NCBI GenBank assembly: GCA_947492385.1
Contig: CANLMX010000003.1
Location: 1 to 64,000 of the forward strand
DNA from: Planctomycetaceae bacterium
Lineage (GTDB): Bacteria; Planctomycetota; Phycisphaerae; Phycisphaerales; SM1A02
Length of the DNA stretch: 64,000 nucleotides
Direction: 5' to 3'
This document shows positions 1 through 64,000 of this stretch, in pieces; position 1 is the stretch's first letter; every line of letters begins with the position of its first letter. Position numbers and translations under genes: made by a program. The notes beneath the pieces are model-generated. The model searched no databases. It had not been told where the DNA came from and saw nothing but the letters and a program-made list of their open reading frames with translations.

Positions 1-37
1 CGCGCGCCGCCGTCAGGCGCCGCGCGTTCGAGCATCA

Positions 38-111
38 AGGCCGCGGTGGGATTTGAACCCACGAATAACGGATTTGCAATCCGTCCCCTTGGGCCACTTG
101 GGTACGCGGCC
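38..111 (-). tRNA. tRNA-Cys (anticodon GCA)
   Basis: On the minus strand a full cloverleaf can be folded. Bases 105-111 pair with 39-45 as a 7-bp acceptor stem. The anticodon stem ACGGA/TCCGT closes a TTGCAAA loop with anticodon GCA (complement at 75-77), and the T arm is GTGGG-TTCAAAT-CCCAC. The discriminator is U (position 38), as expected for tRNA-Cys. CCA is not encoded. An in-frame upward extension of the neighbouring plus-strand gene would run into this tRNA, so that gene must start further in. Confidence 0.95.
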
Positions 112-160
112 GGCCAAGGCCCGTATAGTGGCACGAACGACCCGCGCCGTCAACGCGACG

Positions 161-1150
161 ATGCTCACCCCCACCGCAACCCGCCTCGGATCCGTGCTTA
201 TCGCCCTCGCGGCGAGTTCGATTTCGCTCGGCCAGGCTCCTGCCGCCCGGTCGCGCATGCCGGCGATCCGCGAAGGCGTGTTCCTTTCGAGCGTGCGGGG
301 CTACTTCGCGCCATCGCTCAGCGACCCCGGCCTGCTCGCCTTCCGCCTGGAGGAACGCACCGCGCAGACGGGGCGCCGGGCCCTGCTCGTGCTGCCCTGC
401 GACCCTGCCGAGGACATCAAGGAGCTGCTGCGCCATCCCAGCGAGGACACGCCCGTCCTCTTCGAGCTCACGGGGGAGGTGTTCGACTTCGGCGGACGGG
501 CATTCGTGCTGCCCGTCGCGATCGTGGCGCTTCGGAATCCGCCCGCGCCGCCGATGCTCGCGCGCACGCCCCCGAAGGACTCCGTCCCCACCGACCCGGC
601 CCGGTCCCCCGGCCCCCGCGCGCCCCGGATCGACGCCTACGCCGTCGAGGAGGCGGACACGCTCGGGTCGACGCCGGTGCGCGATGTGCCGCGCGACCGC
701 ATGGCGCACGAGCCCGACCCCACGCTGTTCCCGGGACTCGATGACGGCATGGCCGACGAGATCGAGCGGCAGCTCGACGCCGGCATCGCGCGCGCGGGCG
801 TCGGCACCGCCGTGAAGCGTCCGGTTGCGCAGGCCGGCGGCGAGGCGCGCACGACCACCGCAACGCGCGTCCTCCAGCGCCGGGCGACCGTCCTGCGCGA
901 CCCGCTGACCGGCGCATGGCGCGCACGGTTCGCGACCGGCGTGCCGGGAACCGGCGTCGACGGCTCGACGGAGCTCTCGATGGAGATCCTGCCGAGCGTC
1001 GCGCTCGAGCGGCTTGCGAAAAGCGTGCGCGAACGGCCCGTCGGGACCACATGGCTGGTGAGCGGCGAGGTGGTGACCGCCCGCGGGCGCAACTACCTCG
1101 TGCTTACGCGCGCGACCGAGCCCCCGCGTTCCCGGTTCGAATCGCCCTGA
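161..1150 (+). CDS. exported protein of unknown function
   Basis: The protein has 329 residues and begins with a Sec-type signal peptide (hydrophobic stretch at about residues 8-25, ending near QAPA). I chose ATG 161 because the open frame upstream overlaps the tRNA and this start puts the signal peptide at the N-terminus. There is no clear Shine-Dalgarno sequence. Two segments resemble each other: about residues 90-125 (FELTGEVFDFGGRAFVLPV) and about 300-322 (WLVSGEVVTARGRNYLVLT), separated by a Pro/Arg-rich linker, so it may hold two copies of a small beta module. No catalytic motif was recognised. It is probably periplasmic or surface-exposed. Confidence 0.75.
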   Translation: MLTPTATRLGSVLIALAASSISLGQAPAARSRMPAIREGVFLSSVRGYFAPSLSDPGLLAFRLEERTAQTGRRALLVLPCDPAEDIKELLRHPSEDTPVLFELTGEVFDFGGRAFVLPVAIVALRNPPAPPMLARTPPKDSVPTDPARSPGPRAPRIDAYAVEEADTLGSTPVRDVPRDRMAHEPDPTLFPGLDDGMADEIERQLDAGIARAGVGTAVKRPVAQAGGEARTTTATRVLQRRATVLRDPLTGAWRARFATGVPGTGVDGSTELSMEILPSVALERLAKSVRERPVGTTWLVSGEVVTARGRNYLVLTRATEPPRSRFESP

Positions 1151-1193
1151 TCGCGCGGACCGAAGGTGCCGGGGCGCCCCCGAAGCCTGCGCA

Positions 1194-3059
1194 TCAACCC
1201 CAGTTTGCGAGCAGGATGCCCAGATCCACGCCGTCGGTGGTGCCGTCGCCGTTGAGGTCGCTCGTGCCCCCGCCGGCCCATCCGGAGAGCAACACGCCCA
1301 GGTCGACGCCGTCGACGACCCCATCGCCGTTGAGGTCGGCCGGGTTGCCGGGCGCGCCGGGATCGATCGTCGCGCTCAAGGTCACCGTGACGGACCGCGA
1401 GGCTGCGCCCGGGATGTTCTCGTCGCTGGTCACGATGGTCGCGACCTGCGAATACGTGCCGGCTGCGAGCCCCGAGGGGTCGAAGCGGAACGTGAGCGTC
1501 GCGGGCGTCGCGCCGAGGCCGTTTGCCGCGCCGCTCACGTACGAGAACGGGCCGGATGGCACCTGCACCGAATCGATGTCGAGGGTCGCTTGGTCGGCGG
1601 TGAACGCGAAGTTCGCCACCGTCGCGGTCGCGGTCACGGCCGGTCCCTTGAGCATCGGCGAGAATCCGATGGTCGCACTGTCGACATCGGAGGCCGTCGA
1701 CAGCGACGGGTTCGACGCGCGCAGCACGCGCACCGAGACGTTGAGCGCCGTAGACGGGTTCTGCACGCCCTGGTTGGCGCTCGTGACGGTCGCCGTGCCC
1801 GTGCGGACGCCCACGGTCGCGGTCGAGACGGGGACGTTGACGGTTGCCACCGAAGGCATCAGCGGCGCCGTCCCGTTCGAGGTGCCCGAGAGGACGCCGG
1901 AACCCGCCACCGAATACGCGAGCGCGTCGATGCCCACTGCGAAGTCGCCGGGTGCGTCGTTGCCGACGAGCACGGGCACCACGACGCCGCCCGCGCCCTG
2001 CACCACGCGCACCGGGTAGGTGCCGAGCGACGCCGCGCACCATGCCGGGGCCTTCATCTCCATCAACACGGGAATGTGGTCGGATGCGGCCCACAGGTGG
2101 TCGGCCAACGCATTGCCGCGCGCGAGGTTCGTCGGGTAATACGAGTTGTTCCCGTTGTTGATGTCCTGGTCGAAGTGGTTGCCGTCGTTGCCGAAGGCGC
2201 GCGTCGTGTTCGGGATGATCGCGAACCCGGCGCCGTCGGCCAACGCCACGGTCGGCAGGATGAAGTCGAACCGGTCGTCCATGCCGCCGCCCACCAGCGC
2301 GCCCGACGCCAGCCGCGGGCTCTGCGTGTGCTTGATGGCGTTCGCGGAGCCAGTCCAGTTCGAGGTCCCGAGCGGATCGACCGCCTGTCCGTTCCCTGCC
2401 GCCATGAACGCCTGGTAGCCGGCCTCGGAGTTGGTGTAGAAGTTCATGTCGCCGACGTACAGGGCTTGCACCCCGGCGCCGAACGCATTGGAGTTGTTGC
2501 GGATGGCGATCACGCCCGACTCGCGCTCGGCGGCGTCGGCGCTCGTGTTGCTTGCCTTCAGGTGCGAGCCATACACGTGGAACCGCGAGCCGGCCGAGGT
2601 GTAGTCCTTGAAGTTGAGCGTCCAGCGGTCGGTGTTGCGGCTGCCGCCGGTGGCGATGTTCGCGTGCGTGTTCGGGACCTCGACGAAGAGGTCCGAGCGG
2701 AAGAAGAGCGCCTGCGCGCCCGTCGCGCCGTCCTCGGTGGGCGTGGTCGTGTAGGTCGCGCGCGTGTACGTGACGCCGGCCGGCGCCGAGTTGTTCACGA
2801 GCGTCGTGAGCGAGCCGATATCGGCATTGCGGACTTCCGCGAAGACGAACATCCCGACGGGCACCGCGAATCCAGGCTTGTCGTCCGTGTGCATCGCCGC
2901 GAAGACCGCCTGCAGCGACGCGAGGTTGCCCTCCAGCGCCGAGATGTTGTAGTTCGCCACGCGAACCTGCGCGCTTGCGGGGGCCACCACGCCGGCGGAG
3001 GCCGCCACGGCGCACGCCACGAGTGGCCGCAGTCCGAGAACGTCGATGCGGATCTTCAT
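1194..3059 (-). CDS. secreted endonuclease/exonuclease/phosphatase-fold protein with dockerin-like C-terminus
   Basis: The 621-residue protein begins with a signal peptide (residues 1-31, ending PASAQ). The first half has the signatures of the EEP nuclease/phosphatase fold: a VANYNIS opening strand, a GDMN motif near residue 202 and an SDHIP motif near residue 324, which in this family supply the metal-binding Asp/Asn and the catalytic Asp-His. A beta-rich region of about 200 residues follows. The last ~55 residues are two dockerin type I-like repeats (DLNGDGVVDGVDLGVLL and a second copy ending ANWG). It probably acts outside the cytoplasm on nucleic acid or a phosphodiester. The substrate cannot be told. 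Start ATG 3059 fits the signal peptide. Confidence 0.9.
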   Translation of the reverse strand: MKIRIDVLGLRPLVACAVAASAGVVAPASAQVRVANYNISALEGNLASLQAVFAAMHTDDKPGFAVPVGMFVFAEVRNADIGSLTTLVNNSAPAGVTYTRATYTTTPTEDGATGAQALFFRSDLFVEVPNTHANIATGGSRNTDRWTLNFKDYTSAGSRFHVYGSHLKASNTSADAAERESGVIAIRNNSNAFGAGVQALYVGDMNFYTNSEAGYQAFMAAGNGQAVDPLGTSNWTGSANAIKHTQSPRLASGALVGGGMDDRFDFILPTVALADGAGFAIIPNTTRAFGNDGNHFDQDINNGNNSYYPTNLARGNALADHLWAASDHIPVLMEMKAPAWCAASLGTYPVRVVQGAGGVVVPVLVGNDAPGDFAVGIDALAYSVAGSGVLSGTSNGTAPLMPSVATVNVPVSTATVGVRTGTATVTSANQGVQNPSTALNVSVRVLRASNPSLSTASDVDSATIGFSPMLKGPAVTATATVANFAFTADQATLDIDSVQVPSGPFSYVSGAANGLGATPATLTFRFDPSGLAAGTYSQVATIVTSDENIPGAASRSVTVTLSATIDPGAPGNPADLNGDGVVDGVDLGVLLSGWAGGGTSDLNGDGTTDGVDLGILLANWG

Positions 3060-3194
3060 GGTGTTCAAGGAGGGTATCCCGGGGTTCGGGAGGTTCAAGG
3101 CCAAATGCCCTGACTTCCCCGGAAGTACGCTCCTTCGCCCCCCCGCGTTCGGTCCCGAAACCGTTCGCCTCGCACTTTGCTCGCGGAGAACCCC

Positions 3195-5078
3195 ATGCGA
3201 TTCGCCCCGCTCGCCGTCCTTGCCGCCCTCGCGGCCGCCCCGTTCGCCCTCGCACAGCAGGTCGAGCCCGAGATCCTCAGCCTGCCCAACGGGATGAAGT
3301 TCCTGCTGGTTCCCCGCTACGACCAGCCCAACACCGTGGCGGCCGGCTGGCTCGCCAAGGTCGGCTCGGTGAACGAGCGCCCCGGCATCACGGGCATCAG
3401 CCACTTCTTCGAGCACATGATGTTCAAGGGCACCGACACCATCGGCACCCGGGACTCTGGCCGCGATGCCGAGTACCGCGCCCGGCAGAAGGCCCTGCGC
3501 GACCGCATCAACGAACTCACGTGGACCGTCCAGTACGACCGGTTCAAGAAGGGCGAGATCGCCGATGCTTGGGACCCCAAGTTCGACACGCCCGAGCTGG
3601 CCCGCCTCCGCGCGGACCTGCGCGACCTGATGGACCAGCAGCAGGGCAAGGCCGGCGAGGCCGAGATCAAGAAGCTGGAGGCCGAGCTGGCCAAGTGCGA
3701 CGAGTCGACCCTGGTCGGGAAGCAGCGCGCCGCCGACGTGCGGAAGCAGCTCGACGCGCTGAAGGAACAGCAGAAGGCGCTCGCGACGATCGTGAAGGAC
3801 GAGTTCGACCAGGTCTACACCAAGGCCGGCGGGACGGGCATGAACGCCTTCACCAGCTACGACCTGACCTTCTACTTCATCAACGTTCCCAGCAACAAGT
3901 TCGAGCTCTGGGCGTGGATGGAGAGCGACCGCCTCGACGGCAGCGTGTTCCGCGAGTTCTTCAGCGAGCGCGACGTCGTGCACGAGGAGCGCCGCCTGCG
4001 CACCGAAAGCACGCCGACCGGCGTCTTCCAGGAGCAGTTCGAAAGCATGTTCTGGATGGCCAGCCCGTACTCGTGGCCGGTCATTGGCTGGCCGAGCGAC
4101 CTGAACAGCTACACGATGGACGAGGCGACGAAGTACTGGAACACGTACTACCGCCCGAACAACCTGGTTGGGATCGTGGTCGGCGACTTCGACCCGGCCG
4201 AGGCCAAGCGCACCATCACCAAGTACTTCAGCCGGCTGGAACCGGGCACCTCGGCCCCGCCGCCGGTGGTCACGCTCGAGGTCGAGCAGCGCGCCGAGAT
4301 GCGCATGGACGCCGAGGCCGACGCGCAGCCGCAGGTCGAGGTCCGCTACCACACCGTGCCGTTCCAGCACAAGGACTCGTACGCCCTTGACGTGATGTCC
4401 TCCATCCTGAACGGCCGCACCGGCCGGCTCTACAAGAGCATGGTCGAGGGCAGCAAGGTCGCCAGCTCCGCGCGCGCGGCGCAGGACTCGCGCAAGTACG
4501 CGGGCGCCTTCAGCTTCGACGCCGAGACCAAGGGCGACGCCACCCCGGCGCAGCTCGAGGAGGCGTGGTACGCCGAGCTGAAGAAGCTGCAGACCGAGCC
4601 CGTCGGGGAACAGGAACTGCAGAAGGTGAAGAACCAGGCGATGGCCGACAGCTACCGCCGCCTGCAGAGCAACTTCTTCCTCATGATCCAGCTGGCCATG
4701 GCCGAGTCCATGGGCGACTGGAGCGAGATCAACAAGGAGAGCGCGAAGATCCAGGCCGTGACGGCCGAGGACATCAAGCGCGTTGCCAACACGTACTTCG
4801 CGAAGACCAACCGGTCGGTCGCCACCTACGTCCGCAAGGCCGGCGAGGTCGCGGCGGTCGATCCCGAGCTGGCCGCGCTGCCCGCGCCCGCGCAGGGCAT
4901 GGCGCGCCAGGCCGCGAAGAAGATCTCCGAGGAGACTGACCTCGCGAAGCTGAAGGAGGGCCTGGCGCAGATGGAGGCGCAGGCCGGCCAGGTGCCGCCG
5001 CAGATGGCGCCCGTGATCGACTTCCTCCGCAAGAAGATGACCGACCGAATCGCCGAGCTCGAGAAGGCCGCCAAGTGA
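3195..5078 (+). CDS. M16 family zinc metallopeptidase, catalytic subunit, exported
   Basis: The 627-residue protein has a signal peptide (residues 1-20, ALA-QQ). The inverted zinc motif HxxEH is intact at H70-F-F-E73-H74, and the distal Glu ligand lies in VVHEERR (E264/E265). Between them lies a Lys/Glu/Leu-rich, probably coiled-coil insertion (about residues 85-210) that is much longer than the usual spacing. The C-terminal M16 half follows. GGAGA five bases before ATG 3195 supports this start. The next gene is a second M16 protein lacking the zinc motif, so the two probably form the active/inactive heterodimer typical of bacterial M16 pairs. Likely a periplasmic peptidase. Confidence 0.93.
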   Translation: MRFAPLAVLAALAAAPFALAQQVEPEILSLPNGMKFLLVPRYDQPNTVAAGWLAKVGSVNERPGITGISHFFEHMMFKGTDTIGTRDSGRDAEYRARQKALRDRINELTWTVQYDRFKKGEIADAWDPKFDTPELARLRADLRDLMDQQQGKAGEAEIKKLEAELAKCDESTLVGKQRAADVRKQLDALKEQQKALATIVKDEFDQVYTKAGGTGMNAFTSYDLTFYFINVPSNKFELWAWMESDRLDGSVFREFFSERDVVHEERRLRTESTPTGVFQEQFESMFWMASPYSWPVIGWPSDLNSYTMDEATKYWNTYYRPNNLVGIVVGDFDPAEAKRTITKYFSRLEPGTSAPPPVVTLEVEQRAEMRMDAEADAQPQVEVRYHTVPFQHKDSYALDVMSSILNGRTGRLYKSMVEGSKVASSARAAQDSRKYAGAFSFDAETKGDATPAQLEEAWYAELKKLQTEPVGEQELQKVKNQAMADSYRRLQSNFFLMIQLAMAESMGDWSEINKESAKIQAVTAEDIKRVANTYFAKTNRSVATYVRKAGEVAAVDPELAALPAPAQGMARQAAKKISEETDLAKLKEGLAQMEAQAGQVPPQMAPVIDFLRKKMTDRIAELEKAAK

Positions 5079-5110
5079 GCCCACGCCACGAGAGCAGAAG
5101 GAACGAAGCC

Positions 5111-6787
5111 ATGAAGCACCTCATCCGCACCCTCCCCGCGCTTGCCGCCGCCATCCTCATGGGCTGTGCGACGAAGCAGGCCTCCTCTCCCGCCGCCGCC
5201 GGAGAGCCGGCGGCACGCCCCGCCGTGCAGGCCGCGGCGCCCGCGAAGCCCGCAGCGAAGCCCTCAGCCAAGGACGTCGACGTCCGCTGGACCGCCGACC
5301 GCAGCGCGATGCTGCCGAAGCGGCCCGAGGACCTGGCGTTCAAGCCGCTCGACTTCACGCCGCCCAAGGCGAAGGACTTCCGCCGGACCCTGCCCGACGG
5401 AACGCCCGTCTACATGGCGCCCAGCAAGGAGTTCCCGCTGGTGAACCTCGCGCTGACCTTCAAGGGCGGCGCGTACCTGGACCCCAAGGACATCCCCGGC
5501 CTCACCGGCGTGATGGCGGCGATGACGCGGACCGGAGGCACCTCCACCGTCGCGCCGGCCGACCTCGACGAAAAGTTCGACTTCCTCGCCACGAACGCGG
5601 GCGTCGGCTCGAGCGGCAACACGGTGGTCGCCAGCATGAACACGCTCACGTCCAACCTCGACGCGAGCATGAAGCTCTTCTTCGACATGCTCCGCAACCC
5701 GGGCTACGACCAGGCACGCCTGGACATCATGCGCGGCCAGGCGATCGAGGGCATGAAGCAGCGCAACGACGACGCGGGCTCGATCCTCGGGCGCGAGTGG
5801 CGCTACGTCATGTTCGGTGAGGACAGCTTCGAGAGCCAGCAGGCAACGAAGGACGGCTGGGACGCGATCACCCCCGAGAAGCTTCGCGCCCAGCATGACC
5901 GCATCATCCATCCCGGCAACGTGATCATCTCGGTCACCGGCGACTTCGACCCGGACGACATGCTCAAGCGGCTGGCGGCGGCGATGGACGGCTGGAAGCG
6001 CGGCGACATGGCGCCGAACCCGCCCGCGCCGACCCACACGTTCAAGCCCGGCGTCTACCACGTCGGCAAGGACATCCCGCAGGGCAAGGTTCGCCTCGGG
6101 CGCCGGAGCATGCAGCGCGATGACCCGGACTACTTCGCCGCGGAGGTCATGAACGAGATCCTCGGCGGAGGTGGCTTCACCAGCCGGCTCATGAAGAACA
6201 TCCGCTCGAACGAGGGCCTCGCGTACAGCGTGGGCTCGCAGTTCGGCGCCGGCGTCTACTACCCCGGCCAGTTTGCGGGTGCGTTCGAGTCGAAGAACGG
6301 CACGGTTGCACTGGCCATCAAGCTGATGCGCGACGAGTTCCGCCGCATGCAGGAGGCGCCGGTGACCGCCGAGGAGCTCGACGTGGCGAAGAAGAGCTTC
6401 GTCGAGGCGTTCCCCGGGCAGTTCTCGAGCAAGGATGCCACGCTCGGCCTCTTCGTCTCCGATGAATGGACGGGGCGCGATCCCGAGTACTGGCAGAACT
6501 ACCGCGCGAACATCCAGAAGGTCACCGCCGACGACGTGCAGCGCGTGGCGAAGAAGTACCTCAACTTCGACGACATGGCCGTGATGGTCGTCGGCAAGTG
6601 GGACGAGATCGCGCCGGGCGACGCCACCGGCCGCGCGAGCATGAAGGACTTCTGGAAGGGCGAGCGCACCGAGATCCCGCTGCGCGACCCCCTCACGATG
6701 AAGCCGATGGACGCGCAGGCGCCCGCCGATGCCCCGCGCCCGGCGCCCTCGACGCCCAGCGCGCCGGGCGGCGCGGGCCTCCGCTGA
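5111..6787 (+). CDS. M16 family peptidase-like lipoprotein, non-catalytic partner
   Basis: The 558-residue protein starts with a lipoprotein signal (AAAILMGC) and a Pro/Ala-rich linker. It has both M16 halves, but where HxxEH should stand it reads GLTGVMAAMTRTGG, so zinc cannot be bound. The conserved Arg/Tyr region of the non-catalytic subunit is present (GGGFTSRLMKNIRSNEGLAYSV). AGAAGGAA before ATG 5111 supports the start, which lies 32 bases after the stop of the catalytic M16 gene, so the two are probably cotranscribed. Inferred role: the substrate-holding half of a membrane-anchored M16 peptidase. Confidence 0.92.
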   Translation: MKHLIRTLPALAAAILMGCATKQASSPAAAGEPAARPAVQAAAPAKPAAKPSAKDVDVRWTADRSAMLPKRPEDLAFKPLDFTPPKAKDFRRTLPDGTPVYMAPSKEFPLVNLALTFKGGAYLDPKDIPGLTGVMAAMTRTGGTSTVAPADLDEKFDFLATNAGVGSSGNTVVASMNTLTSNLDASMKLFFDMLRNPGYDQARLDIMRGQAIEGMKQRNDDAGSILGREWRYVMFGEDSFESQQATKDGWDAITPEKLRAQHDRIIHPGNVIISVTGDFDPDDMLKRLAAAMDGWKRGDMAPNPPAPTHTFKPGVYHVGKDIPQGKVRLGRRSMQRDDPDYFAAEVMNEILGGGGFTSRLMKNIRSNEGLAYSVGSQFGAGVYYPGQFAGAFESKNGTVALAIKLMRDEFRRMQEAPVTAEELDVAKKSFVEAFPGQFSSKDATLGLFVSDEWTGRDPEYWQNYRANIQKVTADDVQRVAKKYLNFDDMAVMVVGKWDEIAPGDATGRASMKDFWKGERTEIPLRDPLTMKPMDAQAPADAPRPAPSTPSAPGGAGLR

Positions 6788-6793
6788 GTCACG

Positions 6794-6830
6794 CTGGGCG
6801 CTGCGGCGGGATCACCGCCGCAGCGCCCAG
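6794..6830. terminator. perfect hairpin between convergent genes
   Basis: Bases 6794-6809 and 6815-6830 are perfect inverse complements (16 bp) around a 5-base loop. The structure lies just past the stop of the plus-strand M16 gene (6787) and covers the last codons of murJ, arriving from the other side. No T-tract follows on either strand, so it would be an atypical bidirectional terminator or a 3'-end stabiliser. Confidence 0.55.
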
Positions 6831-8389
6831 CCGAGCTCGGGCATCTTGAGGATCCGGGCGGACGAGACGTAGGCGATGCCGCCCACGCCCACGAGCACGA
6901 GCAGTGCGCCGGCGTCCCACACCCACGTGTCCTCGCCATCGAAGGCGATCGCGGCAAGGCCCGTCACCGCAGCCATCGCCACCGTCGCCAGCACCGTGCG
7001 CCAGAGGGCGCCCGCGGTCTCCCGGTCGACCACGGGCCCGAGGCGCGCCCGGAGGGCGCGCGACATCAATGCCACCTGCACGATCGCACACAGCGCGGTC
7101 GAGAGCGCAAGTCCCCCGACGCGAAGCGGCGTCCAGATCAGCGCGACGTTGAGCAGGAAGTTCGCCAGCACCATCCACAGGCTGATGCGCACGGGCGTGA
7201 CGCTGTCGCCGAGCGCGTAGAACGCGCGCGTCGCCACCTGGTGCAGCGCATAGGCCCACACGGCGGGCGCGTACATCGCCAGCACGAAGCCGACCATCGC
7301 GACGTCGTCCTGCGCGAACCGCCCCCCACGGAAGACCGCGCCCGCAAGCGGCTCGCGCACGATCAGCAGGCCGACGCTTGCGGGGAATCCGATGAAGAAG
7401 CTGAGACGGACGCCACGGCGCAGCGTCTCCATGAACTCGCCCGGCTCGTTCGCCTGCCGCGCAAGCGCCGGGAAGATGGCAGTCGCCGTCGCGACCCCAA
7501 ACACCCCGAGCGGAAACTCGTAGAGCCGCTGTGCGTAGCTGAGGTACGTGAGGCTTCCCTCGGGCAGCGGGTACGGGATGCCCATGATGGTCGGCCCGAC
7601 CATGGTCTGCCAGCTGGCGACCAGGCTGTCGACGAACGTGTTGAGCTGGAACACGCCCAGCCCCAGCAGCATGGGCAGGGTCTTCAGAATCACCTCGCGC
7701 AGGTGCGGCCAGTCGGGGCCCAGACGCAGGTGCACGCGGACGCGATGGACGCGCAACGCCGCCAGGTTCCATGCAAGCTGCAGGACCCCCGCCACCATCA
7801 CGCTCCACGCCACGCGCTCGACGTGCGCGCGGTCGCCCTGCACGGGCCCGAACCCCAGGCGATCCCACCACTCGCTGCCCACGAACGCCGCGCCGACGAT
7901 GCACGCGTTCAGGATGATGGGCGATGCGGCGCTCGGTCCGAACTTGCCGTGCGTCTGCAGCATCGCGCCCACCAGCGCCACCAGGCAGACCAGCGGCATG
8001 TATGGCAGCATGATCATCAGGAGCCGCAACCCGAACGCCGACGGCGGATCGGCCTGCAGCAGCGCGAACAGCCCGAGCTCCCCGACGATCGTGATGCCGC
8101 ACAGCACGATCGCCATGACGGCCAGCATCACGCCCGCGAACCGGCGCGCGACCTCGGGCTCGTCGCGGTCGAGCCGCGCGTAGACGGGCAGGAACGACGC
8201 GGTCAGCGCGCCCTCGCCGAAGAGCCGCCGGAACAGGTTTGGCACCTGGAACGCGAAGTTGAACGCGTCGAGCAGCGGGCCCGCGCCGAATGCGCGTGCG
8301 AGCAGCGCGTCGCGCACGAACCCGGTCACGCGGCTCACGAGCGTGAGCGCGGTGAAGGTGCGGGCGTGACGCTCGAATCCTCGGCCCAT
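6812..8389 (-). CDS. murJ: MurJ/MviN lipid II flippase
   Basis: The 525-residue polytopic membrane protein matches the MurJ (MviN) branch of the MOP exporter superfamily. It has the N-terminal SRVTGFVRDALLARAFG segment typical of MurJ, followed by PNLFRRLFGEGAL and about 14 hydrophobic helices. MurJ moves lipid II across the inner membrane for peptidoglycan synthesis, so its presence is consistent with the peptidoglycan now known in planctomycetes. ATG 8389 places the conserved first helix at the N-terminus. Divergent from the small lipoprotein gene at 8439. Its 3' end lies inside a perfect hairpin. Confidence 0.95.
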   Translation of the reverse strand: MGRGFERHARTFTALTLVSRVTGFVRDALLARAFGAGPLLDAFNFAFQVPNLFRRLFGEGALTASFLPVYARLDRDEPEVARRFAGVMLAVMAIVLCGITIVGELGLFALLQADPPSAFGLRLLMIMLPYMPLVCLVALVGAMLQTHGKFGPSAASPIILNACIVGAAFVGSEWWDRLGFGPVQGDRAHVERVAWSVMVAGVLQLAWNLAALRVHRVRVHLRLGPDWPHLREVILKTLPMLLGLGVFQLNTFVDSLVASWQTMVGPTIMGIPYPLPEGSLTYLSYAQRLYEFPLGVFGVATATAIFPALARQANEPGEFMETLRRGVRLSFFIGFPASVGLLIVREPLAGAVFRGGRFAQDDVAMVGFVLAMYAPAVWAYALHQVATRAFYALGDSVTPVRISLWMVLANFLLNVALIWTPLRVGGLALSTALCAIVQVALMSRALRARLGPVVDRETAGALWRTVLATVAMAAVTGLAAIAFDGEDTWVWDAGALLVLVGVGGIAYVSSARILKMPELGWALRR

Positions 8390-8438
8390 GGCGCGTCCGT
8401 GCGCGGCGGTCCGGCCGCGGTTACCTTGTATCGGACAG

Positions 8439-8885
8439 ATGCGCGCGCTCCCGACAACGATCGCCTGCTTGGCCCTGGCCGCTGCGGCCTCGTGCGCAAG
8501 CGAGCCCGAGACGGTGCTGCAGAGCGACTTGCCGCAGGTGCCCGGCCTGACCCCGCGCGACTCCTCGGGCATCGTCCAGGCCGGAGGACGGATCACCGGG
8601 GGCCAGTTTGCCTATAAGGGGTTCGTTGAGGACCTCCCGCAGAGCGTCACCGCGACGCGCGCGCGCTACGAGGGCGCAGGGTGGCGGCTGTGGTCCGAGA
8701 CCGTGACCGGTGCGACCGCCGTCCTCGAGTTCCGCAAGGATTCGCGCTCGGCACGCGTGGAGATCATCCGCAACCAGGTGCAGCCGCGGATGTCGACCGC
8801 CGTGCTCAAGGTGATCGACCGGGACGCCGCGGCGCCGGCACCCGGCGCTCCGGCCGCGCCCGCGTCGCCCGCCGTCACGCCCTGA
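8439..8885 (+). CDS. small lipoprotein, unknown function
   Basis: The 148-residue protein has a lipoprotein signal (LALAAAASC, Cys at residue 19). The mature part holds a compact domain of about 75 residues (QFAYKGFVEDLP through STAVLKVID) followed by an Ala/Pro-rich tail. No family was recognised. ATG 8439 is chosen because it puts the lipobox at the right distance. It is divergent from murJ, and its last 11 bases overlap the 3' end of the convergent FAD oxidoreductase gene. Confidence 0.75.
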   Translation: MRALPTTIACLALAAAASCASEPETVLQSDLPQVPGLTPRDSSGIVQAGGRITGGQFAYKGFVEDLPQSVTATRARYEGAGWRLWSETVTGATAVLEFRKDSRSARVEIIRNQVQPRMSTAVLKVIDRDAAAPAPGAPAAPASPAVTP

Positions 8886-10146
8886 TCGCGCCGACCACGG
8901 CCTCGGCGGCCGCGAGCCCGCTCCGCCACGCGCCGTCGAGCGATCCATCGGTCACGTGGTCCCCCGCAACGAAGGTGCGCGCATCGAGCTGCGCCCCCAC
9001 GCGCGAACGCATGTCCTCGGGATGCTGCCGGGGCAACGCGCGCAATACGCGATCGGTGCGGAGCAGGCGCCATCCATCCGTCGCGCCGCGCCCGAACCAC
9101 CGGTCCATCTGCGCGCGCACGCGCGCGACCAGGCGTTCCATCGATTCAGGCTCGCGCGGCAGGTCGACGATGCTGAGGTCGATCAGCGCCTGCCCCGGCG
9201 GCGCGTAGCGCGGGGCCACGCTCGACATGCATGCGGCATGGTTCACGGGCCCCTCGCCGGTGCCGTCGAGCAGCAGCACCGGGGCGCGCATCGCGTTCGG
9301 GACGTCCTGCGCACGGCACGCCCAGTGCATCGTGTAGGTGGGCCGCCACGGCCGCACGGGGATGCGCGGGTCGAGCGCGTGCGCGGCGGTCATGTCGACC
9401 GCGATGACGACCGCATCGGCGAAACGCTCGGTGCCGTCGGCCAGGTGCACCGTGACGCCGTCGGAGCGATGGCGCACCGCGGAGACCGCGCACCGCAGCA
9501 TGACGCGATCGGCAGGAAGCCCGGCCGCGAGCTGGGCCGGGATCGCCCCCATTCCGTCTTCCGGAAGGGCCGCCGCGCCGCGCACGAAATGGCCGAACGT
9601 GAAGCGGAACTGGCCGGCGTCGGTCGCAAGCGAACGGTCAAGGAAGACGCCGCCGAAGAACGCGCGCAGGAACCCGTCGGTCACCCGGCGACCGACGCCC
9701 AAGCGGCTCAGCAGGTGCTCGGTGGTCTCACCCTCGGGCGTCGCCGGCGGCACCGGCGAGCGGAGCGCGTCGATCGCAAGCGGTGCAAGCGGCGCGAGCC
9801 CCACGGCCGTCGCCGGGCTGGCGACCGCGCCTGCGATCGCATCGACCGGGTGCCGCAGCGGGTGCGCCACGTGCACGAACCGGGTGCCGTCGAAGACCTG
9901 CGCCCCGGACTGGAAGGCGCGGAAGCCGAGTGCGCGCTCGTCGAGCGCTTCGCCGATCGCGCGGTAGGCAGTCAAGTAGACCTGGAACCCACGGTCGAGC
10001 CGGAAGCCATCGACGCGGTCGGTGCGCACGCGCCCGCCGCAGGCGTCGCCCGCCTCGAACAGCACCCAATCTCGGCCGGCCGCCTGCAGCGCGTGCGCGC
10101 ATGCGAGGCCGGCGATCCCTCCGCCGATGATCACGGTCCGTGCCAT
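8875..10146 (-). CDS. FAD-dependent oxidoreductase of the amine oxidase/phytoene desaturase type
   Basis: The 423-residue protein opens with the Rossmann dinucleotide motif GGGIAG (residues 8-13), an acidic strand end (LFEAG) and a GGRVRTDRVDGF segment. This order is typical of FAD enzymes in the amine oxidase, protoporphyrinogen oxidase and phytoene desaturase group. A second FAD contact is seen near the C-terminus (FVAGDHVTDGSLDGAWRSG). No signal peptide is seen, so it is cytosolic or peripheral. It is the last gene of a minus-strand run and starts 12 bases after the stop of the VanZ-like gene. The substrate cannot be assigned from sequence. Confidence 0.88.
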   Translation of the reverse strand: MARTVIIGGGIAGLACAHALQAAGRDWVLFEAGDACGGRVRTDRVDGFRLDRGFQVYLTAYRAIGEALDERALGFRAFQSGAQVFDGTRFVHVAHPLRHPVDAIAGAVASPATAVGLAPLAPLAIDALRSPVPPATPEGETTEHLLSRLGVGRRVTDGFLRAFFGGVFLDRSLATDAGQFRFTFGHFVRGAAALPEDGMGAIPAQLAAGLPADRVMLRCAVSAVRHRSDGVTVHLADGTERFADAVVIAVDMTAAHALDPRIPVRPWRPTYTMHWACRAQDVPNAMRAPVLLLDGTGEGPVNHAACMSSVAPRYAPPGQALIDLSIVDLPREPESMERLVARVRAQMDRWFGRGATDGWRLLRTDRVLRALPRQHPEDMRSRVGAQLDARTFVAGDHVTDGSLDGAWRSGLAAAEAVVGAIRA

Positions 10147-10158
10147 GGGAGCGGAAGT

Positions 10159-11286
10159 CTAGTGACGTGCCGCGTCGCCCACGCGCACGAATCCCGTGCC
10201 GCACTCGGGGCACCGTCCGCCAGGATCGCCTGGCGCGGTGGCCTGCAGGTCGAAGCCGCAGCGAAGGCAGCGTGCGCCCCCGCGGTCGAGCGCGTCGGCG
10301 ATCCGTCGCCGGCACTGCGCAAGCGCCCACGCCCCCACCAACGCCACGCCTGTCGCATCGGCCAGGATGCGCGCGTCGGTGGGAAGCCCGGCGAACCACC
10401 GATCGAAGCGCATGACGGCGTCCACGTGGAGGCGGAGCGAGGTCAGCAGCGCGATCACCGCAAAGTTGAGGACGATGACCGCCGAGATCCCGAGTGCGAT
10501 CGGCCGCACGCACAGTCGGCCCTCCTCACGGCCCTCGAGCCCGACGGCATCGCACCAGTCGAACTCCCCGTGCGTGCGCCCGCACGCAGCGCACGCAGCG
10601 CTGCCGGCATGCGGCGTGCCGCACGCCAGGCACGGGCGGACGGCCACGTTCCGTCGCATGCGCCAGCGAATCCCGGACTCCAGCAGCGCATGCGAGGCGA
10701 CGCCCGCGCCGAGCACCGCGCCGATGAACCCGTACTGCCACGGCTGCGGCGCCTTGCGCTGGAACCACGAATCGGCCAGGACGCCCAGCGGCGCGCCCGC
10801 GGCGGCGCCGAGCGCGGCCGCGGTGGTAAGGTGAAACCACGCGATGCCGTTGGCGAGCAGGCCATCCAGCGCACACGCACGGCGCCGGGCGAACAGCGCA
10901 CCGAGCCCCTGCCCCATCGGCCGGAAGGCGGCGATGAACGCCGATGCCACCGCGATGCCCGCGAGGTCCGCAAGCCAGTCTTCCAGGTCCGCCTGCCGGT
11001 GGAGCACGGGGATCGCCTGCGTCAGTTCATCGAGGGTGGCCCATGCCGCCATCACCCCCATCAGGACGGGGATCCCCCGGATCCATCGCGTTCGCCAGAG
11101 CAGCATGGCCAGGAACGCGAAGTTGCATGCGTGCGCGAGCTTGTCGACCGGGGACTCGCCGGGAGCGATGGCAAGCCGGGGCCAGTGCGTGGCGACCGCC
11201 GAGGCGGCCGCCATCACGCAGAACGCGACGCGAGCGTTGCGCGTCGCGCGCCATGACGGAGTGCCGCGGGGTGCCGGGTCGACCAC
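10159..11286 (-). CDS. VanZ-like membrane protein with two C-terminal zinc-ribbon motifs
   Basis: The 375-residue protein starts at GTG 11286, 7 bases after the ParA stop. The first ~125 residues resemble the VanZ domain, with several membrane helices and the SPVDKLAHACNFAFLA and LDELTQ elements. More membrane segments follow. The C-terminal half carries two CxxC pairs, CLACG...CAACG and CLRCG...CPECG, which look like zinc ribbons facing the cytosol. VanZ itself is linked to teicoplanin resistance, but the domain is widespread and its role here is unknown. It probably belongs to the same transcript as nadC-birA-parA. Confidence 0.75.
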   Translation of the reverse strand: MVDPAPRGTPSWRATRNARVAFCVMAAASAVATHWPRLAIAPGESPVDKLAHACNFAFLAMLLWRTRWIRGIPVLMGVMAAWATLDELTQAIPVLHRQADLEDWLADLAGIAVASAFIAAFRPMGQGLGALFARRRACALDGLLANGIAWFHLTTAAALGAAAGAPLGVLADSWFQRKAPQPWQYGFIGAVLGAGVASHALLESGIRWRMRRNVAVRPCLACGTPHAGSAACAACGRTHGEFDWCDAVGLEGREEGRLCVRPIALGISAVIVLNFAVIALLTSLRLHVDAVMRFDRWFAGLPTDARILADATGVALVGAWALAQCRRRIADALDRGGARCLRCGFDLQATAPGDPGGRCPECGTGFVRVGDAARH

Positions 11287-11293
11287 GGCGCGC

Positions 11294-12565
11294 TCAGAGG
11301 CTGAGGCCGCCGGACCGGATCGCGCGACCGCGCCCGGACGGACGCGATGCGGCGCGCACCGAGGCCTTCGCGCGCATCGACGTGCCGGCGGACTTGGCGG
11401 CTCCCGCGGGCTTCCTTGACTTCACGGGCTTCGGACGCTTCGCCGCCGGCGCCGCCCTCGTGGCCTTCGCCGCCTTCGGGGCGGGCTTCGGCTTCGTCGG
11501 CCGCACAGGCTTCGCGACCCGCTTCGGCTTCCGGGCCGCGGGCTTCGATGCCTTCGCGGCGGCGCGCGCCGCGCGCGCGGACATCCGCGCCCCGCTCGCC
11601 TTCGCGCGCAGTGGGCCTGCGGGCTTCGCACGCGACGCCTTCGCGCGTGCCGTGCGTGCCGCACGCGCCGCGCGCGGGCGCGGCGCACCCTCGAACGCGT
11701 CCGTCGAATGCCCCCATCGCTCAAGCAGCCCACGCGCGAGCTCGCGGTAGTCGGTGGCGCCCGGGCACCGCGGGGCGTAATCGAAGATCGTCTGGCCGAA
11801 GCTGGGGGCCTCGGCGAGCTTGATGTTCCGCCGCACGGGCGGCCGGAGCACGGTGGCCGCGGCCCACGGGACGTCGCTCCCGCGGAACTGCTCGAACTGC
11901 GACTCGATCTCGCCGATCACCGCGCGTCCATGCCCCGACGAGCGGTCGTGCATGCAGAGCAGAATGCCGGTCACCCGGATCGAAGGATTCAGGCCCTGGG
12001 CCACCAGGTGGACCGTCTGCAGCAGCTTCTCGAGCCCGCGCAGCGGCAGGTAATGCGCCTGCATCGGCACGAACACCTCGTCCGCCGCGGTCAGCGCGTT
12101 CACGCTCAGCACGCCCAGGCTCGGGGGGCAGTCCAGCAGCACCACGTCGTACCGGCCGGCCGCGGGCCCGAGCTTGTCGCGCAGGATGCCCTGCATCCCG
12201 TCCATCTGCGCGAGCTCGCCCTCCACCAGCGCGAGCTCGGTCACCGCCGGCACGAAGTCGAGGCCGGGCCGGGCATGCTGCACCACGTCGTCGAGCGTGC
12301 ACGCGGGGTCAAGCAGCAGGTCGCGGATCGATCGCTGCTCGGGCGTCGCCTCGACCCCGAAGTGGAGCGAGAGGTTCGACTGCGGATCGAGGTCGACGAG
12401 CAGCACGCGCCGGCCGAACCGCGCCAGCGCCGCGCCGAGGTTGACGGTGCTCGTCGTCTTCCCGACCCCGCCCTTCTGGTTCAGGAGCGCCACGACCACC
12501 GGAGGGCGCGGAGGCTCGACGTGCGCAGGCGCGGGCGCGGCGTCGATGGCGGGTTCCGTCTCCAT
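11294..12565 (-). CDS. parA: ParA family ATPase with a histone H1-like basic tail
   Basis: The 423-residue protein has a deviant Walker A motif KGGVGKTT at residues 31-38, a DLDPQ segment and LLDCPPS, which identify the ParA/Soj/MinD family. The ATPase core ends near residue 290. The remaining ~130 residues are almost wholly Ala, Lys, Arg and Pro (ARKPKRVAKPVRPTKPKP) and resemble a histone H1 C-terminal tail. That tail is not part of a normal ParA. It probably adds non-specific DNA binding, which ParA proteins otherwise achieve with a small surface patch. No parB follows. ATG 12565 is used; the open frame begins further upstream without support. Confidence 0.88.
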   Translation of the reverse strand: METEPAIDAAPAPAHVEPPRPPVVVALLNQKGGVGKTTSTVNLGAALARFGRRVLLVDLDPQSNLSLHFGVEATPEQRSIRDLLLDPACTLDDVVQHARPGLDFVPAVTELALVEGELAQMDGMQGILRDKLGPAAGRYDVVLLDCPPSLGVLSVNALTAADEVFVPMQAHYLPLRGLEKLLQTVHLVAQGLNPSIRVTGILLCMHDRSSGHGRAVIGEIESQFEQFRGSDVPWAAATVLRPPVRRNIKLAEAPSFGQTIFDYAPRCPGATDYRELARGLLERWGHSTDAFEGAPRPRAARAARTARAKASRAKPAGPLRAKASGARMSARAARAAAKASKPAARKPKRVAKPVRPTKPKPAPKAAKATRAAPAAKRPKPVKSRKPAGAAKSAGTSMRAKASVRAASRPSGRGRAIRSGGLSL

Positions 12566-12596
12566 CGGGTCGAGTATAGGGAACGCCCGGAGGCGA

Positions 12597-14261
12597 TCAG
12601 CGCGCCTCGCCGCCCCACGCCGCAAGGTCGACCATCACGGCGGGCGCATGCGCACGCCACGGCGGCCGCGCGAGTGCGGCCGCCTGACGCGCGGCACCGG
12701 GTCCGGGCGAGCGTTCGAGCGACACCAGCATGGGACGTGCGTCAGGACCGCCCGCAGGCAACCACGCCTCGGGCAGCTCGACGCGTGCACGCCATCGATC
12801 GCTCCAGGCCATGAAGCCTGCGGCCACCCCGTCGTCTCCGCCATGGCGCATCTCAAGCGCGCCCGACGCGGTGACCGCGAAGGCGTGGTCCGGGGACGCG
12901 GGATCCCCGAACCGCACGATGACCTCGTCGAGCGAGGGATCGGGTGCGCCCGCGGGACGCATGGCCTCGATCATCACCTCCCATCGTCCCGCGCGCCGAC
13001 GCAGGGAGGCCGTGGTCGCCCACTCGGCGGCGACCGGCTCGATCGCCGCTGCCTGGGCGTCGGCAAGCGACAGGGGCGGCAGGAATGACCCAAAGGACAG
13101 CCCCGGTGGCCGCACGGGGTACTCGCGCGCGCCGACCGCCATGCGCATGCGCAGTTCGCCCGAGCGGATCTCGAGGACCTCGGCGCGGTCACGGCCCGCG
13201 AGCGGGTCGCCATCGGGCGGAACGACGTGCGGGCGATCGATCCAGGTGCGCGTCAGGCGCCTTGGCACGGCGACCGCGGACGACGGTGGGACGGCCGTGT
13301 CGCCGCCCAGCCACTCGCACCGGAGGACCAGCTCGCCTGAACCGGGATTCGCGACCGCAAGCAGCACACGATCGCCTGCGTCCTCCTCGATCCACGCGGT
13401 CACGGTCCAGCGCGCACGCAGCCACGTGAGCGCCGCGCGCGTCACGTCCTCGTCGCCGCGCTCGGCATCGACGAGGATCGCAAGCAGCGACCGCAGCTCG
13501 GCCGGGCGCGCGATCCATGCGGCGACCGAGCGCCCGGCGTCGAGGTCCTCCACGCAGCCCGTGAGAACGTCCAGCAGCTCCGCATGCACGCCGCGGCTGC
13601 GCCCGCGCACCCGTTCCAGCCCCGCAGCCCACAGCGAGTCGACGTGCCGCGCCCACAGCCGCTCCGCCGCGGTCCCGCGCGGTTCGCCGATGCGAGCGCC
13701 CTGCTTGGCGGCCACCAGCGCCCATCGGAAGTACTCGACCGGGGCGGCCGGATCGGGACGGTCGTCGCTCACGGTCGCGGGGATCGCCAGGAGCGGTGCG
13801 TCCCGCCGCGCGCGCTGGGGCGCAGGCAGCCACCGCGCCCGGACCGCCGCGCCGTCGACCTCGAGATCACCCTCGCCGGTCGCCGGCAGCTCGATCATGG
13901 CGAACGCGTCGGCGGTCGCGGGCTCGATGCCCGCAGGCGCCTGCTCGGAGGCCATCCACGCCACGATGCGCTCGGGTGAACGCGTCCAGTGCCGCGCCGA
14001 GGCGGGGCCCCCACCCGCGACCCGCACCACCGGTGCCGAGGTCCGCAGCCCGCCGACCGTCACGGCGATGCGTGCAGGCAGCGCGCCTGCGCCGGGCGTG
14101 AGTGGCACCGCCGCAACACCGCCGGGAACGCACGTCACCGCGTCGACGCTCGGGCGAACCTCCGCGGCCGCGGCACGCGCGCCCGCACCTGGAAACACGC
14201 CGATCACGAGCGCCGCAAGTGCCGCGATGGTCCCCGAGCGGGGAAGGCGCGTGCCTGTCAT
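12597..14261 (-). CDS. exported protein of unknown function
   Basis: The 554-residue protein begins with a signal peptide (residues 1-30, PGAGARAAAAE). It is rich in beta-type segments with no catalytic motif that I recognise. An Asp-rich C-terminal half (about residues 390-520) could be a carbohydrate-binding or Ig-like region (VEYFRWALVAAKQGARIGEP is a more helical stretch in the middle). The start at 14261 lies 4 bases after the stop of the upstream exported protein, so the two are cotranscribed and may act together at the cell surface. Confidence 0.75.
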   Translation of the reverse strand: MTGTRLPRSGTIAALAALVIGVFPGAGARAAAAEVRPSVDAVTCVPGGVAAVPLTPGAGALPARIAVTVGGLRTSAPVVRVAGGGPASARHWTRSPERIVAWMASEQAPAGIEPATADAFAMIELPATGEGDLEVDGAAVRARWLPAPQRARRDAPLLAIPATVSDDRPDPAAPVEYFRWALVAAKQGARIGEPRGTAAERLWARHVDSLWAAGLERVRGRSRGVHAELLDVLTGCVEDLDAGRSVAAWIARPAELRSLLAILVDAERGDEDVTRAALTWLRARWTVTAWIEEDAGDRVLLAVANPGSGELVLRCEWLGGDTAVPPSSAVAVPRRLTRTWIDRPHVVPPDGDPLAGRDRAEVLEIRSGELRMRMAVGAREYPVRPPGLSFGSFLPPLSLADAQAAAIEPVAAEWATTASLRRRAGRWEVMIEAMRPAGAPDPSLDEVIVRFGDPASPDHAFAVTASGALEMRHGGDDGVAAGFMAWSDRWRARVELPEAWLPAGGPDARPMLVSLERSPGPGAARQAAALARPPWRAHAPAVMVDLAAWGGEAR

Positions 14262-14265
14262 GGGG

Positions 14266-15177
14266 TCACGAAGGCTTCTTCGCACGTCGCAGCAGTTCGT
14301 CGATGCGGTCGCGGAACCCCGGCTGCTCCTCGCGCAGCGGCGGAGGAGGAGGCGCCGGCACCGGACGGGGCGAAGGGGCGGGCGTGGATGCGTCGCCACC
14401 GGGGACGTCGGACCCTCGTGGGTTCCCGCGTCCGTCGTCATTGGATCCCCGACCGGAGCCGCCCGCATCCGAAGCCCGGGTGCGGTTCGTGTCCTGCAAT
14501 GCGCCGTCCGTGCCGCGCTCGTCCGCATGCGCCGCACCGGAAGCGGGCGCCGCGGCGCGTCCCGGCGATGCGGGCTCCGCCGACGGATGGTGCGCACGCC
14601 CGTCGACGATCTGCGCGCCCGCGTCCGACGCGCGGCCATCGATGGGCGCGCCCTCGAGCCGCGTCACGCCGTGCATGGACCCCAGCGCGCTTGACGGACG
14701 CGCGGCACGCGATGCGTCGCCCGGCACGAAGTCGAGGTCGCGCATGCCGGTGCTGCGGATGGTCCGGAAGTCGGGGCGCCCGATGTAGAAGACCGTCGCC
14801 GCCGGGATCACCGCGCGCATGGCGCCGCGCTTCTGCGGGTCGCGCGTGTACGTCGACTGGTCGAAGACCGCGTAGAGCGCGCCGTTGGTGCGCATCAGGA
14901 GGTCGTCGCGCCCGGGCACCGCGTACACACGTTCGAACCCGTGGGGCGAAAGATCCACCGGCATCACGCGCAGCGAGTGCGACAGCGAGTGGCGGTCGCC
15001 CATCTGGTCGACCACGCGCGGCGCTGCATCGATCGCGTTCGGGTCGCGGGACGGCGACTGCGCATGCGCGGCCGATGCGGCCAGGATGCAGGCCACGGCC
15101 AGGCTCGGCACGTCCCGCCGGACGCGACGGGTCGCGCCAGTGCACGAGGCCAGGGCTTGGTCAGGGCGCTTCGCCAT
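14266..15177 (-). CDS. exported protein with disordered Pro/Ser-rich C-terminus
   Basis: About 303 residues. A signal peptide is present (SLAVACILAASAAHAQ). The first half (to about residue 170) looks folded, with VYAVPGRDDLLMRTNGALYAVFDQ. The second half is low-complexity Ala/Asp/Pro/Gly. A short charged helix closes the protein (FRDRIDELLRRAKKPS). Start ATG 15177 overlaps the birA stop by 17 bases; other starts at 15195 or 15222 are possible. Function unknown. Confidence 0.7.
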   Translation of the reverse strand: MAKRPDQALASCTGATRRVRRDVPSLAVACILAASAAHAQSPSRDPNAIDAAPRVVDQMGDRHSLSHSLRVMPVDLSPHGFERVYAVPGRDDLLMRTNGALYAVFDQSTYTRDPQKRGAMRAVIPAATVFYIGRPDFRTIRSTGMRDLDFVPGDASRAARPSSALGSMHGVTRLEGAPIDGRASDAGAQIVDGRAHHPSAEPASPGRAAAPASGAAHADERGTDGALQDTNRTRASDAGGSGRGSNDDGRGNPRGSDVPGGDASTPAPSPRPVPAPPPPPLREEQPGFRDRIDELLRRAKKPS

Positions 15178-15958
15178 CAGAGGGGCGTTCACCATATCGG
15201 CGCGCGCCCTCCGGCGGAGCAACGGAAGTGGTCGAGGCCGGAAGAAAGACGTCCCCGTGCGCGGTCTCGACGCACAGCCCGCGGCGCGGATCCACCCGGC
15301 GCACGGTGCCGCGTACGGGCCCCGAGGGCGTCAGGAAGGTGCATGCGCGGCCCGTGAGCCGGTCGAGCGCCGCGTAGGTCCGATAGACCTCCTCCTCGTC
15401 CCGGGAAAGCACCACATCGACCGACCGCACCAGTTCCCGCAGCACGTCGAGGCGGTCGACCGCATGGCCGAGCAGCGCCAGGCTCGTCGCGTGCGGCGCC
15501 AGTTCGGGCGGGAACGCGCGCTGGCCCACGTTGATGCCGATGCCCACGTACGTCCGGCCCTCGGCCCGCTCCACCAGCACGCCCGCAAGCTTCATCCCGT
15601 CGGCGATGACGTCGTTGGGCCACTTGATGCCGACCGCCCGACCGGGCACGAAGCCGGCGATCGCCTGCGCGGCCGCGACGGCCGACCGCACCGCGAGCGA
15701 CTCGGGCGGGAGGTCAGGCAGCACGAACGTCGCGGCGACGCCGTCCTCGGCGGTGTCGACCCATGTGCGCCCGAGCCGCCCGCGGCCCGCGGTCTGGCGC
15801 CATGCGGTCACCACCGTCCCGGCGGGCGCACCCGAGTCGCGCGCATGGTCCTGCGTGCTCGCCGTCTCACGCACGACCACCGCGCGCGCAAGCGTCGTGC
15901 ACGAGCGCGCAAGCACCGCTTCGATCGCGTCGGGCCACTCGACGAGCGGGACCGTCAT
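15161..15958 (-). CDS. birA: biotin--[acetyl-CoA-carboxylase] ligase
   Basis: The 265-residue protein has the biotin ligase signatures GRGRLGR (residues 58-64, biotinyl-AMP loop) and KWPNDV (112-117), plus a small C-terminal SH3-like domain. It activates biotin with ATP and attaches it to the biotin carboxyl carrier protein. The N-terminal helix-turn-helix of the bifunctional repressor type is missing, so this is the monofunctional form. Its ATG overlaps the nadC stop in an ATGA arrangement, so the two genes are translationally coupled. Confidence 0.95.
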   Translation of the reverse strand: MTVPLVEWPDAIEAVLARSCTTLARAVVVRETASTQDHARDSGAPAGTVVTAWRQTAGRGRLGRTWVDTAEDGVAATFVLPDLPPESLAVRSAVAAAQAIAGFVPGRAVGIKWPNDVIADGMKLAGVLVERAEGRTYVGIGINVGQRAFPPELAPHATSLALLGHAVDRLDVLRELVRSVDVVLSRDEEEVYRTYAALDRLTGRACTFLTPSGPVRGTVRRVDPRRGLCVETAHGDVFLPASTTSVAPPEGARRYGERPSDGEAP

Positions 15959-16896
15959 GGCGCCTCGACATCCAACCCGACGTCGAGCGCGGGGGCCGAG
16001 TGCGTGAGTCCGCCGATCGAGATGCGGTCGACGCCCGCCTCGGCGATGGCGCGCACCGTCTCGAGCCGCACCCCGCCCGAGGCCTCGAGCAGCATGCGGG
16101 GCGCCTGCGCGTCGCGGATGCGGACGCACTCGGCGAGGCGCGCAGGGTCCATGTTGTCGAGCAGCGCGTAGTCCACGGTGCCCGCGGGAAGGGCCGCGAT
16201 CGCCCGGAACTGCTCCACCGAGTCGCACTCCACCTCGACGAACCGCAGCGCGTGCGCGGCGCGCGCGCGTCCGGCGGCCTCGGCGACGGTGGTCGCCATC
16301 GCGCCGGGAGAAAGTCCCGCCACGTGGTTGTCCTTCACCAGCATCGCGTCGAAGAGCCCGATGCGGTGGTTCGTGCCACCGCCGCAGCGCACCGCGTGCT
16401 TCGCGAGCATGCGCAGTCCGGGGATCGTCTTGCGGGTGTCCAGCACCTGCGCGCGCGTGCCTGCCACGAGGTCGGCGAACCGCGCCGTGAGCGTGCTGAT
16501 TCCCGAAAGGTGGCCCATGAAGTTGAGCATCGTGCGCTCGGCGGCAAGCAGCCCGCGCAACGGACCCTCGATCGAGAGCACGGCGTCGCCCGCCTGCACG
16601 CGCGAGGCATCCGGCGCATGCACCGACGCCCGGCACCCGGGCGCAGCCTGTGCCAGCACCTCGAGCGCCACTCGCACGCCGCAGACCACGCCGCCATCGC
16701 GGGCCCGCACCACGCCACGACCCATCGCGGATGTGGGGATCATCGCGTCGCCGGTGACATCGCCCGCGGCACCCAGGTCTTCGGCAAGCGCGCGCGCCAC
16801 CACCTGGCGTAGCTGCTCGGGCGGGACCAGTTCGTCGAACAGGGCATCGGGCGTGAGCGACGCAAGGTCCTTCGGCGCGGGTCGGGACGACGGCAT
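15955..16896 (-). CDS. nadC: nicotinate-nucleotide diphosphorylase (carboxylating), quinolinate phosphoribosyltransferase
   Basis: The 313-residue protein carries DTRKT (153-157), CGGGTNHR (171-178) and KDNH (188-191), the phosphate and quinolinate-binding residues of NadC. The enzyme joins quinolinate and PRPP to nicotinate mononucleotide in de novo NAD synthesis. It is the first gene of a long minus-strand run. The divergent HIT gene begins only 24 bases away, so promoters must overlap or lie inside the opposite gene. Confidence 0.96.
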   Translation of the reverse strand: MPSSRPAPKDLASLTPDALFDELVPPEQLRQVVARALAEDLGAAGDVTGDAMIPTSAMGRGVVRARDGGVVCGVRVALEVLAQAAPGCRASVHAPDASRVQAGDAVLSIEGPLRGLLAAERTMLNFMGHLSGISTLTARFADLVAGTRAQVLDTRKTIPGLRMLAKHAVRCGGGTNHRIGLFDAMLVKDNHVAGLSPGAMATTVAEAAGRARAAHALRFVEVECDSVEQFRAIAALPAGTVDYALLDNMDPARLAECVRIRDAQAPRMLLEASGGVRLETVRAIAEAGVDRISIGGLTHSAPALDVGLDVEAP

Positions 16897-16920
16897 CGCC
16901 CGATGGTATAGGTGGCAACC

Positions 16921-17337
16921 ATGCCCAGCATCTTCACGCGGATCGTCGCCGGCGAGGTCCCCTGCCACCGGGTCTACGAGGACGAGCACGTGATCGCGTT
17001 CCTCGACATCGCGCCGCTTTCGCGCGGGCACGTGCTGGTGGTCCCGAAGGAGGAGCGCGAACGGCTGCACGAACTCTCGCCGCAGTCCGCCGAGGCGCTC
17101 GGACGCGCGCTGCGCGCGGTGGCGGCCGCCGTGGTCAAGGCCACGGGATGCGCCGACTACAACGTGCTGCAGAACAACGGAACCGCCGCGCACCAGGCGG
17201 TGATGCACGTCCACTTCCACGTCATCCCGAAGGAGCCGGGCGGCGCCGGACTTGGGCTGAAGTGGGACGCAGGCACGGCGGGGCCCGGCGCAGCGGAACT
17301 GGCCGAACGGATCCGCGCGGCCATCACGCCCGCGTGA
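16921..17337 (+). CDS. HIT family nucleotide-binding protein
   Basis: The 138-residue protein has the histidine triad HVHFH at residues 96-100 followed by VIP, and N-terminal IFTRIVAGEVPCHRVYED typical of the Hint branch. Family members hydrolyse purine nucleotide phosphoramidates or related mononucleotides in the cytosol. AGGTGG eight bases before ATG 16921 makes this start better than the in-frame GTG at 16912. It is divergent from nadC. Confidence 0.93.
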   Translation: MPSIFTRIVAGEVPCHRVYEDEHVIAFLDIAPLSRGHVLVVPKEERERLHELSPQSAEALGRALRAVAAAVVKATGCADYNVLQNNGTAAHQAVMHVHFHVIPKEPGGAGLGLKWDAGTAGPGAAELAERIRAAITPA

Positions 17338-17394
17338 CCATCACGGCGCGGGACAGGCGGCGGGCGACGCATGCACCCGCGGTTGCGGAGGCCG

Positions 17395-18528
17395 TCACGA
17401 CCCGACGCACGCGCCCCAGTTGCCGAGCAGGACGCCCAGGTCCTGGCCGTCGACCGTGCCGTCGCCGTTGACGTCGGCGGGAACGCCGGACGTTCCCCAG
17501 CTGCCGAGCAGCACGCCCAGGTCCTGGCCGTCGACCTGGCCGTCGCACGTGAGGTCGACGGGGCAGCGCTCGACCTTCGAGATCCAGTGGAAGCTCGAGA
17601 GCGCGATTGTGCCGGACGAACCGCCGACTGAGTTCACGATGGTCCGGTCGTCGCCGGTCACGGGATTGAACGCGCCGACCACGGTTCCTCCCGCGTACAT
17701 GACCTCACCGTTGCCCAGCGGGTAGCAGCCACGGGGGCTGACGCCGCCAAAGGGCCCGAGCGTGCGGTGGTACGAGGGAATGTCCTGCCGCGGCTGGCCG
17801 TTGGCATCGAAGAAGTAGACGCCGTAGTTGCCGCTGAAGCACGCCACCGCGACGCCGCCTCCCGGCATCGACGAGACCTGCTGCGGGAACTTCACGCCGG
17901 TGTCGTCGGGCTGGTGCCACACGGAGGCCGTGGTGCCGTCGAACGAGACCTTCACGAGGCTGCTCGGGAGCGACACGCTCGAGCCGCCGCTTGCGACGAC
18001 GAAGCCATCGGCGATCGGCGCGAAGCCCCAGGTGCGCACGAAGAGCGTCGAGCGCGAGACCTCCGTGAGCCCGCTGCCGTCCGCGTTCATTGACCAGATC
18101 GAGTTGAGCCCGCCCTCGGAGTTCAGCGTGAGGCTCGACATGGTGAACCACACCTTGCCGTTGAACCAATAGACCTGCTGCGGGTCGCACACGCCCGACG
18201 TCTGGTCGACGACCATGCGCTCGAAGGTTCCGCACGGCGAGTACTCGAGCACGCCGTCGGCCAGGCTGCAGCCGAGCCCGAAAGCCGGATCCGCAAGCAG
18301 CAGCTTCCCGTTCGGCAGCTGCGCGACGCTGCGCACCTGCGACATGTACGGGTCCTCGGGGACGTAGTCCTCGGTGATCAGCGAGCCGTCCCAGGCGCTG
18401 AAGGCCCACACCTTGTCCTGCGTGGTGTCGGGGATCAGGATGATCGAATCGGCAATCGCGGCAGCGGCGGGAACGATCGCGCACGCGAGCGCGGCGGCGC
18501 GGAGGCATCGGGTCTGGGAAGCAGGCAT
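17395..18528 (-). CDS. secreted beta-propeller-like protein with dockerin-like C-terminus
   Basis: The 377-residue protein has a signal peptide ending near AIADS. The middle is made of repeated strands with a W/F-S-x-DG pattern (VWAFSAWDGSL, SIWSMNADGSGL, VYFFDANGQP) that suggests a YncE- or SMP-30-like propeller. Two dockerin type I-like repeats close it (DGQVDGQDLGVLLGSWG and a near copy ending GNWG). No catalytic residue is identifiable. Probably an extracellular or cell-surface protein. Confidence 0.85.
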   Translation of the reverse strand: MPASQTRCLRAAALACAIVPAAAAIADSIILIPDTTQDKVWAFSAWDGSLITEDYVPEDPYMSQVRSVAQLPNGKLLLADPAFGLGCSLADGVLEYSPCGTFERMVVDQTSGVCDPQQVYWFNGKVWFTMSSLTLNSEGGLNSIWSMNADGSGLTEVSRSTLFVRTWGFAPIADGFVVASGGSSVSLPSSLVKVSFDGTTASVWHQPDDTGVKFPQQVSSMPGGGVAVACFSGNYGVYFFDANGQPRQDIPSYHRTLGPFGGVSPRGCYPLGNGEVMYAGGTVVGAFNPVTGDDRTIVNSVGGSSGTIALSSFHWISKVERCPVDLTCDGQVDGQDLGVLLGSWGTSGVPADVNGDGTVDGQDLGVLLGNWGACVGS

Positions 18529-18563
18529 TGCGCCATTGTTACGCCGATCAACCGGGAGGACAA

Positions 18564-18576
18564 CCACGAATCGTGG
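18564..18576. promoter_or_regulatory. short palindrome between divergent exported-protein genes
   Basis: CCACGA and TCGTGG form a perfect inverted repeat around one base, in the 164-bp gap between the divergent genes at 18528 and 18693. It could be an operator, but a 6-bp arm is short enough to arise by chance. Confidence 0.2.
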
Positions 18577-18692
18577 CGGGATTTCTGATTTTGAACGGAT
18601 ATTCCGCCGTGATTCCCGGACCGGCCCGTGCCGTCCCTTACCCTCGGCGGCGCGCAAGGAACGACGCGGCACGGCCGCGAAGGGACGCAATC

Positions 18693-19586
18693 ATGACGGT
18701 CATCGGATATCGGGAAGCGGGTGCCCGCGCGGGCACCGGGGCGATCGCATGCTCGGCGTGCGCCGCGATGGTGGCAAGCGCGGCCAGCGCGGGACTCGCG
18801 GGTGTGGGCGGGAGCTTCGGAGGTGCGTTCGGCGGCGGCAGCGAGGGCGGCGCGGCGAATGGTGGGACGCCGCTCCGGCTCACTGAGCTCCGCGTCGACC
18901 AGCAGGGAACGGATTCGGACGAGTACTTCGAGATCTCAGGAACCCCGGGCGCATCGCTCGCGGGCTGCTGGTTCGTTGCGATCGGGGACGGCGCCTCCGA
19001 CCCTGCGGGCGTGGTCGAGATGGCGATCAACCTCGGCACGTGGTCGCTCGGTGCGAACGGATGCCTCGTGGCGCACGAAGCGACCTTCGGCACGGTGGCG
19101 TTTGACGGCCGCACGCTGCAGGTGCACCCGGATGCGACGAACGTGACCATCGGGACCGGCGACTCGCTGAACTTCGAGAACTCCGACAGCATCACCTACC
19201 TGTTGGTGAGCGGGTTCGCGGGCACGGTGGGCGCCGACCTCGACACGAACAACGACGGGGTGCTCGACCTCATGCCGTGGACGTCCGTGATCGACTCGGT
19301 CGCGTTCATCCGTGCAGGCTCGAAGGACCCCGTCTATTCCGAGGCCCGGCTGGGGCCCGTCGACCTGACCGCGACCGGCGGAATGCCGCCGCACGGATGG
19401 CGCGACGCGAAGGGCTGGCACGCGGGCGGGTACGCGTCATGGAGCGAGGACACGCCGGGCACGTCATCGGTGATCCCGGCGCCGGGCGCCGCGGTCACGA
19501 TGCTGGCGGCGCTTGCGGTGGGCAGGGCACGCGCGCGCGGAGGCCAGCCCCCACGCACGCGAACCCGCGGCCGGTACCGCGCGTAA
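18693..19586 (+). CDS. exported lamin-tail-domain-like protein with PEP-CTERM-type anchor
   Basis: The 297-residue protein has an N-terminal hydrophobic signal segment and a Gly-rich stretch. A domain follows that reads LRLTELRVDQQGTDSDEYFE, GCWFVAIGDG and LVAHEATFG, which resembles the lamin-tail/Ig-like LTD fold. The last ~30 residues are IPAPGAAVTMLAALAVGRAR plus Arg, that is a Pro-Ala-Pro motif, one membrane helix and a basic end, matching the PEP-CTERM sorting signal in its planctomycete PAPGA form. ATG 18693 has AAGGGA upstream. Confidence 0.82.
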   Translation: MTVIGYREAGARAGTGAIACSACAAMVASAASAGLAGVGGSFGGAFGGGSEGGAANGGTPLRLTELRVDQQGTDSDEYFEISGTPGASLAGCWFVAIGDGASDPAGVVEMAINLGTWSLGANGCLVAHEATFGTVAFDGRTLQVHPDATNVTIGTGDSLNFENSDSITYLLVSGFAGTVGADLDTNNDGVLDLMPWTSVIDSVAFIRAGSKDPVYSEARLGPVDLTATGGMPPHGWRDAKGWHAGGYASWSEDTPGTSSVIPAPGAAVTMLAALAVGRARARGGQPPRTRTRGRYRA

Positions 19587-19597
19587 CACCTGGGTCG

Positions 19598-20869
19598 TCA
19601 GCGGCGGGGCCCGGGATCACCCTTCGCGGGATCCCTGGCCCCGTCCGCCTCGACGGTCGGTGCGAGCATCGGCTCCAGCACCTGCAGGGTGCGCATGGCG
19701 TAGCCCGTGGCGTAGGCGAAGCCGTAGCCGTAGAGCGGGTAGTCGAACCAGCTGCCGTCGGCGTTCTGGTCGATGCGCATCTGCGAGGCGAGCCATCGCA
19801 CGAGTTCGTCGCGTGCGGCGCCGGGCGAGGACAGTTCGAGCGCGCGCGCCGCGTAGTAGTGACCGAAGAAGTAGTAGTAGCCCGAGTTGCGGTAGTACGC
19901 CTCGTGCGGCATCACGCGCCCGCGCGCGATCTCGACGTAGTGGTGCCGCTCGCGAAGCAGCGCGACGCCCGCACGCAGCGCATCGCCGTCCGTACCGGGG
20001 ACGCCGAGCCGCGCGAGCGCCACGTTGCAGGCCTGCAGGCGGCAGCTGGCGCCCGAGATCCGGTTGTAGTCGGCGCCCACGGAAAGTTCCGCGTACGTGC
20101 CGTACGCGTATGCGCCATTCGGGATGCGCAGCCGCTCGATGCACCGCGCCGCATCCGAGAGCGTGCCCTCGGGAACCTCGGCGCCCTGCGCGCGCGCGTC
20201 GAGCAGCGCCTCGACCATGGCGGCGGTGTTGAAGCTGGTGCTCTCGTGTCCACTGGGACTCTGGCCCACGTGGTTGAAGTCGTAGTACGCCCAGCCACCG
20301 TCGGCGCTCTGTTCGCGCCGGGCGACCTGCGCCTCGCGCGCAAGCACCCCACGCCACGCGTCATGGTGCATGGCCAGCGCCGGGTCGCCGACGACCGCGG
20401 CCCCCAGTTCCAGCAGGTACGTGTGCGCCCACACGCTGTAGAACGTGTTGCCGCTCGCTCGGCCCACCTCGCCCTGGGCAAGAAGCCACGCCAGCCCACG
20501 GTCCAAGGCCGCGCGGGCGCGGGCGTCGCTGCGCGCCGGCTGCACCAGCGCCCAGCACGCAAGCGCCGAGGTTGCCGTGTGGAACGCGCGGTGGCTTGCC
20601 TGGGTGTCGAGGAACACCTCACGGGCGCGCGGGCTCTCGAAGGAGCCGAAGCTGCCGTCCGGCCGCTGGTTCGCCAGAAGCCACGCCAGCCCGCGCGCAT
20701 GCGAATCACGGACGCACGCGAGCGCCTCCGCGGCATCCGGCACCGGACGCATCGCGGGCGGCGTCTCGGTGGACGCCGTACCGCCGCCCGTCGAGGCGCA
20801 CGAGGTGCACGCGACGGCGGCGAGCACCGCGAGCGCCGCGCGGGCGTGCCGGGCCACGCGGGCCGTCAT
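19598..20869 (-). CDS. lipoprotein with alpha/alpha-toroid (prenyltransferase/squalene-cyclase-like) repeats
   Basis: The 423-residue protein starts with a lipobox (AVACTSC). It has repeated helical hairpins with QW-like turns, including NQRPDGSFGSFES, SADGGWAYYDF and NADGSWFDYPLYG, as in the terpenoid cyclase / protein prenyltransferase toroid fold. The DxDD or catalytic Asp motifs of true cyclases are not seen, so it is more likely a binding protein. ATG 20869 gives a correct lipoprotein signal. It lies 40 bases after the adaptor gene stop. Confidence 0.82.
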   Translation of the reverse strand: MTARVARHARAALAVLAAVACTSCASTGGGTASTETPPAMRPVPDAAEALACVRDSHARGLAWLLANQRPDGSFGSFESPRAREVFLDTQASHRAFHTATSALACWALVQPARSDARARAALDRGLAWLLAQGEVGRASGNTFYSVWAHTYLLELGAAVVGDPALAMHHDAWRGVLAREAQVARREQSADGGWAYYDFNHVGQSPSGHESTSFNTAAMVEALLDARAQGAEVPEGTLSDAARCIERLRIPNGAYAYGTYAELSVGADYNRISGASCRLQACNVALARLGVPGTDGDALRAGVALLRERHHYVEIARGRVMPHEAYYRNSGYYYFFGHYYAARALELSSPGAARDELVRWLASQMRIDQNADGSWFDYPLYGYGFAYATGYAMRTLQVLEPMLAPTVEADGARDPAKGDPGPRR

Positions 20870-20909
20870 GCGCCGCGGGCGCACCGCCGCACTCCGCCCA
20901 TGGTGCCCA

Positions 20910-22313
20910 TCACGCATCGGGCACGACCACCTGCTGACCGGGCTCGAGCCCCGCGAGCACCTCGGTTCGTTCGCCATCGGATGCACCCACCGTCACCGCT
21001 CGCTCCTCTTCGCCTTCGCCCACGCGCACCCGCACCGTCCAGCGTCCCATGGATGCCTTCACGGCCTTCGACGGCACGAGCACGCGGTCGGCCAGGGTGG
21101 ACCGGACCACCACACGCGCTTCCATGCCGGGAAGCAGGCGCGCGTCCGGGCCTTGCACGACGCCGGTGAATGCGAACGCGGCGCCCTCGCCCTCGGGTGC
21201 ACCGACCATGACCACCTCGTCGACGGTGACGGTCGCGCGGACCTCTGGGCGTGCGGGGAACCACGCCTCGAGGGTCATCCCCGCGTTCACGAAGCGCATG
21301 GCGTCCGCATTCAGCGTCCCGCGCACGCGCAGGCGGGACAGGTCCACCACCTCCGCGAGCACCTGCCCAGGCTGGAGGCGGTCGCCCGCGTCGCGCAGCA
21401 TCTGCACCAGGTAGCCGTCGGCGGGGCTCCGGACCTCCATCGACCGGCCGTCGGACTCCAGGTCCGCGAGGCGGCGCTCGAGGTCGCGGAGCGATCGCTC
21501 GGCCTGCGCCACGTCGAGCATCATGCGCACCTCGCCCAGCCGGTCACCGAGCGCGGCCGCCTCGAGCGCCAGCGCGGCGTCCTTGGCCTGGTCCTCGATG
21601 CGGCGCGTCTCGTTGGGGTGACGAATCTCGCGGAAGACCTGGTGGTCGCGCGCCGCGTGGCGGGCAAACACCTCGCCGCGCTCGACGCTGCGCCGTGCCC
21701 GCTCGAGGACGATGTCCTTGGTCTCGGTCTGCAGGGACGTGCCCTGGTACATCCGCTCGAGCTGCGCGAGTTCGTCGCGGCTGTCCCGGAGCCCGTCCAT
21801 CGACATCTTCAGCGAAAGCTCGGCCATCTCGAGTCCCTTCGCGGACTCGTACTCACGGTGCAACGCGAGCGACTGGTCAGCCAGCCGCGCGGCCAGACGC
21901 GCGCGCTCGAGGGCCGCATCGGACTGCCGTGCCTGGAGCGCCTGCTCCTCCCGCTGCATTGCAAGTCGCTGCCGCGATTCCTCGACCTGCGTGCGAAGAT
22001 CGGCCAGCATCCGCTCGAAGTCCTTGCCCACAAGCGTCGCGATCGACTCGCCCGCTCGCACGGGTCCGCTTCGCCGGGCGACCGTTCCCACCGTGACCTG
22101 CCCCTGGAAGGCCTCGAACTCCAGGCGCAGCGGCACGCCACGCATCGGCTCCACGCGCGCCGCGCGTTCGACGGTCACGGTGAGGCTGCCGCGCTCGACG
22201 GGGGCCACCTTCGGAGCGGCGGGTTGCGCGGGGCCTTGATCGCCGGCACGCGTGCCGGTTCCAGCACCCAGGGCCGCTGCGGCCACGAACACGATGACGC
22301 TGCTGATTCGCAT
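20910..22313 (-). CDS. efflux-type periplasmic adaptor subunit (HlyD/RND family)
   Basis: The 467-residue protein has a signal segment, a split lipoyl/barrel-sandwich domain (GTVARRSGPVRAGESIATL and VRSPADGYLVQMLRDAGDRL) around a long coiled coil (about residues 90-300), then beta-barrel and membrane-proximal domains with VPSKAVKASMGRWTVRV. This is the architecture of membrane fusion adaptors of tripartite pumps. No pump or outer membrane channel gene is beside it. ATG 22313 is preferred to TTG 22319. Confidence 0.9.
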   Translation of the reverse strand: MRISSVIVFVAAAALGAGTGTRAGDQGPAQPAAPKVAPVERGSLTVTVERAARVEPMRGVPLRLEFEAFQGQVTVGTVARRSGPVRAGESIATLVGKDFERMLADLRTQVEESRQRLAMQREEQALQARQSDAALERARLAARLADQSLALHREYESAKGLEMAELSLKMSMDGLRDSRDELAQLERMYQGTSLQTETKDIVLERARRSVERGEVFARHAARDHQVFREIRHPNETRRIEDQAKDAALALEAAALGDRLGEVRMMLDVAQAERSLRDLERRLADLESDGRSMEVRSPADGYLVQMLRDAGDRLQPGQVLAEVVDLSRLRVRGTLNADAMRFVNAGMTLEAWFPARPEVRATVTVDEVVMVGAPEGEGAAFAFTGVVQGPDARLLPGMEARVVVRSTLADRVLVPSKAVKASMGRWTVRVRVGEGEEERAVTVGASDGERTEVLAGLEPGQQVVVPDA

Positions 22314-22347
22314 GCGCAAACGCTACCCGCACCGGTCCACGGGGCGT

Positions 22348-22686
22348 TCAGGCGGCCACGGCGATGGTGCCCGCGAAGCGCCCGTCGGTCGAGACGAAGA
22401 GCACGCCGTCGCACAGCGGCACGGCGCCGGCCTCGGTCAGGTCGACCCCGTTGGAGAGGAGCCACTCGGGCCCGCCCACCAGGATCCGAGACCCCGACAC
22501 CACCCCCGCGGCGCCGCCGCAGGGCGAACGCTCGCAGTTGCGTGCCTCGACCACGCTCACGATCCTCGCATCGGCCTCGCGAAGCAGTGCACCCGCCACC
22601 GGGTGACCGGCACCGCACGCGACCGCCGTCGCGGCGCGGAGCAGGTCCGATTCCCCCATCCAGTCCACGGGCAGCACGGTGACCAC
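22348..22686 (-). CDS. stand-alone nucleotide-binding (N) domain of a P1B-type ATPase
   Basis: The 112-residue protein starts at GTG 22686. It reads as the ATP-binding domain of a heavy-metal P-type ATPase: AGHPVAGALLREA carries the HP motif (residues 28-29) diagnostic of P1B pumps. GVVSGSRILVGGPEWLL and DGRFAGTIAVAA then follow in the family order. The phosphorylation loop (DKTGT), the GDGxND hinge and all membrane helices are absent. It ends where the P-domain would resume. It may be a decayed remnant or a real small domain protein. It stops 34 bases before the adaptor gene. Confidence 0.65.
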   Translation of the reverse strand: MVTVLPVDWMGESDLLRAATAVACGAGHPVAGALLREADARIVSVVEARNCERSPCGGAAGVVSGSRILVGGPEWLLSNGVDLTEAGAVPLCDGVLFVSTDGRFAGTIAVAA

Positions 22687-22754
22687 GCGGCGAGTGTACG
22701 GACGCGCACGGCGGGGCTACCGTACGCATCCACACGCCACCCAGGAGCCGATGC

Positions 22755-23111
22755 ATGGACACCGCACCACCGACCGCGCCGATCGCACCGCCGCCCACCG
22801 GCACGTCCGCGTGGCCGCCGACCATGATCGCCGTGCCCATGCTGGTCTCCGGGATCTGCAACGTGCTGACCGCACTCGGATGGGGATCGACGTGCCTGCT
22901 CGCGTTCGTCGGGCTGCCGTGCCTTGCACTCGGCATCGTCGAGCTCGTGACCTACGGGAACGGTGCATCGTTCGACCGCCGCGCCTACCTCGACCGCGCG
23001 AAGCTGCTGGGGATCCTGGCCATCTGCTCGGTGCTCTTCGGAAACGTCCCCTCGCTGGTGTGCGGGATCGTGATCCTCACGCAGCTGCCGGGCGCCCGCG
23101 CGCAGGCGTGA
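22755..23111 (+). CDS. small membrane protein
   Basis: The 118-residue protein has a Pro-rich N-terminus and two or three hydrophobic segments (MIAVPMLVSGICNVLTAL, LLAFVGLPCLALGIVELV, LLGILAICSVLFGNVPSLV). No family was recognised. AGGAG sits upstream of ATG 22755; another ATG at 22751 is out of frame. It is divergent from the P1B-domain gene. Confidence 0.75.
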   Translation: MDTAPPTAPIAPPPTGTSAWPPTMIAVPMLVSGICNVLTALGWGSTCLLAFVGLPCLALGIVELVTYGNGASFDRRAYLDRAKLLGILAICSVLFGNVPSLVCGIVILTQLPGARAQA

Positions 23112-23154
23112 ACGCGCCACGCGGCGCCGCGCGCGCGTCGTTTCGTTTGCGACC

Positions 23155-23622
23155 CTACCGCCCGATCGGCTGCGGCTCGCCCGCATCGCGCGGGCCCGCG
23201 GGCTGGAAGCGGCCGTCGACCATGAGTTCGAGCGGCGGCTGGCCCGTCGTCTCGAGCTTCACGCTGCGGACCTGGTCGCCCTCGGAGGCGCGGAACCGCG
23301 CAAGCACGGTGACGGCGATCGACCGTCCCCCGCCGATGGACGCCGGCAACGCCGGCTCGGTCGTGACCTCGGTGCCGATCGGCACGCGCAGGCTCTCGAT
23401 GCGGACGGTGCCGAGCGACCGGTTGCGGAGGACGAACGTGGCGGGAACGTCGACCGCGTCGTCGGCTCCCTGCGGGGGCGGCGTGATCCACTGCGTGACG
23501 CCGCGCGGGCCCTCAAGGTCGGCAAGCCGCGCCGTGCAGCCCACGAGCGCGACGCACGCGCCGGCCAGCGCGGCCGTCGCGACGGCCGTCGCGCGGGGCC
23601 GGGCAAGGCGCGCGGCGCGCAT
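23155..23622 (-). CDS. small lipoprotein, DUF1573-like Ig fold
   Basis: The 155-residue protein has a lipobox (ACVALVGC). The mature part is a single beta domain reading ATFVLRNRSLGTVRIESLRVP, which resembles the DUF1573-type Ig-like module common in planctomycetes. The start overlaps the stop of the Gfo/Idh/MocA gene as ATGA, so it is made from the same transcript. Function unknown; periplasmic or outer-membrane anchored. Confidence 0.75.
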   Translation of the reverse strand: MRAARLARPRATAVATAALAGACVALVGCTARLADLEGPRGVTQWITPPPQGADDAVDVPATFVLRNRSLGTVRIESLRVPIGTEVTTEPALPASIGGGRSIAVTVLARFRASEGDQVRSVKLETTGQPPLELMVDGRFQPAGPRDAGEPQPIGR

Positions 23623-25025
23623 CAGAGGTTCTCCACCTTCCAACCGTCTCGGTAGGTCCGGCGCAGCATGGCGCTCGCCTCGGGACTGTTGCGGAAGGTG
23701 CACGTGGCGGCTTCGTACTCGAGCGTCTTGCCCGGATCGAGCGCGCTCATCGCGCCGATCGAAAGGCTCTCGCACATGCGGCCGCCCTTCTCGAAGCGCG
23801 ACACGCACGCATCCTTCTTCCCCGTGACGCACGCGTCGACCCAGTCGTGCCAGTGGTTGCTGCGGCCGAGGTCCTCGGGATTCATCGTCACCGCCTTGCC
23901 GTCGACGAACACGCGTGCCCACGCGTATTCGATGGGGAACCACATGATCCCCTTCTCGCCGACCAGGATGACGCCGCCGTCGCCCTTCACCACGTCCTGG
24001 CCTTCCTTGCCGCCCTCCCAGCCTTCGGGAAGGCCGAGGGCCTTGAAGTCGGGGAACTGCCCGCCGTCGTACCACTTGAGCGTGAGGCCGTCCTTCGAGG
24101 TCTTCGGCGTGGGGCCGTACGTCAGCACCACGGCCTCGCTCTCGGGGAACTGGTCCTTCGACGCCTTCACCGGCGTGCACCGCGCGGTGAGCGGCATGCC
24201 GAGCTCAAGCTCGTAGAACGGGACGTCCAGCATGTGGCAGCCCATGTCGCCGAACGCTCCGGTGCCCCAGTCGATCGTGCCACGCCAGTTGAAGGGCGTG
24301 TACCCGTCCTTCCACGGGCGCGACTGGCTGACGCCGAGGAACAGGTCCCACGACAGCCACTCGGGCATCGGGTCGCTCCCTTCGGGGCGCGGATTGCCCT
24401 GCGGCCACCACCCGGCGGGGCGGTTGGTCCACGCGTGGATCTCCTTCACCGGCCCGATGACGCCGTCGCGCAGCAGCTTCCCGCCCCACTTGCGCCACTT
24501 GGTGGCGATGCGCTGCGTGCCCATCTGCGTGACGAGCTTCGGCTTCGCGGCGGCGACCTCGGCGAGCCGGCGGTTCTCCCACGCGCCATGCGCCAGCGGC
24601 TTCTGGCAATAGACGTGCTTGCCCATGTTCATCGCGGCCATCGCGATGGGAGCGTGCATGTGGTCCGCGGTGCTCACCACCACGGCGTCGAAGCGGTCGC
24701 CCATCTTCGCGAACATCTCGCGCCAGTCGGCGAATGCGGGGACGCCCGGGAAGCGCGGGGCCACGGCGTTGCCCTTGTCGTCCTTGGTGCCAAGCCGCAG
24801 CGCATCGAGCTGCCGGCGGTCGATGTCGCAGAGCGCGGCGATCTCCACCATGCGGTGGCCGGCCACCTCGAGCAGGTCGTTGGTTCCCATGCCGCCGCAG
24901 CCGACCTTGGCCACGCGGAGCTTCTCGTTGGCCCACGGCGTGGGCCGTCGCAGGCCCGACACGGTGCTGAAGACGAACGGCGTCGCGAGGGACGTCAGGA
25001 CGAAGCGGCGGCGCGTGATCTGCAT
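23622..25025 (-). CDS. exported Gfo/Idh/MocA family oxidoreductase
   Basis: The 467-residue protein begins with a twin-arginine signal (QITRRRFVLTSLATPF). A Rossmann motif GCGGMG (42-47) and the conserved QKPLAHG (about 141-147, usually EKP) follow, then the long planctomycete-type C-terminal domain with WRGTIDWGTGAFGDMGCHMLD. Family members are NAD(P)-dependent sugar or inositol oxidoreductases. The Tat signal means it is folded with its cofactor before export. I start at ATG 25025, which gives the intact Tat motif. Confidence 0.92.
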   Translation of the reverse strand: MQITRRRFVLTSLATPFVFSTVSGLRRPTPWANEKLRVAKVGCGGMGTNDLLEVAGHRMVEIAALCDIDRRQLDALRLGTKDDKGNAVAPRFPGVPAFADWREMFAKMGDRFDAVVVSTADHMHAPIAMAAMNMGKHVYCQKPLAHGAWENRRLAEVAAAKPKLVTQMGTQRIATKWRKWGGKLLRDGVIGPVKEIHAWTNRPAGWWPQGNPRPEGSDPMPEWLSWDLFLGVSQSRPWKDGYTPFNWRGTIDWGTGAFGDMGCHMLDVPFYELELGMPLTARCTPVKASKDQFPESEAVVLTYGPTPKTSKDGLTLKWYDGGQFPDFKALGLPEGWEGGKEGQDVVKGDGGVILVGEKGIMWFPIEYAWARVFVDGKAVTMNPEDLGRSNHWHDWVDACVTGKKDACVSRFEKGGRMCESLSIGAMSALDPGKTLEYEAATCTFRNSPEASAMLRRTYRDGWKVENL

Positions 25026-25106
25026 GAGCGCATTGAACACGAAGAGCCGCACCGGCGCGAACGCGCGACGCCTCCGGGCTCGCCCGCGCGGCTCACCGGC
25101 GCACGC

Positions 25107-27359
25107 TCACGCGCCCCAGTCGCCGAGCAGCATGCCGAGGTCCACGCCGTTCACGGCGCCGTCGGCGTTCAGGTCCGCGGGACCGCTGCCCGCGCCCCAC
25201 CCGCCGAGCATGATGCCGAGGTCCACGCCGTCCACTACGCCGTCGGCGTTCAGGTCCGCCGGGCGCGGGGGCACGCATTCCAGGCGCGACACGCGCACGT
25301 CGTCCACCGCGGCCTCGACGAGCGACGATGCGCCCGTGTCCTGCGCGACGAAGCGAAGCCGCATGTTCGCCGTGGGCACCACGAAGTCCGCGATGCGGAA
25401 CGAACGGGAGACCCACGTGCCGGCGTTCTCGGCCACGTCCTCGAGCAGCGTCCAGGTGGTGCCGCCGTCGGCGCTGATCGACACGGGCATGGTGTCTGAG
25501 TTCGGGTTCTGGCCCTGGTTGTTCGAGAACCACCGCCAGTACGAGATAGTCGCGCCGGCCCCGCGGCCATCGAACGCCGGCGAGATGAGCGTGGTGGTGC
25601 CGCCATCGACGTCCGCGGCACCCGCGGAACCGCCCACGGCGCCGTTGCCGGTGACGAAGCAGCGCGTGCCCGCGAGCGTGTGGTCGTCCTCGGGCTGGGC
25701 CGTGGTGCCCACGGGATCCGCATTCACCCACCGGCCGGCGGTCGCCGTGTCGGATGCCACCGAGAGCGACCAGCCGCCCTGCGTCTCGCACGGGTCGTCG
25801 AACGCGAGCGCCTCGCCGGTGGCCACCGTTGCGGTGCGGTCGCCGCCCGGATCGACCACGGTGCCCGAAGGGAGCTCCGCGACGAAGGAGTAGGTGACGG
25901 CGGCACCGCATGCCATCGGGGGGAACGCGCCGCGATATCGGTTCGCGCCGAGCGCCGACATGGGAACCGTGACGGGCGCGGCGCCCGCGACGGACACGCG
26001 CATCTGCATCGCCCCGGCCGGAATGGACTGGCCCGCGGCAGGCACCGCCTCGATGGTCACGCTCGCGCCGGAGGGCGGCACCAGCGAGGGGAGCCCATCG
26101 GGGTACGAGAACGACACCGGCGGCGTCCCGAACTGCCAGACGAAGAGCCCGCGGTTCAGGTCGCTCCCGATGAACGTGCCGCTCGGGAACCAGGGCCACA
26201 CGTTCCACAGGCCGTTGAACTGCGGCAGGTCGTCGCCGGGCCACGTGTCGAAGTGCGCGATCTCGGGCGGATTCGACGCGCTGGCGTTCAGGTCGAACAC
26301 GCGCACGCCGCTGCGGTAGTTCGCCTCGTAGAGCTTGTTGCCCGGACCGACATAGAGGTTGTGCCCGATGGCCGGATTGCCGTTGGTGAAGGCGCCCTCG
26401 GCGAACGGCGCGGACAGGTTCGCGACGTTCATCACGATGGTCGTGGTCACGCCCACGGTGTCGCCTTCGTCGAGCTCGTCGTTGATGTAGATGCGCGCCT
26501 TGTCGTCCGACAGCCAGCTCTGGTGGCAGAACTTCGCTCCCGGGTACGTGGCGAACCCCATGAGTACAGGCGCCGCCTTGTTCGTGACGTCCACGATGTA
26601 GACGCCGGTGTTCACGAAGCCGCTGTTGGCGCCGCCGCAGCAGAAGGCCACCTGCTTGCCCGCGTACGGGCCCGAGGAGTACGTGACCACCTGCGCCTCG
26701 TGCACGTACACGTCGCTCCATGCACCCACGAGCGTGGGGTTCGACGGGTCGGCGTTGAGGTCGTAGATGCGGAGGCCGTTCGAACCGCCACCGGCGCGGT
26801 AGAGGAACCCGCTGGCGGTGTCGACGAAGAGCGTGTGCGTCGCGGGCGTCGCGGCCGCGGACGCGACCTCGCGCACCAGCGACACGCGCGGGCCCGCGGA
26901 CTGACCGTCGATGTTCGCAAGGCTGATCACCTGCACGCCGTTGCCGCCCTCGCTGCCGGCGTAGCAGAACTGGCCGAACGTCTTGACGCAGCGCCACAGG
27001 CTGGTGGGCCCGGTCACGTGCCCGACGACCTGCGCGTTGCCCGGGTCGGTGATGTCGACGAAGCCGGTGCCGTTGGAGAGGCCCATGATGGCGTACTCGC
27101 GGCCCGAGGGACTCACGTGGCCCCAGCAGTCGTTGCCGGACGTGGGGGCACCAGGAAACCCGTTGAGCGGGATCCAGCTCTTGAGGAGGATGCCCGACGC
27201 ATCGAACGTCTCGGCCACTGACCCGCCCTCGGACGCACGGAACACCGGTGCATGGACCGGTGGAAGGAGGTCACGCGCCTTCGGGTCGTCAACGTGCGCG
27301 TTCGCGGTGAGCGCGACGACGAGCGCGGCGGACGTAATCGAGAGCAGGCGGGTCTTCAC
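25107..27359 (-). CDS. secreted choice-of-anchor B family protein with dockerin-like C-terminus
   Basis: The 750-residue protein starts at GTG 27359 with a signal peptide (LVVALTANA-HVDD). The first ~400 residues follow the LVIVD/choice-of-anchor B pattern of propeller blades (CWGHVSPSGREYAIMGLSNG, GVYIVDVTNKAAPVLMG, LYEANYRSGVRVFDL). A beta-rich domain of the jelly-roll type (ISYWRWFSNNQGQNPNSDTM) comes next. Two dockerin-like repeats end in GGWG and GDWG. Probably an extracellular or surface-attached protein. No enzyme motif is visible. Confidence 0.88.
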   Translation of the reverse strand: MKTRLLSITSAALVVALTANAHVDDPKARDLLPPVHAPVFRASEGGSVAETFDASGILLKSWIPLNGFPGAPTSGNDCWGHVSPSGREYAIMGLSNGTGFVDITDPGNAQVVGHVTGPTSLWRCVKTFGQFCYAGSEGGNGVQVISLANIDGQSAGPRVSLVREVASAAATPATHTLFVDTASGFLYRAGGGSNGLRIYDLNADPSNPTLVGAWSDVYVHEAQVVTYSSGPYAGKQVAFCCGGANSGFVNTGVYIVDVTNKAAPVLMGFATYPGAKFCHQSWLSDDKARIYINDELDEGDTVGVTTTIVMNVANLSAPFAEGAFTNGNPAIGHNLYVGPGNKLYEANYRSGVRVFDLNASASNPPEIAHFDTWPGDDLPQFNGLWNVWPWFPSGTFIGSDLNRGLFVWQFGTPPVSFSYPDGLPSLVPPSGASVTIEAVPAAGQSIPAGAMQMRVSVAGAAPVTVPMSALGANRYRGAFPPMACGAAVTYSFVAELPSGTVVDPGGDRTATVATGEALAFDDPCETQGGWSLSVASDTATAGRWVNADPVGTTAQPEDDHTLAGTRCFVTGNGAVGGSAGAADVDGGTTTLISPAFDGRGAGATISYWRWFSNNQGQNPNSDTMPVSISADGGTTWTLLEDVAENAGTWVSRSFRIADFVVPTANMRLRFVAQDTGASSLVEAAVDDVRVSRLECVPPRPADLNADGVVDGVDLGIMLGGWGAGSGPADLNADGAVNGVDLGMLLGDWGA

Positions 27360-27492
27360 GCGTGGGGTCCCTAGATCGCGTTGGCCCGGACGACGGAAAC
27401 ATAGCCCGGATTCCTCGCGATCGAAGGGATCGAGCGGAATCCGGGCATGGATATCAGACGATCCGGACGGACCGCGTGTTCGGTCGTGGCCG

Positions 27493-29364
27493 TCAGGGAG
27501 CGTTTCCGCCGCCACCCTGACCACCACCCTGGCCGCCGTTGCCGCCGCGGCCACCGCCGTTGCCTCCGTTGCCGCCGCGTCCACCACCGCCGCCGTTGCC
27601 ACCGCCACCGCCGCCACCGAAGAAGCCGCCGCCGCGCTGGCGGAACTCCTGGATCATGGCCTCGCGCTCGGTGTCGTCGATGGTGCCATCGTTGTTCTTG
27701 TCGAACGGCTTCATGCGCTCCTGCGCCTGCTCAGGCATGTCGGCGAGCTTGATGGGCCCGCCACCGCCGCCGAACATCCCGCCCATTCCGCCACCCTGGC
27801 CGCCGCGGCCGCCACGCGGCAGCTGCTCGCGCTGCTCGGGCGTCAGGAGCGCCTCGAGGCGGTTCATGAACGAGTCGTTCATCTCGCCGCGCTGCTCGAG
27901 CAGCTTGTTCGACTGCGCGTCCGGGTCACCCTGTCCGCCGCGGCCGCCGCGGAACATCTGCGACATCGGGACGTCACCCGTCATGAACCCGACCACGCGG
28001 ACCATCTCCTCGGTCTGGCGCGCGGGCTCCTCCTTGCGGATCTCCTGCGCGATGCGGTCGTTCAGCGGGCTGACCTCGAGGTCGTACTGGGCCTCGAGCG
28101 CCTTGATCGCGTCGATGACCTCCTGCGAGATGCCCTCGAGCTTCAGCGCGCCCTCGAACGCGCGCTTCATGCGGTTCGATCCGTAGACGCGCTCGAAGCC
28201 CGCAGCCAGGGCGGCGGCGCGCACGCGCGTGGCATCGGCCGCCTCGAGTTGGCCGCAGATCGCCTCGCGGTAGCGGTCGTTCACCTCGCGCACCTTCTGG
28301 CGAAGCTCCATCGCGCGGCTCGCGAAGCGCTTGGCGGCGTCGGAATCGCCCGACTGGATGGCCTCGAGGTACTTCGCCTCGTTGGCGCCCAGGAAGTCGT
28401 TGCGGGCCTTCAGCGCCTGGTCGAGCTGCAGCTCGTACTCGTCCATGATCGGCTGAAGCTTGGCGAACGTCTCCTTCGAGAGCCCGGCCTCGTCGAGCAC
28501 GATGAAGAGGTTGACGCCCTCGCCGCTGATGGTCGAGCGCGGCAGCGTCTTCTCGCGCGAGAGGAAGCGCTCGAACGCCGGCCACTTCTGCGACTGCGGC
28601 TCGGACAGCGCGGCCTTCATGCCGTCGACGAAGCCGGCGCGGAGCTTGGACTTCGTGCCCTGCCACGCATTGAAGTCGGTGACCATCTCGCCGAGCGACG
28701 CACGCATCTGATCGAAGGCGCCGCTCGTCTTCATCTCGGCACGGACGGTCTCACCCATCTTCTCCATCTGCTCGCGGAAGAAGCGCTGGCGCTCCTCGGG
28801 CGTGAGCTCGCCGCCCTTCTCCGCGGCCATCTGCTCCATCTGATCGCGCGCAGCCTGCATGGTCTCCTGCCAGCGCTGCTGCATCTCGGGGCCCATCATT
28901 GGGGCCATCATCTGACGGCCGATGTCCTGCATCTGCTCCATCATGGCCTCGCGGGCGGGCTCGAAGGCGTCCTCGTAGTCGCGCATGAGCTGCTCGACGA
29001 TCACCATCTGCGCGTCCTCGAGCGACAGCTGCTCCTTGAACAGCGGGATGTCGCGCCGGACGAAGTCGGGCTCGAAGGCCTCGCGGAACTGGTTCTGGAT
29101 GCCCATGCCGCGGCCCATGCCGCCGAACATCCCGCGACCCATGCCGCCGCGGCCACCGCCGCCGCCACCGCCGCCCTGGCCGCGGCCGCCGCCACCGCCA
29201 CCACCGCCGTCCTGCGCCTGACCCGCACCCTGCCCGGCTCCCGGCGCCTGCATGGCGAGCGCATCGGCCGTCACGAGGGTGACCGCGGCCACCGCCACGG
29301 CGAGCAGGCTGCCCGCAGCAGTCAAGGGACGCGAGGGACGGGCGATGAACGTGCGGATCTGCAT
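27493..29364 (-). CDS. large exported Gly-rich protein with one EF-hand motif
   Basis: The 623-residue protein has a signal peptide (ending DALA). A Gly/Gln-rich stretch follows (about residues 45-85), then a helical middle of about 400 residues rich in Met, Glu and Gln with probable coiled coils. A single EF-hand loop DKNNDGTIDDTE sits near residue 555, followed by a Gly/Asn-rich tail. AGGAG six bases before ATG 29364 decides the start against the in-frame ATG at 29388. The middle may be a Spy/LTXXQ-like helical region (LTPEERQRFFREQ, LTPEQREQL). Function unknown. Confidence 0.8.
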   Translation of the reverse strand: MQIRTFIARPSRPLTAAGSLLAVAVAAVTLVTADALAMQAPGAGQGAGQAQDGGGGGGGGRGQGGGGGGGGRGGMGRGMFGGMGRGMGIQNQFREAFEPDFVRRDIPLFKEQLSLEDAQMVIVEQLMRDYEDAFEPAREAMMEQMQDIGRQMMAPMMGPEMQQRWQETMQAARDQMEQMAAEKGGELTPEERQRFFREQMEKMGETVRAEMKTSGAFDQMRASLGEMVTDFNAWQGTKSKLRAGFVDGMKAALSEPQSQKWPAFERFLSREKTLPRSTISGEGVNLFIVLDEAGLSKETFAKLQPIMDEYELQLDQALKARNDFLGANEAKYLEAIQSGDSDAAKRFASRAMELRQKVREVNDRYREAICGQLEAADATRVRAAALAAGFERVYGSNRMKRAFEGALKLEGISQEVIDAIKALEAQYDLEVSPLNDRIAQEIRKEEPARQTEEMVRVVGFMTGDVPMSQMFRGGRGGQGDPDAQSNKLLEQRGEMNDSFMNRLEALLTPEQREQLPRGGRGGQGGGMGGMFGGGGGPIKLADMPEQAQERMKPFDKNNDGTIDDTEREAMIQEFRQRGGGFFGGGGGGGNGGGGGRGGNGGNGGGRGGNGGQGGGQGGGGNAP

Positions 29365-29543
29365 GAAGTGCTCCTGGTTCTCGGACATTCAGTGCGGCGG
29401 ACGCCCTGCAACCGGCGACGCATTCGGGCCAAACGCCCTGCAGACGCGAATATTGGGGCAATTGGGCGAATTTCGTCAGCCCGACCGATCTTGAGCCGAC
29501 CCCTGAATCATAGATACTTGTGAGGGCGTTTCGCCCGAACCCC
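29365..29543. promoter_or_regulatory. divergent intergenic region
   Basis: This 179-bp gap separates two divergently transcribed genes for large exported proteins. It is slightly AT-richer than its surroundings near 29440-29475 and must hold both promoters. I cannot point to individual -35/-10 boxes with confidence. Confidence 0.4.
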
Positions 29544-32087
29544 ATGAACCGCATGAACTTCCGAACCTCCGCCCTCGCCTGCGCCGCCACGCTTGCGATC
29601 CTCGCACCGGCGTCCGCGCAGGGCCCCGAGAAGATCGTCGCGTGGGTGCCCGGCGCGCGACTGGTGGTTCCTGCCGACAGCGATGCGGTCCCGCAGCCGG
29701 GCTGCCGCTTCGGCTTCTCGATGGCGATGTCCGACCGCTACGCCGTGATCGGCGCGCCCGACGTGCGCTTGGCGTTCAACGATCCCGAGACCGGCGAGAC
29801 GACGACCTTCAACGGCGCCGGCGCGGCCTTCGTGTTCGAACTGAACGACGCGACGGGCGAGTGGACGTTCCTGCAGCGGCTGGTGGGACCCGAGGTCGCG
29901 CTGATGCAGACGGGCTGCAGCGTCGGCATCGACTCGGAGACCGAGGACATCGTGGTGGGCGCGTGGGGCTACTCGCGCAACCAGTCGTTCGCCGGCGCGG
30001 CGTTCGTCTACCGCAAGGAGAAGGATGGCTGGGGCGCGACGGCCGAGGAACTCGGCTTCGGCGAGGAGACGCGCGCACCGTCGCAGGTGCTGGCGCCGCT
30101 GACGCTCGCCGCGATCGACCAGTTCGGCTTCAGCGTCGCCATCAACCGCGGCACCATCGCGGTGGGATGCCCGCTGTTCGGAGACTCGAACACGGGCGCG
30201 GTGTTCATGTTCGACCGTCGCGAGGACGGGACCTACCGCCAGGACCAGCGCATCGAACCCGCCGGCGGCGGCGCCAACGACCAGAGCGGCACGAAGGTAT
30301 CCATCAGCGGCAACGTGCTGGTGGTGGGCGCCCAGAACGATGACGTGCAGGGGCGCATCAACGCCGGCAGCGCGATCGTCTACACGCGTCCGAAGACGGG
30401 CGAGGACTGGACCGAGGTCACGCGGCTCACCGCGCCCACGGTGGCTGCGGGCGGCGGATACGGCTCGTCGGTGGCGTGCTTCGACGGCGACGACTCCAAG
30501 TGGATCGCGATCGGTTCGCCCACCGCCACCAGCGGCGCGACCACGCAGGTGGCAGGCAACGGCCTGGCGTTCGTCTACGCGAGCTCCAACGGCGGCTCGA
30601 CGTGGACCCTCGACGGCACGCTGCTTCCGCGCAGCGACAACGTCAACAACAATTTCGGCTACGCCGTCGCGATGAGCGACACCGACCCGCCGCAGGTCAT
30701 GGTGGGTGCGCCCGGCTACGAGACCGCGATCGCAAGCGTGGTGGGCAAGGACGGCATCACGTTCTCGCAGATCCTCAACGCCGGTGCGGGCTTCGCATTC
30801 ACGCGACGCCCCGGTGCGGGATGGGCCATCCGGTCCGCTGGACCGGTCTCCGGCGACCTGTGGAGCCCCTCGGTGGTGACCTCGAACTCGAGCATGGGTC
30901 GCTCGATCGCGACAGCGCCGACGCTTCCCATGTTCTCGCTGTGCGGCGCGGACACGCCGACCGGCCAGCTCGGCACCGTGTTCCCCTTCGAATTCAAGCT
31001 CGCGCCCGTGGGCCAGGAGCCCGGCGACGCGGCCGGTCCGGTGGCCGGCCCGCTGGGCCCCGATGGGCGCCCCGGCGGAGACGATGCCCCCGGCGACGGC
31101 AGTGGCGGCACGGGCGGTGGCATCACCGGCGGCGGCACCCCGACCACGGGCATCACGGCCGGCCCCGGCGCCATCGAGACGCCCCTCACGCCCATCCGTT
31201 ACGAGTGGGGCCTCATCAAGGGAAGCGCCGTCGCCGTGAACCGCGATCGCATCTTCCTGCTCCAGACCGACGGCAAGCACTCGAACGTGCGCCCCGAGTT
31301 CCGCTACTTCACCAAGCTTCCCGCCGGCGCGACGCTCGTCGGCCTCGGCGATCTGAACGGCGACCTCTCCGGCGACGTCGTGTGGGTGGATTCGGGCAAC
31401 GTGCTCAAGTACTGGAAGCGCGACGAGTTCACGATCGTCTCGACGCGCACCATCGACACGCTGCCCGCCGGGTACGAGGCGGTGCTCGTCGCGGACACCG
31501 ACGGCGACCGCAAGGAGGAGATCTTCCTGCGCGATATCGACGACCCGCGCCAGATCACGGTGTGGACCATCGAGGGCGGCGCCATCAGCACGTCCGAGGA
31601 TTTCGAACTGCCCGAAGGCGACTGGGAACTCTCGCTGGGCGCATTCACCGCGCGCAACGCGGAGGATCTGCTGCTGCGCGAGCGCACCACGGGTGCGGTG
31701 CGCGTGATGCTGGTGGATCGCAACACGGCGTCCTATCCGCTGCTCTCCACGCGCGGCCGGAACATGCGGCTCGCCGGCGTCGGCGACGCCAACGGCGACG
31801 GCCAGGCCGACCTCATCTGGCAGGGCAAGGACGTCGAGATCGACTACATGGGCCAGGACGACGACGGCACGTTCATCCGCGTCGGCGTGAAGCGCGCGGG
31901 GTTCGCGAACAAGCCCATCCTCGACGTTCGCGACTGGAACGACGACGGCACCATCGATTTCTGGTGCCAGGACGGCAGCCGGAACTTCGTGATGTACGGC
32001 AAGGTCGTCGACGGATACATGTATAGCGCGGTCTGCCGCGACATCGGCAACGCTCCCGGACGCGTCATCGGATTCGCGGCGCGGTGA
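29544..32087 (+). CDS. exported FG-GAP/VCBS-repeat double propeller protein
   Basis: The 847-residue protein has a signal peptide (ATLAILAPASA-Q). Residues ~35-480 contain seven FG-GAP-like blades (FGFSMAMSDRYAVIGAPD, FGFSVAINRGTIAVGCP, FGYAVAMSDTDPPQVMVGAP), each typical of integrin-alpha-type propellers. A Gly/Pro/Thr linker (about 485-545) leads to a second domain of VCBS-like blades (GLGDLNGDLSGDVVW, VADTDGDRKEEIFL, GDANGDGQADLIW) with Ca-binding DxDGD loops. Likely extracellular and structural or adhesive. ATG 29544 is preferred to GTG 29520. Confidence 0.88.
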   Translation: MNRMNFRTSALACAATLAILAPASAQGPEKIVAWVPGARLVVPADSDAVPQPGCRFGFSMAMSDRYAVIGAPDVRLAFNDPETGETTTFNGAGAAFVFELNDATGEWTFLQRLVGPEVALMQTGCSVGIDSETEDIVVGAWGYSRNQSFAGAAFVYRKEKDGWGATAEELGFGEETRAPSQVLAPLTLAAIDQFGFSVAINRGTIAVGCPLFGDSNTGAVFMFDRREDGTYRQDQRIEPAGGGANDQSGTKVSISGNVLVVGAQNDDVQGRINAGSAIVYTRPKTGEDWTEVTRLTAPTVAAGGGYGSSVACFDGDDSKWIAIGSPTATSGATTQVAGNGLAFVYASSNGGSTWTLDGTLLPRSDNVNNNFGYAVAMSDTDPPQVMVGAPGYETAIASVVGKDGITFSQILNAGAGFAFTRRPGAGWAIRSAGPVSGDLWSPSVVTSNSSMGRSIATAPTLPMFSLCGADTPTGQLGTVFPFEFKLAPVGQEPGDAAGPVAGPLGPDGRPGGDDAPGDGSGGTGGGITGGGTPTTGITAGPGAIETPLTPIRYEWGLIKGSAVAVNRDRIFLLQTDGKHSNVRPEFRYFTKLPAGATLVGLGDLNGDLSGDVVWVDSGNVLKYWKRDEFTIVSTRTIDTLPAGYEAVLVADTDGDRKEEIFLRDIDDPRQITVWTIEGGAISTSEDFELPEGDWELSLGAFTARNAEDLLLRERTTGAVRVMLVDRNTASYPLLSTRGRNMRLAGVGDANGDGQADLIWQGKDVEIDYMGQDDDGTFIRVGVKRAGFANKPILDVRDWNDDGTIDFWCQDGSRNFVMYGKVVDGYMYSAVCRDIGNAPGRVIGFAAR

Positions 32088-32144
32088 CCGCGTGACGCGA
32101 CGGCCGCCCATCGGCAGCGCCGGGCACCGTGCTTCGAGACAGCA

Positions 32145-33284
32145 TCACGCCCCCAGCGCGGACACCATCCGTGCGTTGACCTTCACGCTGTCGAACTCGC
32201 GCTCGGCGCGCGCGCGCGCGGCCCGGCCCATGCGCGCGGCGAGCGAAGGATCCTCGAGGAACTGCTCCATCGCGACGGCCAGCGCGGCCGGCGCGCGCGG
32301 CGGCACCAGGATGCCGCTCTCGCCGTCGACCACCGTCTCCCGGCAGCCGGCGACGTCGCACGTGACCACGGCACGACCCGTGGCCATCGCCTCGAGCGCA
32401 GCCATCGGCAGGCCCTCGCGGTGGCTCGGCAGCACGAACACCGTGCACGCGGCCAGCGCGGGGCGCACGTCCTCGAGGCGGCCGAGCCACTCGACGGTGC
32501 CGGACCGCGTCCACTGATCGAGCTCCGCGCGCGTGACGCACGACGGGTTCTCGTCGAGGAACCCCGCGATGCGGAACCCGAAGCGTTCGTCGTCGGTGCG
32601 CAGCGCCCGCAGCGCGCGCGCGGCGTCCACGAAGTCGACGACGCCCTTGTCGCGGAGCAGGCGCCCGACGAAGAGGAACTCGATGCGGCCACCGGCGGGC
32701 AGCGGCGCCTCGGCGAAGCGCGCCAGGTCCACGCCCGAGCCCGGAATGACCTGGACGTCGCGCACGCCGCCCAGGAGGCCCAGGTGATCGAACATCTGCC
32801 GGTCGTCGGAGTTCTGGAACACCACGCGGTCGGCGAGCGGCAGCGAACGCCGGTAGAGGCTCATGGCCACGAGCGCCAGCGCGCGGGCCTTCAGTTCCTG
32901 GCTGGTGAACGCGTAGCCCAGGCCGCTGATCATCGCGACCACGCTTCGCACGCCCGCGCGGCGCGCGGCCGGAACGGCGTAGAAGACGGGCTTCGGGTTG
33001 TAGGCGAGCACCGCGTCCGGGCGCTCGCGCTGCATGAAGTCGGCGTACCAGGAGGCCAGCGCCAGCTCGCCCAGCGGGTTCGTGCCCGAGCGCACGAGCG
33101 GCGATTCGACGAGCCGTGCACCCAGTTCGCGCAGACCTGCCTCCACGCCGGGGCGCGCCTCGGGCGAGGGTGCGGGCACGCACACGATCACCTCATGACC
33201 GGCGGAACGGAGCGCGGCGATCAACGATCCACGCAGCTTGACGACGAGGTCACCGAAGCCGCCAATGAGCGCGATGCGGGACAT
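32145..33284 (-). CDS. glycosyltransferase family 4 (GT-B)
   Basis: The 379-residue protein has the GT-B layout. The N-terminal domain includes FGDLVVKLRGSLIAALRSAG. The C-terminal nucleotide-sugar domain has FLFVGRLLRDKGVVDFVDAA, and the acceptor/donor loop HREGLPMAALEAMATGRAVV carries the conserved Glu residues of GT4 enzymes. It transfers a sugar from a nucleotide donor to a polysaccharide precursor at the inner membrane. The exact sugar is unknown. It is the distal gene of the sulfation/glycan block, 56 bases after the PAP phosphatase gene start region. Confidence 0.92.
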   Translation of the reverse strand: MSRIALIGGFGDLVVKLRGSLIAALRSAGHEVIVCVPAPSPEARPGVEAGLRELGARLVESPLVRSGTNPLGELALASWYADFMQRERPDAVLAYNPKPVFYAVPAARRAGVRSVVAMISGLGYAFTSQELKARALALVAMSLYRRSLPLADRVVFQNSDDRQMFDHLGLLGGVRDVQVIPGSGVDLARFAEAPLPAGGRIEFLFVGRLLRDKGVVDFVDAARALRALRTDDERFGFRIAGFLDENPSCVTRAELDQWTRSGTVEWLGRLEDVRPALAACTVFVLPSHREGLPMAALEAMATGRAVVTCDVAGCRETVVDGESGILVPPRAPAALAVAMEQFLEDPSLAARMGRAARARAEREFDSVKVNARMVSALGA

Positions 33285-33340
33285 GGCGCGGGTTGTACAC
33301 GATTCGACGGGGGCGACGGAGGAGCGGCGCGCCGCGCCGT

Positions 33341-34333
33341 TCAGCCGCCGAGCGCCGCCAGCAGCGCGGCATGCAGCCCCGGCGCGGCGCAGAGCACGCC
33401 CTCGGAGGCGGCCAGGCGCCGGCCTCCGCCGAAGTCCATCGGGCGACCGTGCACGTCGGTCACGGTGCAGCCCGCCTCGCGTGCGACCAGCGCGCCCGCA
33501 ACATGGTCCCACGCGCATTCGCGATAGCCGGGTGACGGGCTGCGTCGGACGTACGCGTCGGCGTCGCCGCGCGCAACCAATGCATACTTCGCCTGGCTGT
33601 CGACGCGCACCGGAACGACCGGGCCCAGCGCCGAGGCCGCGGCTTCAAGCGCATCGGAAGCGCTGTGCGCGCGCTCGACGCTGCCGCCGAGGCGGATGGC
33701 GTCGCCACGCGACCATGGGCGCGCGCGGACGGGCGTGCGCGCGCCGCCTGACGCGGCGAGCAACTCCTCCTGCCACGCACCCTGCCCCGCGGCTGCGAGG
33801 AACACCACGCCCGCGCCGGCATCGGTGCTGCGCACGGCAAGCCGCGGCGCTGCCACCGCACCGGCGACGGGGACGCCGTCGCGCAGCAGGCCGACCGCGA
33901 TCGCGAACTGGCCGCCGCGCAGGTAGCCCTTCGTGCCGTCGAGCGGGTCGAGCGCCCAGCATTCGCCGTCCGCGCCGCCTGCGTCGATGCCGGCCGCAAG
34001 CGTGTCGCGCACCTCGTCGCGCGAAAGCGCCAGCCCCGCGTCCTGGAGTGCACGCACGACGCGCTCGACGAGCGCATCTCCACCAAGCCGATCCACCTCG
34101 TCGAGGCTCTCCTCCGCCATGATGCGGCACCGCGGGCCCTCGGCGGAACGTAGCGCGCGGATCGCAGCCACCTGGCCCGCAAGATCCGCGACCGTCGCAG
34201 GGCCGGCCGCACCCTTGTCCATCACGGAGTCCGCGGCAAGGCGGACAGGGTCGCCCACCGCTGCAATCGCCGCGGCCGCCGCGCGTGCGGCGGCCGCGGC
34301 GTGGTGCATGCGGCGCAGGAAGTCTTCGGACAT
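33341..34333 (-). CDS. cysQ: 3'(2'),5'-bisphosphate nucleotidase (PAP phosphatase, Hal2/SAL1/CysQ type)
   Basis: The 330-residue protein has EE (74-75) and the LDPLDGTKGYLRGGQFAIAV block (D129, D132), the lithium-sensitive inositol-phosphatase-fold metal site. The G-Y-L-R-G-x-Q-F-A-I variant after DGTK is that of Hal2/SAL1 PAP phosphatases rather than inositol monophosphatase. The enzyme hydrolyses the 3'-phosphate of PAP, the by-product left when a sulfotransferase uses PAPS. It neighbours the APS kinase and sulfotransferase genes. Confidence 0.9.
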   Translation of the reverse strand: MSEDFLRRMHHAAAAARAAAAAIAAVGDPVRLAADSVMDKGAAGPATVADLAGQVAAIRALRSAEGPRCRIMAEESLDEVDRLGGDALVERVVRALQDAGLALSRDEVRDTLAAGIDAGGADGECWALDPLDGTKGYLRGGQFAIAVGLLRDGVPVAGAVAAPRLAVRSTDAGAGVVFLAAAGQGAWQEELLAASGGARTPVRARPWSRGDAIRLGGSVERAHSASDALEAAASALGPVVPVRVDSQAKYALVARGDADAYVRRSPSPGYRECAWDHVAGALVAREAGCTVTDVHGRPMDFGGGRRLAASEGVLCAAPGLHAALLAALGG

Positions 34334-34395
34334 GGCGAGTCGCCGCGAGCGGACCGATGCGTGCGCGCGCGGCGCCGCCCGGCCGCAATGCGCAT

Positions 34396-34944
34396 TCAGC
34401 GCTTGCGGTAGCGGCCCTCGGTGCCGCGCTTGCCGTTGGATTCAAGCGCGGGGCCCACCTTCTTGCCGTCGCGGCGGTAGCCCAGCACCAGGCGGCGGAA
34501 CGCGGAGTTCGCGGCCTTCGGGTCGAGGCCCGCGCCCTTGCAGATGTCCTCCTTGGTGCTCCACGCGGAGGGCAGCGACGCCATCAGCTTGGCGGTCATC
34601 GAGTCGACTTCGGCGCTCGGTGCGCGAACGCGCGTGCGGCCGTTGAGCGATCCCGCGGCGCCGCGGCCCTTGCGGTAGTCGTTCCAGGCGGCGCGGGCGC
34701 TTCCGGCCAGCTCGGTCGAGAGCTCGCGCAGCGCGCCGAGCAGGCCGTTGTGCTCCGTCATCAGCTGTTCGTACTTGGACCGCAGCGAGCGGAGGTCCTT
34801 GACCTCAGCGGCCAGCGTGCGGATCTCCTCGGAGATGCGCTGCGCCTTCACGTGCTTGCGCGGGGCCTTGGCCGCGCGCTTCGTGCGGGCGTGGGACTTC
34901 GCGGGGTGCGATCGCTTCGACTTGGTGGTGTGGGACTCACTCAT
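34396..34944 (-). CDS. small basic protein of unknown function
   Basis: The 182-residue protein has a Lys/Arg/His-rich N-terminus (SKRSHPAKSHARTKRAAKAP), a coiled-coil middle (about residues 40-75) and a C-terminal region reading TKEDICKGAGLDPKAANSAF that looks like a small helix-turn-helix. It ends in a basic tail. I choose ATG 34944. DNA binding is inferred from composition only. It sits between cysC and cysQ but has no visible link to sulfur chemistry. Confidence 0.65.
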   Translation of the reverse strand: MSESHTTKSKRSHPAKSHARTKRAAKAPRKHVKAQRISEEIRTLAAEVKDLRSLRSKYEQLMTEHNGLLGALRELSTELAGSARAAWNDYRKGRGAAGSLNGRTRVRAPSAEVDSMTAKLMASLPSAWSTKEDICKGAGLDPKAANSAFRRLVLGYRRDGKKVGPALESNGKRGTEGRYRKR

Positions 34945-34993
34945 CCCGGCCAAGATACTGCAATGCGATGTGCATTGCGCGGGTGTTGGGGAA

Positions 34994-35608
34994 TCATTCC
35001 CGGCGCGCGGCGGAGACGATCGCGTCGACGAGCAATTGTGCGCAATCTTCCGCACCCCGCTCGCCCGTCGGCAGCCGGACCTCGGGCGCGGCGGGCACCT
35101 CGTAGGGATCGTCGATCCCCGTGAACCCGCGGATCTCGCCCGCGCGTGCGCGCGCGTACAGGCCCTTCGGGTCGCGTGACTCGGCCACGGCGAGCGGCGC
35201 GTCCACGAACACCTCGAGGAACGCGACGCCGCAGGCGGCATGGCGCGCACGCACGCGGTCGCGATCGGCCCGGTAGGGACTGATCATGCCCACCAGCGTG
35301 ACGAGCCCGGCACCCGAGAGCAGCGCCGCCGCCTCGCCGGCGCGGCGCACGGCCTCGGCGCGTCCGGCGGCATCGAAGCCGCAGTCGGTGTTGAGGCCGT
35401 GGCGAAGGTTGTCGCCGTCAAGCCGCGCGGCGGCGACGCCGGCTTCGAGCAGGCGGCGCTCGACTTCGACGGAGATGGTGCTCTTGCCCGAACCCGAAAG
35501 CCCTGTCAGCCAAGCGGTGACGCCGCGCTGGCCGAGGCAGGCGTGGCGGAGGGCGGCGGACGCGTCGGCGGAGGGGTGCCAGGTGAGGTTGGGGGACGGG
35601 GTGGGCAT
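34994..35608 (-). CDS. cysC: adenylylsulfate kinase (APS kinase)
   Basis: The 204-residue protein has the Walker A motif GLSGSGKS (36-43) and DGDNLRHG (64-71), the conserved APS kinase core. The C-terminal lid with GLYARARAGEIRGFTG is also present. It phosphorylates adenylyl sulfate to PAPS with ATP. This copy looks fully functional, unlike the decayed kinase domain at the end of CysN (40397). Transcribed on the minus strand and divergent from the glycosyltransferase gene at 35654, 45 bases away. Confidence 0.96.
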   Translation of the reverse strand: MPTPSPNLTWHPSADASAALRHACLGQRGVTAWLTGLSGSGKSTISVEVERRLLEAGVAAARLDGDNLRHGLNTDCGFDAAGRAEAVRRAGEAAALLSGAGLVTLVGMISPYRADRDRVRARHAACGVAFLEVFVDAPLAVAESRDPKGLYARARAGEIRGFTGIDDPYEVPAAPEVRLPTGERGAEDCAQLLVDAIVSAARRE

Positions 35609-35653
35609 ATGGCGAGCGGCAGACTGAGGGCAAGGGTACTGTGATGCAGGTTC

Positions 35654-36751
35654 ATGGGATGCCTCACAGTCATCGAACCGAATCTTTCGGGACCTGCAGG
35701 GCACTATGCGGAGTTCGTGAGTGCGATCGCGAGTGCCCTCGATCCTGCACATTCGATCCGCGTGCTTGCAAGCTCGCTCGCCAGTCCGGACATCCTTGCA
35801 GATGCAAGGAGTGTGTCCGTGGTTCCCGCCATCAACCCACGACGCAAGCGCCGTGACGAGTTTGAGGTTCTTTCGGCCGCAAACGCGTCAAAGGACCCAT
35901 TCTTGGTGCTCACAGCGCGCTTCACGGATGTCCTGATGCTCGAGGCGGTGGCACGTCGAACTGGCGTCGTACCCGAGCATGCAAACCTCTACTTCCACTG
36001 GCGCGAATCGACGCTCTTGCGGCGGTCACTGATTTCGGCGTGCCCGATCGTCCGGCGCTGCGCGGTAGCCATTGCACCGACATCCGTGACTGCAGAGCAT
36101 CTCCGTCGCACGGGATGGAAGCGGGTTCATTGCGTTCCGTATCCAGCGCGGCGAGTAGCAACCCAAGAGTCCAGCCCGCCATTCAGGCATCTCTTGGTTG
36201 CGGGTGCGGTGCGCGCCAACAAGGGGATCGAGCATGTCGCCGATGCCTTGCCGGAACTCATGCGGCGCGGATGCTGCCCACGACTCATCATCCAGACCAC
36301 CCGCAAGCGCCTCAATGGCCGCGAGGGCTCACGGGAACGCCGAGCCATCGATCGGATCGAAGCAACCGGCTATCCCGCCTTGACCCTGGATCCTGAGGCG
36401 CCAGATTCGCTGCGGTACGACGCACGATTCCGCGGTGCGCTCACATTGACGCCCTACGATCCCATCAAGTTTTCAGACAACGTGAGCGGCATCGCGCTTG
36501 ACGCGCTGCTGCGCGGGAGCCCCGTCGTTGCCACCGCAGGGACGTGGCAGGCCGGCCTGATTGAGCGATTTGGGGCTGGGCGAGTGATGGATGCGTGGGA
36601 CGGCATGACACTTGCGGCCTGCATCGAATCATCCCTCGAGCGATGGGCGGACCTGTGTGCGGCGGCCCGAGCCGCGGCATGCGTACTCGCGAACGAACAC
36701 GACCCATCGCACCTCAATCAGGTCCTGTTTCAAGGCCAGAGGCCCGATTGA
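35654..36751 (+). CDS. glycosyltransferase-like protein (GT-B, GT4-like)
   Basis: The 365-residue protein has a PAGHYAEFVSAIASAL opening, as in GT4 N-domains. The C-terminal half carries HLLVAGAVRANKGIEHVADAL, then PYDPIKFSDNVSGIALDALLRG, which is where GT4 enzymes bind the donor. Base composition is lower in GC than the housekeeping genes and codon use is looser, suggesting recent arrival. Its 3' end overlaps that of the convergent methyltransferase gene by 38 bases. Confidence 0.75.
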   Translation: MGCLTVIEPNLSGPAGHYAEFVSAIASALDPAHSIRVLASSLASPDILADARSVSVVPAINPRRKRRDEFEVLSAANASKDPFLVLTARFTDVLMLEAVARRTGVVPEHANLYFHWRESTLLRRSLISACPIVRRCAVAIAPTSVTAEHLRRTGWKRVHCVPYPARRVATQESSPPFRHLLVAGAVRANKGIEHVADALPELMRRGCCPRLIIQTTRKRLNGREGSRERRAIDRIEATGYPALTLDPEAPDSLRYDARFRGALTLTPYDPIKFSDNVSGIALDALLRGSPVVATAGTWQAGLIERFGAGRVMDAWDGMTLAACIESSLERWADLCAAARAAACVLANEHDPSHLNQVLFQGQRPD

Positions 36752-37532
36752 CGGCCTCCCTGTAGTCGGCGCGTAGCAGCGACCTCGTTCGCCGCATCCG
36801 CTCGATCATCCTGCGAACTGGGGAGATGCGCATCGCAAGCCGACGGGCGGTCCCGATGCCACGTGAAAACACGTGCATCTGCCCTGCGGGGGTATAGACC
36901 ATCCCGATCTCATCTGCGACATGCTCCATCGAACGACGCGTATAGAACGAGACATGCTGGCCATGTTCGGGCGCCCAGTACCACCAATCTTTGCCCGGAA
37001 TCGGCCCCTCGGGAGCCAGGCACGTGGTCACCACGAGCAGATCCGCCTTCAGAGCAGCTGGGCGGAAGAACTGCCATGGATCCACAAGATGTTCCAGAAC
37101 CTCAACGGCAAGAATTGCGCCCCAACGTTCACGATCGGTGACATCCGCGCCATGATGAGGGGCATGGATGTTGACGCAGTGCGGATCCCAGTGCCAGCAG
37201 TCGATGCCTCTGTCGCGAAGCATGCGAGTGAGTAGCCCGTACCCGCCTCCCCAGTCGAGCACCGATGACCCCCGATGGGGGGCGCACGCAAACACTGACG
37301 GGATCCTCCAGGAAAGTGCGGTGCAACGGGCTACAAGACCCACATCGGTCGCCGTGATGGCCGAGGAATAGGCCTCATCGAGCCACCAGGGTGTATCTGT
37401 CTGGATGAAACGACACATCCGGCACTGGTGCAGTCCCACTTCATGTCGCCCGAGCACCTTCATCGACCTCACTCGATCGACCGGACCAGCACAGAGCCTG
37501 CAAACGGCCGTCTTGACCGGAACTGCCCCCAT
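36714..37532 (-). CDS. SAM-dependent methyltransferase with N-terminal zinc-ribbon-like motif
   Basis: The 272-residue protein opens with two CxxC pairs (CRLC...CRMC), as in the class of polysaccharide methyltransferases that begin with a zinc-binding domain. Motif I of the SAM fold is DWGGGYG, followed by VEVLEHLVDPWQF (motif II-like). It probably methylates a sugar or lipid-linked precursor. Its ATG overlaps the TAA stop of the preceding gene by one base (TAATG), so the two are coupled. Confidence 0.85.
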   Translation of the reverse strand: MGAVPVKTAVCRLCAGPVDRVRSMKVLGRHEVGLHQCRMCRFIQTDTPWWLDEAYSSAITATDVGLVARCTALSWRIPSVFACAPHRGSSVLDWGGGYGLLTRMLRDRGIDCWHWDPHCVNIHAPHHGADVTDRERWGAILAVEVLEHLVDPWQFFRPAALKADLLVVTTCLAPEGPIPGKDWWYWAPEHGQHVSFYTRRSMEHVADEIGMVYTPAGQMHVFSRGIGTARRLAMRISPVRRMIERMRRTRSLLRADYREAVNRASGLETGPD

Positions 37533-38497
37533 TACGGAGCCTCGCGATGGTTGGACGGAATCGGCGAATTCAGCGCCCAAATCCCGAGTGACGCGAGGTG
37601 TTCGCCCGATTCGCGCGCCCGAACGGCAGGTGCCGAGATGCCATGGAGCGCACCGGCCTGGTAGCCCGCCGCAAGCTGCGCCCCCAATCGTCGCATGCGC
37701 CGTCGATTCACCGAGCGGGTCGCGAGCTGCATCCGGGCGACACCGCGCATTGCGAACCAATTGCTGATCACGACATCGTCATGCAGAAAGCATGATCGAC
37801 TGGCGTGTGCGGCTCGCAAGTAGTCGGCGAGGCCGGCACCGAATGCCGCTCGATGCGTCGCGAACGCGGCCCAGCCCTCAACCACCTCCACTGGCGCATC
37901 GGACTGGGCAAGCACGGTTTCCCACGCCGGGCCAAACCGGTATCCCGAGAATCCGACCGCGATCGTCTTTGACCGGCCGACCGCCCTCAAGAGGCCCTCG
38001 ATCGCCTCTTGGAGATACAACACGTCATCGTCGACGACCACGATGATCGTGTCGGCATCCAGCGGAATGCGGTCGACCGTATGGGCGAACTTGGTGGCGG
38101 GGCCGAGATCTTCGACCCTGAAGACCTTCACCCTGGTGTCTGTGGGCCAGTCAGGCGGGAAGCTGTACGACTCGCCCGTTCGCCCGAATACATGGGGGAT
38201 GTTTACGTGGACCTCATCCGGCGGGCAGGTCTGGTTGAGCAACGACGCAATGATGCGCGGCAGGCCCGACATGCGCGATGGCGCTGCGGTAAGCGTGACC
38301 ACGACCGAGCACGTGACCGGCCGATCGACCACTCCTGCCCTGCGGTTCCAGACCACGCCTGCTCGGGCCGTCCGGAACCTTCGGCGCAGCCGCTTGACGG
38401 GGCCCCACTTTCGAACCCCTACAGACACCACCACGGCGGCTGCGGTCAAAGCGGCAGTCCAAGCCAAAAACGGATGCGTTGAGAAAATCTCGGTCAC
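37532..38497 (-). CDS. membrane-anchored GT-A-like glycosyltransferase
   Basis: The 321-residue protein starts at GTG 38497 with one N-terminal membrane helix and a basic stretch. A domain with VVVTLTAAPSRMSGLPRIIA and DTIIVVVDDDVLY follows. The DDD segment has the shape of the DxD metal/nucleotide motif of GT-A transferases, and HDDVVISNW later could be the acceptor-side acidic pair. No closer family can be named. It is the first of two coupled genes with the methyltransferase. Confidence 0.65.
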   Translation of the reverse strand: MTEIFSTHPFLAWTAALTAAAVVVSVGVRKWGPVKRLRRRFRTARAGVVWNRRAGVVDRPVTCSVVVTLTAAPSRMSGLPRIIASLLNQTCPPDEVHVNIPHVFGRTGESYSFPPDWPTDTRVKVFRVEDLGPATKFAHTVDRIPLDADTIIVVVDDDVLYLQEAIEGLLRAVGRSKTIAVGFSGYRFGPAWETVLAQSDAPVEVVEGWAAFATHRAAFGAGLADYLRAAHASRSCFLHDDVVISNWFAMRGVARMQLATRSVNRRRMRRLGAQLAAGYQAGALHGISAPAVRARESGEHLASLGIWALNSPIPSNHREAP

Positions 38498-38562
38498 GCT
38501 TTCGTCATCGCTCCTGCCGAGTGACCCCTGACATTCAGTCGCTCCCCCGTAATCTAGCTCAG

Positions 38563-39441
38563 ATGCCCCTCGCCCGCATCATTCGCTCTGGCACACAAGG
38601 CCTGCGGATACCTGAGCAGGCAATTCGTCATGTGCGAGCTTCCATGCGGCTGAGACGGAGCCTTTCGCGCGCCGAAAGGGATGGGCGGCCTATCGCGCTG
38701 ACGTACTGCCACCCAAAGGTCGGAAGCACGAGCATTCACCATGCGATCGAGGCAGACGGTCGCTCGATGTCGCTCCATGTGCACGCATTGCAGGAGGTTC
38801 ACCTTCGGTGGCGCGCCACGCAGGCTGAGGTTGCGCCCGACGGGATTGTCAGATTCAGCACCGCGCTCGGAAGGAGTGCGCGAGACCACGGCCTTGCCAA
38901 GGCACCAAACCTGCCGGTGGCCACTGCGATCCGGGACCCGCTTGATGTGAACTTGTCGCTTTTCATTCACTGGTCCGCACGCAGGGGTCGGACCGCTCAC
39001 TGGCGCCGGATCCAATCGATGGCCACGGATGACCTCGTCCAACGCTTCATGCAGGACGTGCCGCATCAGAGCATTCTCCGCTGGTTCTTCCTCGACTTCG
39101 CCCCATCGATGACCATCGAACCCGATGCGATCGTCTTCGATCAGGGAGTAGGCGCCTGCGCGATCACGACGCCACGTGCCAGGGTGGCCTTGATGCGAGC
39201 CGACAGCAGCGACGAGTTGCGCGCTGCCGTCATGACCGAACTCCTTCGGAGGCCAGTGCCGACTCTTGGGCGCCACAACGCTTCCGACAAGCCCGAGGAA
39301 CGCGAGGTGATGCGTCGACTCAGAGCGGCTCTTGTCACCAACGAGGGCTACCTGCGATCAATGGCGTCATCGGAGTATGTTCGTCGATTTTGGGACTCCG
39401 ACGGCGTGGAACGAATGTGGGCTCGTTGGTTGCAGCGATAA
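38563..39441 (+). CDS. PAPS-dependent sulfotransferase-like protein
   Basis: The 292-residue protein carries CHPKVGSTSIHHAI (residues 49-62), the 5'-phosphosulfate-binding loop of sulfotransferases (PKxGST). It also has IRDPLDVNLSLF (123-134), which matches the 3'-phosphate-binding RDPxxxxLS pattern. It would move sulfate from PAPS to a hydroxyl or amine of a glycan. CysD starts 50 bases downstream on the same strand, and CysC and the PAP phosphatase are nearby, so PAPS supply, use and clean-up are together. Confidence 0.78.
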   Translation: MPLARIIRSGTQGLRIPEQAIRHVRASMRLRRSLSRAERDGRPIALTYCHPKVGSTSIHHAIEADGRSMSLHVHALQEVHLRWRATQAEVAPDGIVRFSTALGRSARDHGLAKAPNLPVATAIRDPLDVNLSLFIHWSARRGRTAHWRRIQSMATDDLVQRFMQDVPHQSILRWFFLDFAPSMTIEPDAIVFDQGVGACAITTPRARVALMRADSSDELRAAVMTELLRRPVPTLGRHNASDKPEEREVMRRLRAALVTNEGYLRSMASSEYVRRFWDSDGVERMWARWLQR

Positions 39442-39491
39442 AGTGAACCTGCGATCAACTCGACCACTTGGCCGATAGGATTTTCCCGCCT

Positions 39492-40397
39492 GTGTCCCCC
39501 ACCCTCTCCCACCTCGACGAACTCGAAGCCGAGGCCATCCAGATCCTCCGCGAGACCGCCGCGAGCTTCGAGCGGCCGGTGCTGATGTACTCGATCGGCA
39601 AGGACAGCACGGTGCTGCTGCACCTGGCGCTGAAGGCCTTCTGGCCCGGCAAGCCGCCCTTCCCGCTCCTGCACATCGACACCACGTGGAAGTTCCGCGA
39701 GATGATCGCGTTCCGCGACGAGACGGCGCGGCGCCTGGGGCTCGACCTCCGCGTGCACACCAACCAAGAGGGACTGGCGCAGGGCGTGAACCCCTTTGCC
39801 AGCGGCAGCAAGGTGCACACCGACGTCATGAAGACGCAGGCGCTGCGGCAGGCGCTCGACATGTGGAAGTTCGATGCCGCAATCGGCGGTGCGCGCCGCG
39901 ACGAGGAGAAGAGCCGCGCCAAGGAGCGCGTCTTCAGCTTCCGCGACCGGCACCACCGTTGGGACCCGAAGAACCAGCGCCCAGAGCTCTGGAACCTGTT
40001 CAACACGCGCATCAACCAAGGCGAGTCGATCCGCGTCTTCCCGATGTCCAACTGGACCGAGTTGGACGTCTGGCTCTACATCTGGAAGCACGGCCTCCCC
40101 GTGGTACCGCTGTACCTGGCGAAGCCGCGACCGGTGGTCGAGCGCGGCGGCACGCTCATCATGGTGGATGATCACCGCATGCCGCTCGAACCCGGCGAGA
40201 AGCCGCGCATGGTCAGCGTGCGGTTCCGCACGCTCGGCTGCTATCCGCTGAGCGGCGCGGTCGAGAGCGAAGCCGACACGCTCGACAAGGTCATCGAGGA
40301 GATGCTGCGCGCCAAGACCAGCGAGCGCCAGGGCCGTCTCATCGACCACGACCAGTCGGGCAGCATGGAGGAGAAGAAGCGGGAGGGCTACTTCTGA
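39492..40397 (+). CDS. cysD: sulfate adenylyltransferase subunit 2 (CysD)
   Basis: The 301-residue protein has the PP-loop SIGKDS (34-39) and the CysD blocks [31 protein letters not shown] and [15 protein letters not shown]. With CysN it forms the ATP sulfurylase that makes adenylyl sulfate from sulfate and ATP. GTG 39492 gives the usual family length; TTG 39468 is possible. The stop overlaps the ATG of cysN (TGATG). Confidence 0.96.
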
Positions 40398-42166
40398 TGT
40401 CCTTCGCGGAACTCAAGGAAGGCGAGCGGCTGCGCGAATACCTCGAGCGCTACGAGCGCACGGAGCTGCTGCGCTTCCTGACCTGCGGCAGCGTCGACGA
40501 CGGCAAGAGCACGCTCATCGGCCGACTGCTGCACGACACCGGGCGCATCTACGAGGACCACCTGGCCGCGCTCGAGCGCGACAGCAAGGTGCACGGCACC
40601 ACGGGCGGCGGGCTGGATCTTGCGCTCGCCACCGACGGCCTGAAGGCTGAGCGCGAGCAAGGGATCACGATCGACGTGGCGTGGAGGTACTTCGCCACCA
40701 ACACGCGCAGCTTCATCATCGCCGACTGCCCCGGGCACGAGCAGTACACGCGCAACATGGCCACGGGCGCCAGCCACTGCCAGCTCGCCATCAGCCTGAT
40801 CGACGCGCGCAAGGGCGTCACCACGCAGACGCGACGGCACGCGTTCATCGCAAGCCTGCTGGGCATCAGGCACGTGGTGGCGGCGGTCAACAAGATGGAC
40901 CTGGTGGGCTGGAGCGAGGATCGATTCCGCGAGATCGAGCGCGAGTTCTTCCTCTACTGCCAGCGCCTGGGGATCAGCGAGCCCGCGGCCGTACCGATCA
41001 GCGCGCTGCAGGGCGACAACGTGGTGCGCCGCGGCACGAACAGCCCGTGGTACGCGGGGCCGCCGGTGCTCGAGTTGCTGGAGTCCGTGCCCGTCGACCG
41101 CCCCAGCCCGGACGCGCCGTTCCGGATGCCGGTGCAGTGCGTGATCCGGCCGGACCTTGATTTCCGCGGGTTTGCGGGCCAGATCGCGGGCGGCAGCGTG
41201 AAGCCGGGTGACCGGGTGCGCGTGCTGCCAAGCGGCCGGGAGTCGCGTGTCGTGCGGATCGCGCGCGCGCAGGAGGACGGCGGCGACCTGCCGTACGCCG
41301 CCGCGCCGCAGAGCGTGGTGCTGACGCTGGCGGATGAGGTGGACTGCAGCCGCGGCGACGTCATCTGCTGCGTCGGTGACGATCCGGCCGTGACGCTCGG
41401 CATCGAGTGCGACGTGGTGTGGATGCAGGAGCAGCCGCTGGTGCCCGGGCAGCGCTACCTCTTGCGCACGGGCACCAAGACCACGCCGTGCACGGTGCGG
41501 CGCGTGCGCTGGCTGCTGGACGTTGACACGCTGGAGACGAGCCCTGCCGAAAGCCTGCGGATGAACGAGATCGGGCGCGTGCAGCTGGAATGCGAGGAGC
41601 GCGTGGTGGTCGACGGCTACCGCGACTGCCACGCCACGGGCGCGCTGGTGCTTGTCGACCGGCTGACCAACGCCACGAGCGGTGCCGGCATGGTGCGGCT
41701 GCCCACGGAGATTGGTGCGCGGCGTGCGCACTGGGAGACGCAGGCTGCGGAGACGCTCGAACGCGCGGACGCCAAGCCGAGCCTGGTGACGGCCGAGGAG
41801 CGCGAGCGCCGCTGGCGGCACGCACCGCGGACGGTGCTCATCTACGGGCCGCCGAAATCGGGGAAGACGCGGGCCGCGCTCGAACTGGAACGCCAGCTCT
41901 TCGATGCCGGCGCCGCCGTGGTGGTGCTCGATGGCCAGGCGCTGCGACGCGGCGTGAGCAAGGACCTCGGCTTCAGCGACGAGGACCGCAGCGAGAACCT
42001 GCGCCGCGCGGCGGAGATCGCCAAGCTCCTGAACGACCAGGGGTTCACGGTGATCCTGGCGATGGTGGCCCCGGACCCGGCGGCAAGGGCGCGGGCGAGG
42101 GCGCTCATCGGCGAGGGGCGGTGGGAGGAGCGGGGGATGGGTGTGGCATCATCCCCCGAGCACTGA
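40397..42166 (+). CDS. cysN: sulfate adenylyltransferase GTPase subunit CysN with a truncated, degenerate APS-kinase domain
   Basis: The 589-residue protein has G1 GSVDDGKST (31-39), G3 DCPGH (110-114) and G4 NKMD (165-168), plus the elongation-factor-like domains of CysN. From about residue 476 a partial CysC domain follows, with a P-loop changed to GPPKSGKT (484-491) and the usual DGDN turned into DGQA (512-515). It stops after ~114 residues, without the lid and second half of an APS kinase. So it is a CysNC fusion that has lost its kinase part. The CysN part looks intact. Confidence 0.95.
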   Translation: MSFAELKEGERLREYLERYERTELLRFLTCGSVDDGKSTLIGRLLHDTGRIYEDHLAALERDSKVHGTTGGGLDLALATDGLKAEREQGITIDVAWRYFATNTRSFIIADCPGHEQYTRNMATGASHCQLAISLIDARKGVTTQTRRHAFIASLLGIRHVVAAVNKMDLVGWSEDRFREIEREFFLYCQRLGISEPAAVPISALQGDNVVRRGTNSPWYAGPPVLELLESVPVDRPSPDAPFRMPVQCVIRPDLDFRGFAGQIAGGSVKPGDRVRVLPSGRESRVVRIARAQEDGGDLPYAAAPQSVVLTLADEVDCSRGDVICCVGDDPAVTLGIECDVVWMQEQPLVPGQRYLLRTGTKTTPCTVRRVRWLLDVDTLETSPAESLRMNEIGRVQLECEERVVVDGYRDCHATGALVLVDRLTNATSGAGMVRLPTEIGARRAHWETQAAETLERADAKPSLVTAEERERRWRHAPRTVLIYGPPKSGKTRAALELERQLFDAGAAVVVLDGQALRRGVSKDLGFSDEDRSENLRRAAEIAKLLNDQGFTVILAMVAPDPAARARARALIGEGRWEERGMGVASSPEH

Positions 42167-43411
42167 CATCACGAACGTCCCGACGTCACTCCAAGACATC
42201 CCGTCCTGGGCCGCGGCGGGGTCCCCGGGATCTCCGCCGTAGACGACACGGCCCGTCGCGGCCGCTGGGTTCGGCAGGCTGCTCACCACCGATCGCACCC
42301 CTCGCATCCACTCGTCCTGGTAGGTCCGTCCGCTCTTGATCTCGAGCACGGTCATGCGCCCACCACGTTCGATCAGCAGGTCCGCCTCCGAGCCTCGGGA
42401 GTCCCGCCAATGAAAGAGGCGACCGCGTTCACCGAGCGCCGCCTGCGCCTTGAAGGCCTCGCCGACCACCCACGACTCGAACAGCGGGCCGCGCAATGGA
42501 TGGTCTTGCACGTGCTGAGGCGAGCGAAGGCCAAGCAGGTAGCACGCGAGCCCGGTGTCGATGAAGTGCAGGCGAGGAGCCTTCACGAGTCGCTTGCGAA
42601 CGTTGCCGTGCCATGCAGGGAGAAGCCGGATGATGAACGTCGCCTCGAGCACGGAGAGCCAGGCACGCGCAGTCGGCTGGGTGATGCCCGCATCCGCGGC
42701 GAGCGCCGCGGCATTGAGCAACTGGCCGGTGCGCCCCGCGCAGAGCGCGATGAACCGCTGGAACGCGGTCAGGTCCCCGACGTTGAGCACGCGTCGCACG
42801 TCGCGCTCGACGTAGGTGCTCACGTAGGAGCCGAGCCAAGCCGACGGTTCGACGCCGCGGGCAAAGATCGCCGGGTATCCACCCGTGAACACCGCGCCGG
42901 CAGGAGTCTGTGACGCGGATGCAGCCGGCGCGGGGAAACCAAGAAGCTCGCGATGCATCAGTGGCAGCAGATCCAACGTCGCCACGCGGCCCGCAAGCGA
43001 CTGGCTCAGTCCCTCGGAGAGAAGCAGGCTCTCCGAACCCGTGAGCACCCATCGCCCGGGGGTGGGATCGCGGTCGATGAACTCGAGTAGGTACGAAAGA
43101 AGCGCAGGCACGCGCTGCACTTCGTCAAGGATCACTCCGGCAGCGCCACTTCCTGATGCGGCCTCGAGCAATCCGCGCGGATCGCGCCGAGCCGCGTCGG
43201 CGAGGTCGGGTGATTCCAAGACAAGCGCCCGGTGACCGGGAAACGCCACCCGAGCGAGCGATGACTTCCCGCTCTGGCGCGGGCCAATGAGCGCGATGGC
43301 CGGGAACCCGCGCGCACACCGCTCGAGGTATGGCTGGATGAGCCGCGGAACGAAGCCCGTGGGCGATTCTGTTGGCGGTATTGGCGTCATCGGCGGAGGC
43401 GGGGCGGACAT
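42149..43411 (-). CDS. AAA ATPase with DUF4143 domain
   Basis: The 420-residue protein has Walker A GPRQSGKS (43-50), a DEVQ Walker B-like segment and a GSES sensor. A DUF4143 C-terminal domain with FESWVVGEAFKAQ, the nuclease-like WRDSRGSEADLLIE and VLEIKSG follows. Such proteins are common stand-alone ATPases of unknown role, sometimes listed near mobile DNA. Its 3' end overlaps cysN by 18 bases in convergent order. Confidence 0.92.
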   Translation of the reverse strand: MSAPPPPMTPIPPTESPTGFVPRLIQPYLERCARGFPAIALIGPRQSGKSSLARVAFPGHRALVLESPDLADAARRDPRGLLEAASGSGAAGVILDEVQRVPALLSYLLEFIDRDPTPGRWVLTGSESLLLSEGLSQSLAGRVATLDLLPLMHRELLGFPAPAASASQTPAGAVFTGGYPAIFARGVEPSAWLGSYVSTYVERDVRRVLNVGDLTAFQRFIALCAGRTGQLLNAAALAADAGITQPTARAWLSVLEATFIIRLLPAWHGNVRKRLVKAPRLHFIDTGLACYLLGLRSPQHVQDHPLRGPLFESWVVGEAFKAQAALGERGRLFHWRDSRGSEADLLIERGGRMTVLEIKSGRTYQDEWMRGVRSVVSSLPNPAAATGRVVYGGDPGDPAAAQDGMSWSDVGTFVMSVLGG

Positions 43412-43430
43412 CCGTGTACGGTACGCCGAC

Positions 43431-43469
43431 GTGTCACAATTTCAAATCTGAATTTAGTATCTGTGTCAC
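43431..43469. promoter_or_regulatory. AT-rich intergenic region with a repeated GTGTCAC
   Basis: The 130-bp gap between the divergent DUF4143 and YdcF-like genes contains GTGTCAC at 43431-43437 and 43463-43469, 32 bases apart (about three helical turns), around an AT-rich core. It could be a binding site for a regulator and hold both promoters. No known factor fits. Confidence 0.25.
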
Positions 43470-43541
43470 TTTTGGAGCGGAAATCGACAGGTTATTCGGA
43501 CTTCTCGATCTGATCGACATTCGCGCTAGCGTGTCGGCGCC

Positions 43542-44333
43542 ATGAACCTCGTTGCCACCCGCTGGTGGTCCATGATCTTCATGCCCTCGTGCCTGCTGAT
43601 GCTTGGCATCGCCGTGGGCGCGGCGTGGTGCGTGTGGGCGTGGCGACGCGGCAAGACGCCCCGGCAGGCGTGGCCGGGCGTCGTGCTGCTCTCCGGGAGC
43701 ACCGCACTGCTGTACCTGGCGAGCACGCCGCTCGCAGCGCGGTGGGCGGCATGGACGCTCGAGCGCGAGAACCCACCCGTGGCGGTCGAGGAGCTGCCGG
43801 TGGCGGATGCGATCGTGGTCTTGGGGGGCGCGATGTACGCGACGGAGCGTGCGGACGGATCGGTGCATGTCTACGCGCGGCACGCCAGCGACCGGTTCGA
43901 GACGGGCCTTGCGGCGTACCGTGCGGGCCGCGCGCCGTTCATGGTGTTCGGCGGCGGCGGCACCGGCGTGCCAGGCACGCCCACCGAGGGTGAGTGGAAC
44001 CGAGCGCGGGCGATCGAGCGCGGGGTTCCGGAAGGCGCGGCGTTCGCCGCGGGACGCGCGCAGTACACGTCAGATGAGTCGCAGCTGGTGGCAGAGCAAC
44101 TGCGAGCGCGCGGGGCGAAGACGATCATCGTCTGCAGCAGCGCAATGCACCTGCCCCGCGCAGCGGAGCACTATCGCGGGTTGGGGTTCACCGTGACTCC
44201 CCTACCCTCGGACTTCGCCACACGCGGCGAGGCGGAGGAGTGGTCGTGGGCGCTGCTGATCCCGCGGGGGGTGGCGCTCGCGCAGACCGATGCGGCGGCG
44301 AAGGAGTGGATGGGAAGGGTGGTCGCACCGTGA
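43542..44333 (+). CDS. YdcF/DUF218 family membrane protein
   Basis: The 263-residue protein has two N-terminal membrane helices and a DUF218 domain with ADAIVVLGGAMYA, a Gly-rich VFGGGGTG turn, and SSAMHLPRAAEHYRGLGF near the end. Members include SanA and YdcF and are tied to envelope glycan metabolism or undecaprenyl-linked precursors, but the reaction is not settled. Converges with the truncated aminotransferase gene. Confidence 0.9.
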   Translation: MNLVATRWWSMIFMPSCLLMLGIAVGAAWCVWAWRRGKTPRQAWPGVVLLSGSTALLYLASTPLAARWAAWTLERENPPVAVEELPVADAIVVLGGAMYATERADGSVHVYARHASDRFETGLAAYRAGRAPFMVFGGGGTGVPGTPTEGEWNRARAIERGVPEGAAFAAGRAQYTSDESQLVAEQLRARGAKTIIVCSSAMHLPRAAEHYRGLGFTVTPLPSDFATRGEAEEWSWALLIPRGVALAQTDAAAKEWMGRVVAP

Positions 44334-44338
44334 AGCAG

Positions 44339-45381
44339 TCAGGCCTGGAGTGCCTGCTGCAGCGCGAGGATCACTCTGTCGACCTGCTGCTCGGACATGC
44401 TTGAGCCAGAGGGAAGGCACACTCCCTCCTCGAACAGCCGGTCAGACACCGAGCCGGATGAGTGCGGCACGTACACGCACCCCGCGAACACAGGCTGCCG
44501 GTGCATCGGCTTCCAGACCGGGCGCGCCTCGATCAGTTCGGCCGCTAGCCGGTCGATCAATCCGCCGGAGTCGATCAGCGCGACCGCGCGGTCAAGCGCA
44601 AGCACGCTCAGCCATCTGGTCGAGGCCCTCCACGCGGGTTCCGGCATCCATTCGATCCCGGGAGTTCCGTCGAGGGCCACGCGGTAGCGATCGAAGATCG
44701 CCCGGCGCGCCCGCACCCGCTCGGGCAGTATCCGGATCTGTCCGCGGCCAACGCCGGCGCGGATGTTGCTCATGCGGTAGTTGAAGCCGATGGCTACGTG
44801 CTCGTAGTGGCGAACGGGCTCTCGGGCCTGCGTCGGCAGGAAGCGCGCGCGCTTGACATGCTCGGGATCCTTGGCGACGAGCATCCCGCTGCCCGACGTC
44901 GTGATGATCTTGTTGCCGTTGAACGAGAACACGGCGAGGTCGCCCGTAGTAGCCGAGGGCCGTCCTTTGTAGAGCGCACCGAGCGACTCTGCGGCGTCCT
45001 CCACCAGTGGGATGCCCTCGCGGGCGCAGATCGCGGCGATGGCGTCGATGTCGGAACTCTGGCCGTACAGGTTGACCGCGAGCACGGCCTTGGGCAGCCG
45101 TCCCCGCGACCGGCATCGCTCGATTGCCTCCGCCAGGGCGACGGGGCACATGTTCCAAGATTCGAGCTCCGAGTCGACGAACACCGGTTCCGCGCCCTGA
45201 TACCGGATGGGGTTCGCGCTCGCGACGAACGTCAGCGACGAGCAGATCACGAAGTCGCCCTGCGCGACCCCGAGCACGAGGAGAGCCAAGTGGATCGCCG
45301 CGGTCCCGGAGCTGACGGCCGCGGCGTGGCGGACGCCGAGCATCGCGGCGAATTCCTACTCAAAGCTGTCGACGTTCGGGC
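44339..45381 (-). pseudogene. PglE/LegC-like UDP-sugar aminotransferase, N-terminus lost at the IS boundary
   Basis: The remaining ~345 codons match the DegT/DnrJ/EryC1 PLP aminotransferases of the PglE/LegC group, which make UDP-4-amino-4,6-dideoxy-GlcNAc. SSGTAAIHLAL, VEDAAESLG and the PLP-Lys segment SFNGNKIITTSGSG are present, with LPTQAREPVRHYEH and EARPVWKPMH. The IS end cuts the gene within the LGPNVDSFE segment, about 30 residues in. An in-frame TAG follows FE (45353-45355), before the first usable ATG at 45343. A shorter protein from 45343 could be made, but it would lack about 40 residues. Confidence 0.8.
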
Positions 45382-46334
45382 CTAGGTTCTATCTGACGGA
45401 TCGAGAAGCCGCAGGTAACGCTGGATGAACGCTAGCCGCACGAATGCCATGAAGCTGCCCGCCAGCTTGTCGAAGCGGGTCCCGACGCGACGGCACTCCT
45501 TGAGCCACCCGACGCAGCGCTCCACGGCGCTCCTGCGCCGGTAGGCACGGCGGTCGAGGCCGAGGTCGCCGTCGCGATCCACCTCGTCGCTTCGCTGCGG
45601 GATCACCGCGTCGATGCCGCGCCTGGCGAGCCCGCGCCGGACCCTGGGGTAGCTGTAGCCCTTGTCGCCTGCGGCCTTGCCCGGCCAGCGCTCGCGGCGC
45701 GGGGGCCGGACCTCCGGCATCAGGCGCTCGAACTGCGTCGACTCGTGCGCCTGCCCCGCGGTGACGCAGGCGGCAAGGGGAACTCCCGCGCCGTCAGAGA
45801 CCAGGTACAGCTTCGATCCCCATCCGCCGCGCGAGCAGCCCAGTGCGTGGTCTTCCGGCTCGCTGGCGCGCTTTATCTCGACGCGCCCGCCGCCGAGCGC
45901 GCCGCCCGCACGCTCGTGCCGTCGATGCACCACAGGTCCCAGTCGATCTTCCCTGGCGGTCGAGGCGGATGCGGAGCGCCTTGGCGATCCGGTCGAAGGT
46001 ACCGTCCCGGCGCCACCTGTTAAATCGATCGTAGACGCTCTGCCAGCGGCCGAAGCGCTCGGGCAGGTCGCGCCAGGGCGCCCCGGTCCTCAGGACCCAC
46101 AGCATGCCGCTGAGGGTGGTGCGGTGGTCGTTCCACCTGCCGCCCCTGGCCTGCCTCGGAAGCAGGGGCTCGACGAGGCGCCATTCACCGTCTGTGAGCT
46201 CGTGTCGTCGGATCCATGCTCCTCCTCGGGCCGAACCATGGCCCATGGGGAACATCGGCTCGGCCGCGCCCCTGACGTGCGACGCAAGTCAAGTCAGGAA
46301 CAGGGCCGGCGCGGATCCGTCAGACAGAACCTAG
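45382..46334 (-). mobile_element. IS5-family insertion sequence (degenerate)
   Basis: The element proper is 45386-46330 (945 bp). Its ends are 17-bp inverted repeats (GTTCTATCTGACGGATC on the left, GTTCTGTCTGACGGATC read inwards from the right, one mismatch). CTAG flanks it on both sides (45382-45385 and 46331-46334), which fits the CTAR target of IS5. It stands between the first part of a NeuD/PglD-like gene and an N-terminally cut PglE-like gene. Confidence 0.85.
45405..46255 (-). pseudogene. IS5-family transposase spread over three reading frames
   Basis: The N-terminal part (46255 to about 45950) holds HELTDGEWRLVEPLLP and GAPWRDLPERFGRWQSVYDRF, an IS5 DUF4096-like region. The next homologous piece, KIDWDLWCIDGTSVRAARS, is in the -1 frame. 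The C-terminal part, with LGCSRGGWGSKLYLVSDG and RSAVERCVGWLKECRRVGTR, is in a third frame. One programmed shift is normal for some IS5 elements, but two breaks point to an inactive copy. Confidence 0.72.
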
Positions 46335-46430
46335 CACCACCGGGCCCGCGGCACCGGAGGGGCGCATCGCCTCCAGAACCACGGCGGCATGGCCGCCGGC
46401 GCCAACGAGGATGGTTCGGTCAGTAGGCAT
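46320..46430 (-). pseudogene. N-terminal remnant of a NeuD/PglD/LegH-like sugar O/N-acyltransferase
   Basis: The ATG at 46430 overlaps the neuC stop by 11 bases. The frame reads TDRTILVGAGGHAAVVLEAM, the NAD-like N-domain of NeuD/PglD acyltransferases (usually VGAGGHxxVV), and then runs into the IS at 46334, ending at a stop at 46320-46322. About 32 native codons survive out of about 200. The left-handed beta-helix acyltransferase domain is gone. In the legionaminic acid route this enzyme (LegH) acetylates the 4-amino sugar made by LegC, whose gene is broken on the other side of the same IS. Confidence 0.75.
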
Positions 46431-47550
46431 TGCTCTTGCGGGTCAGCTGGCGGCCGAGGTCGGCCAAACGCAAAATCTCCACGATACGCGGCCCCGCCGC
46501 CCCGTCGCCGTAAGCGTTCACGCACGGCCCGCGGCCGGACGCAAGCGCCCGATAAATACACCCGCGGATCGACGCGGTATCGGTCCCCGCGTCGAGCACG
46601 TTGGTACTGCGCTCGCGCATCGCCTGGCGGTCACCGACGTTGACGACGGGCGTGCCAAAGGTCGCGGCCTCGATGATCCCCGCGCTCGAGTTCCCGACCA
46701 TGAGGTCCGCGCACGCCATGAGCGAGACGAACCTCCGTCGCGGAAGATGGACGGCGAGGCAGATCTCGCCACGCCCTTCCGCCCGTTCAAGGGCCGAGCG
46801 GACCTCCCGCGACCCGGCGTCGGAGTTCGGCGCGAGCGCGACGACCTGCAGCCCGGCCTCGCGCGCCGCGTCGAGGAGCGCTGCCGCCGGCGCCGCGGCA
46901 TCGGCGCCATCCTGCAGCACCGGGTGGTACGACATCAGCGCAAGGGGCCTCGTGGGATCGAGCGCGAAGGCGGCACATAGCTCAGCGCGGCGCTCTGTCG
47001 CCAGTTCTCCCAAGCCGTCGAGCCCGGGAGCGCCGGTCACCCATATCCGGTCCGGCCGTTCGCCCATGCAAACGAGGCGATCGCGGCTCGCCTCGGTCGC
47101 GACCATGTGCAGGTGGGCGAACTTCGACACCGCATGCCTGATCGATTCGTCGATGGTGCCCGACCGCTCGCCGCCGTGGACGTGCGCGATGGGCACGTCG
47201 AGGTGCGCGGCCGCGAGCGCGGCGGCGAGCATCTCACCGCGGTCGCCGACGAGGAGCACAAGGTCGGGCTTCGACGCCGACCACGCATCGACGAGGCCGG
47301 ACGTCATCTCCGCGAGTGCCTTCGCCATCCCCGCGCCCGTGCCGTCGAGGGACGGCGCCGGGACCCGGCGGTCGATCCGGAGCCCGGAAGCCTCCACCTC
47401 GCGGACCGTCGCGCCGTGAAGCGGGTCGAGGTGCATACCTGTGACCGCGATGCCGAGCGACACGCCGTGGCTGCCCGCCAACAGGCGGAGCGTTGACTCC
47501 ATGAGGCCGAAGTCGGCACGCGAGCCCGTGACATAGCAGACGCGGCGCAT
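46420..47550 (-). CDS. neuC: UDP-sugar 2-epimerase (hydrolysing), NeuC/LegG type
   Basis: The 376-residue protein has GSRADFGLM at the start, LLVGDRGEMLAAALAAAHLD and IAHVHGGERSGTIDESIRHA, diagnostic of the hydrolysing UDP-GlcNAc 2-epimerase fold. In nonulosonate routes it yields free ManNAc (NeuC) or the 2,4-diacetamido-trideoxy-mannose (LegG). Neighbouring PglE/NeuD-like remnants favour LegG. The start overlaps neuB as ATGA. Confidence 0.93.
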   Translation of the reverse strand: MRRVCYVTGSRADFGLMESTLRLLAGSHGVSLGIAVTGMHLDPLHGATVREVEASGLRIDRRVPAPSLDGTGAGMAKALAEMTSGLVDAWSASKPDLVLLVGDRGEMLAAALAAAHLDVPIAHVHGGERSGTIDESIRHAVSKFAHLHMVATEASRDRLVCMGERPDRIWVTGAPGLDGLGELATERRAELCAAFALDPTRPLALMSYHPVLQDGADAAAPAAALLDAAREAGLQVVALAPNSDAGSREVRSALERAEGRGEICLAVHLPRRRFVSLMACADLMVGNSSAGIIEAATFGTPVVNVGDRQAMRERSTNVLDAGTDTASIRGCIYRALASGRGPCVNAYGDGAAGPRIVEILRLADLGRQLTRKSNAY

Positions 47551-48566
47551 CAGCCCAGCGCTTCCCACGACAGAAGTTCGCCGGCGCCGAAGTCGCGGCA
47601 CGCGGTGCGACCGACGACCAAACCGATCTCGGAAGGCGGGATTCCCGTGCCCGGACGCAGGCACGTGAGGTCGGCGGCATCGATCTTCCTGCCTGCGGCG
47701 ATGGGCCTCGCGGCCGCCACGCTCCTACGCGCGACCGCACCGACCTCGAGTTCCGACGCCATCGGGCGCTTTTCGCCGTCGCCGAGCAGTTCCTCGACCT
47801 CACGGATTCCCTTGACGAGGGCCGCGCATTCATCCACGGTGAGAGATGCACAGTGATCCGGTCCGGGGAGCGATCTGTCTAGCGTGAAGTGCTTCTCGAT
47901 CACCCGTGCGCCGAGCGCGACTGCGGCCAGCGATGCCTGGATGCCGAGCGTGTGATCGGAGTAGCCGACCGGCAGGCCCGTCGCCGCCGCGATCGACCGG
48001 ATCGCGAGCAGGTTCGCATCACCGGGCAGCGTCGGGTACGAAGACGTGCAGTGCAGCAGCACCAGGCTTCCGGTGCCGCGGATTCCGTGGCGTTCCACCA
48101 CTCCGACCGCATGACGAACCTCGTCCATGGTCGCCATGCCGGTCGAGAGGATCACTGGCAGGCCGAGCCCCGCGATAGAACCAAGGAAGCCGTCGTTGGT
48201 GAGCTCGCCCGACGGGATCTTCATCCTGCGGACGCCGATGGAGGCCAGGAACCGCGCCGATTCCACGTCGAAGGGTGTTGACATGAACTCGATGCCGACG
48301 TCAAGGCATCGAGCCGCCAGCGCGAGGTGCGCATCCTCCGACAGCTCGAGTGCGCGGAGCATTTCCAGCTGCGATCCCGCGCCGACGGCGGCGCGCTGGT
48401 ACTCGGCCGTGGCGGCCGCGGGCGATGCCAGGAGGTCCGCACGGAACGTCTGGAACTTCACGGCGTCGGCGCCGCAGGCCGCCGCGGCTTCGACCATACG
48501 GATGGCCCTGGGCAGGCTTCCGCAGTGGTTGACCCCCGCCTCGGCGATGACAAACGTTCTGCCCAT
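47550..48566 (-). CDS. neuB: N-acetylneuraminate/legionaminate synthase (NeuB/LegI type)
   Basis: The 338-residue protein has AEAGVNHCGSLPRAIRM at the start, KFQTF, and VGYSDHTLGIQASLAAVALGA, as in the NeuB TIM barrel. A C-terminal SAF antifreeze-like domain (about 275-338) is present. It condenses phosphoenolpyruvate with an N-acetyl-mannosamine-type sugar to a nonulosonic acid. GAGGAG about 10 bases before ATG 48566 supports this start. Coupled to neuC by ATGA. Confidence 0.95.
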   Translation of the reverse strand: MGRTFVIAEAGVNHCGSLPRAIRMVEAAAACGADAVKFQTFRADLLASPAAATAEYQRAAVGAGSQLEMLRALELSEDAHLALAARCLDVGIEFMSTPFDVESARFLASIGVRRMKIPSGELTNDGFLGSIAGLGLPVILSTGMATMDEVRHAVGVVERHGIRGTGSLVLLHCTSSYPTLPGDANLLAIRSIAAATGLPVGYSDHTLGIQASLAAVALGARVIEKHFTLDRSLPGPDHCASLTVDECAALVKGIREVEELLGDGEKRPMASELEVGAVARRSVAAARPIAAGRKIDAADLTCLRPGTGIPPSEIGLVVGRTACRDFGAGELLSWEALG

Positions 48567-48595
48567 GGACCCGTGGCTCCTCGAGTTCAAGCATT

Positions 48596-49093
48596 CTAGG
48601 GCACGGAAGGGCGCACGGCGTGCGGTGCGACCAGCGCGAACGCCACGAACCAGGCGAGGACCAGGGCGGCCTTCGAAAATCCGATCGGGCAGGAGACGAA
48701 GGTCCAGTCGCTAGCCGCGAGCCAGAAGGCGAGGAGGAGCGACGACGGCGCCGACGGATTGCGCTGCGCCGCACGCGGCCACAGGCCGGTGTCCGAGGTT
48801 AGCCACTCGCGGTCGATGAACGCATGGAATACGACGAGCGCCGCGAGCGTAAGGACGCGCACCGCGTTCACCGCCGTCAGGAGAACCTGGCGCCCGGTGA
48901 CCAGGACGGTGCGGCAGCACTCCTGCGACGCGTGCTCGGCCACGGCGATGGCGATTGCTAGCGTAGCCACGCGGTTGGAGAGACTGGCGAACCACCGTAG
49001 GGCGAGGTAGAGGCTGAGAAGCGCCCACAGATAGTGCGCCAAGAAATGCCTCCACGATGAGGCGAGCGCCCCATCTAGGTCTGGATCCGTCAT
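48596..49093 (-). CDS. putative small membrane protein
   Basis: The 165-residue open frame has three or four hydrophobic segments (FLAHYLWALLSLYLALRWF, VATLAIAIAVAEHA, VRVLTLAALVVFHAF, FSKAALVLAWFVAFALVAP). It lies in the nonulosonate operon between the SDR and neuB, in the same direction, and its stop is 29 bases before the neuB start. No family was recognised. The frame could be fortuitous in GC-rich DNA; if so, 48567-49309 has no gene. Confidence 0.45.
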   Translation of the reverse strand: MTDPDLDGALASSWRHFLAHYLWALLSLYLALRWFASLSNRVATLAIAIAVAEHASQECCRTVLVTGRQVLLTAVNAVRVLTLAALVVFHAFIDREWLTSDTGLWPRAAQRNPSAPSSLLLAFWLAASDWTFVSCPIGFSKAALVLAWFVAFALVAPHAVRPSVP

Positions 49094-49309
49094 CGCGTGC
49101 GAACGACGCTGGAGGTCGACGTCGCGCTAAAAACTGACCGAAGGGCCGATCAGGCCCACCATGAGCGTGGCCGTCCCGAACTGTGCCGCGGCCGGCGCCA
49201 GCATCACATTTACGCACGCAAGCACGAGCAGCGAACGTAAACAGAACTCGACGAGTTCAGGCGCTGCGGTCGTACTCTTCACGCAGCCAACCGGGGGCAG
49301 GCAAATCGT
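49094..49309. other. 216-bp gap without a recognised gene
   Basis: No open frame here has coding character. The stretch lies inside a co-directional operon between the SDR gene and the putative membrane protein, so it breaks the otherwise tight, overlapping gene order and may carry an internal promoter or the scar of a lost gene. Confidence 0.4.
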
Positions 49310-50122
49310 TCACCAGCACGTCCAGCCCCCGTCAACGACCAGCTCCTGGCCGGTGACATAGGACGCGTCGTCGGACAGCAGGAACGTCGCGGCGGGCACC
49401 ATCTCCCCTGCCTCGGCCATCCGGCCGAGCGGCACACGCGTCGAATAGAGCTTTGAAAAGCGGCCGTTCTGGCCGCTCAAGACCCCGCCGGGCACCAGCG
49501 TGTTTACGCGGATCCCGTGCGGCGCCCAGTGGGTCGCGAGCCACCTCGAGAGCCCGACGACGGCGGCCTTCGAGGCGGCGTACACGGCCGGCGTGTTGAT
49601 CGGGCCGCCGAGGTATTCCGAACCGTCGTAGATCCTCGGGTCGGGGGCGACCAGCCCGTAGATGGAAGCGGTCTGAAGCACTGCACCGCCGCCGCCGCGC
49701 TCGACCATGTGGCGGCCGACCGCTTTGGCGACGAGGAACATGCCGTCGACGTTGACCGACATCACCTCGCGCCACGTGTCGGGCGAGTAATCCTCGAACG
49801 GCGCGAAGAACGCCCGCAGGTCGCGGCTCTTGGTCGCAGCGTTGTTGTGGAGCGCGTCGATCCGGCCAAAGCCCGACAGGACGGACGCGATGCACGCATC
49901 CACCGATGCGGGGGCGGAGACGTCGCACGCGAAGCCGCGGGCCGAGCCGCCGACAGAGGCCGCGACCTCGGCAGCGGCGGCGGCGTCGATGTCGATCACT
50001 GCGACCCGTGCGCCTGCGGCCGCGAACCCCGCGCAGAAATGTCTGCCGAGGATCCCGGCACCGCCGGTGACCACGACCACGCGGCCGTCGAGGCTGCTCG
50101 GGCGCGGGGGCGAAGGCATCAT
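49310..50122 (-). CDS. SDR family NAD(P)-dependent oxidoreductase
   Basis: The 270-residue protein has the classical SDR signatures: TGGAGILG (Rossmann), HNNAA, the Ser-Tyr-Lys set in ASIYG and YAASKAA, and VNTLVPGG. PtmA, an SDR in the Campylobacter legionaminate locus, is a similar type, so a role in modifying the sugar is plausible but not shown. Start 50122 lies 3 bases after the stop of the class III aminotransferase gene. Confidence 0.92.
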   Translation of the reverse strand: MMPSPPRPSSLDGRVVVVTGGAGILGRHFCAGFAAAGARVAVIDIDAAAAAEVAASVGGSARGFACDVSAPASVDACIASVLSGFGRIDALHNNAATKSRDLRAFFAPFEDYSPDTWREVMSVNVDGMFLVAKAVGRHMVERGGGGAVLQTASIYGLVAPDPRIYDGSEYLGGPINTPAVYAASKAAVVGLSRWLATHWAPHGIRVNTLVPGGVLSGQNGRFSKLYSTRVPLGRMAEAGEMVPAATFLLSDDASYVTGQELVVDGGWTCW

Positions 50123-50125
50123 GGC

Positions 50126-51544
50126 TCAGTTACGCTCCCGGAACACCGGACGCGCGGGCGGGCCCTCGAGGAACCGCTCCCACCCGTCCTGCAGCGCGGA
50201 GGCGTAGGTGCCGAGCGCTCCCTCGAACGCGGAGAGCGTCAGGTCGAGTTCAGGCTCGCCGTGCGACTGAGAAAACGCGACCCAGGGCATCATCACGCCG
50301 CGCCGCAGGAGTTCCTGCACGAGGAGCGTGCGGAACCCCGGCGATGCGACGCCGTCGGGGCCGGTCGCCACGAGGTTCAGCGCGACCGGGGGACCGTCGA
50401 GCCTCACGTAGGGCCCCAGGCCGCGCGAGGCGGAGAGCTCGTTGAGGCCGCGCTGGAGACGCCGGCCGAAACTCCAGAGATGCCCGACGACCTCCTCCTC
50501 GCGGTAGATCCGGACGGTCTCGAGGAACGCCCCGAGGCCGGTCATCTCGGCACCATGCGTCGTCGATAGCAGGAACGTCCGCTCGGCGCCGGGACGGTCG
50601 ATTGCGCCGACCTCCATCACGTCGCGGCGGCCGCCGACGGCGGCGACGGAGAACCCGTTGGCCATCGCCTTCCCGAACGTCGAGAGATCCGGCGTGACGC
50701 CGAAGACCGCCTGTGCGCCGGCGATGTGCCAGCGGAACCCGGTGATCATCTCGTCAAGGATCAGCAGCGCGCCGTCGGCACGGCACATGTCCTGCACCAC
50801 CCGGAGGAAGTTGCCTGACGACGAGGGGCACGCCCCCGCACAGCACCCGGTCGACGCGAGCCGAGCCGCGCACTCGCCGGGGCAGGGGACGAGCGCGGTC
50901 GCTGGCTCGAGCATCACCGCCGCCACCTGGCCGGGATGTTCGTCGAGGAGGCGGCGAAGCGAGGCGGGATCACCATAGTCGAAGAGCAGCGTCGCGGCGT
51001 GGAACTCGCTCGGGATGCCGCGCCTGACGGGCGTCGTGCCGATGAACCAGTCGTCGAACGAGAAGAACGGCTGCTGCCGCGGCACGCACACGTACCTGCG
51101 GTCGGTGAAAGCCCGGGCGATCTTCACGGCGGCGGTCGTCACGTTCGAGCCGTTCTTGGCGAACTTCACCATCTCGACGGACGGTACGAGCCCGATGAGC
51201 GCCTCGGCCGCGTGGAGCTCGGTCAGGGACGGCCTGGTCAGCCCGATGCCCTTCGACATCTCCGCGGCAGCGGCCGCGTTCACCCGGTCGTCGGCGTAGC
51301 CGAGCGTCACCGAACGGAGCGCCATCCCGTAGTCGAGGTACCGGTTGCCGTCGGCGTCCCAAACGTACGCGCCCTTCCCGCGCGCGAGCGCGGGCGGCGC
51401 GATCCTCGGGAACTGGTCATCGCCGCGCGAGTAGGTATGGGCGCCGCCGGGAATGGCCCGATGGAGCCGGGCGCGCAGTTCCTCGTCGCCGGAATCGCCG
51501 GCGGTGGCTGGGGCGCGAGAGGATGTCAGCCTGATGTCCGCCAT
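50126..51544 (-). CDS. class III PLP aminotransferase, glutamate-1-semialdehyde-aminomutase-like, with a Cys-rich insert
   Basis: The 472-residue protein follows the GSA/class III pattern: GGAHTYSRGDDQFP, FAKNGSNVTTAAVKIARA, ILDEMITGFRW (D264-E265) and the PLP lysine K292 in FGKAMANGF. Between the large-domain strands it carries an unusual five-cysteine segment, C221, C225, C234, C235, C239, with the family having no such group there. It probably modifies the sugar or its amidine donor, not tetrapyrrole precursors, given the operon. Overlaps the upstream acyltransferase stop by 19 bases. Confidence 0.85.
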   Translation of the reverse strand: MADIRLTSSRAPATAGDSGDEELRARLHRAIPGGAHTYSRGDDQFPRIAPPALARGKGAYVWDADGNRYLDYGMALRSVTLGYADDRVNAAAAAEMSKGIGLTRPSLTELHAAEALIGLVPSVEMVKFAKNGSNVTTAAVKIARAFTDRRYVCVPRQQPFFSFDDWFIGTTPVRRGIPSEFHAATLLFDYGDPASLRRLLDEHPGQVAAVMLEPATALVPCPGECAARLASTGCCAGACPSSSGNFLRVVQDMCRADGALLILDEMITGFRWHIAGAQAVFGVTPDLSTFGKAMANGFSVAAVGGRRDVMEVGAIDRPGAERTFLLSTTHGAEMTGLGAFLETVRIYREEEVVGHLWSFGRRLQRGLNELSASRGLGPYVRLDGPPVALNLVATGPDGVASPGFRTLLVQELLRRGVMMPWVAFSQSHGEPELDLTLSAFEGALGTYASALQDGWERFLEGPPARPVFRERN

Positions 51545-52197
51545 ATCCGGTGGTCCGGCGCGCGCGGGGAAACCACGCAGTCGCGGGGGTTCCCAATATA
51601 CAGCGACCCCGCGGGAAGGTCCCTGTCGATGACCAGCGACTCCGCGGCGATGGTGCAGCCGTCACCGACGCGCGATCGCCCGAGCACCGCCGAACCCGGG
51701 TGCATCGTGACCCCGCTGCCGATCTCCGGGTAGTGGCCGTGGTTACTGCCGATGCCGCAGCGCTGGTACGCCACGAGGCGCTCGCCGTACCTCGCCCGCC
51801 CCAGCACCGTGCCCAGCGGGTGCACCAGCAGGAACACGCGCGGTAGCTCGACCTCGAAGTAGATGTCGCAGCCGTGGAGCGCCTTGTTGAGGAGGAAGAG
51901 CTTCTTGCGCAGGTGCGGCGCGCCGTCCCTGAGGTGGAGCTCCCGCGCGAGGAAGTAGAGCCACATGGCGTACTGGTCCCCGTGGAGGTGGTCGAAGACC
52001 GCGCTCGTGCCGTCGAAGAAGTAGCGGTTGTCGACCTCCGTGAAGCACTCCTCGACGCGCAGGACGGACGCCTGGGCGGCAGCCACCAGGTCCGCGGGGT
52101 GCGCGGCCTCGCCGTCGGGGAACAGCGAATTCACCTGCGCCGCGGCGAGCGCGCACAGGCCGTCGAGCGGCAGCGACGTCCGGACGCGGACGCTCAA
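51526..52197 (-). CDS. serine-acetyltransferase-like left-handed beta-helix acyltransferase
   Basis: The 223-residue protein has an N-terminal helical part (VNSLFPDGEAAHPADL) and a hexapeptide beta-helix C-terminal half (IGSGVTMHPGSAVLGRSRVGDGC, LPAGSLYIGNPRD). The start is TTG 52197, whose last bases form TTGA with the hisF stop. An ATG start would lose conserved helices. Inferred function: acetylation of the sugar or an intermediate. Confidence 0.78.
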   Translation of the reverse strand: MSVRVRTSLPLDGLCALAAAQVNSLFPDGEAAHPADLVAAAQASVLRVEECFTEVDNRYFFDGTSAVFDHLHGDQYAMWLYFLARELHLRDGAPHLRKKLFLLNKALHGCDIYFEVELPRVFLLVHPLGTVLGRARYGERLVAYQRCGIGSNHGHYPEIGSGVTMHPGSAVLGRSRVGDGCTIAAESLVIDRDLPAGSLYIGNPRDCVVSPRAPDHRIWRTSG

Positions 52198-52970
52198 CTG
52201 TGGCCCCCGAGTTGCGAGCGCACCGGGAACCCGTTGCTCGCGAGGTAGGTACGAAGCTTGATGGGGCTGTGGTCGGAGAAGAGAAACATGCTGCTCACGG
52301 TGATGGCGGACACGCCCGTTCGCAGGGCCTCGGCGCAGTCCCGAAGCGAGCCGGCGCCGCTCGACGCGATTACCGGGACGTCGAGGCGCGAAGCGGCGGC
52401 GGCGAGTAGCTCGAGGTCGTAGCCGGACATCGATCCGTCGCGGTCGATGGAGCACAGCATCACCTCGCCGGCGTGCATGTCCTGCATGCGGAGCGCCCAT
52501 TCGAGCGGGTCCATCGCCGTGTCGGTGGTCCCGCACCGGGACGCCACGTGCCGGGCCCCGCCGTCGACGGTGCGGTAGTCGATCGAGACGACGATGCACT
52601 GGTCGCCGAACCTCGACGCCGCCTCGCGCACGAACCCGGGGCGCTCGACAGCCGCGGTGTTGATGCTCACCTTGTCAGCACCCGCCTTGAGGAGTACCTC
52701 GATCTGCTCGAGCGACCGGATGCCTCCGCCGACGGTGAACGGCATGAAGACCTCTTCGGAGACGCGCTCGACCACCGATCCGTCCGCCGGGCGACCCTCG
52801 GGCGTGGCGTCGATGTCGAGGAAGACCAGCTCGTCGGCGCCATAGGCGTCGTACACGCGGGCGGTCGACACAGGGTTGCCCGCCTCGCGGAGGTTGCCGT
52901 GGAAACCGACCCCCTTTACGAGGCGGCCCCTCGAGAGCAGGAACTTGGGGATGATCCGCTGCTTCAGCAT
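52194..52970 (-). CDS. HisF-like cyclase subunit of an N-acetyl-sugar amidotransferase (WbuZ type)
   Basis: The 258-residue TIM-barrel protein has [20 protein letters not shown] at the start, as in the WbuZ/HisF2 group and unlike canonical HisF (ARIIPCLDV). It also has [14 protein letters not shown] and [17 protein letters not shown]. With HisH it delivers ammonia to the PseA/WbpG-like ligase encoded next to it, forming an amidine from an N-acetyl group. It is not a histidine-biosynthesis gene in this setting. Overlaps hisH by 7 bases. Confidence 0.9.
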
Positions 52971-53587
52971 GGCGGCTCCCACTCAAGCCAGTTACGCAGC
53001 AGGCGGACTCCGTTGTCCTGGCTCTTCTCGGGGTGGAACTGGGTGGCCGTGACATTACGGAAGCGCACCGCGGCGGCGAAGCCGACGCCATGCTCCGCGG
53101 TCGCCACGACGTTGGCCGGGTCGCGGCAGACGACGTGGTAGCTGTGGACGAAGTAGAAGTTCGACTCTGCGGGCCGGATCCCCCGGAAAAGCGGGTCGGC
53201 GGCGGCGAAGCGGACCGAGTTCCAGCCGACGTGCGGGACCTTCAGCCCGGGGGCGTACGGGAGCCGCACCACGTCCGCGTCGATCCACCCGAGTCCCTCG
53301 TGGCGGCCGTGTTCCTTGCTAGCACGTGCGAGGAGCTGCATGCCCAGGCAGATTCCCAGCATCGGCTTGCGGGCCCCCAGCACCTCCGCGACGAGCGCCT
53401 GCTCCAAGCCCCTTGCTCTCAGCGCGGCGATCGCGTCGCCGAACGCCCCGACCCCGGGCAGCACGATACGGTCGGCCCGGCGCAGCGCCTCCGGCGACGA
53501 GGTTGTCTCCACGGCGGCACCGACGGCCGCGAGTGCGTTCGAGAGCGACCGCAGGTTCCCCATCCCATAGTCGACGAGGGCGATCAT
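52964..53587 (-). CDS. HisH-like glutamine amidotransferase of the sugar amidation complex (WbuY type)
   Basis: The 207-residue class I glutamine amidotransferase has the nucleophile C80 in LGICLGMQLL and the His/Glu pair in QFHPEKS (H185, E187). It hydrolyses glutamine and hands ammonia to the partner TIM barrel. Its start overlaps the stop of the amidotransferase gene (ATGA), and the gene set WbpG-HisH-HisF is the known module for acetamidino groups in O-antigen. Confidence 0.93.
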   Translation of the reverse strand: MIALVDYGMGNLRSLSNALAAVGAAVETTSSPEALRRADRIVLPGVGAFGDAIAALRARGLEQALVAEVLGARKPMLGICLGMQLLARASKEHGRHEGLGWIDADVVRLPYAPGLKVPHVGWNSVRFAAADPLFRGIRPAESNFYFVHSYHVVCRDPANVVATAEHGVGFAAAVRFRNVTATQFHPEKSQDNGVRLLRNWLEWEPPC

Positions 53588-54771
53588 ACGTACTTCGCGA
53601 CACGGCCCGACCCGTCGCGCTGCCCGACGGACTCGCCGCCGGAAGGCACGAACCACCGGGGCATGTCGGGAAGCGGCGGCCCTTCCGGCACGGACGTCCG
53701 GTCGAACGCCCATGGATAGACCTGGTGCTTGGCGAGGATCCCGTAGAACTCCTCCTCGGTGATCTGGAGGATCCCCAGGAACCAGTCCATTGACGCCGGG
53801 CGCCGACCGTCGTGCAGCTGCTCGAGCGCCAGGCCCTCGCCGCGCGAGAGCCGGCCGTTGCGGATGTCGATGCTCGCGAGGTGGTTGGTGCGTCCATAGC
53901 CCCGCTTCACGAACTTGGCGTAATCGCGCATGCCCTGGAACATGCACTCGATCTTCTCGTAGTCGTACTCGGGCGGGACGCCCTCCACCGCCTGGCCCTG
54001 CCAGCCGAGCTCGCGCTTGATGATCTCGACCTGGCGCTTGGTGTCCCACTGGATGTAGCTGCCGAGGCATATCGAGTGCACGCGCAGCGCCAGGAGGTCC
54101 TTGCGCTTCGGGTAGTCGAACATCCAGAGGTCGCGACGGTCGACGCGTCCGCCGAGGAACTCGAACATGTCGTCGGCGGTGATTCCCTGGTTCATGATGC
54201 GGTTGAACCGCCGCTCGTCGACCTCCTCCATCTCCTCGAACGTGTACCAACTGTGGTACTCGGCCGTTGATTCGCCCCAGATCACCAGCGGGATGCCGAA
54301 GCGGACGGCCATGTGCATCACGCCGGCATAGATCCCGGTGTGGCAGTGCCAGCAGAAGTCGCCCCGCCGGCGCAGCGACTCGAGCATCAGCTCGCGGACG
54401 ACCCGGAAGCTGGTGGTGAACTCGACGACGTCGACGCCGAGCGCCGTGAAGGCCCGGAGGTTGTTCTCGCCGACCAGCGGCCGGTATCCCCAGTGGTTGT
54501 AGCGGACCACGAGCGGCTTGAGGCCGAGGACCTTCACGACGTACCACAGCTGGAAGGCGCTGTCCTTGCCGCCGCTGAACGGGACGATGCAGTCGTAGAG
54601 CCCCTTGCCCTTGTACTGCGCCACCAGCTCGAGCAGCTGCTCCATGCGCGCGGCCCAGTCGATCGACTCCTTCTTGAACTCGATCTGCCGGCAGACGCTG
54701 CAGACCCCCTGTGCGTCGAACGTGATGCTGTCGACCGTCTCCTTCACCAGGCACTTCACGCACTGCTTCAT
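53584..54771 (-). CDS. N-acetyl-sugar amidotransferase (PseA/WbpG/WbuX-like)
   Basis: The 395-residue PP-loop protein has VPFSGGKDSAFQLWYV (ATP-binding SGGKDS) and a Cys-rich N-terminus CVKCLVKE...CSVC. GDFCWHCHTGIYA and an EEEFYGILAKHQVYP end follow. This family (PseA, LegN-type, WbpG) uses ammonia from HisH/HisF to turn an N-acetyl group into an acetamidino group. With neuA upstream and neuB/neuC downstream, the natural target is likely a nonulosonic acid. ATGA coupling with neuA. Confidence 0.9.
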   Translation of the reverse strand: MKQCVKCLVKETVDSITFDAQGVCSVCRQIEFKKESIDWAARMEQLLELVAQYKGKGLYDCIVPFSGGKDSAFQLWYVVKVLGLKPLVVRYNHWGYRPLVGENNLRAFTALGVDVVEFTTSFRVVRELMLESLRRRGDFCWHCHTGIYAGVMHMAVRFGIPLVIWGESTAEYHSWYTFEEMEEVDERRFNRIMNQGITADDMFEFLGGRVDRRDLWMFDYPKRKDLLALRVHSICLGSYIQWDTKRQVEIIKRELGWQGQAVEGVPPEYDYEKIECMFQGMRDYAKFVKRGYGRTNHLASIDIRNGRLSRGEGLALEQLHDGRRPASMDWFLGILQITEEEFYGILAKHQVYPWAFDRTSVPEGPPLPDMPRWFVPSGGESVGQRDGSGRVAKYV

Positions 54772-55505
54772 CCGTCGGTCCTCGGGGAGAGTTTTGCGAG
54801 CCGCGCGGCGACCGCCTCGATGCACACAAGGTCGAGGAGGTCGTCCACCTCCATCGCCTTGTGGCGCGGCATGACGTGGCCCATCGTACGCGAGTGGCAG
54901 AACGACCTCGACTCCCGGAAGGCCGGAACCGCGGACGCGTACAGCGAACCGTCCAGCCGGTAGACGGGCGGCAGGTCCTGGCGGCGCGGCAGGCCTCCGA
55001 ACCCGCCTCCCGCGTACGGCGCGGCCAGTCCGTGCGAGTCGAGCGCGACCGCGAACGCCGGATGCTCGGCCTCCGTACGCACCACCCCGACGATCGCGTC
55101 GGCGTGCCTTCGGGAGCCGTGCAGCCGGGACAGCGCCTCGTCCACGTCGCGGGACTCAGTCAGCGGCGACGTCGGTTCGAGCAGCACGAGGTAGTCGAAG
55201 CGGTCGCCCGCGGCCTCGAGCGCGTCGAGGGCATGTATCACGACGTCGGACGTCGGCGAATGATCTCCCGCGAGTTCCGCCGGGCGCATGAACGGGACGT
55301 CCGCGCCGGCGGCACGGGCAAGCGCTGCGAGGTCGGGGTCGTCGGTAGAGACGATCACACGGTCAATGCACCTCGCGCCGAGCGCCGCGGCGACGGGCCA
55401 AGCGACGAGGGGTCGGCCGAGGAGCAGGCACGCGTTCTTCCCGGGAAGGCCCTTCGAGCCACCCCGAGCGGGCACAATGGCTAGGACTCTCGAACCGCCG
55501 ATCAT
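54768..55505 (-). CDS. neuA: acylneuraminate/legionaminate cytidylyltransferase (NeuA/LegF type)
   Basis: The 245-residue protein begins with AIVPARGGSKGLPGKN (residues 9-24), the CTP-binding signature of CMP-sialate synthetases, and has RVIVSTDDPDLAALA and LEPTSPLTESRDV. It activates the nonulosonic acid as the CMP sugar. It is the first gene of the minus-strand operon. No plain Shine-Dalgarno sequence is seen before ATG 55505. Confidence 0.92.
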   Translation of the reverse strand: MIGGSRVLAIVPARGGSKGLPGKNACLLLGRPLVAWPVAAALGARCIDRVIVSTDDPDLAALARAAGADVPFMRPAELAGDHSPTSDVVIHALDALEAAGDRFDYLVLLEPTSPLTESRDVDEALSRLHGSRRHADAIVGVVRTEAEHPAFAVALDSHGLAAPYAGGGFGGLPRRQDLPPVYRLDGSLYASAVPAFRESRSFCHSRTMGHVMPRHKAMEVDDLLDLVCIEAVAARLAKLSPRTDG

Positions 55506-55706
55506 TGGGGAGGGAGGATAGCGGCCGCCGAGCCGAGCAAGCGGCCGAACCGGTCACAGTCCTTGAAAAACGCCGAGATCGCTCACGCAATCGGTACCAC
55601 GAGCACGGTCGCCATCGCGGCGGCGACGGCGGAACGCAGAATGCCGGAGCCATGCAGCCCTGGGTGCCACATTCCACTTTCCGATTCCAGTGGGTCGCTC
55701 TGGCGT
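55506..55706. promoter_or_regulatory. intergenic region upstream of neuA
   Basis: This 201-bp gap separates the wzy-like gene stop from the neuA start on the same strand. No coding frame is convincing. It most likely holds the promoter of the nonulosonate operon, but I cannot name individual boxes. Confidence 0.35.
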
Positions 55707-56921
55707 TCAGCGTGCCATGGGCGCATTGCGTTGCACGAGCGAACCTGTTTCACGCACTCCTCCCATCAGTTGACTGGAACGCCCGAGAGACTGGCTCCAG
55801 ACCGTACCTCCGAAGAGGAATGAGAACAATAGTTGATCCCAAAGATTCATCCCCCAAAAGAACCCCGATTGTCCCAGGCCATAGAGCAAGATCGGAAGCA
55901 CGAGCGCAAGCCGAGCCCGCGGCGCCGAAACAATGCCCCAAAGCAGGACGCCCAGCAAGGGGACTCCACCCGCCGTTGCCGCCATGAGATACGAGTTGTG
56001 CGAGTGCGCAATGGAACCATTCGCCGATACATCCTCAATATAAAACTTGAAACCATAGTTTCCGAAGACTGGATGTGCCGCGATGAACCGCAGAGATTCG
56101 AGTGCCAAACTATCTCGCGCGCTAAATCCGACCTCGTCTTTCCCAACGCGCAACTGATGGAGTAGCGCCGGGGCACTAAACATCACCAGTATCCCGATGC
56201 TAGCGACCGTCAAAAGTCCGGTTCGGCGCCCATGGAGAAATGCAAACTGAACAACCGCGAGCACCATCGCCACAACAGCAGTTCGACCGAACGTCACGGT
56301 GCACGAAGACAGTAGAAGCACGTACACTAGGTAGTCACGCCGACGTAATCCTGTCTCCTGCATTTGAAGTCCGAGTGCGATGAGTGCCCAGAGCACCTTC
56401 TGGGGTACAAAGCTTGAATTGATGCTCAGGCCGAATACCTGATTTTTATAGCGGTACTCCGTCGTGCCCATCTCTGTCTCTGGCATGGCGAGCCACGTTT
56501 CCGGCAACACAGACCTAACGCCTAGCGCACCTTCAACCAGGCACACCAGCACTTCAATTGCCGTCAGATATACAAAAGTGGAACGAAACCGGGGACCGAC
56601 TAGCGTCGCCGACAGGACCGCTCCTATCAAGGCGAACGGCAATGGAAGCCTTGAGCCAGTCATTTGAAGCAAGCTGCCGTGCAATTGACCAAATGGTAAT
56701 GCACAGACTCCGACAGTACCGATGGCCCAAAGAAGAGCCATCAGAGTTCTACTTCGTGAATCGACACCGACTCGGAGAGCGCGCCAGCATCCGGCGATCG
56801 CCACCACTAAAAACAGTTGCGGAGCACCAAACGCCGTGGTTGACCAGTAGGCGACAACGGCCATGGCTGTCTCAAGCCACAGCGGCTGCGGGACTACTCG
56901 ACGTCGAATCGGGTTGTTCAT
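55707..56921 (-). CDS. O-antigen polymerase/ligase-like membrane protein (Wzy/WaaL type)
   Basis: The 404-residue protein has about ten membrane helices and a long periplasmic loop reading ALESLRFIAAHPVFGNYGFKF and SIAHSHNSYLMAATAGGVPLLG. The H-x-H-N-S pattern is that of the Wzy_C/O-antigen ligase family. It joins or polymerises lipid-linked oligosaccharides in the periplasm. GAGGAG is right before ATG 56921, which also overlaps the wzx-like stop as ATGA. Lower GC than the housekeeping genes. Confidence 0.85.
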   Translation of the reverse strand: MNNPIRRRVVPQPLWLETAMAVVAYWSTTAFGAPQLFLVVAIAGCWRALRVGVDSRSRTLMALLWAIGTVGVCALPFGQLHGSLLQMTGSRLPLPFALIGAVLSATLVGPRFRSTFVYLTAIEVLVCLVEGALGVRSVLPETWLAMPETEMGTTEYRYKNQVFGLSINSSFVPQKVLWALIALGLQMQETGLRRRDYLVYVLLLSSCTVTFGRTAVVAMVLAVVQFAFLHGRRTGLLTVASIGILVMFSAPALLHQLRVGKDEVGFSARDSLALESLRFIAAHPVFGNYGFKFYIEDVSANGSIAHSHNSYLMAATAGGVPLLGVLLWGIVSAPRARLALVLPILLYGLGQSGFFWGMNLWDQLLFSFLFGGTVWSQSLGRSSQLMGGVRETGSLVQRNAPMAR

Positions 56922-58162
56922 CTCCTCGTTCCAAAGCGATTGTAAAACACGATCGCCCCAAACACCACGGTGAGGTTCGCTGCCGACAGGACTACCGATC
57001 CAATGGCCGCGCCCACGATTCCGGCAGACTGAACCAAGGGGCCCGCCGCGAGGGCGGAGCATCCAAAAAGCACCGTTGATGCCAGCAAATCGATTCCCGA
57101 CCTCTGAAGACCCAACACCACCTGCTGGGCGAACATATAAAGACACCTCACGATGTTCGTTAGCACCAACAGCAGAATGGTCAGAAGTGCAACTCCCCGG
57201 GCCTGAGGAAACTGGACGATTGCATAAGTTACCGAGACCGCGGCCGAAACCAGTCCTGCACCTAAGCAGAGTCGCAAGTAGCGCGATCCAACCACTCGCA
57301 CTCTCCAAGAGTCTCTCCCTCGCGCGGCCCTGACGATCGTGTGACCAAGCCGGAACATCGCAAGATCCGCCAAGACCGACATGCACGCAGCAACGCTCTG
57401 TAGCGCTGAGAACACACCAACGTCGCCAGTCTGGCCCCACTCCTCTAGACGGTACCGAAGAAGCATCCAGGCAGCGACATTGAGGCCAGCACTCATGGTG
57501 AAGATCGCCATGGACGGCAACAATCTCTTCCAATCCCGCCAGCCGGGCCGGACATCCCAAGCCCTCCAGTCTCTACCTATCCACCAGATGGCTGGTAACG
57601 CGTAATAGGCGCCAAGTAGCCCAATCATCAGCGGTGCAGTAAGGGCGTCCGCAGCCAAAAGCCAGATGACTGCGACGAGGAACGTGCCAAGGCGGAGCCA
57701 CTCCAAGACGGCAACCTGCCCTACCAGTTGCAGTCTCCGCGCGAGCGCCTGTCCGAGCGGCATGATCGACACGCAGAAAGCCAGCGATACAGAAGCCGTC
57801 CATCGGTCGTCGGAAATCATCCCGATCGGGCGCAGCAGAAGGGACAACAAGGCTATTACGAGGCTTACCAAGAAGGCGGTTACTGCCACATCGCCAGCTC
57901 GCCGGCTGTCTGGAAGCCCCTGCACGGCAGAAGACTGAGAAAGGCCAAGGAACACTGCTAGGATCGAAGAATCAGCGATGACAAGAGAGAACCAGTCAGC
58001 GTGTTCTGGGCTAACTGCATTGACAAGGATCGGCATCGCCGTGAGGGGCACAATTCGTGCCGCCAAAGTGGCGAGAATCCAATGAAGGTTCCCAAGGGAG
58101 GGCGCACGTGATCCAATCACCCTCGTCAATCCTCGACCTGCTATCTTGGGAACATTCGGCAT
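56918..58162 (-). CDS. polysaccharide flippase-like protein (Wzx/MATE superfamily)
   Basis: The 414-residue protein has about twelve hydrophobic helices, starting NLHWILATLAARIVPLTAMP. Its pattern of polytopic helices and an intervening basic loop fits the Wzx/RfbX polysaccharide transporter family. It moves lipid-linked sugar units across the inner membrane. It is coupled to the wzy-like gene. The divergent capsule-type transferase gene starts 39 bases away. Confidence 0.82.
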   Translation of the reverse strand: MPNVPKIAGRGLTRVIGSRAPSLGNLHWILATLAARIVPLTAMPILVNAVSPEHADWFSLVIADSSILAVFLGLSQSSAVQGLPDSRRAGDVAVTAFLVSLVIALLSLLLRPIGMISDDRWTASVSLAFCVSIMPLGQALARRLQLVGQVAVLEWLRLGTFLVAVIWLLAADALTAPLMIGLLGAYYALPAIWWIGRDWRAWDVRPGWRDWKRLLPSMAIFTMSAGLNVAAWMLLRYRLEEWGQTGDVGVFSALQSVAACMSVLADLAMFRLGHTIVRAARGRDSWRVRVVGSRYLRLCLGAGLVSAAVSVTYAIVQFPQARGVALLTILLLVLTNIVRCLYMFAQQVVLGLQRSGIDLLASTVLFGCSALAAGPLVQSAGIVGAAIGSVVLSAANLTVVFGAIVFYNRFGTRR

Positions 58163-58201
58163 TTGATTTAGAACAACGAGTCACGATGGAGATTACTCTG
58201 A

Positions 58202-59368
58202 ATGTCGAACACCTTGAGGCTACGTGAGAAACAACACAAGTTTGGCCGCGCGGAGACGCTGCAACGGGTGTGTGTTGTGCAGCGCGCTCTCTCAAAGCGG
58301 ACTGTCGTAGATGGCGCCCTAGTTTCGACCCTCACTGATCCGATTCTGGAGAAGAATCCCACGACTCACACAAGTTGGAGCATTGGAGCGCCAGGGGGCC
58401 CCGAACGGGTGCCCTCCCAAGAGGTACCCCTACAGGTCGGAGCCCTCGATGTTCTTCGGATGCTCTTTGTGTGGCGCCGAGAAGACTTGAGGGATGCCGA
58501 GGCCCTTTGGAGACTCGCGTTTGGTTCAGCGCACAGGTTGACTCCGCAACGATGGGTTCCGGTGCTCGGCTACCTGCGAATCCCCCGCATCTGTTGGTTT
58601 TCCTACGTGCTGTGTGGAATTCGGCTTTGGTCGCGGTCGGCCTCGCGCTTCGCAGTGCAGTTTGACGAGTTGTACATCGTTTGTTTTTATGATGCGAGAT
58701 GTCTGGCTCTCACCCGTGCGTTTCGCGCGCAAGGTAAGCCGGTGATTGAAGTACAGCATGGGTTGATCGCCCCCTGCCACGCCATCTACGGTAACGAACA
58801 GTTTTGGAGGATTGGTGGCGATCTTGCCCCTACGGGGTTCCTTGTGTGGGATGCACCAACGAAGAACTTCATCGAACAGGTGACTCTTCGACATGCAACC
58901 ATTCGGGACTTCGATCACTCGTACTACTTCTCAGATTCGCATTCGGTCGCTGAAACGCATGCCAACTGCATTCTTGTGACCCTCCAATGGGGAACCCTAC
59001 TTCCCACTGACGTTCTAGATGTGATTGCGACGCGTAGTGATCTCCGTTGGCTTCTTCGGATGCATCCGAACGACCGTACACCCTCGGTCAAGCGAGCGGA
59101 CTGCACTCGCCTAGCAGAACTTTCAAATGTCGAAATTGTCGAAGCATCAAGTCCGCTTCACCTTGACCTAAGCCGTAGCATCCTCCACCTCACCGAGAAC
59201 TCCTCCGTCGTGATTGAGGCTGCAACGGTTGGGGTCTATTCTGTCTTCTGGGATGAAAGGTGCATGTCTGCATTTAAAACGCAAATCGCGAAGGGCTTGG
59301 CCAGTCACTGTCCCCCTACACGAGTTGCCGATTGCGTCCGACAATTCTTCGCTGATAGGCAGAGGTGA
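58202..59368 (+). CDS. capsule-type glycosyltransferase-like protein
   Basis: The 388-residue soluble protein has GKPVIEVQHGLIAPCHAIYG in the centre, the VxExQHG signature of the KpsS/polysialyltransferase-like family. A C-terminal half contains LRWLLRMHPND and SRSILHLTENSSVVIEAATVGV, similar to the HP-motif region of the same superfamily. Such enzymes transfer from CMP-sugars or CDP-alcohols. With a CMP-nonulosonate operon next door it may be the nonulosonyl transferase, but this is an inference. GGAG precedes ATG 58202. Confidence 0.68.
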   Translation: MSNTLRLREKQHKFGRAETLQRVCVVQRALSKRTVVDGALVSTLTDPILEKNPTTHTSWSIGAPGGPERVPSQEVPLQVGALDVLRMLFVWRREDLRDAEALWRLAFGSAHRLTPQRWVPVLGYLRIPRICWFSYVLCGIRLWSRSASRFAVQFDELYIVCFYDARCLALTRAFRAQGKPVIEVQHGLIAPCHAIYGNEQFWRIGGDLAPTGFLVWDAPTKNFIEQVTLRHATIRDFDHSYYFSDSHSVAETHANCILVTLQWGTLLPTDVLDVIATRSDLRWLLRMHPNDRTPSVKRADCTRLAELSNVEIVEASSPLHLDLSRSILHLTENSSVVIEAATVGVYSVFWDERCMSAFKTQIAKGLASHCPPTRVADCVRQFFADRQR

Positions 59369-59469
59369 CTCTTACGGTTCTACTCGCGTGTTCAAAGTTC
59401 GCACTGATCCAGAGGTCATTCACGGATGACATCGCCTGACAAGTTGTCCGCGGAGAAGGGGGTACGTAC

Positions 59470-59703
59470 CGGTCACATGGGTAACACAATCGTCTCACCA
59501 CATGGGTGACAGGTCCTGGCGCCCGCGGAGAACCTCCGCGGATGCCCTGGAAGGAAACCTGCGCCGTGTCGGAACGTCATCACCTGGTGAAGCTCGTACG
59601 GGATGGGATCTCGGTCGCGGAGGCGTCGCGGACGCTGGGGATCTCGCGTAAGACGGCCTACAAGTGGCTTGGGCGGCATGACCGCTGGGGCGTGGGGGGT
59701 TGA
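59470..59703 (+). pseudogene. truncated IS481-family transposase, N-terminal remnant
   Basis: ATG 59542 starts MPWKETCAVSERHHLVKL and an HTH reading ISVAEASRTLGISRKTAYKWL, the usual opening of IS481-family transposases. After 54 residues the frame ends where an IS3-family element begins at 59701, so the DDE part is missing. Its left end lies in the ATGGGT-rich stretch at about 59474-59512. A perfect 8-bp hairpin (59523-59541) sits directly before the ATG. Confidence 0.7.
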
Positions 59704-59773
59704 CGGGGTCGCTCTCATCGGTCCACCCCTTATGAGAGACTTTCACGGCCCAAGGGGCCGAGAGGAGTCTCCG

Positions 59774-60064
59774 ATGAAACGTTCGACGAACAGGAAGCGG
59801 CACCGTCCCGAGGAGGTGGTCGCCAAGCTCAGGCAGGCTGACGAGGCCCTGGCGAAGGGCACGCCGATCGCCGAGGTGGCGAGGTCGCTGGGGGTGTCCG
59901 AGGTGACCTTGCACCGCTGGCGGGCCGAGTACGGGGCGGTGGACCGGGATGCGGTGCGTCGTATGAAGGAGCTGTAGAAGGAGAACGCCCGGCTGAAGCG
60001 CCTGGTTGCCGAGAAGGAGCTCGACATCCTGATCCTGAAAGAGGTGGCAAAGGGGGAATTCTGA
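59774..60064 (+). pseudogene. IS3 OrfA with an internal amber codon
   Basis: OrfA begins at ATG 59774 with an HTH ([18 protein letters not shown]). The frame reads through [11 protein letters not shown], then TAG at 59975-59977, and continues as [18 protein letters not shown] to a natural stop at 60064. In relatives the stop position is Glu (KELEKENARL), so a GAG to TAG nonsense change has cut OrfA to 67 residues. Without read-through the leucine-zipper part is not made. Confidence 0.78.
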
Positions 60065-60978
60065 GCCCGGCGCGGCGGCGCCGGGCGATCGAGCGCGTGA
60101 CGGACGTGCTGCCGGTGTCGGAGCGGCAGGCGTGCCGCGTGATCGGCCAGCACCGCAGCACGCAGCGCCGCACGGCGCCGCCGGACCCGTACCGGGACGG
60201 GCTGGTCGCTAGGATGCGCGAACTGGCCCTCGAGCACCCGCGCCGCGGCCGCCGCCACATCATGGATTTGCTGCGGAAGGAGCGCTGGTCGGTCGGTACC
60301 CGGCTGATGAAGCGCCTGTGGCGTCAGGAGAGCCTGCTGGTGCCCCAGCGGCGCGTGAAACGCAGGCGAATCGGAACGGGCGAGAACGGGATCAAGCGTC
60401 GCCGGGCCTCGATGAGGAACGAGGTGTGGGGCATGGACTTCGTGCAGGACCGGACCGCCGACGGCCGCCCCTTTCGAATGCTGGTGGTGCTGGACGAGTA
60501 CACGCGGGAGTGCCTGGCGATCGAGGTGGCGAGGAACTTCCGCGGTGAGGACATCGTCGCGGTGATGGACGAGCTGACGGCGATCCGGGGCGCACCGGCG
60601 CACCTCCGAGCCGACAACGGTCCTGAGATGATCTCGAAGGCGGTGAAGGCGTGGTGCGCCGAGAGCGGTACTGGCACGCTCTACATCGACCCCGGGTCAC
60701 CGTGGCAGAACGGCATCGTCGAGAGCTTCAACGGACGGTTGCGGGACGAGCTGCTGTCGTCTGAGATCTTCGACAAGCTCGCGGAGGCGCGGTACCTGAT
60801 CGACCGGTGGCGGCTCTTCTACAGCCACCGGCGGATCCAGCGTGCGCTGGGCAAGCTGACCCCGGCGGCCTTCGCGGCGGCGTGCGCGGCGGTGCTTTCG
60901 CTCCGGCTCGCTCCGCTTGCCTGCGCTGCGGCATCGCCGCGCACGCGAGAGGCAACTACCATGCGCCAACTCTCATAA
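60061..60978 (+). CDS. IS3-family transposase OrfB (DDE, rve domain)
   Basis: The frame is open from 60061 (CTG); GTG 60097 is the first common start, giving 293 residues. The catalytic triad is intact: D in WGMDFVQD, D in LRADNGPEM and E in [16 protein letters not shown]. Normally it is made as an OrfAB fusion by -1 frameshift from OrfA, whose internal amber codon would now hinder this. C-terminal Ala/Leu-rich extension runs to 60978. Confidence 0.9.
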
Positions 60979-61006
60979 GGGGTGGACCGATGAGAGCGAC
61001 CCGTCA

Positions 61007-61108
61007 ATGCGACTGACCGGCCAAAATTACGAGGGCCTCCGTAACTTCGTCCTTGCGCGGGATAAGCAAGCGCAAGACGCGAAGGACGCTGCAGCGACGT
61101 CGAGATAG
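61007..61108 (+). pseudogene. short open-frame remnant next to the IS3 end
   Basis: Directly after the IS3 right end the frame reads LTGQNYEGLRNFVLARDKQA and runs to TAG at 61106-61108. It looks like the C-terminal tail of a gene whose front was removed with the insertion. No family can be named from 33 residues. Confidence 0.3.
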
Positions 61109-61116
61109 GCTCTGGG

Positions 61117-62331
61117 CTACCGAGTAGGCGCCGTCCGAAAGAACACGCGCTCCAATTCCACCGCCAGCGCATCCCTGCTGAACTCCCCGCTGGCCAGCCG
61201 CTGCGCCCGTCCGGGCACCTGCGCCAGCCACGCCCGGTCCCGGAGCGCCGCGCACAGTTGCTCCGCACCGCGAGTCGCAGATACGGGATCCAGGATGATC
61301 CCGATGCCCGCCTCCTTGGCCACGATCGACTGATACCCCTCGAAGTTGCTAGCTATCGGCTTGCCGGCGGCCAGCGCATCGAAGAACTTGTTCTGCACGG
61401 CATCCTTCCAGACCACTCGTGGCCCGGTGAAAAGGCACACGACCATGTCCGAGGCCACCACCCACTTCGCCGCCTCAGCCTTCGGTTGATGCCCAAGGAA
61501 GAACATCGAGGTTCCAAGCAGGCCCGCCTGGCGTGCACGCTCCTCCACGCTGTTTCGCTCGGCACCATCCCCAACGACGACGAAACGGATCGCGGTATCG
61601 AAGCTCCGCGCGGCCGCTGCCATGTCCACCAAATAGCTCAGGCCATTGGCCCGGCCAATCGTGCCGGTGAATACGACGAGCGGCCCCGTGCCCAGTTCCG
61701 GCAACGAACGCACGACGGCCTGCCTCGCGCCCGGATCGGGTTGGAACAACTCGGAGTCACAGCCATTCGGGATCACCGTTACCCTTTCTGGATCGACGCC
61801 CTTCGCCACGATGTCGTCACGCATGCCCGGCGCAAGGGCCACGATGTGGCGTGACCGCGCGTAGACGAGTCGCTCGAGCCGGCGCGCAAGCCATCTTGAC
61901 CATGGGCTTTTCAACACGCCTAGCGCGATCGGCACGTCCGGCCAGAGGTCGCGCACCTCAAAGACCATCGGGGTCCGGCGCACCACGGATGCGGCCATGC
62001 CTGGGATCGCGACGGTCAGCGGCGTGCTCGTGGCGAAGATCACGTCTGCCTTCAGAGTCGCGGCTTTCCATGAGGCCGCGAGTGCGAAGTGCAGGAAGGC
62101 GAGGATGCGCCGTGCATTGCTCATGCGATTCGAGTACGGCACTCCGAGCTCGTGCACCGTCATGCCCGCGACGTCCCGGACATGCCATCCACCGAAGCCA
62201 GCCTCGCGCCGCGTCGTGATCATGTTCACCTGGTGCCCCGCACGCACCAGCCTCCGCCCCATCTCATAGGAACGCGTTCCGCCGCCCTGGTCCGGGGTCG
62301 TGAAATACTGATGGATGTAGGTGATCTTCAT
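61117..62331 (-). CDS. glycosyltransferase family 4, WbuB-like
   Basis: The 404-residue protein has HQYFTTPDQGGGTRSYEMG at the start, the donor-site region FTGTIGRANGLSYLVDMA, and NKFFDALAAGKPIASNFEG near the end, as in WbuB-type GT4 enzymes that add an amino-deoxy sugar. It works on a lipid-linked acceptor at the inner membrane. It is coupled to the aminotransferase gene by ATGA overlap. Confidence 0.9.
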   Translation of the reverse strand: MKITYIHQYFTTPDQGGGTRSYEMGRRLVRAGHQVNMITTRREAGFGGWHVRDVAGMTVHELGVPYSNRMSNARRILAFLHFALAASWKAATLKADVIFATSTPLTVAIPGMAASVVRRTPMVFEVRDLWPDVPIALGVLKSPWSRWLARRLERLVYARSRHIVALAPGMRDDIVAKGVDPERVTVIPNGCDSELFQPDPGARQAVVRSLPELGTGPLVVFTGTIGRANGLSYLVDMAAAARSFDTAIRFVVVGDGAERNSVEERARQAGLLGTSMFFLGHQPKAEAAKWVVASDMVVCLFTGPRVVWKDAVQNKFFDALAAGKPIASNFEGYQSIVAKEAGIGIILDPVSATRGAEQLCAALRDRAWLAQVPGRAQRLASGEFSRDALAVELERVFFRTAPTR

Positions 62332-63428
62332 TCAACGACACCAGCGATCACTGCCGTCGCCACATCTTGCACCATCTCCTCAGTCATCTCCGGATAAATC
62401 GGGATGGAGAGGATGCGGCTCTGGTTGTGGAACGCATTCGGGAAATCCGCCGGCGAGTGGTTCAGCCGCGCGTACGCCGGGTAGAACGGCAACGCCTTCG
62501 AGTAGTTCAACATCGTCGAGATGCCCGCCTTGTTCAGGTGCTGCTGCAATGCGTCGCGGTTCTCGCTGCGAATGACATAGAGGTGATACACATGCGTTCG
62601 GTCGCGAGCGATCTCCGGCGTGCGCACCGCTGCGTGCGGCGCGAACAGCGCGTCATACTGCGCAGCCACGCGCCTGCGACCCTCCGTCCAGCGCCCGAGA
62701 TGGGGCAGTTTCACCGATAGGATCGCGGCCTGTAGCCCGTCAAGTCGACTGTTGATCCCCTCGATCTTGTGCTCACCCTTGCCCCCGTGCCGCGCATACA
62801 GCTCGCACCATTCGGCCAGCTTGCTGTCGTTGGTCACCAGCGCGCCGGCATCGCCCATCGCACCAAGATTCTTGCCTGGATAGAAGCTGAAGCTGGCAGC
62901 GACGCCCATCGTGCCCACCTTGCGTCCCTTGTACTCAGCCATGTGTGCCTGCGCGCAGTCTTCGATCACCCACAGGCCGCGCCGCTTCGCAATCTCCAGG
63001 ATCGGGTCCATGTCCGCAGGCTGCCCGTACAAGTGGACGGGGATGATCCCCACCGTTCGCGGTGTGATCTTCGACTCGATCTGCGCTGGATCGATCGTGA
63101 ATGTCTCCGCGTCGGTATCGCAGAAGACAACCTTTCCCCCCGCCTGCGTGATCGTCTCCGATGTCGAGATCCAGGAGTGTGCCGTCGTGATCACCTCGTC
63201 CCCAGGCTTGATGCCGAGTCCCTGCATCAGGATGTAGATCGCATCTGTTCCGTTGGCGCAGCTCACGCAGTGCTTCACGCCCACTGCCGCCGCGAACTGC
63301 TGCTCGAAGTCCGTGACGAACTTGCTTCGGATGAATGCCGACTCGCGGATCACCGACGCAATGGCTTCATCGATCTCGCCCTTGATTCCGATGTACTGCG
63401 CATGCAGATCGACAAATGGAACATTCAT
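62328..63428 (-). CDS. DegT/DnrJ/EryC1 sugar aminotransferase (WbpE-like)
   Basis: The 366-residue PLP enzyme has VDLHAQYIGIKGEIDEAI, CANGTDAIYI, EDCAQAHMAEYKGRKVGTMG and the PLP-Lys segment SFYPGKNLGAMGDAGA. These fit the WbpE/QdtB group making UDP-3-amino sugars. With the Gfo/Idh and acetyltransferase genes before it, it fits step 3 of UDP-GlcNAc(3NAc)A synthesis. Both ends overlap neighbours by ATGA. Confidence 0.92.
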   Translation of the reverse strand: MNVPFVDLHAQYIGIKGEIDEAIASVIRESAFIRSKFVTDFEQQFAAAVGVKHCVSCANGTDAIYILMQGLGIKPGDEVITTAHSWISTSETITQAGGKVVFCDTDAETFTIDPAQIESKITPRTVGIIPVHLYGQPADMDPILEIAKRRGLWVIEDCAQAHMAEYKGRKVGTMGVAASFSFYPGKNLGAMGDAGALVTNDSKLAEWCELYARHGGKGEHKIEGINSRLDGLQAAILSVKLPHLGRWTEGRRRVAAQYDALFAPHAAVRTPEIARDRTHVYHLYVIRSENRDALQQHLNKAGISTMLNYSKALPFYPAYARLNHSPADFPNAFHNQSRILSIPIYPEMTEEMVQDVATAVIAGVVE

Positions 63429-63904
63429 GGAGACTTCCCTTCAATCGCTCTCAAGAGGCGTGCTGGATTGCCCGCATAGATGCCGGGCTTGTTGATGTCC
63501 TTCGTCACGACGGCACCCGCCCCGACGACCACATCGTCGCAGATGCTCACCGGCAGGATTGTCGCATTCGATCCGAGCGACACCCGCGACCCGATCTTGG
63601 TCGATAGCCACAGCGACTTGTCGCCGCGCGCTGGCCCACCCTTGGCGAACAGATCATTGATGAACATCACGCCGTGGCCGATGAAGCAGTCATCGCCGAT
63701 GGTGACCAGTTCACAGACGAACGTATGCGACTGCACCTTGCAGCGCGCACCAATCACCACGTCTCGCTGGATCTCGACGAACGGCCCAATGAAGCAGTCG
63801 TCACCGATCGAGCAGCCGTAGATGTTCACAGGCTGTACCACCTTGACCCGATCGCCGAAGCGGACATCCACGATGCCGCTCTGGAGCAGCCGCGGTTCAC
63901 CCAT
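63425..63904 (-). CDS. hexapeptide-repeat N-acetyltransferase (WbpD-like)
   Basis: The 159-residue protein is a left-handed beta helix of hexapeptide repeats (IGDDCFIGPFVEIQRDVVIG, IGSRVSLGSNATILPV) with VGAGAVVTKDINKPGIYAGNPAR at the end. It resembles WbpD/WlbB, which acetylates the 3-amino group of a UDP-uronic acid sugar. ATG 63904 gives the family length. The start overlaps the upstream partial gene by 8 bases. Confidence 0.9.
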   Translation of the reverse strand: MGEPRLLQSGIVDVRFGDRVKVVQPVNIYGCSIGDDCFIGPFVEIQRDVVIGARCKVQSHTFVCELVTIGDDCFIGHGVMFINDLFAKGGPARGDKSLWLSTKIGSRVSLGSNATILPVSICDDVVVGAGAVVTKDINKPGIYAGNPARLLRAIEGKSP

Positions 63905-64000
63905 GACGGTGCCCGAGTCGGCAGCGTGAAGGCCGGAAGTGCAGCGATACTTCCTTCCCCGTCTCGATCGACTCATAGATCGCTGAAATCAGTTCCAGGC
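63897..64000 (-). CDS. C-terminal end of a Gfo/Idh/MocA oxidoreductase (WbpB-like), cut by window edge
   Basis: Only the last 33 codons are inside the window: LELISAIYESIETGKEVSLH then a basic tail and stop. The pattern ELIxAIYESxETGxxV is that of WbpB/WlbA-type sugar dehydrogenases, which oxidise UDP-GlcNAcA at C3. Its stop lies inside the start of the acetyltransferase gene, so it is the next upstream gene of the operon. Confidence 0.7.
   Translation of the reverse strand, partial: LELISAIYESIETGKEVSLHFRPSRCRLGHRHG

Follow-up and report, generated by a model that had tools for sequence, protein, structure and literature searches.

A ParA with a basic disordered tail and an invariant C-terminal heptapeptide in one genus of Phycisphaerales

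Introduction

In the current view, ParA gradients require a DNA binding that is transient and switched by ATP. To our knowledge, chromosome segregation has been little studied in Planctomycetota. The parA gene described here, which lies in a stretch of 64,000 nucleotides (hereafter the window), encodes an ATPase followed by a long, permanently basic tail, and thus raises the question of what such a tail may do on such a protein. A natural ParA of this kind could serve to test whether an incomplete ATP switch can be tolerated, and by what means segregation is tuned. The window belongs to a 94-kb contig of a 2.07 Mb genome that is 69% complete, and the close relatives of the host are mostly Phycisphaerales or Planctomycetota metagenome-assembled genomes (MAGs), some of them apparently derived from lakes.

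Results

An ordinary ParA core

The features of the locus are collected in Table 1. PF13614 (AAA_31) covers residues 24-197 of the protein (E = 6.5e-50), and phmmer aligned solved Soj/ParA structures to about residues 24-285, the best being 8ray (9.7e-50) and Thermus thermophilus Soj (2.8e-49). In the phmmer ranking the Soj/ParA proteins (1e-49 to 1e-38) were followed by McdA (4e-17) and MinD (1e-11). The core blocks of an AlphaFold2 model built with 44 sequences mostly exceeded a pLDDT of 80, and a Foldseek search with this model returned 8ray and Soj as the best solved folds, with 38-43% identity. In both sequence and fold the protein is thus nearest to Soj/ParA and not to MinD, FleN or McdA. 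The core carries the motifs KGGVGKTT, DLDPQSN, LLDCPPS and RRNIKLAEAPSFG, so that the deviant Walker A with its signature lysine, the aspartate of motif 2 and the Walker B are all present. The short N-terminal extension is longer and rich in glutamate in several orthologues of the genus. Judged from its sequence, the protein belongs to a ParABS system as its chromosomal ParA, and its core is ordinary.

Table 1. Features of the parA locus (window coordinates)
Feature	Position	Strand	Remarks
parA gene	11294..12565	(-)	423 aa, start ATG at 12565
N-terminal extension, residues 1-22, Pro/Ala/Glu-rich	12500..12565	(-)	start codons are predictions
ParA/Soj ATPase core, residues 24-287	11705..12496	(-)	Pfam, PDB sequence matches, AlphaFold, folds
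Basic disordered tail, residues 291-423 (133 residues)	11297..11695	(-)	composition, pLDDT
Invariant C-terminal heptapeptide RSGGLSL	11297..11317	(-)	10/10 genus orthologues
VanZ-like membrane protein gene, CxxC zinc-ribbon-like motifs	10159..11286	(-)	PF04892, E = 5.8e-7
Upstream neighbour of parA	12597-14330	(-)	no Pfam match

A basic tail whose charge is kept

The tail contains 14% lysine, 17% arginine, 30% alanine and 12% proline, which amounts to 30% K+R for only 1% D+E. The background, taken from 46 mechanically chosen frames of the window, some of them probably spurious, is 12% K+R, 2% K and 11% D+E. The most basic 100-residue stretch of these 46 frames is the ParA tail itself (net +33), the runner-up (net +24) being found in an ORF that is probably over-extended. 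The GC content at third codon positions (GC3) of the tail (0.89) is close to that of the core (0.93), which indicates that the tail is truly coding in the parA frame. Tail blocks of the AlphaFold2 model had pLDDT values of 40-61 and were coil, save for one short, low-confidence helix at residues 301-308. The preliminary description of this locus, made from the sequence alone, had recognised an ordinary ParA core with a histone H1-like tail of about 130 residues, and both observations were borne out; the same type of tail is found in other MAGs of the genus.

We searched for the tail in relatives, first within the genus, where all 14 genomes gave some match, 12 contained a locus of the ParA orthologue and 10 loci could be measured. 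All 10 orthologues possess the tail, with 101-183 residues (one of them, L015, is cut by a contig end), 27-35% K+R and net charges of +32 to +52. The wider search covered 81 genomes of the family, including 78 from outside the genus; 72 non-genus loci were read, of which 69 were measurable, and the other 6 non-genus genomes had no usable ParA orthologue. A comparable basic tail was found in none of these 69 orthologues. Their tails reach at most a net charge of +13, with a median of -3 and negative values in 49 of them, and the single one with more than 25% K+R is 34 residues long. The preliminary description had held that absence from most relatives would point to a low-complexity accident: the tail turned out to be general within the genus and absent elsewhere in the family. 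In a tree of the ParA cores the genus forms a single clade (support 100/99), which is most simply explained if the basic tail was gained once. An in-frame search for similar tails in other proteins of the genus was insensitive, missing even the tails of the orthologues.

Core GC3 varies from 0.59 to 0.98 within the genus. With rising GC, lysine decreases (Spearman -0.73) and arginine increases (+0.87) in the 10 tails, whose species are not independent, while K+R is held at 27-35% and D+E at 1-4%; the correlation of K+R with GC is weak (0.54, p = 0.11, n = 10). Between the window ParA and its orthologue in genome G005 the cores are 83% identical, and the tails 34%, compared to 35% for shuffled tails. 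Several distant pairs of tails likewise show an identity at the level of shuffled sequences, close pairs being more similar, up to 83%. The charge of the tail is maintained while its sequence drifts almost freely.

An invariant C-terminal heptapeptide

The last seven residues behave differently. Wherever the 3' end of the gene lies within the contig, the genus orthologue ends in RSGGLSL (10/10); two of the 12 loci are cut. The codons used for its Arg, Ser, Gly and Leu differ among the orthologues, and this synonymous variation indicates a conservation at the protein level. The corresponding DNA pattern had no second match in the host genome, which dismisses the idea that this tip is common in the genome. 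Outside the genus, the ParA of one genome (genus g16) has a non-basic tail of 105 residues (9% K+R) that ends with RSGGISL, and g16 belongs to the same supported clade of the core tree (98/99). Tip and charge therefore appear to be separable features; RSGGISL rests on this one genome, as a second g16 species with a full ParA orthologue was sought and not found. In the monomer model RSGGLSL had no confident pose, residues 417-423 having a pLDDT below 50, and thus the model points to no partner or binding site. In the titles and abstract beginnings of the open-access papers that our searches listed, we found neither a ParA with a histone-like tail nor the string RSGGLSL. The preliminary description had not remarked on this terminus.

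The fixed end bears on whether the tail could be a passive low-complexity expansion devoid of function. Such an origin would account for the drift to shuffled-level identity in several distant pairs, for the tandem-like SPKAAK units in the tail of L012 and for the lack of such a tail elsewhere in the family. A passive expansion would however hardly keep its charge by exchanging lysine for arginine over the whole range of core GC3 with so few acidic residues, nor a length that always exceeds 100 residues, nor a heptapeptide that is invariant despite synonymous changes. The low-complexity accident raised in the preliminary description is disfavoured by the held charge and the invariant tip, and we consider it very unlikely.

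ParB, parS and the choice of a ParA partner

The preliminary description had noted no parB or parS near the gene, and had proposed that the tail attaches this ParA to the nucleoid without a ParB. The first statement holds within the window. The host genome nevertheless encodes one ParB on another contig, C9 (frame C9:17277-18356), with PF02195 (E = 1.5e-34), HTH_ParB and the dimerisation domain ParB_C, and an N-terminus, SRLGRGLGALIP, in which a ParA-binding motif was recognised by eye. The parS pattern TGTTYCACGTGRAACA has a single exact match, at C9:18134-18149, within the parB frame, and a one-mismatch match at C9:17297-17312, at about the start of that frame; as a control, the reversed pattern gave 3 hits when up to 2 mismatches were allowed. 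With a full ParB and an exact parS in the genome, the clause "without a ParB" has to be abandoned, while attachment to the nucleoid stays plausible. ParB was detected in 12 of the 14 genus genomes; completeness is 64% and 67% in the two others. From the sequences, the intragenic parS looks conserved. VPRGT, the peptide expected from an in-frame parS, occurs in ParB of all five frames compared (L005, L127, L133, L135 and L136).

In the host genome parA and parB are carried on separate contigs, and their pairing was assessed from residues. In Myxococcus xanthus ParA, ParB-facing and DNA-binding residues have been tested experimentally, and that report describes Tyr81 as invariant and required for ParB-stimulated ATPase activity (PMC12462528). 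The D-to-A site and the Y, E, D and E residues of 8ray match the numbering given there exactly, and we infer that 8ray is M. xanthus ParA. We aligned 81 cores of the family (11 from the genus, 70 from outside) and a second ParA-like protein of the host to M. xanthus ParA. In this numbering the window ParA keeps D58, D60, N64 and E117, with E82 replaced by D, D110 by E and R238 by K. The equivalents of D58, D60 and N64 are present in 11/11 genus cores, and the DNA-binding R238 position is a lysine, still basic, in all of them. In the pocket for the central arginine of ParB, Y81 is an arginine in 11/11 genus cores, E82 is D, D110 is E and E117 is kept.

Of the 70 non-genus cores, 63 have Tyr at position 81 and four have Arg, the remaining three having S, G or L; all seven exceptions fall in the clade of the core tree that contains the genus. 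The codon concerned is at 12323-12325 (-) of the window; besides the genus, g42, g43 and g6 show Arg at this position, and g39 and g2 show S, G or L. The possibility that the Tyr81-to-Arg change arrived together with the tail was rejected, as g42, g43 and g6 have the arginine without the tail.

The second ParA-like gene of the host (L002) is on contig C13, directly downstream of a gene identified by eye as aroB-like, and an FlhG-like gene on C2 adjoins a gene that looks, again by eye, FlhF-like. At the positions listed above the C13 protein has H64, Q81, A82, S110, A117 and V238. Proteins of the C13 type were the second-ranked ParA match through most of the family search. As the residues facing the ParB arginine and DNA are lost in it, the aroB-adjacent protein is disfavoured as the true partner of ParB; the window ParA, which keeps ParB- and DNA-facing residues, is the likely one, a pairing based on residues and on there being no better candidate in the 69%-complete genome.

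The tip itself might imitate the ParA-activating motif at the N-terminus of ParB, so that this ParA would carry its own activator or blocker. The ParB sequence SRLGRGLGALIP and the ParA tip, [IL]RSGGLSL after basic residues, are both basic and rich in Gly and Leu, a likeness judged by eye and without a score, and the arginine of the genus occupies the position of the tyrosine needed for ParB-stimulated ATPase in M. xanthus. However, g42, g43 and g6 have this arginine and not the motif, g16 has the motif and keeps the tyrosine, and the monomer model shows no docking. Moreover, helices form poorly at GG, whereas the N-terminal peptide of ParB is reported to turn helical (PMC12462528). Such mimicry seems to us far-fetched.

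Neighbours of parA and tails of other genera

The VanZ-like gene begins 7 bases downstream of parA. Using a profile built from the window gene, we found a VanZ-like relative adjoining parA in 75 of 84 loci, on the same strand in 74. Of the nine loci without it, six have no more than 202 bases downstream and three (L058, L059 and L123) have at least 1.5 kb. The conserved pair across nearly all genera of the family is parA-vanZ, not parA-parB. The upstream neighbour is kept in 11/11 genus loci (L039-L049) and in several other genera.

The ParA tails of other genera (L053-L123) are for the most part acidic and have a short motif of the type [VI]-E-x-K-P in common. An expectation-maximisation search on one tail per genus, for 43 genera besides that of the window (44 tails in a first run), gave a log-likelihood of 103.6, where 40 shuffles averaged 72.5 (sd 3.1) and reached at most 81.0; this search was exploratory, devised after the tails had been read by eye, and related genera are not independent. 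Tails of g7, g14, g17 and g38 carry near-end strings such as AGTISVEPR and SATLSVEPK, which by eye resemble the GGLSL tip. These sequences hint that a flexible tail bearing a docking motif is a general feature of the ParA of the family, the variant of the genus being one such tail.

One candidate for a docking site is the adjoining VanZ-like membrane protein, which would tie ParA to the envelope. The frequency of the gene pair, the short downstream sequence in six of the nine misses and the presence of a short conserved motif in the tails of other genera all speak for it. But gene pairing is no proof of binding, the motif varies between genera though the neighbour is constant, and three loci lack the VanZ-like gene despite ample downstream sequence, so that we hold this docking to be improbable. 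A broader reading is that in this family the ParA tail is usually flexible and contains a short docking motif by which ParA is linked to some protein besides ParB, perhaps the VanZ-like one, and that in the genus the tail became a DNA-binding leash with RSGGLSL as its hook; we regard it as rather doubtful.

Discussion

Possible roles of the tail and the tip

From its sequence, we favour, with a probability of roughly 60%, the interpretation that the ParA of a ParABS system has acquired a DNA-binding leash with a hook at its tip. In this view the tail would attach without specificity to DNA or other polyanions, whatever the ATP state. It would thereby raise the residence of ParA on the nucleoid, supplementing the DNA-binding surface of the core, and would keep ParA close to DNA following ParB-triggered hydrolysis. 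RSGGLSL at the tip may be a short motif on which a partner protein docks. The leash is suggested by the composition of the tail together with precedents. In Pseudomonas, the H1-like tails of AlgP and PhaF have been proposed as tethers between granules and the nucleoid; peptides from the tail are reported to bind DNA, and its deletion to upset the spacing of the granules (PMC9239181). In M. xanthus, the basic tail of FrzCD is reported to bind the nucleoid (PMC5716589). For the hook, conservation is what we go by. A point against the leash is that a permanently DNA-bound ParA could harm the ATP-switched cycle that ParABS requires.

Polyanions are indistinguishable by the composition of the tail, and its target could instead be polyphosphate, RNA or acidic proteins, the tail tuning the solubility of ParA or its condensates. 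AlgP, with a similar tail, is reported to associate with polyphosphate granules (PMC9239181), and the Glu-rich N-terminal extensions of some genus members could pair with the tail. On the nucleoid, where ParA works, DNA is however the most abundant polyanion, and we consider another target unlikely. On the more doubtful broader reading given above, this ParA would be a three-part device (switch, leash and hook) bound to the nucleoid throughout its ATP cycle, for which the standard diffusion-ratchet model has no room. The fixed tip is a better clue than the basic tail that was first noted, and its seven residues could serve as bait for finding a new ParA partner.

Comparison with known systems

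The window protein resembles Soj/ParA of ParABS systems (1wcv/2bek, 8ray) in its ATPase core of about 260 residues, its Walker motifs and its fold, and, as in these systems, ParB and parS are present in the same genome. It differs from Soj/ParA by its 133-residue basic tail and fixed C-terminal heptapeptide, and from Soj by an 11-residue insert ahead of RRNIKLAEAPS; unlike in Soj/ParA systems, parB is not next to parA and an arginine stands at the M. xanthus Tyr81 position. Like MinD (PMC9178275), it is a ParA-superfamily ATPase with a C-terminal element that may serve localisation, an amphipathic membrane helix in the case of MinD. In the window ParA this region is instead a basic coil, with a pLDDT below 50 in its last residues, that ends in RSGGLSL, which by inspection is not amphipathic.

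A bacterial likeness to the tail's make-up is seen in AlgP/PhaF of Pseudomonas, with a long, disordered C-terminal tail of Lys, Ala and Pro. The other domain of AlgP is short and helical and no ATPase, and by its description AlgP is set apart further, the available part of the report mentioning KPAA tandem repeats and noting no fixed terminal peptide (PMC9239181). The C-terminal domain of linker histone H1 is similar in being disordered, rich in Lys, Ala, Pro and Ser and poor in acids, a similarity of kind and not of descent. Unlike linker histone H1, the window ParA is devoid of a globular winged-helix domain, and no histone family matched it in Pfam or among the best 25 of 30 NCBIfam matches. 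In FtsZ and SSB, a disordered linker that evolves rapidly leads to a C-terminal peptide that does not vary. The window ParA shares this arrangement with them, although the folds are unrelated and the linker is here strongly basic. The protein is thus a genus-wide variant of a known protein, in which the core is ordinary and the tail moderately surprising.
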